Shown here one piece after another: positions 1 to 10,523 of a stretch of 10,523 nt of DNA. A program made the position numbers and the translations under genes. Within the stretch, counting starts at the first letter, position 1. Each line of letters starts with the position of its first letter. Origin of the DNA: JALSIF01 sp026981635 [NCBI: bacterium] (GTDB lineage: Bacteria; 4484-113; JALSIF01); assembly GCA_026981635.1 (NCBI GenBank), contig JALSIF010000281.1, positions 1 to 10,523 of the forward strand, given 5' to 3'. The notes under the pieces are model-generated. The model made no database searches, was not told the DNA's origin, and saw nothing but the letters and a program-made list of their open reading frames with translations.

Positions 1-243
1 GTCCCCGCTGGACAGCCCCTTAGCGTGGGGCAGCCCTACACCTTCTATGCCCAGGTGGACAATGTGATGGGGCTGGCGGGCACCCAGGTGGAGATCAACT
101 GGGACATCAACGGCCAGCCCTTCAGCGGCCAGATCGTGGAGATGACCTTCAACAACCCAGGCACCAACATCCGCGCCCTGGTCACCGTCACCGAGGGCAA
201 CCGTACCCCCGCCCTGGATCAGGTTATCTTCAACGTCCAGTAG
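1..243 (+). CDS. C-terminal fragment of a probable exported Ig-like-fold protein (5' end outside window)
   Basis: The frame is open from base 1 and ends at the TAG at 241-243, giving 80 visible residues. A GTG lies at position 25, but the frame continues unbroken upstream of it, so this is read as the tail of a longer gene. The visible sequence alternates hydrophobic and polar residues (YTFYAQV, VEINWDING, IVEMTF, IRALVTV, DQVIFNV) with turn-rich Gly/Asn/Pro links. That is the look of a single beta-sandwich domain of the PKD/Ig-like or cadherin-like kind found at the C-terminus of surface and S-layer-associated proteins. No catalytic motif, membrane anchor or sorting signal is visible. A strong hairpin follows closely, so this is the last gene of its transcript. 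The domain type is inferred from pattern only, and the function of the whole protein cannot be told. Confidence 0.7.
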   Translation, partial: VPAGQPLSVGQPYTFYAQVDNVMGLAGTQVEINWDINGQPFSGQIVEMTFNNPGTNIRALVTVTEGNRTPALDQVIFNVQ

Positions 244-268
244 AGGGCAGCTTAAATCAGGAGTTGTG

Positions 269-315
269 GGCCGCCTGCCAGCAAGGAGGGGGGCAGGCGG
301 CCTTCCTCTTTCTTC
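269..315 (+). terminator. Rho-independent-type terminator
   Basis: An 11-bp perfect inverted repeat, GGCCGCCTGCC at 269-279 and GGCAGGCGGCC at 292-302, encloses a 12-base purine-rich loop. It is followed by a pyrimidine/T-rich run (TTCCTCTTTCTTCCC). It lies 25 bases after the stop of the upstream partial gene. The tail is not a pure T tract, so termination may be incomplete. Confidence 0.75.
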
Positions 316-367
316 CCTCAATGGCGTGCGGGGGATGGCCGATTAACTTCGTATGGAGCGGAGAGAG

Positions 368-439
368 AGCCGGTGGTCGGATTCGAACCGACGACCTGCT
401 GATTACGAATCAGCTGCTCTACCACTGAGCTACACCGGC
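368..439 (-). tRNA. tRNA-Thr (anticodon CGT)
   Basis: The reverse complement folds as a full cloverleaf. It has a 7-bp acceptor stem (GCCGGTG/CACCGGC), a D arm GCTC-AGTGGTA-GAGC, a 5-bp anticodon stem GCTGA/TCAGC with loop TTCGTAA (anticodon CGT, reading ACG), and a T arm GTCGG-TTCGAAT-CCGAC. G1-C72 and C2-G71 agree with bacterial Thr identity. The 3' CCA is not encoded: the bases after the discriminator read CTC, so a CCA-adding enzyme is required. The discriminator is T rather than the A seen in E. coli tRNA-Thr. The gene lies antisense to an open frame that runs on into the next plus-strand gene. Confidence 0.96.
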
Positions 440-453
440 TCAGGTGCGAGGGG

Positions 454-486
454 TCTAGATTCTATTTACCCCCGAGGCTGCGTCAA
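454..486 (-). promoter_or_regulatory. Sigma-A-type promoter of tRNA-Thr
   Basis: On the minus strand there is a -35 box TTGACG (486-481), a 16-base spacer and a -10 box TAGAAT (464-459), 19 bases before the tRNA 5' end. The sequence from the -10 onward, TAGAATCTAGA, is identical in the promoter of the second tRNA cluster at 7763-7773. The element overlaps the presumed start codon and signal-peptide codons of the plus-strand gene that follows. Confidence 0.75.
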
Positions 487-1375
487 GTGGCTAGGCTGGC
501 TCATACTAGTGGCCGCTTTCGCCCTTGCCTTTCCCCATCCGGCCCAGGCGGACGACGCCCAAGGCAGTGGGGGCAGATATCCTCCCCTGGTGGTGGAGGT
601 TGAGCCGGCGGGTCTTTTTACCTCCGGGCTGGCAGGCGCGCTGGAGGAGGCGCTGGTCTTCTGGCTTTCCCGCGACCGGGTCTTTCCGGCAGTCTATCGG
701 GCAGGTGGTGACTTGCCAGCGGAGCACCTCACCCTCCGGGTTTCGGTGGAGGGCTACCGGGTGGGCAGGTCGGAGGGGATGCTTCCCCAGCTCTCGTGGG
801 ATGGCCTTCTGAAGCTTGAGCCCCATGTGGCCGAGGTGAGCCTCACCTACCGGATTGAGGACGGGCAGGGCAGACTCGTGGAACAGGGAAACGTGCGGGG
901 CAAGGAGAGCAGGCGGGGAGAGGTGGGGGAGTTTGACCATCCTGCCGAGCTTGCCCAGGCAAGCCTGCTTGCGGGCGGGTTTGCCGAAAGCCGCCTGGGG
1001 CGGGCCCTGCGCAAGGCGGCGGCCCAGGTGGTGCTGGCCCTCTACCAGAGCTTTCCACTCCCCGAGCGCCGGGTGGTGGAGATCCTGGCCGATGGCAGGG
1101 TGGTGGTTGATGCGGGGGAGCGGGTTGGTGTCTGGCAGGGAGATAACCTCTACCTGGTTCTCTATCAGCCGGTTGAGCTTTCTCCCGGCCGGGTGGAGAT
1201 GATTCCTCTGCGCCCCATTGCCCGGCTGGTGGTGAGGCAGGTTAAGCGGGACTACTCCATTGCGGTGGTCAAGTGGAGGGAGCGGAGGTATCTTCCCCGC
1301 GACATTCTCATGCGGGAGGTGAGGGTGGAGTTTAAGGACGACCCCATCCTTCGCCGCTACCGGCGGATGCTCTAG
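464..1375 (+). CDS. Exported protein with FlgT/CsgG-like features, function unknown; likely ATT start
   Basis: This frame encodes about 303 residues if it begins at ATT 464. The N-terminus then reads as a good Sec signal peptide: R4/K8 n-region, hydrophobic core WLGWLILVAAFALAF, and an AQA cleavage site before D30. The open frame continues upstream to an ATG at 353, but that stretch is antisense to tRNA-Thr, so I reject that start. No ATG, GTG or TTG lies in frame between the tRNA and the signal peptide. ATT 464 has GAGGGG 10 bases upstream. The alternative GTG at 509 would remove the n-region. The mature protein is a mixed alpha/beta domain. From about residue 200 there is a small beta-domain of the form ILADGRVVVDAG-x-x-VGVWQGDNLYL that resembles FlgT C-terminal or CsgG-associated domains of periplasmic assembly factors. 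No lipobox is visible. Function is unknown, and the FlgT resemblance is a tentative pattern match. Confidence 0.72.
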   Translation: MYPRGCVKWLGWLILVAAFALAFPHPAQADDAQGSGGRYPPLVVEVEPAGLFTSGLAGALEEALVFWLSRDRVFPAVYRAGGDLPAEHLTLRVSVEGYRVGRSEGMLPQLSWDGLLKLEPHVAEVSLTYRIEDGQGRLVEQGNVRGKESRRGEVGEFDHPAELAQASLLAGGFAESRLGRALRKAAAQVVLALYQSFPLPERRVVEILADGRVVVDAGERVGVWQGDNLYLVLYQPVELSPGRVEMIPLRPIARLVVRQVKRDYSIAVVKWRERRYLPRDILMREVRVEFKDDPILRRYRRML

Positions 1376-1471
1376 CCCATCCCTGGCGGAACTTGCCTGC
1401 CAAGATCTGGTCTAAACCCCGGGTCAGTCTGCGGTGGGCTGATTTTCTCCCCACTAGAATTCAGGGTAGAC

Positions 1472-4066
1472 ATGATGGAGCACGAGGCGGAAAAAACGCG
1501 CATCATCTCCAAGGCTGAGGAGGCGGAGAAGACCGTCATCGGCCCCGACCGCCCCTACACCAAGCTGATTGCCAAGCCGGAAGGTGAGGCGACCATCATC
1601 GCCGAGCGTCCCCTGGGGGCGGAGGAGACGATAATTGGGGAGCCGGTCCAGGTCTCCCTGGGGGACCTTAGGCCCTACCTCTCCCTGGAATGTTTGGCCT
1701 ACAACCACTTTGCCTTGGCCGGCCAGCCCACCCAGAACTACCTGCTGGCTAACCTGAGCGCCGGCTACGAGGGAGGAACGAAGCTCGGCCGGCCGCCAGT
1801 GGCGCTGGTTTTGGTGCTGGACAAGAGCGGCTCCATGGAGGGGCGGCCGTGGGAGCACCTGATGATGGCGGTGCGCTACATCGCCTCCCAACTTACCCCG
1901 GCGGACCTTCTGGGCATCGTGGTGTTTGACGAGTATGTGGAGACCCTGCTTGAGCCCCAGCCGATGCTGGACGGGGAGGAGCCGGTGAGGATCATGGCCA
2001 AGGTCACCCCCCGTGGCACCACCAACCTCCACGCCGGCCTGGTGAGGGGGGTGGGGCTACTCAAAGATGCCAAGGCCCAAGGTGCGGTCAAGCGGATCCT
2101 GCTTTTAACCGACGGGGATGTGAACGAGGGGGTGACCGAGTACTCCCAGATCGTGATGGAGGCGCGCATCGCCCGCACCTACCAGATCGGGGTGAGTACC
2201 CTGGGGCTGGGGATTGAGTACAACGAGGAGCTGCTTACCGGCATCGCCAAGCACGGGGCGGGCAACTACCACTACATTGAGACCCCGGAGGACCTGGCCG
2301 AGGCCTTCAGCCAGGAGATGGAGAGCCTGTTTAAGGTGGTGGCCCAGGCGGCTAGCCTGACCCTGAAGCTAGGTAGGGGGGTGCGCTTTGACCGGGTCTA
2401 CGGGTTTGCCCACGAGCAGGTGGGCGACCGGGTGGAGATCGCCCTGCCCGACCTTGCGGCGGGCGAGAGCCTGCCGGTGCTTGCCAGGCTGGTGCTTGAG
2501 GGTGGGGAGCCGGGCGAGGAGACCTCGGTGGAAGTGGACCTTGCCTTCCGCTATGCGGGAAGCGATGAGGTGAGGCACCTCAGGGAGGTGGTCACCTACA
2601 CCTACACCGACGACCGCCAGAAGCTCCTGGAAGGGGTCAACCGGGCGGTGGACCGCATCATGCGGGAGAAGGATGTGGTGGAGGAGATCGCCCAGGCCAC
2701 CCAGATGATGGAGCGCGACCCCGCCTCCGCCACCCGCATCCTGGCCAAGGCCCAGGCCGAGCTGGCCAGGCGGGGCAGGGCAAGCGACGCCACCTTGATT
2801 GCCGCCGGGGTGGAGAAGGCGGAGCGGGGGGCGGTGGCCGATGCCACCAAGCTTATTTCCCAGAGCCTGTTTGCCCTGGAGCAGGGGAGGACCACGCCCC
2901 TGGGGGAGCTTGACTTGGCCAGCGAGGCGGAGGAGGCGGTAAGGCGGGCGACCGCCCCGGCAGAATTTGCCGGGGAGGAGCCGGGAGAGAAAACTATGGA
3001 AGAGAAGCATGGCCTAGTGGGCGAGGTACCGGAGGCCCGCCAGGCGGGCGGGGAGGCTGGTGAGGCGGGGAAGAAAGGCCCGGTTGCCCGGCTGGTTGAG
3101 GTGGGAGGCGGGCTTAGCTTTACCCTCTACGCCGATTCCCACTACCGCTTGGGCCGGAAGGTGGGTGAACTCATCATTCCGGAAGACATCTATGTCAGCC
3201 GATTGCATGGGGAGTTTGAGGTAAGCGGCGATGGCGTTCGTTACCGCGACCTGGGCAGCTCCAATGGAAGCGTGCTCAACGGTGAGCGGCTTCCCGCCGA
3301 GCACTGGGTGGAGCTCAATGACGGAGACACCCTCACCGTGGGACAGACCAGCCTTAGGCTGGAGATGATCGTCCCCCTGCTTCCACTTGGGGAAGGGAAG
3401 CAGGAGGCTCAGGCGGAAGAGAAGCCGGTGGTGGAGGTGGCCGAGGAAGAGGAGAAGACCGAGGAAGGGGAAGTTTCCCCCACTGAGCGGCCGGTTCCCA
3501 CCGGTGGTGAGCAGGTGGGGGAGTCGGGGGACCTTGAGGTGATGGCGGCCGCTGCCGGGGTGGGTCCGGAGGTGGGGGAGATGGCCCCGGAGGAGGAGCT
3601 GACTACCCCTACCTACCTCCTGGTCAGAGTGGAGGATGGCAGGAGCTGGCCCATAGAGCCGGGAGAGACGGTCTTTGGCCGGGGCGGCTCGGGGTGCGAT
3701 CAGGTAATTGACGGCGACGAGTACATCAGCCGGCGGCATTTTGCCATCTGCCTGGAGGCCGACGGGACCCTCTCCATCACCGACCTGGACTCCACCAACG
3801 GGACCCTGGTGGACGGCAAGGAGCTTGAGCCCCGAGTGAGCTATCCCCTGGCGCCGGGAGTGGAGATCAAGGTGGGCAAGACCACCCTTACCATCAAGGT
3901 CCCCGAGGAGCTGGTGGTGGAGGGGGAGGAGGCCGGCGAGGCCCCGCCCCAGGGAGAGGGAGAGGGAAAGGTTGAGCCTTCCTCCCCCCCGGAGGAGCTG
4001 GGTAGCTGGGAGAGTGAAGGAGGAGCTCCTGCCCCTCCCCCCCAAGAGGGGGAGGAGCAGGGCTGA
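1472..4066 (+). CDS. vWA domain protein with two C-terminal FHA domains and an N-terminal Thr-motif array
   Basis: This is an 864-residue, probably cytoplasmic protein with no signal peptide or membrane segment. Residues 1-58 carry short Thr motifs (listed as a separate feature). A vWA domain at about 108-290 has a complete MIDAS: D117-x-S119-x-S121, T183/T184 in RGTTNL, and D214 in TDGD. It should therefore bind a divalent metal and a partner protein. The region 290-400 looks like the beta-sandwich that follows vWA in the YfbK / Ca-activated chloride channel-like family, then a helical, Ala/Glu-rich stretch to about 520. FHA1 (about 540-633) keeps R562, S576-R577-x-H579 and N598-G599. FHA2 (about 713-809) keeps R737, S753-R754-x-H756 and N776-G777. 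These are the residues that contact phosphothreonine. The linker between the FHA domains and the C-terminal tail are Glu/Gly/Pro-rich and probably disordered. The ATG at 1472 follows AGGGT by a few bases, and the next codon is also ATG. The gene lies 24 bases upstream of a PP2C phosphatase gene. Together they indicate phospho-dependent protein assembly. The exact partner is unknown. Confidence 0.9.
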   Translation: MMEHEAEKTRIISKAEEAEKTVIGPDRPYTKLIAKPEGEATIIAERPLGAEETIIGEPVQVSLGDLRPYLSLECLAYNHFALAGQPTQNYLLANLSAGYEGGTKLGRPPVALVLVLDKSGSMEGRPWEHLMMAVRYIASQLTPADLLGIVVFDEYVETLLEPQPMLDGEEPVRIMAKVTPRGTTNLHAGLVRGVGLLKDAKAQGAVKRILLLTDGDVNEGVTEYSQIVMEARIARTYQIGVSTLGLGIEYNEELLTGIAKHGAGNYHYIETPEDLAEAFSQEMESLFKVVAQAASLTLKLGRGVRFDRVYGFAHEQVGDRVEIALPDLAAGESLPVLARLVLEGGEPGEETSVEVDLAFRYAGSDEVRHLREVVTYTYTDDRQKLLEGVNRAVDRIMREKDVVEEIAQATQMMERDPASATRILAKAQAELARRGRASDATLIAAGVEKAERGAVADATKLISQSLFALEQGRTTPLGELDLASEAEEAVRRATAPAEFAGEEPGEKTMEEKHGLVGEVPEARQAGGEAGEAGKKGPVARLVEVGGGLSFTLYADSHYRLGRKVGELIIPEDIYVSRLHGEFEVSGDGVRYRDLGSSNGSVLNGERLPAEHWVELNDGDTLTVGQTSLRLEMIVPLLPLGEGKQEAQAEEKPVVEVAEEEEKTEEGEVSPTERPVPTGGEQVGESGDLEVMAAAAGVGPEVGEMAPEEELTTPTYLLVRVEDGRSWPIEPGETVFGRGGSGCDQVIDGDEYISRRHFAICLEADGTLSITDLDSTNGTLVDGKELEPRVSYPLAPGVEIKVGKTTLTIKVPEELVVEGEEAGEAPPQGEGEGKVEPSSPPEELGSWESEGGAPAPPPQEGEEQG
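1490..1639 (+). repeat. Coding array of five T-x-[IL]-[IAG] motifs (putative phosphothreonine sites)
   Basis: Within the first 58 residues of the vWA-FHA protein, Thr9, 21, 30, 41 and 53 each start a motif: TRII, TVIG, TKLI, TIIA and TIIG. Four are preceded by acidic or Lys residues (EKT, EKT, EAT, EET). Spacing is 9-12 residues. FHA domains bind pThr and often select the residue at +3, so these look like kinase targets that the protein's own FHA domains could dock on. Similar TxLG-type tails occur before FHA domains in other bacteria. Phosphorylation itself is inferred. Confidence 0.5.
4028..4061 (+). promoter_or_regulatory. Strong GC hairpin at the 3' end of the vWA-FHA gene
   Basis: CCTGCCCCTCCCCC (4028-4041) pairs with GGGGGAGGAGCAGG (4048-4061) in a 14-bp stem with one mismatch and a 6-base loop. 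It ends three bases before the TGA stop and 30 bases before the PP2C start. No T tract follows, so it is not a classical terminator. It could damp or process the transcript between the two genes. It also simply encodes a Pro/Glu-rich tail, so chance formation from codon bias is possible. Confidence 0.4.
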
Positions 4067-4090
4067 TAGAGGGTCTAAGATTTCCCCTTG

Positions 4091-5584
4091 ATGATGGGGC
4101 CAACTCAACCTGAACCGGCAGACCCCACGGGCGTCATCCTCTACCGGACCAGCCTGGGGAGTACCTCGCTTGCCACCTCGGGCAATGGAGCCAGTGTCTG
4201 CCGCTGGGAGGCTGGCGAGGGGCTGCCCACCGAGGCGGTCAGCCGGCTGACCAACCTGCTGCTGCTTCACGAGGACCATCCCCTGATCCGGGTGAGGGAC
4301 TTTGTCAGCCACCCGGAGGCCAGGCTGATGGTGGACCTGGAGCCGGTGGAGTTTACCCTCGCCCAGGTCCTTTCCGGCGAGGTGTGGGCCCGGCCGGTGG
4401 CGGTGCTTGGCGCCCTTTGCGAGCTTGACCGGCAGATGGTGGAGCTTTCTGGCGAGGCAGGCGGCCTGCCCCCGCTTCCCGCCCCCGAGCAGGTCGGTTT
4501 TGAGCTGGCCGGAGAAGGGCTTGCCGCCCAGGATCTGGTCCCCCGCCTGCTGGCCCCGGAGCTCCTGGTGGCGGGGGATGAACTGGGCTCTGAGGAAGGG
4601 GCCGGAGAGCAGGCCGGGGAGGGGCTCTTGGTGCGCCTCTCCCGGTGGCTGAGGGAGGTGCCGGTTTGCTTTGGCGAGGGCCACCGCGAGCTGGCCGACT
4701 TTCTGGCCGAGGCGGGAGGGGAGGTGAACCGGGCCGGCTCACTCCATCCCCTCCTGGCGGAGGTGGGGATTAACCTTGGGCTTAGTGCCGAGACTTCGGT
4801 GGGGCTGGTGAGGGAACAGAACGAGGACCGCTACTTCACCTCCCTTACCGTGGTGGGGGAGCCGGAGAGGCTGGTGGGAGTGATCCTGGTGTGTGACGGG
4901 ATGGGCGGCCACGCCGCCGGGGAGGTGGCAGCCGACCTGGCCAGCCGCTACATGGGAGCGATGCTCACCACCCACGCTCTCACCTTTGATGCCCGCCACG
5001 ACCACCGGGTTGAGATCCAGGGCTATGTGGACTGGGTGGCGGAGAAGCTCTCCTCCATGGCGGCGGAAAGGCCCGAACTTGCCGGCATGGGGACCACCCT
5101 AAGCGGGGGGCTGGTGGTGGAGCGGGAGGGCTTTGGGGCGGACGGCCTGGTGGTTAACCTGGGTGACAGCCGCACCTACCTTTACTCCGCCGGCAGGCTG
5201 ATACGCCTCACCCGCGACCACGACGCGGCCAGCGAGATGGTGGCCCGGGGAGAGATGAGCGAGGAGGAGGCCCGCTCCAGTGGCTACTCCAGCATGCTCA
5301 CCCGCTGCCTATGTGCCGAGCCCTCCAACCGGGAGGTGGATGTCTTCTCCCTCACCCTGGGGGGAGGAGAGGCGCTCATTGCGGCAAGCGACGGACTAAC
5401 CGACCTGGTGGAGGATGGGGTCATCTTGCGGATCCTCGCTGAGGCCCACTCCCCCGACCAGGCGGCTGAGCTCCTGGTGGAGGAGGCCAACCGCCGGGGT
5501 GGCTTTGACAACTCAACCGTGCTGGTGCTCACCCTCTCCTGGCTGGTGCCAGAGTTTGCTGAGGGAGAAGAGGAAGAGGGGTGA
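4091..5584 (+). CDS. PP2C-family Ser/Thr protein phosphatase with a degenerate kinase-like N-terminal region
   Basis: A 497-residue protein predicted to dephosphorylate pSer/pThr with two metal ions, in the cytoplasm. The PP2C domain occupies about 230-485 and is complete: QNED with D246, CDGMGGH with D269-G270, GMGTTLSG, NLGDSRTYLY with D359, SDGLTD with D434, and GFDN with D473-N474. The first 225 residues are not part of PP2C. They follow the rhythm of a eukaryotic-like kinase (LLLHEDHPLIRVRDF, then RLMVDLEPVEFTLAQVL, a helix, then a LPPLPAPEQVGFEL-like stretch). However, no Gly loop, catalytic Lys, HRD or DFG is present, so any kinase fold would be inactive. ATG 4091 is chosen; TTG 4088 and ATG 4094 are adjacent alternatives, and the ribosome site (GAGGG at about 4069) is weak and distant. 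The acidic C-terminus ends in GEEEEG. It follows the vWA-FHA gene and its last bases overlap the next gene by 4 bp. It probably reverses phosphorylation read by the FHA domains. Confidence 0.93.
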   Translation: MMGPTQPEPADPTGVILYRTSLGSTSLATSGNGASVCRWEAGEGLPTEAVSRLTNLLLLHEDHPLIRVRDFVSHPEARLMVDLEPVEFTLAQVLSGEVWARPVAVLGALCELDRQMVELSGEAGGLPPLPAPEQVGFELAGEGLAAQDLVPRLLAPELLVAGDELGSEEGAGEQAGEGLLVRLSRWLREVPVCFGEGHRELADFLAEAGGEVNRAGSLHPLLAEVGINLGLSAETSVGLVREQNEDRYFTSLTVVGEPERLVGVILVCDGMGGHAAGEVAADLASRYMGAMLTTHALTFDARHDHRVEIQGYVDWVAEKLSSMAAERPELAGMGTTLSGGLVVEREGFGADGLVVNLGDSRTYLYSAGRLIRLTRDHDAASEMVARGEMSEEEARSSGYSSMLTRCLCAEPSNREVDVFSLTLGGGEALIAASDGLTDLVEDGVILRILAEAHSPDQAAELLVEEANRRGGFDNSTVLVLTLSWLVPEFAEGEEEEG

Positions 5585-7593
5585 GGCTTCGCATCGGGAT
5601 CGATGTGGGCGGCACCTTCACCCACGCCGTCGCCCTGGACGAGGAGCTGAACCTGGTGGCCAGCGCCCGCACCCTGACCACCCACCGCCATCCCCTCGGG
5701 GTTGCCCAGGGGATCAGGGAGGTGCTGGATAGTCTCCTGCAGGAGATCCCTTCCCCGGGGAGGGTGGAAAGCATCGCCCACTCCACCACCCAGGCGACCA
5801 ACGCCCTGCTGGAAGGGAGGTTTGCCCCGGTCCGTCTGCTGGTGGTGGCACCGGGAGTGATGGGCCTGCTGGCCAGGGTGCAGCTTGGTAGTGGGGAGCT
5901 TTCGGTGGGGGAGGCAAGGCTTCTCTACTCCTTCCACCTCTTCCCCAACTTTTCGGAACTTGAGCGGCTGGGCGACATCTCTGACCCCGAGACCCTCACC
6001 GTGCTCCTTGTCCCCTTCCCCGATGAGCAAGGGCTGGTGGAGCGGGAGTTTGCTGCCCGCCATACGGGGATGATGGCGGCAAGTGGGGTCGCACCCCGCC
6101 TGGGGCTCAAGCACCGGGCCCTTACTGCCCTGGCCAATGCCGCCCTGGTCCCCATCATGGAGGGGACGGCCAGAGAGACTGAGCGGGTGTGCAGGGAGCT
6201 TATGCCCGGTGTTTCCCTGGCGGTGCTCAGGAGCGACGGTGGGGTGATGGGGGCGCGTGAGCTAAGCCAAAGTCCGGTCCAGGCCATCTATTCGGGACCG
6301 GCGGCCGGGGCCAGTGCGGCGGTGGGCTACCTGGGGCTGGGGGACGGCATCTTCATTGAGGTGGGGGGAACCTCCACCGACATCACCCTGATTGAGTGCG
6401 GCCAGGTGCCCAGAAGCCAGATCACCATCGGCGGCACCCGCCTGCTGGTGGAGGGACTAGACCTGAGGACGGTGGGGATTGGCGGTGGGAGCCTGCTCTC
6501 TGAGGAGGGCAGGCTCGGCCCCCACTCCGCCCACCAGGCAGGGCTAAGCTACTTCGCCTTCGGCCCCAAGGCCAGGCTTCCCCTCTCCGTCTCTACCCTG
6601 GAGCTTACTGAGCACCGCTACCTGGTCTTCACCGACGGGGCGGGGGAGCGGTTTGGCCTAACCCTCAGCGACATCTCCCTCTTTCTGGGGACGGCGGAGA
6701 AGGCCGGTGAGCCCGAGGGGGAGCGGATGGCTGCCATTGGCGAGGCGCTGGAGCTAGCCCAGCAGGTGGTGGGAAGGCCAGCCCACGAGCTTGCCTCCCG
6801 CTCCCTTGAGGGGGCAGTAAAGAAGCTTGCCGGTGAGATCAGAGGGCTGGTTCAGGACTACCAGCTGGAGGACACCTCCTCGCGCCTGCTCATCGGCGGG
6901 GGTGGGGGAGCCCCATACCTCATCTCGCCGCTGGCCAGCGAACTGGGCATGGGATTTAGGCTGGCCCCCCACACCGAGGTGATCAGCGCCATCGGGGCGG
7001 CCCTGGCGGTCCGCTCAGTGAGCCTGGTCAGGGAGGCGGCCGACCCCACCCCGGAGCTCTATCGGGAGCTCTCCCGAGAGGCGGCAAGGAGGCTTGGGGC
7101 AGAAAGCGAGGAAGCGGTGCGGCTGTCCTTCGCCTACTCTCCCTCAGCCCGCACCCTCACCCTCCAGGCCCACCTTCCCCTCCACCTGGGCAGGGGGGAA
7201 CTTTCCCTGCAGGAGCTCACCCGCCTAGCCGCCCAGTTCTTCCCCGCTGGCCGAGCGGAGCTGGTGGAGAGGGCGGGAGGGGTGGTGGTGTTTGGGGAGG
7301 GGGGAAGGAAGGGGAGGAAGCGACTGGTGGTGCTTGACCCAACGGGGAGACTTCTGGCCCGCCTCTACCGCTACCGGGTGGCCCCCGTCAGGGAGGTGGG
7401 GGAGGTGCTTGGGCTTTTGGACGAGAACCGACGCTTTGGGGACAGTGGCGGACGCATCCCGCTGGCTCTGGTGGCCTGGCGGGGATGTCTGATTGACCTT
7501 CGCAGTCTGCCTGAGCTTGAGCAGGTCCGCTCCGCGCTGGAGCTGCAAATGAAGGGAGAGGGAGAGGGGCTCCTTTTCCTGCGGCCGGTCTAG
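5581..7593 (+). CDS. Hydantoinase/oxoprolinase family protein (HyuA-like ASKHA ATPase)
   Basis: A 670-residue protein that starts at GTG 5581 inside the phosphatase stop (GTGA, 4-bp overlap, preceded by AGGAAGAGG), so the two are probably translationally coupled. Hydantoinase A signatures appear in order: GIDVGGTFT (6-14), HSTTQATNALLEG (67-79), SDGGVM (218-223), YSGPAAGASAAVGYLG (237-252), GGTSTDITLI (262-271), GIGGGS (299-304), IGGGGGAPYL (438-447) and ISAIGAALA (468-476). These are the phosphate- and nucleotide-binding loops of the ASKHA fold. In this family they drive ATP-dependent opening or activation of cyclic amides such as hydantoins and 5-oxoproline, or carboxylation. Residue 15 is His where most members have Asp (GGTFTD). 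The last 190 residues are a separate, weakly conserved alpha/beta region. No HyuB partner is seen nearby. The setting beside vWA-FHA and PP2C genes suggests a role other than hydantoin catabolism, but the substrate is unknown. Confidence 0.88.
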   Translation: MRLRIGIDVGGTFTHAVALDEELNLVASARTLTTHRHPLGVAQGIREVLDSLLQEIPSPGRVESIAHSTTQATNALLEGRFAPVRLLVVAPGVMGLLARVQLGSGELSVGEARLLYSFHLFPNFSELERLGDISDPETLTVLLVPFPDEQGLVEREFAARHTGMMAASGVAPRLGLKHRALTALANAALVPIMEGTARETERVCRELMPGVSLAVLRSDGGVMGARELSQSPVQAIYSGPAAGASAAVGYLGLGDGIFIEVGGTSTDITLIECGQVPRSQITIGGTRLLVEGLDLRTVGIGGGSLLSEEGRLGPHSAHQAGLSYFAFGPKARLPLSVSTLELTEHRYLVFTDGAGERFGLTLSDISLFLGTAEKAGEPEGERMAAIGEALELAQQVVGRPAHELASRSLEGAVKKLAGEIRGLVQDYQLEDTSSRLLIGGGGGAPYLISPLASELGMGFRLAPHTEVISAIGAALAVRSVSLVREAADPTPELYRELSREAARRLGAESEEAVRLSFAYSPSARTLTLQAHLPLHLGRGELSLQELTRLAAQFFPAGRAELVERAGGVVVFGEGGRKGRKRLVVLDPTGRLLARLYRYRVAPVREVGEVLGLLDENRRFGDSGGRIPLALVAWRGCLIDLRSLPELEQVRSALELQMKGEGEGLLFLRPV

Positions 7594-7596
7594 GGG

Positions 7597-7672
7597 TGGT
7601 GGGCGGTAGAGGACTCGAACCTCTGACCTTCTGGGTGTAAACCAGACGCTCTGCCAACTGAGCTAACCGCCC
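7597..7672 (-). tRNA. tRNA-Val (anticodon TAC)
   Basis: A full cloverleaf on the reverse strand: acceptor GGGCGGT/ACCGCCC, D arm GCTC-AGTTGGCA-GAGC, anticodon stem TCTGG/CCAGA with loop TTTACAC (TAC), and T arm AGAGG-TTCGAGT-CCTCT. The discriminator is A and the CCA tail is encoded (7599-7597). The gene is convergent with the HyuA-like gene, with only 3 bases between that stop codon and the tRNA 3' end. It is the second gene of a two-tRNA transcript. Confidence 0.96.
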
Positions 7673-7683
7673 AGCTTTGACCT

Positions 7684-7759
<76 letters not shown>

Positions 7760-7762
7760 CTA

Positions 7763-7795
7763 TCTAGATTCTAACTACCTCCAAAGCCAGCTCAA
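7763..7795 (-). promoter_or_regulatory. Sigma-A-type promoter of the tRNA-Ile2/Val pair
   Basis: On the minus strand there is a -35 TTGAGC (7795-7790), a 16-base spacer and a -10 TAGAAT (7773-7768), 8 bases before the first tRNA. The mature 5' end is therefore close to the transcription start. The 11-base TAGAATCTAGA is shared exactly with the tRNA-Thr promoter. The promoter sits in the 40 bases between the SdpI-family stop and the tRNA. Confidence 0.75.
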
Positions 7796-7799
7796 CTCC

Positions 7800-8513
7800 T
7801 TATGGATGGGCGGTCGGGTCCTGGGCGTGGAGGCGCCGGTAGAGGATGAGGCTGTAGACCACCAGGATGAGGGAGACCAGGAGGACCCCTGCCACTATCA
7901 CCACCAGGGCGGCGGGGGAGGAGATGAAGATGAGGGGAACCGCCAGGGCGCCAATCAGGATAAACAGCCAGCCTCCCAGGCGGTGGGTGGCCTCCCACAC
8001 CCGGTCGTCCTCCAGCGTCCAGGGGGTCCTGATGCCGGCGAACCAGTTGGGTTTGAGCCGGGGAAGGATGAGCCCCAGAACGATAAACAGGAGGGCCATG
8101 GCCAGGGAGATGGAGACGCCGATGTCAATTGGCTGACCCATCATGGCCATTCCGGTGAGCACCTGTATGAGGAGTAAAAAACCGAGCAGGAACCAGACTA
8201 GACCGAGATAGACCTGGCGGAACTTGGCGTAGTTTGCCCGCCTTGGGTCAAGCAGTGGGATGAAGAGGAAGAGGAGCCAGAGGAAGGTGAGGATGATGGG
8301 GACGATCATCGTCCCCTCAAACTTGGAGCCGTAGCGGTCAACCTCACCCTGCAGGTTCCAGTGGACCGGCACCCGCTCAGGCAGGATCTGGTAGAGCCAG
8401 AGGGCGATGGCCCAGCTAGATATCACCAGCACACCGGAGGCAAACAGACTGCGGAGGGGGATGGCGGGGGTGTCCTGCTTCCCTCTCCCTGTTTTTGGCT
8501 CCAGGTTGGCCAT
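7800..8513 (-). CDS. SdpI/YhfL-family membrane protein with DUF1648 domain
   Basis: A 237-residue integral membrane protein with about six hydrophobic segments (roughly 26-43, 69-88, 101-124, 131-150, 182-197 and 202-225). The N-terminal DUF1648 signature LPERVPVHWNLQGEVDRYGSK (44-64) and the SdpI signature PNWFAGIRTPWTLEDDRVWEATHRLGG (155-181) are both clear. In Bacillus subtilis, SdpI gives immunity to the SdpC killing peptide and relays its presence to the repressor SdpR. Neither SdpC- nor SdpR-like genes are visible here, and most relatives are orphan genes of unknown role, so immunity should not be assumed. The ATG at 8513 is fixed by an in-frame TGA two codons upstream. No good Shine-Dalgarno sequence precedes it. 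The gene is divergent from the LptF-type gene and is followed by the tRNA pair. Confidence 0.9.
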   Translation of the reverse strand: MANLEPKTGRGKQDTPAIPLRSLFASGVLVISSWAIALWLYQILPERVPVHWNLQGEVDRYGSKFEGTMIVPIILTFLWLLFLFIPLLDPRRANYAKFRQVYLGLVWFLLGFLLLIQVLTGMAMMGQPIDIGVSISLAMALLFIVLGLILPRLKPNWFAGIRTPWTLEDDRVWEATHRLGGWLFILIGALAVPLIFISSPAALVVIVAGVLLVSLILVVYSLILYRRLHAQDPTAHP

Positions 8514-8541
8514 GGCTCAACTAGGTGGGGATTGCTCCTAG

Positions 8542-8547
8542 ATATTA
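8542..8547 (-). promoter_or_regulatory. Possible -10 box for the SdpI-family gene
   Basis: TAATAT on the minus strand lies 28 bases before the ATG, and is followed by CTAGG much as the tRNA -10 boxes are followed by CTAGA. No recognisable -35 box is present at 16-18 bases, so the call is weak. Confidence 0.3.
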
Positions 8548-8575
8548 GACCCTTAGGGCGGGACAGGGGATTCCT

Positions 8576-9715
8576 TTGGCCGTACCGGGGCTAAACTTTC
8601 CCCCGGTGCGCATCCTGAGTACCCTTGATCGGATGCTCCTCAGGGAGGCTGTCCCGCCCCTGGGCCTGGGGCTGGTGGCCTTCACCCTGCTAATGGTGAG
8701 CGCCATCCTCATCCGACCCACCCTGGACTTCATGGTGGAGTACAACGTCCCCCTCTCCCTGGCGGGGAAGCTATTTCTGATGGGGCTTCCCCAGATCTTT
8801 GCCTACACCATCCCCATGTCCATGCTGCTTGGCACGCTGATTGCCTTTGGCCGGCTCAGTTCCGACCACGAGCTGGTCGCCCTCCGGGCGGCGGGCTACA
8901 GCCTTGCCCGGATCGTCGCGCCGGTTTTTGCCCTGGGGCTGGTGATGTCGGTTACCGCCTTTCTCATCAACGAGAAGCTGGCGGTGCACCTTGCCCGTCA
9001 GGTCAAGCAGATCAAGAACCAGGTGATTGAGCGAAAGACCGGCGCCATCCGGCAGGAGGAGGTGCTGATCCTTTTCAAGAACCCCACCGACCGGACCCGC
9101 TGGGTGCTCATGGCTGACCGGCTGGAGGGGGACAGACTCTATGGGGTGCGCTTTTTCTTCTTTGGTAAGCGGCTCACCGACGACTGGTGGCTGAGGGCGC
9201 CGGAGGCGGAGTGGACCGGCAACGACTGGAAGTTCTACCAGGTGATGATCTCCCAGCAGCAGGCCGACGGCTCCACCCGCACCATCAAGCACGAGACCAT
9301 GGAGGTAAAGGAGCTAAGGCTCTCCTCTCGCCAGCTGAGGGTTGAGACCCTAAGCTCGGAGGAGCGGGACTTCTGGGAGCAGCTTGACTTTATACGGCGC
9401 CGTGCCCTGAGCCTGCCCAAGAAGCAGGTGCTAAAGGAGCTAACCGAGCTCTATATGAAGGTGACGGTCCCCTTCTCGGCAGCCTTCTTTGTGCTCATTG
9501 CGGTTCCGCTGGGGATAATCCCTGAGCGGACCACCACCACCACCGGCTTTGGCATCGCTCTCTTTCTGGTCTTTGGCTACTACGTGGTGCTTATAGCCTC
9601 CATCCGCCTGGCCCAGGCGGGGGTGATTGCGCCCCTGGCGGCCAGCCTCATCCCCAATACGGTGGTGGCCCTGGTGGGGCTTGGGCTGATCTGGTGGAAG
9701 AACCGCCGGGGCTAG
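8576..9715 (+). CDS. LptF/LptG (YjgP/YjgQ) family permease of lipopolysaccharide export
   Basis: A 379-residue protein, close to the usual family length. It has three N-terminal membrane helices (about 29-48, 63-90, 112-133), a large periplasmic beta-rich domain (about 140-290) and three C-terminal helices (from about 297, including LIAVPLGIIPERT, GFGIALFLVFGYYVVLIASIRLA and VALVGLGLIWW). The cytoplasmic motif GRLSSDHELVALRAAGYS (92-109) is the conserved loop that couples to the LptB ATPase. In the Lpt complex two such permeases with LptB2 extract LPS from the inner membrane and pass it to LptC/A. No second permease or LptB is in the window. TTG 8576 has AGGGGA 5-6 bases upstream and is used here. 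GTG 8606, giving MRILSTLDRMLLRE, fits the family's short N-terminus better but has a poor ribosome site. Confidence 0.92.
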   Translation: MAVPGLNFPPVRILSTLDRMLLREAVPPLGLGLVAFTLLMVSAILIRPTLDFMVEYNVPLSLAGKLFLMGLPQIFAYTIPMSMLLGTLIAFGRLSSDHELVALRAAGYSLARIVAPVFALGLVMSVTAFLINEKLAVHLARQVKQIKNQVIERKTGAIRQEEVLILFKNPTDRTRWVLMADRLEGDRLYGVRFFFFGKRLTDDWWLRAPEAEWTGNDWKFYQVMISQQQADGSTRTIKHETMEVKELRLSSRQLRVETLSSEERDFWEQLDFIRRRALSLPKKQVLKELTELYMKVTVPFSAAFFVLIAVPLGIIPERTTTTTGFGIALFLVFGYYVVLIASIRLAQAGVIAPLAASLIPNTVVALVGLGLIWWKNRRG

Positions 9716-9752
9716 CCGGTATCTTCCCGCCCTCCCACACCGGCCGTCCGGC

Positions 9753-9763
9753 TAAGGAGGTGA
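9753..9763 (+). promoter_or_regulatory. Perfect extended Shine-Dalgarno sequence without an evident gene
   Basis: TAAGGAGGTGA is an 11-base exact complement of the usual 16S rRNA 3' end and the strongest such site in the window. A TTG at 9770 lies 9 bases beyond GGAGG and opens a 56-codon frame to a TGA at 9938-9940. That frame is antisense to the following minus-strand gene and Pro-rich like a shadow frame, so I do not call it a gene. Confidence 0.4.
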
Positions 9764-9782
9764 GGTAAGTTGCCAGCCTGCC

Positions 9783-10523
9783 CTAGGCCACCTGCTCCAC
9801 CTGCTCAACCAGCCTCTCTACCACCCTACGGCGGAGATCTGCTAGCTCCTCATAAGAAACAGTGCGTCTCTCATCGGGTTCCTGCTCCCTCGCTGCTTCA
9901 GCCAGCTCGCCGATGGACCGGTTCTCGCCGAGCCTGTTGATGAGTTCAACGGCCATCCCCCTAAGCTCCCGAAGCCTGCGGAGCATACCGGCAATGTGAG
10001 TGTGGGAGGATCTTGCCCACTGAGCCACCTCGGCGGCGACCCGGTTTTCTTCCGGCAGACCCAAAAGACTTGAAAACAGCCGCTCTGCCACCCCCTCTGC
10101 GCGGGCGAGCAGGTGGTCAGCCTGGCTGAACCTCTCTTCAATTTCTCTAAGGGTTATCTGGGCATAGGGGCGAAGGGGTTTGCGAGGGGGAAGAGGCGGC
10201 AGGGAGCGATGCGCAAGTTCAAGCAGACCGATCAGGTTGACGTAGAGGTCAACCGCTTCGTAGGGAAGGCTTATAGCAAGGGAAGTCGGGTGAGTTGGAG
10301 ACCTTCTCTCAAGGCGTATGATCCTTCGGCGAAGTTGCTCGGTGATTAGCAGAACCTCGTCCAGCTTGGCAATTCCGGTAATCCTGGGGAGTCGTTCATG
10401 GAGCCCATTTCCAAGCAATTCCAGGTACTTCCGGTCAATTTCTTCAGCGAGCTCCACTGCCTCACTGCTGGTGGCGTAGAGGTAGAGGGGCATCCCCTGC
10501 CAAACCACCACTTCGGCATAATC
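9783..10523 (-). CDS. Helical protein of unknown function (5' end outside window)
   Basis: The frame is open from the right edge to the TAG at 9783-9785, giving about 246 visible residues. A GTG at 10511 could be the start, but four further codons (D-Y-A-E) lead to the edge without a stop and look like part of the opening beta-strand AEVVVWQGMPLYLYA, so it is treated as partial. After that strand the protein is almost wholly charged amphipathic helix (SSEAVELAEEIDRKYLELL, LDEVLLITEQLRRRIIRLERR, a Pro-rich PPLPPRKPLRPY break, then long helices to the end). Its C-terminus (ELADLRRRVVERLVEQVEQVA) could form a coiled coil. There is no membrane segment or known catalytic motif. It is convergent with the LptF-type gene, with 67 bases between, and its codon use is less GC3-extreme than the core cluster. 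No family is recognised. Confidence 0.75.
   Translation of the reverse strand, partial: DYAEVVVWQGMPLYLYATSSEAVELAEEIDRKYLELLGNGLHERLPRITGIAKLDEVLLITEQLRRRIIRLERRSPTHPTSLAISLPYEAVDLYVNLIGLLELAHRSLPPLPPRKPLRPYAQITLREIEERFSQADHLLARAEGVAERLFSSLLGLPEENRVAAEVAQWARSSHTHIAGMLRRLRELRGMAVELINRLGENRSIGELAEAAREQEPDERRTVSYEELADLRRRVVERLVEQVEQVA

Follow-up and report, generated by a model that had tools for sequence, protein, structure and literature searches.

A fused vWA-FHA-FHA protein encoded beside a PP2C phosphatase is probably a bacterial ArnA-ArnB-like phospho-threonine switch

Introduction

The ArnA-ArnB module of Sulfolobus acidocaldarius is a rare worked-out example of a prokaryotic FHA-vWA switch, and it has been worked out in archaea only. 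In the available portions of two accounts (PMC6509490, PMC12852372), it pairs a vWA protein with a zinc-finger-FHA partner, a kinase and a phosphatase set the phosphorylation, and ArnB is laid out as a beta-sandwich split by the vWA domain and followed by a C-terminal helical bundle. Excerpts of other sources describe a conserved archaeal operon of calcineurin-like phosphatase, zinc ribbon (ZnR)-FHA and vWA-beta-barrel genes (PMC7016017), the TerY-P triad of vWA, PP2C and Ser/Thr kinase genes, whose kinase carries a zinc ribbon or OB-fold (PMC11090510), and the threonine phosphorylation pathway of type VI secretion (PpkA, PppA and Fha; PMC5995506), in which PpkA combines a kinase with a vWA domain (PMC1262709).

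We analyzed a stretch of 10,523 nucleotides from a bacterium (hereafter, the window), for which a first-pass annotation had proposed a phosphothreonine-signalling cluster with a set of genes found in no described system. Because ArnA-ArnB (PMC6509490, PMC12852372), the archaeal ZnR-FHA/vWA/phosphatase operon (PMC7016017) and the TerY-P triad (PMC11090510) all come close as far as they are described in these excerpts, that wording was too strong. A bacterial vWA/ZnR-FHA/PP2C/kinase operon was not found in the literature searched, where subscription journals were thinly covered. The archaeal operon matches the window in its three roles, but it has a calcineurin-like phosphatase instead of PP2C, and the excerpt mentions no kinase gene. 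The type VI pathway likewise unites kinase, vWA, PP2C and FHA, but as described in part it is bound to a secretion machine, whereas a Pfam scan found no secretion genes among the window's genes; the TagH model (TIGR03354), which has a cut-off of 120.25 bits, gave the window FHA protein 53.3 bits. The TerY-P triad, as the excerpt presents it, lacks FHA readers, with no mention of an ArnB-like layout or threonine tail.

Genes and domains of the window

ORF calling on the window confirmed three genes on the + strand, at 1472-4066, 4088-5584 and 5581-7593, with a 21-bp gap between the first two (counted from a TTG start) and a 4-bp overlap (GTGA) between the second and third. The first gene encodes an 864-aa vWA-FHA-FHA protein and, judged from relatives, represents two adjacent genes fused. 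Its vWA domain (1805..2308, residues 112-279) and two FHA domains (3143..3349, about residues 558-626, by Pfam/NCBIfam; 3668..3877, residues 733-802, by Pfam) exceeded the Pfam cut-offs. The MIDAS residues D117-x-S119-x-S121, T183/T184 and D214 were invariant across 16 aligned homologues including that of the window, and the GR, SxxH and NG motifs, named as in the available part of PMC1262709, were read from the translation of both FHA domains (SRLH in the first, SRRH in the second). The second gene is predicted to encode 498 aa from TTG, with ATG possible at 4091 or 4094; its PP2C catalytic domain (4793..5533, residues 236-482) was also above the Pfam cut-off, and the Asp-bearing motifs were invariant in nine aligned proteins. 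Hydant_A_N (75.5 bits) and Hydantoinase_A (142.8 bits) exceeded their cut-offs in the third gene (670 aa). The tight packing of the three genes, the metal-competent vWA domain, the two intact FHA domains, the PP2C phosphatase and the HyuA-like identity of the third product were therefore all as the first-pass annotation had described them. None of the three proteins matched defence-system models, and PHROGs gave no match for the two unknown genes flanking them.

When the vWA profile was compared with 66 solved sequences, ArnB of the ArnAB complex (8s05) ranked first (E 6e-17), narrowly ahead of inter-alpha-inhibitor chain H1 (ITIH1; E 9.3e-16). A single-sequence model of the protein was poor except in the vWA part's C-terminal helical bundle (2615..2881, residues 382-470), where pLDDT was mostly 85-91. 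This bundle matched 5a8j over 65 aligned positions (Z 8.5, rmsd 1.6) and 8s05 over 74 (Z 8.2, rmsd 2.5), although unrelated bundles scored higher; ArnB/vWA2 and another vWA protein appeared among generic four-helix bundles, and ArnB was no better than these.

Several features set the window apart from ArnA-ArnB as partly described. ArnA is a ZnF-FHA protein, like the ZnR-FHA-FHA proteins found in eight of nine relatives from the window's class, whereas the window protein is FHA-FHA without CxxC, the zinc ribbon having been lost. Its reader has two FHA domains and is fused to the scaffold, its host is a bacterium rather than an archaeon, and its phosphatase is PP2C where that of Sulfolobus is PP2A. 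Phospho-sites of ArnB lie in the C-terminal bundle, whereas the candidate sites of the window are in a tandem N-terminal tail (1472..1657; KTRIIS, KTVIGP, TKLIA, ATIIAE and ETIIGE).

The 19 top BLAST matches of the window FHA-FHA part were class proteins and downstream FHA-FHA proteins, all ahead of the first upstream FHA protein, whereas a tree of 76 FHA domains over 90 columns, in which the G118 and G254 proteins were counted with the second-phylum set described below, left the window domains unplaced. In a plasmid collection, more distant vWA proteins turned up in 41 records, with query coverage below 80% in every case.

The N-terminal domain of the PP2C protein

The PP2C protein begins with a domain (4088..4777) present in 10/10 genomes of the class vs 0/279 others. 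The first-pass annotation took it to be kinase-like, which we did not find: all nine members lacked a kinase Pfam match at E<=1, hhalign against ten class kinases gave a probability of 0.2%, and the sole match among solved structures (E=0.68) was not a kinase. A pseudokinase was thus unsupported by any of these comparisons, which relied on shallow alignments, and a single-sequence model (pLDDT 38) was too poor to inform. The same annotation's statement that there is no active kinase was correct within the window, where the Pfam scan of its genes gave no kinase match, but not genome-wide, as Pkinase matches occurred on other contigs of the same genome and a kinase in all ten class genomes. The window PP2C also lacks a [DE]xTDP[LF] motif present in the other eight aligned proteins, and a species-level scan of genome contigs with the PP2C protein returned two distant loci only.

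Gene order in other bacteria

Of 121 genomes from a second phylum, 72 had a match to the vWA profile at E<=1e-60. We examined 36 of these loci, from 15 families (30 were the best-scoring rather than a random draw, at first with 1.5-kb flanks; 20 had long flanks), and every one had an FHA gene in the examined flank. Among the 20 loci with long flanks, an FHA-FHA gene lay directly downstream in 17, a PP2C gene came next in 15, a Ser/Thr kinase gene was present in 11, and the FHA-FHA partner carried a zinc ribbon in 16. The one operon kinase scanned has TPR repeats. Three loci of one family had upstream FHA genes and no downstream FHA-FHA, PP2C or kinase gene.

Linkage was mostly absent within the window's own class, where FHA adjoined vWA in three of the nine genomes with a vWA orthologue (one orthologue being a fragment) and PP2C adjoined vWA in the window only; in G004 and G002, vWA and ZnR-FHA-FHA were separate adjoining genes. 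Recurrence of the order vWA, FHA-FHA, PP2C across 15 families of another phylum extended the co-occurrence of homologues beyond one species, and supports the view that these three components form a conserved module, more than a chance adjacency. The window carries a compact, fused form of genes that stand separately in a row in other bacteria. The distinct regulatory module of the first-pass annotation was upheld to that extent, but its HyuA-like part was not, as set out below.

Tandem threonine motifs

We fixed the threonine motif pattern on the class sequences and applied it unchanged to the second phylum; shuffles of the class sequences themselves were after the fact, because the motif was first spotted there. 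The 36 second-phylum vWA tails held 53 matches vs a shuffle mean of 6.8, and none of 2000 shuffles reached 53. By comparison, 18 vWA homologues without FHA in their flanks, two of which had very short tails (3 and 9 residues), held 2 matches vs a shuffle mean of 2.1, with no enrichment. Judged by these counts, the tails appear to track FHA linkage and not vWA alone, and their threonines are candidate phospho-acceptors.

Two FHA-linked loci (L255 and L257) were left out of the tail test because the MIDAS pattern failed on both, and as they lack the tail, they argue against its being universal. Genomes G118 and G254 have the order vWA, ZnR-FHA-FHA with no threonine tail and an altered MIDAS, and neither a PP2C nor a kinase match in the examined stretch.

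A proposed switch and its alternatives

It is probable, in our view, that the window encodes a bacterial phospho-threonine switch resembling ArnA-ArnB, in fused form. The domains, key residues, gene order, conservation and motif enrichment were observed, and from them we infer phosphorylation, FHA binding, dephosphorylation and output. According to this model, a Ser/Thr kinase would phosphorylate the vWA scaffold at the tandem threonine motifs of its N-terminal tail; this kinase would be encoded elsewhere in the window's genome, and by the gene after PP2C in many second-phylum relatives. The FHA domains would bind the phospho-threonines, and the neighbouring PP2C would strip the phosphates to reset the switch. 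As vWA and FHA-FHA form one chain in the window, tail and reader could close intramolecularly, whereas in relatives the separate vWA and ZnR-FHA-FHA proteins would associate upon phosphorylation. Closing would alter what can bind at the metal site of the vWA domain and at the remaining FHA surface. That the window has them fused speaks for joint action of scaffold and FHA readers.

More tentatively, and with a little less than an even chance in our estimation, the module may be a widespread and so far undescribed bacterial counterpart of ArnA-ArnB that holds four roles (scaffold, reader, eraser and writer) in a single operon and shares a common ancestral module with archaeal ArnAB. The tandem threonine tails on vWA and FHA proteins would then be multi-site phospho-acceptors that count kinase activity instead of acting as on/off sites, with the window fusion as a self-closing single chain. 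A bacterial operon that adds its own kinase and phosphatase to the ArnA-ArnB parts would offer a complete writer-reader-eraser set for in-tube reconstitution, would make the role of vWA metal sites in phospho-signalling testable, and would have a bearing on a possible signalling origin of the Sec23/24-like vWA scaffold.

Genes for FHA proteins, PP2C and kinases group near cell-division genes in actinobacteria, and the window genes might similarly be general phospho-threonine housekeeping genes, adjacent by chance and each with its own targets. Their mostly unlinked state in class relatives fits this explanation, as does an actinobacterial contig (L032) with FHA, PP2C and kinase matches close together; however, we judge it unlikely, given a gene order kept over 15 families of another phylum, the vWA-FHA fusion in the window, and threonine tails that go with FHA linkage. 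It is equally improbable that the locus is a TerY-P-like triad that gained FHA domains and in which a degenerate, kinase-like domain of the phosphatase took the place of the lost kinase. Adjoining vWA and PP2C genes, and the separate kinase gene after PP2C in 11 of 20 second-phylum loci, would suit such an origin, but the window genes themselves lack the kinase that the triad requires, the PP2C N-terminal domain has no kinase similarity by Pfam, solved structures or hhalign, and the vWA part is longer, ArnB-like and has FHA partners. The scanned operon kinase, moreover, has TPR repeats and not the zinc ribbon or OB-fold described, in the excerpt available, for TerY-P (PMC11090510).

The remaining alternative, which we regard as very unlikely, is a module of four parts, where the phosphatase has the HyuA-like ASKHA protein as its functional partner or output, expressed by translational coupling. 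The 4-bp overlap and shared strand favour it, as do HyuA-like genes in every genome of the class, full-length in eight of nine relatives and in pieces within one 986-aa frame in G001. The first-pass annotation, which proposed this membership, had held that adjacency in few relatives would count against it, and we found adjacency in none: 0/20 homologous loci (nine class relatives and 11 other genomes) had FHA, PP2C, vWA or kinase in the examined stretch, which ended about 110 bp or less past the gene on one side at L034, L175 and L177, near contig ends, and reached 1.4-14.6 kb per side at the others. HyuA was likewise absent from all 36 second-phylum vWA loci, at the flank lengths given above. 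On these neighbourhoods we reject the HyuA-like protein as a module member, and we take its gene to be a chance or lineage-specific neighbour of the proposed ArnA-ArnB-like switch.

The nearest solved chains of the HyuA-like protein were N-methylhydantoinase (7hk5) and 5-oxoprolinase (6yra). It shares both Pfam domains with the HyuA family, but scored far under the NCBIfam equivalog cut-offs, and no HyuB match was found among the window genes scanned. Its clade has diverged to GGTFTH or GGTFTR from the usual HyuA-family motif, GGTFTD. Beyond the class, the HyuA-like gene has recurring neighbours: a multi-spanning-looking protein adjoins it in L171 and L173, with no Pfam match in either, and lies two genes off in L175.

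Gene content of the window and its conservation within the class

The three plus-strand genes of the window were recovered as open reading frames just as the first-pass annotation had given them: a vWA-FHA-FHA gene (1472-4066; VWA and two FHA stretches), a PP2C gene (4088-5584) and a HyuA-like gene (5581-7593; both HyuA families), all with domains above Pfam cut-offs. The first two genes are separated by 21 bp and the last two overlap by 4 bp, and the residues of the vWA metal site (MIDAS) did not vary across 16 homologues. Upstream of the cluster lies a gene at 353-1375 with a stretch resembling a signal sequence and a FlgT_C match below threshold (E 0.057). A tRNA-Thr on the opposite strand overlaps the first 100 bases of this gene, which makes a later true start probable.

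Within the class of the window genome (10 genomes of four families, including the window's), a vWA orthologue was present in eight of nine relatives (in G005 as a fragment at a contig end) and was not found in G009, whose genome is 77% complete. A zinc ribbon (ZnR)-FHA-FHA protein was likewise present in eight of nine; the FHA-FHA part of the window protein is most similar to these proteins by BLAST ranking, and it has no ZnR. The vWA, FHA-FHA, PP2C and kinase genes are mostly unlinked in class genomes: FHA-FHA is fused to vWA in the window, follows it directly in G004 and G002, and was not found near vWA at the remaining six class vWA loci, while PP2C adjoins vWA in the window only. A Pkinase match over the cut-off occurred in all 10 class genomes, and in G003 and G006 a kinase lies about 5.5 kb from vWA.

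The PP2C protein carries an N-terminal domain of 230 residues (window 4088-4777) that was found in 10/10 class genomes and 0/279 others. Whole-protein searches recovered PP2C with this domain in eight of nine relatives and not in G002, where the domain alone is present. It had been annotated as kinase-like, but none of the tests identified a kinase, and the structure model was of too low quality for judging a kinase fold.

Conserved gene order in a second phylum

The class vWA profile retrieved distant copies adjoining FHA genes in two genomes of another bacterial phylum, and vWA matches at E<=1e-60 were present in 72 of its 121 genomes. We examined 36 of these loci, from 15 families, comprising the 30 best (1.5-kb flanks) and 20 with longer flanks, 14 being shared. 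FHA was found at all 36, and PP2C at 20 of the 30 short-flank loci. At the 20 longer-flanked loci, FHA-FHA lay directly downstream of vWA in 17 (ZnR in 16), PP2C came after FHA-FHA in 15, a kinase followed in 11, and at least one FHA gene preceded vWA in 12. In one operon, Pfam gave the order FHA, FHA, vWA, FHA-FHA, PP2C and lastly a kinase that carries TPR repeats. The vWA/FHA-FHA/PP2C part of the proposed module is thus conserved, its order in the window recurring over families of this phylum.

Some loci outside the class count against this, having shorter arrangements. Three loci of one family (f8) were without the downstream genes of the vWA operon, and in G118 and G254, from other families, vWA was followed by ZnR-FHA-FHA alone. 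At two f8 loci (L104 and L105) a pair of FHA genes precedes vWA, and the stretch examined gave no match to PP2C or a kinase. In the second phylum, a DnaJ domain begins one ZnR-FHA-FHA protein (L233:10258-11520; Pfam E 3e-12) and, by eye, another (L222:10274-11353).

A control profile built from the vWA proteins of both groups matched at E<=1e-40 in 31 of 289 genomes. At 20 control loci outside the two groups, FHA lay directly downstream of vWA in two and was absent from the flanks in 18, so that FHA linkage is a property of a subset of vWA proteins. Many FHA-free control proteins have, by eye, a membrane or signal-like start.

The threonine tail and a possible phosphorylation switch

The N-termini of class vWA proteins contain repeats such as DATIIAP and EATVVA, and three Thr columns are invariant in nine sequences of 36-39% identity to the window. 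We counted the motif [DEN]xTx[IVLMA] against shuffled tails. Class tails have 3-5 motifs each, above shuffles in 9/9 sequences (worst p 0.0334), a post hoc result in that the motif was first noticed in those sequences. The 36 second-phylum tails held 53 motifs (shuffle mean 6.8, maximum 17; 0/2000 shuffles reached 53), with at least one in 31 and at least two in 14, whereas 18 FHA-free homologues held 2 (shuffle mean 2.1). In G118 and G254, FHA is present and a motif-bearing tail is absent. Similar motifs are often present in ZnR-FHA-FHA proteins, and a TDP-type Thr motif occurs in 8/9 aligned PP2C proteins, the exception being the window's.

From the specificity of FHA domains for phospho-threonine, we infer that the tail threonines are phosphorylated. 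We propose that a kinase would phosphorylate the tail, FHA domains would read it, PP2C would erase its phosphates, and the vWA scaffold would thereby change partners; the fusion in the window would contain this switch in one chain. The archaeal pair ArnA-ArnB of Sulfolobus works by such a mechanism (PMC6509490, PMC12852372): ArnC phosphorylates ArnB, which consists of vWA, a beta-sandwich and a C-terminal bundle, and the ArnA FHA domain binds phosphorylated ArnB tightly, the ArnA zinc finger giving a loose complex. Among solved sequences the class vWA profile ranked ArnB first (E 6e-17), followed closely by inter-alpha-inhibitor chain H1 (9.3e-16), and the modelled helical bundle of the window protein matches ArnB and an ArnB paralogue, with unrelated bundles ranking above them.

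The suggestion that no such system had been described was too strong. No account of a bacterial vWA, ZnR-FHA-FHA, PP2C and kinase operon was found in the literature searched, most subscription journals lying outside its scope; but ArnA-ArnB is known, and other papers describe an archaeal operon in which ZnR-FHA and vWA genes accompany a calcineurin-like phosphatase (PMC7016017), TerY-P triads (PMC11090510) and actinobacterial neighbourhoods with kinase, PP2C and vWA (PMC7159879).

The HyuA-like gene

The HyuA-like protein had been proposed as a member of the module. HyuA-like genes occur in all nine class relatives (eight full-length, one as pieces inside a single frame), and further homologues in 11 genomes beyond the class (E<=1e-80). 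In profile scans of 20 HyuA-like loci, at three of which the stretch stops beside the gene on one side, HyuA matched at 20/20 and FHA, PP2C, vWA, kinase and the PP2C N-terminal domain at 0/20; nor was HyuA found near vWA at the 36 second-phylum loci. The tight PP2C/HyuA junction of the window is therefore not a conserved link, and the HyuA-like protein was dropped from the module. Its clade is marked in alignment by the motifs GGTFTH (GGTFTR in two) and HSTTQATNALLEG (window 5581-7593), and spans many families with no constant neighbour. At two loci outside the class (L171 and L173), proteins related to each other and without a Pfam family are encoded directly upstream of the HyuA-like gene.
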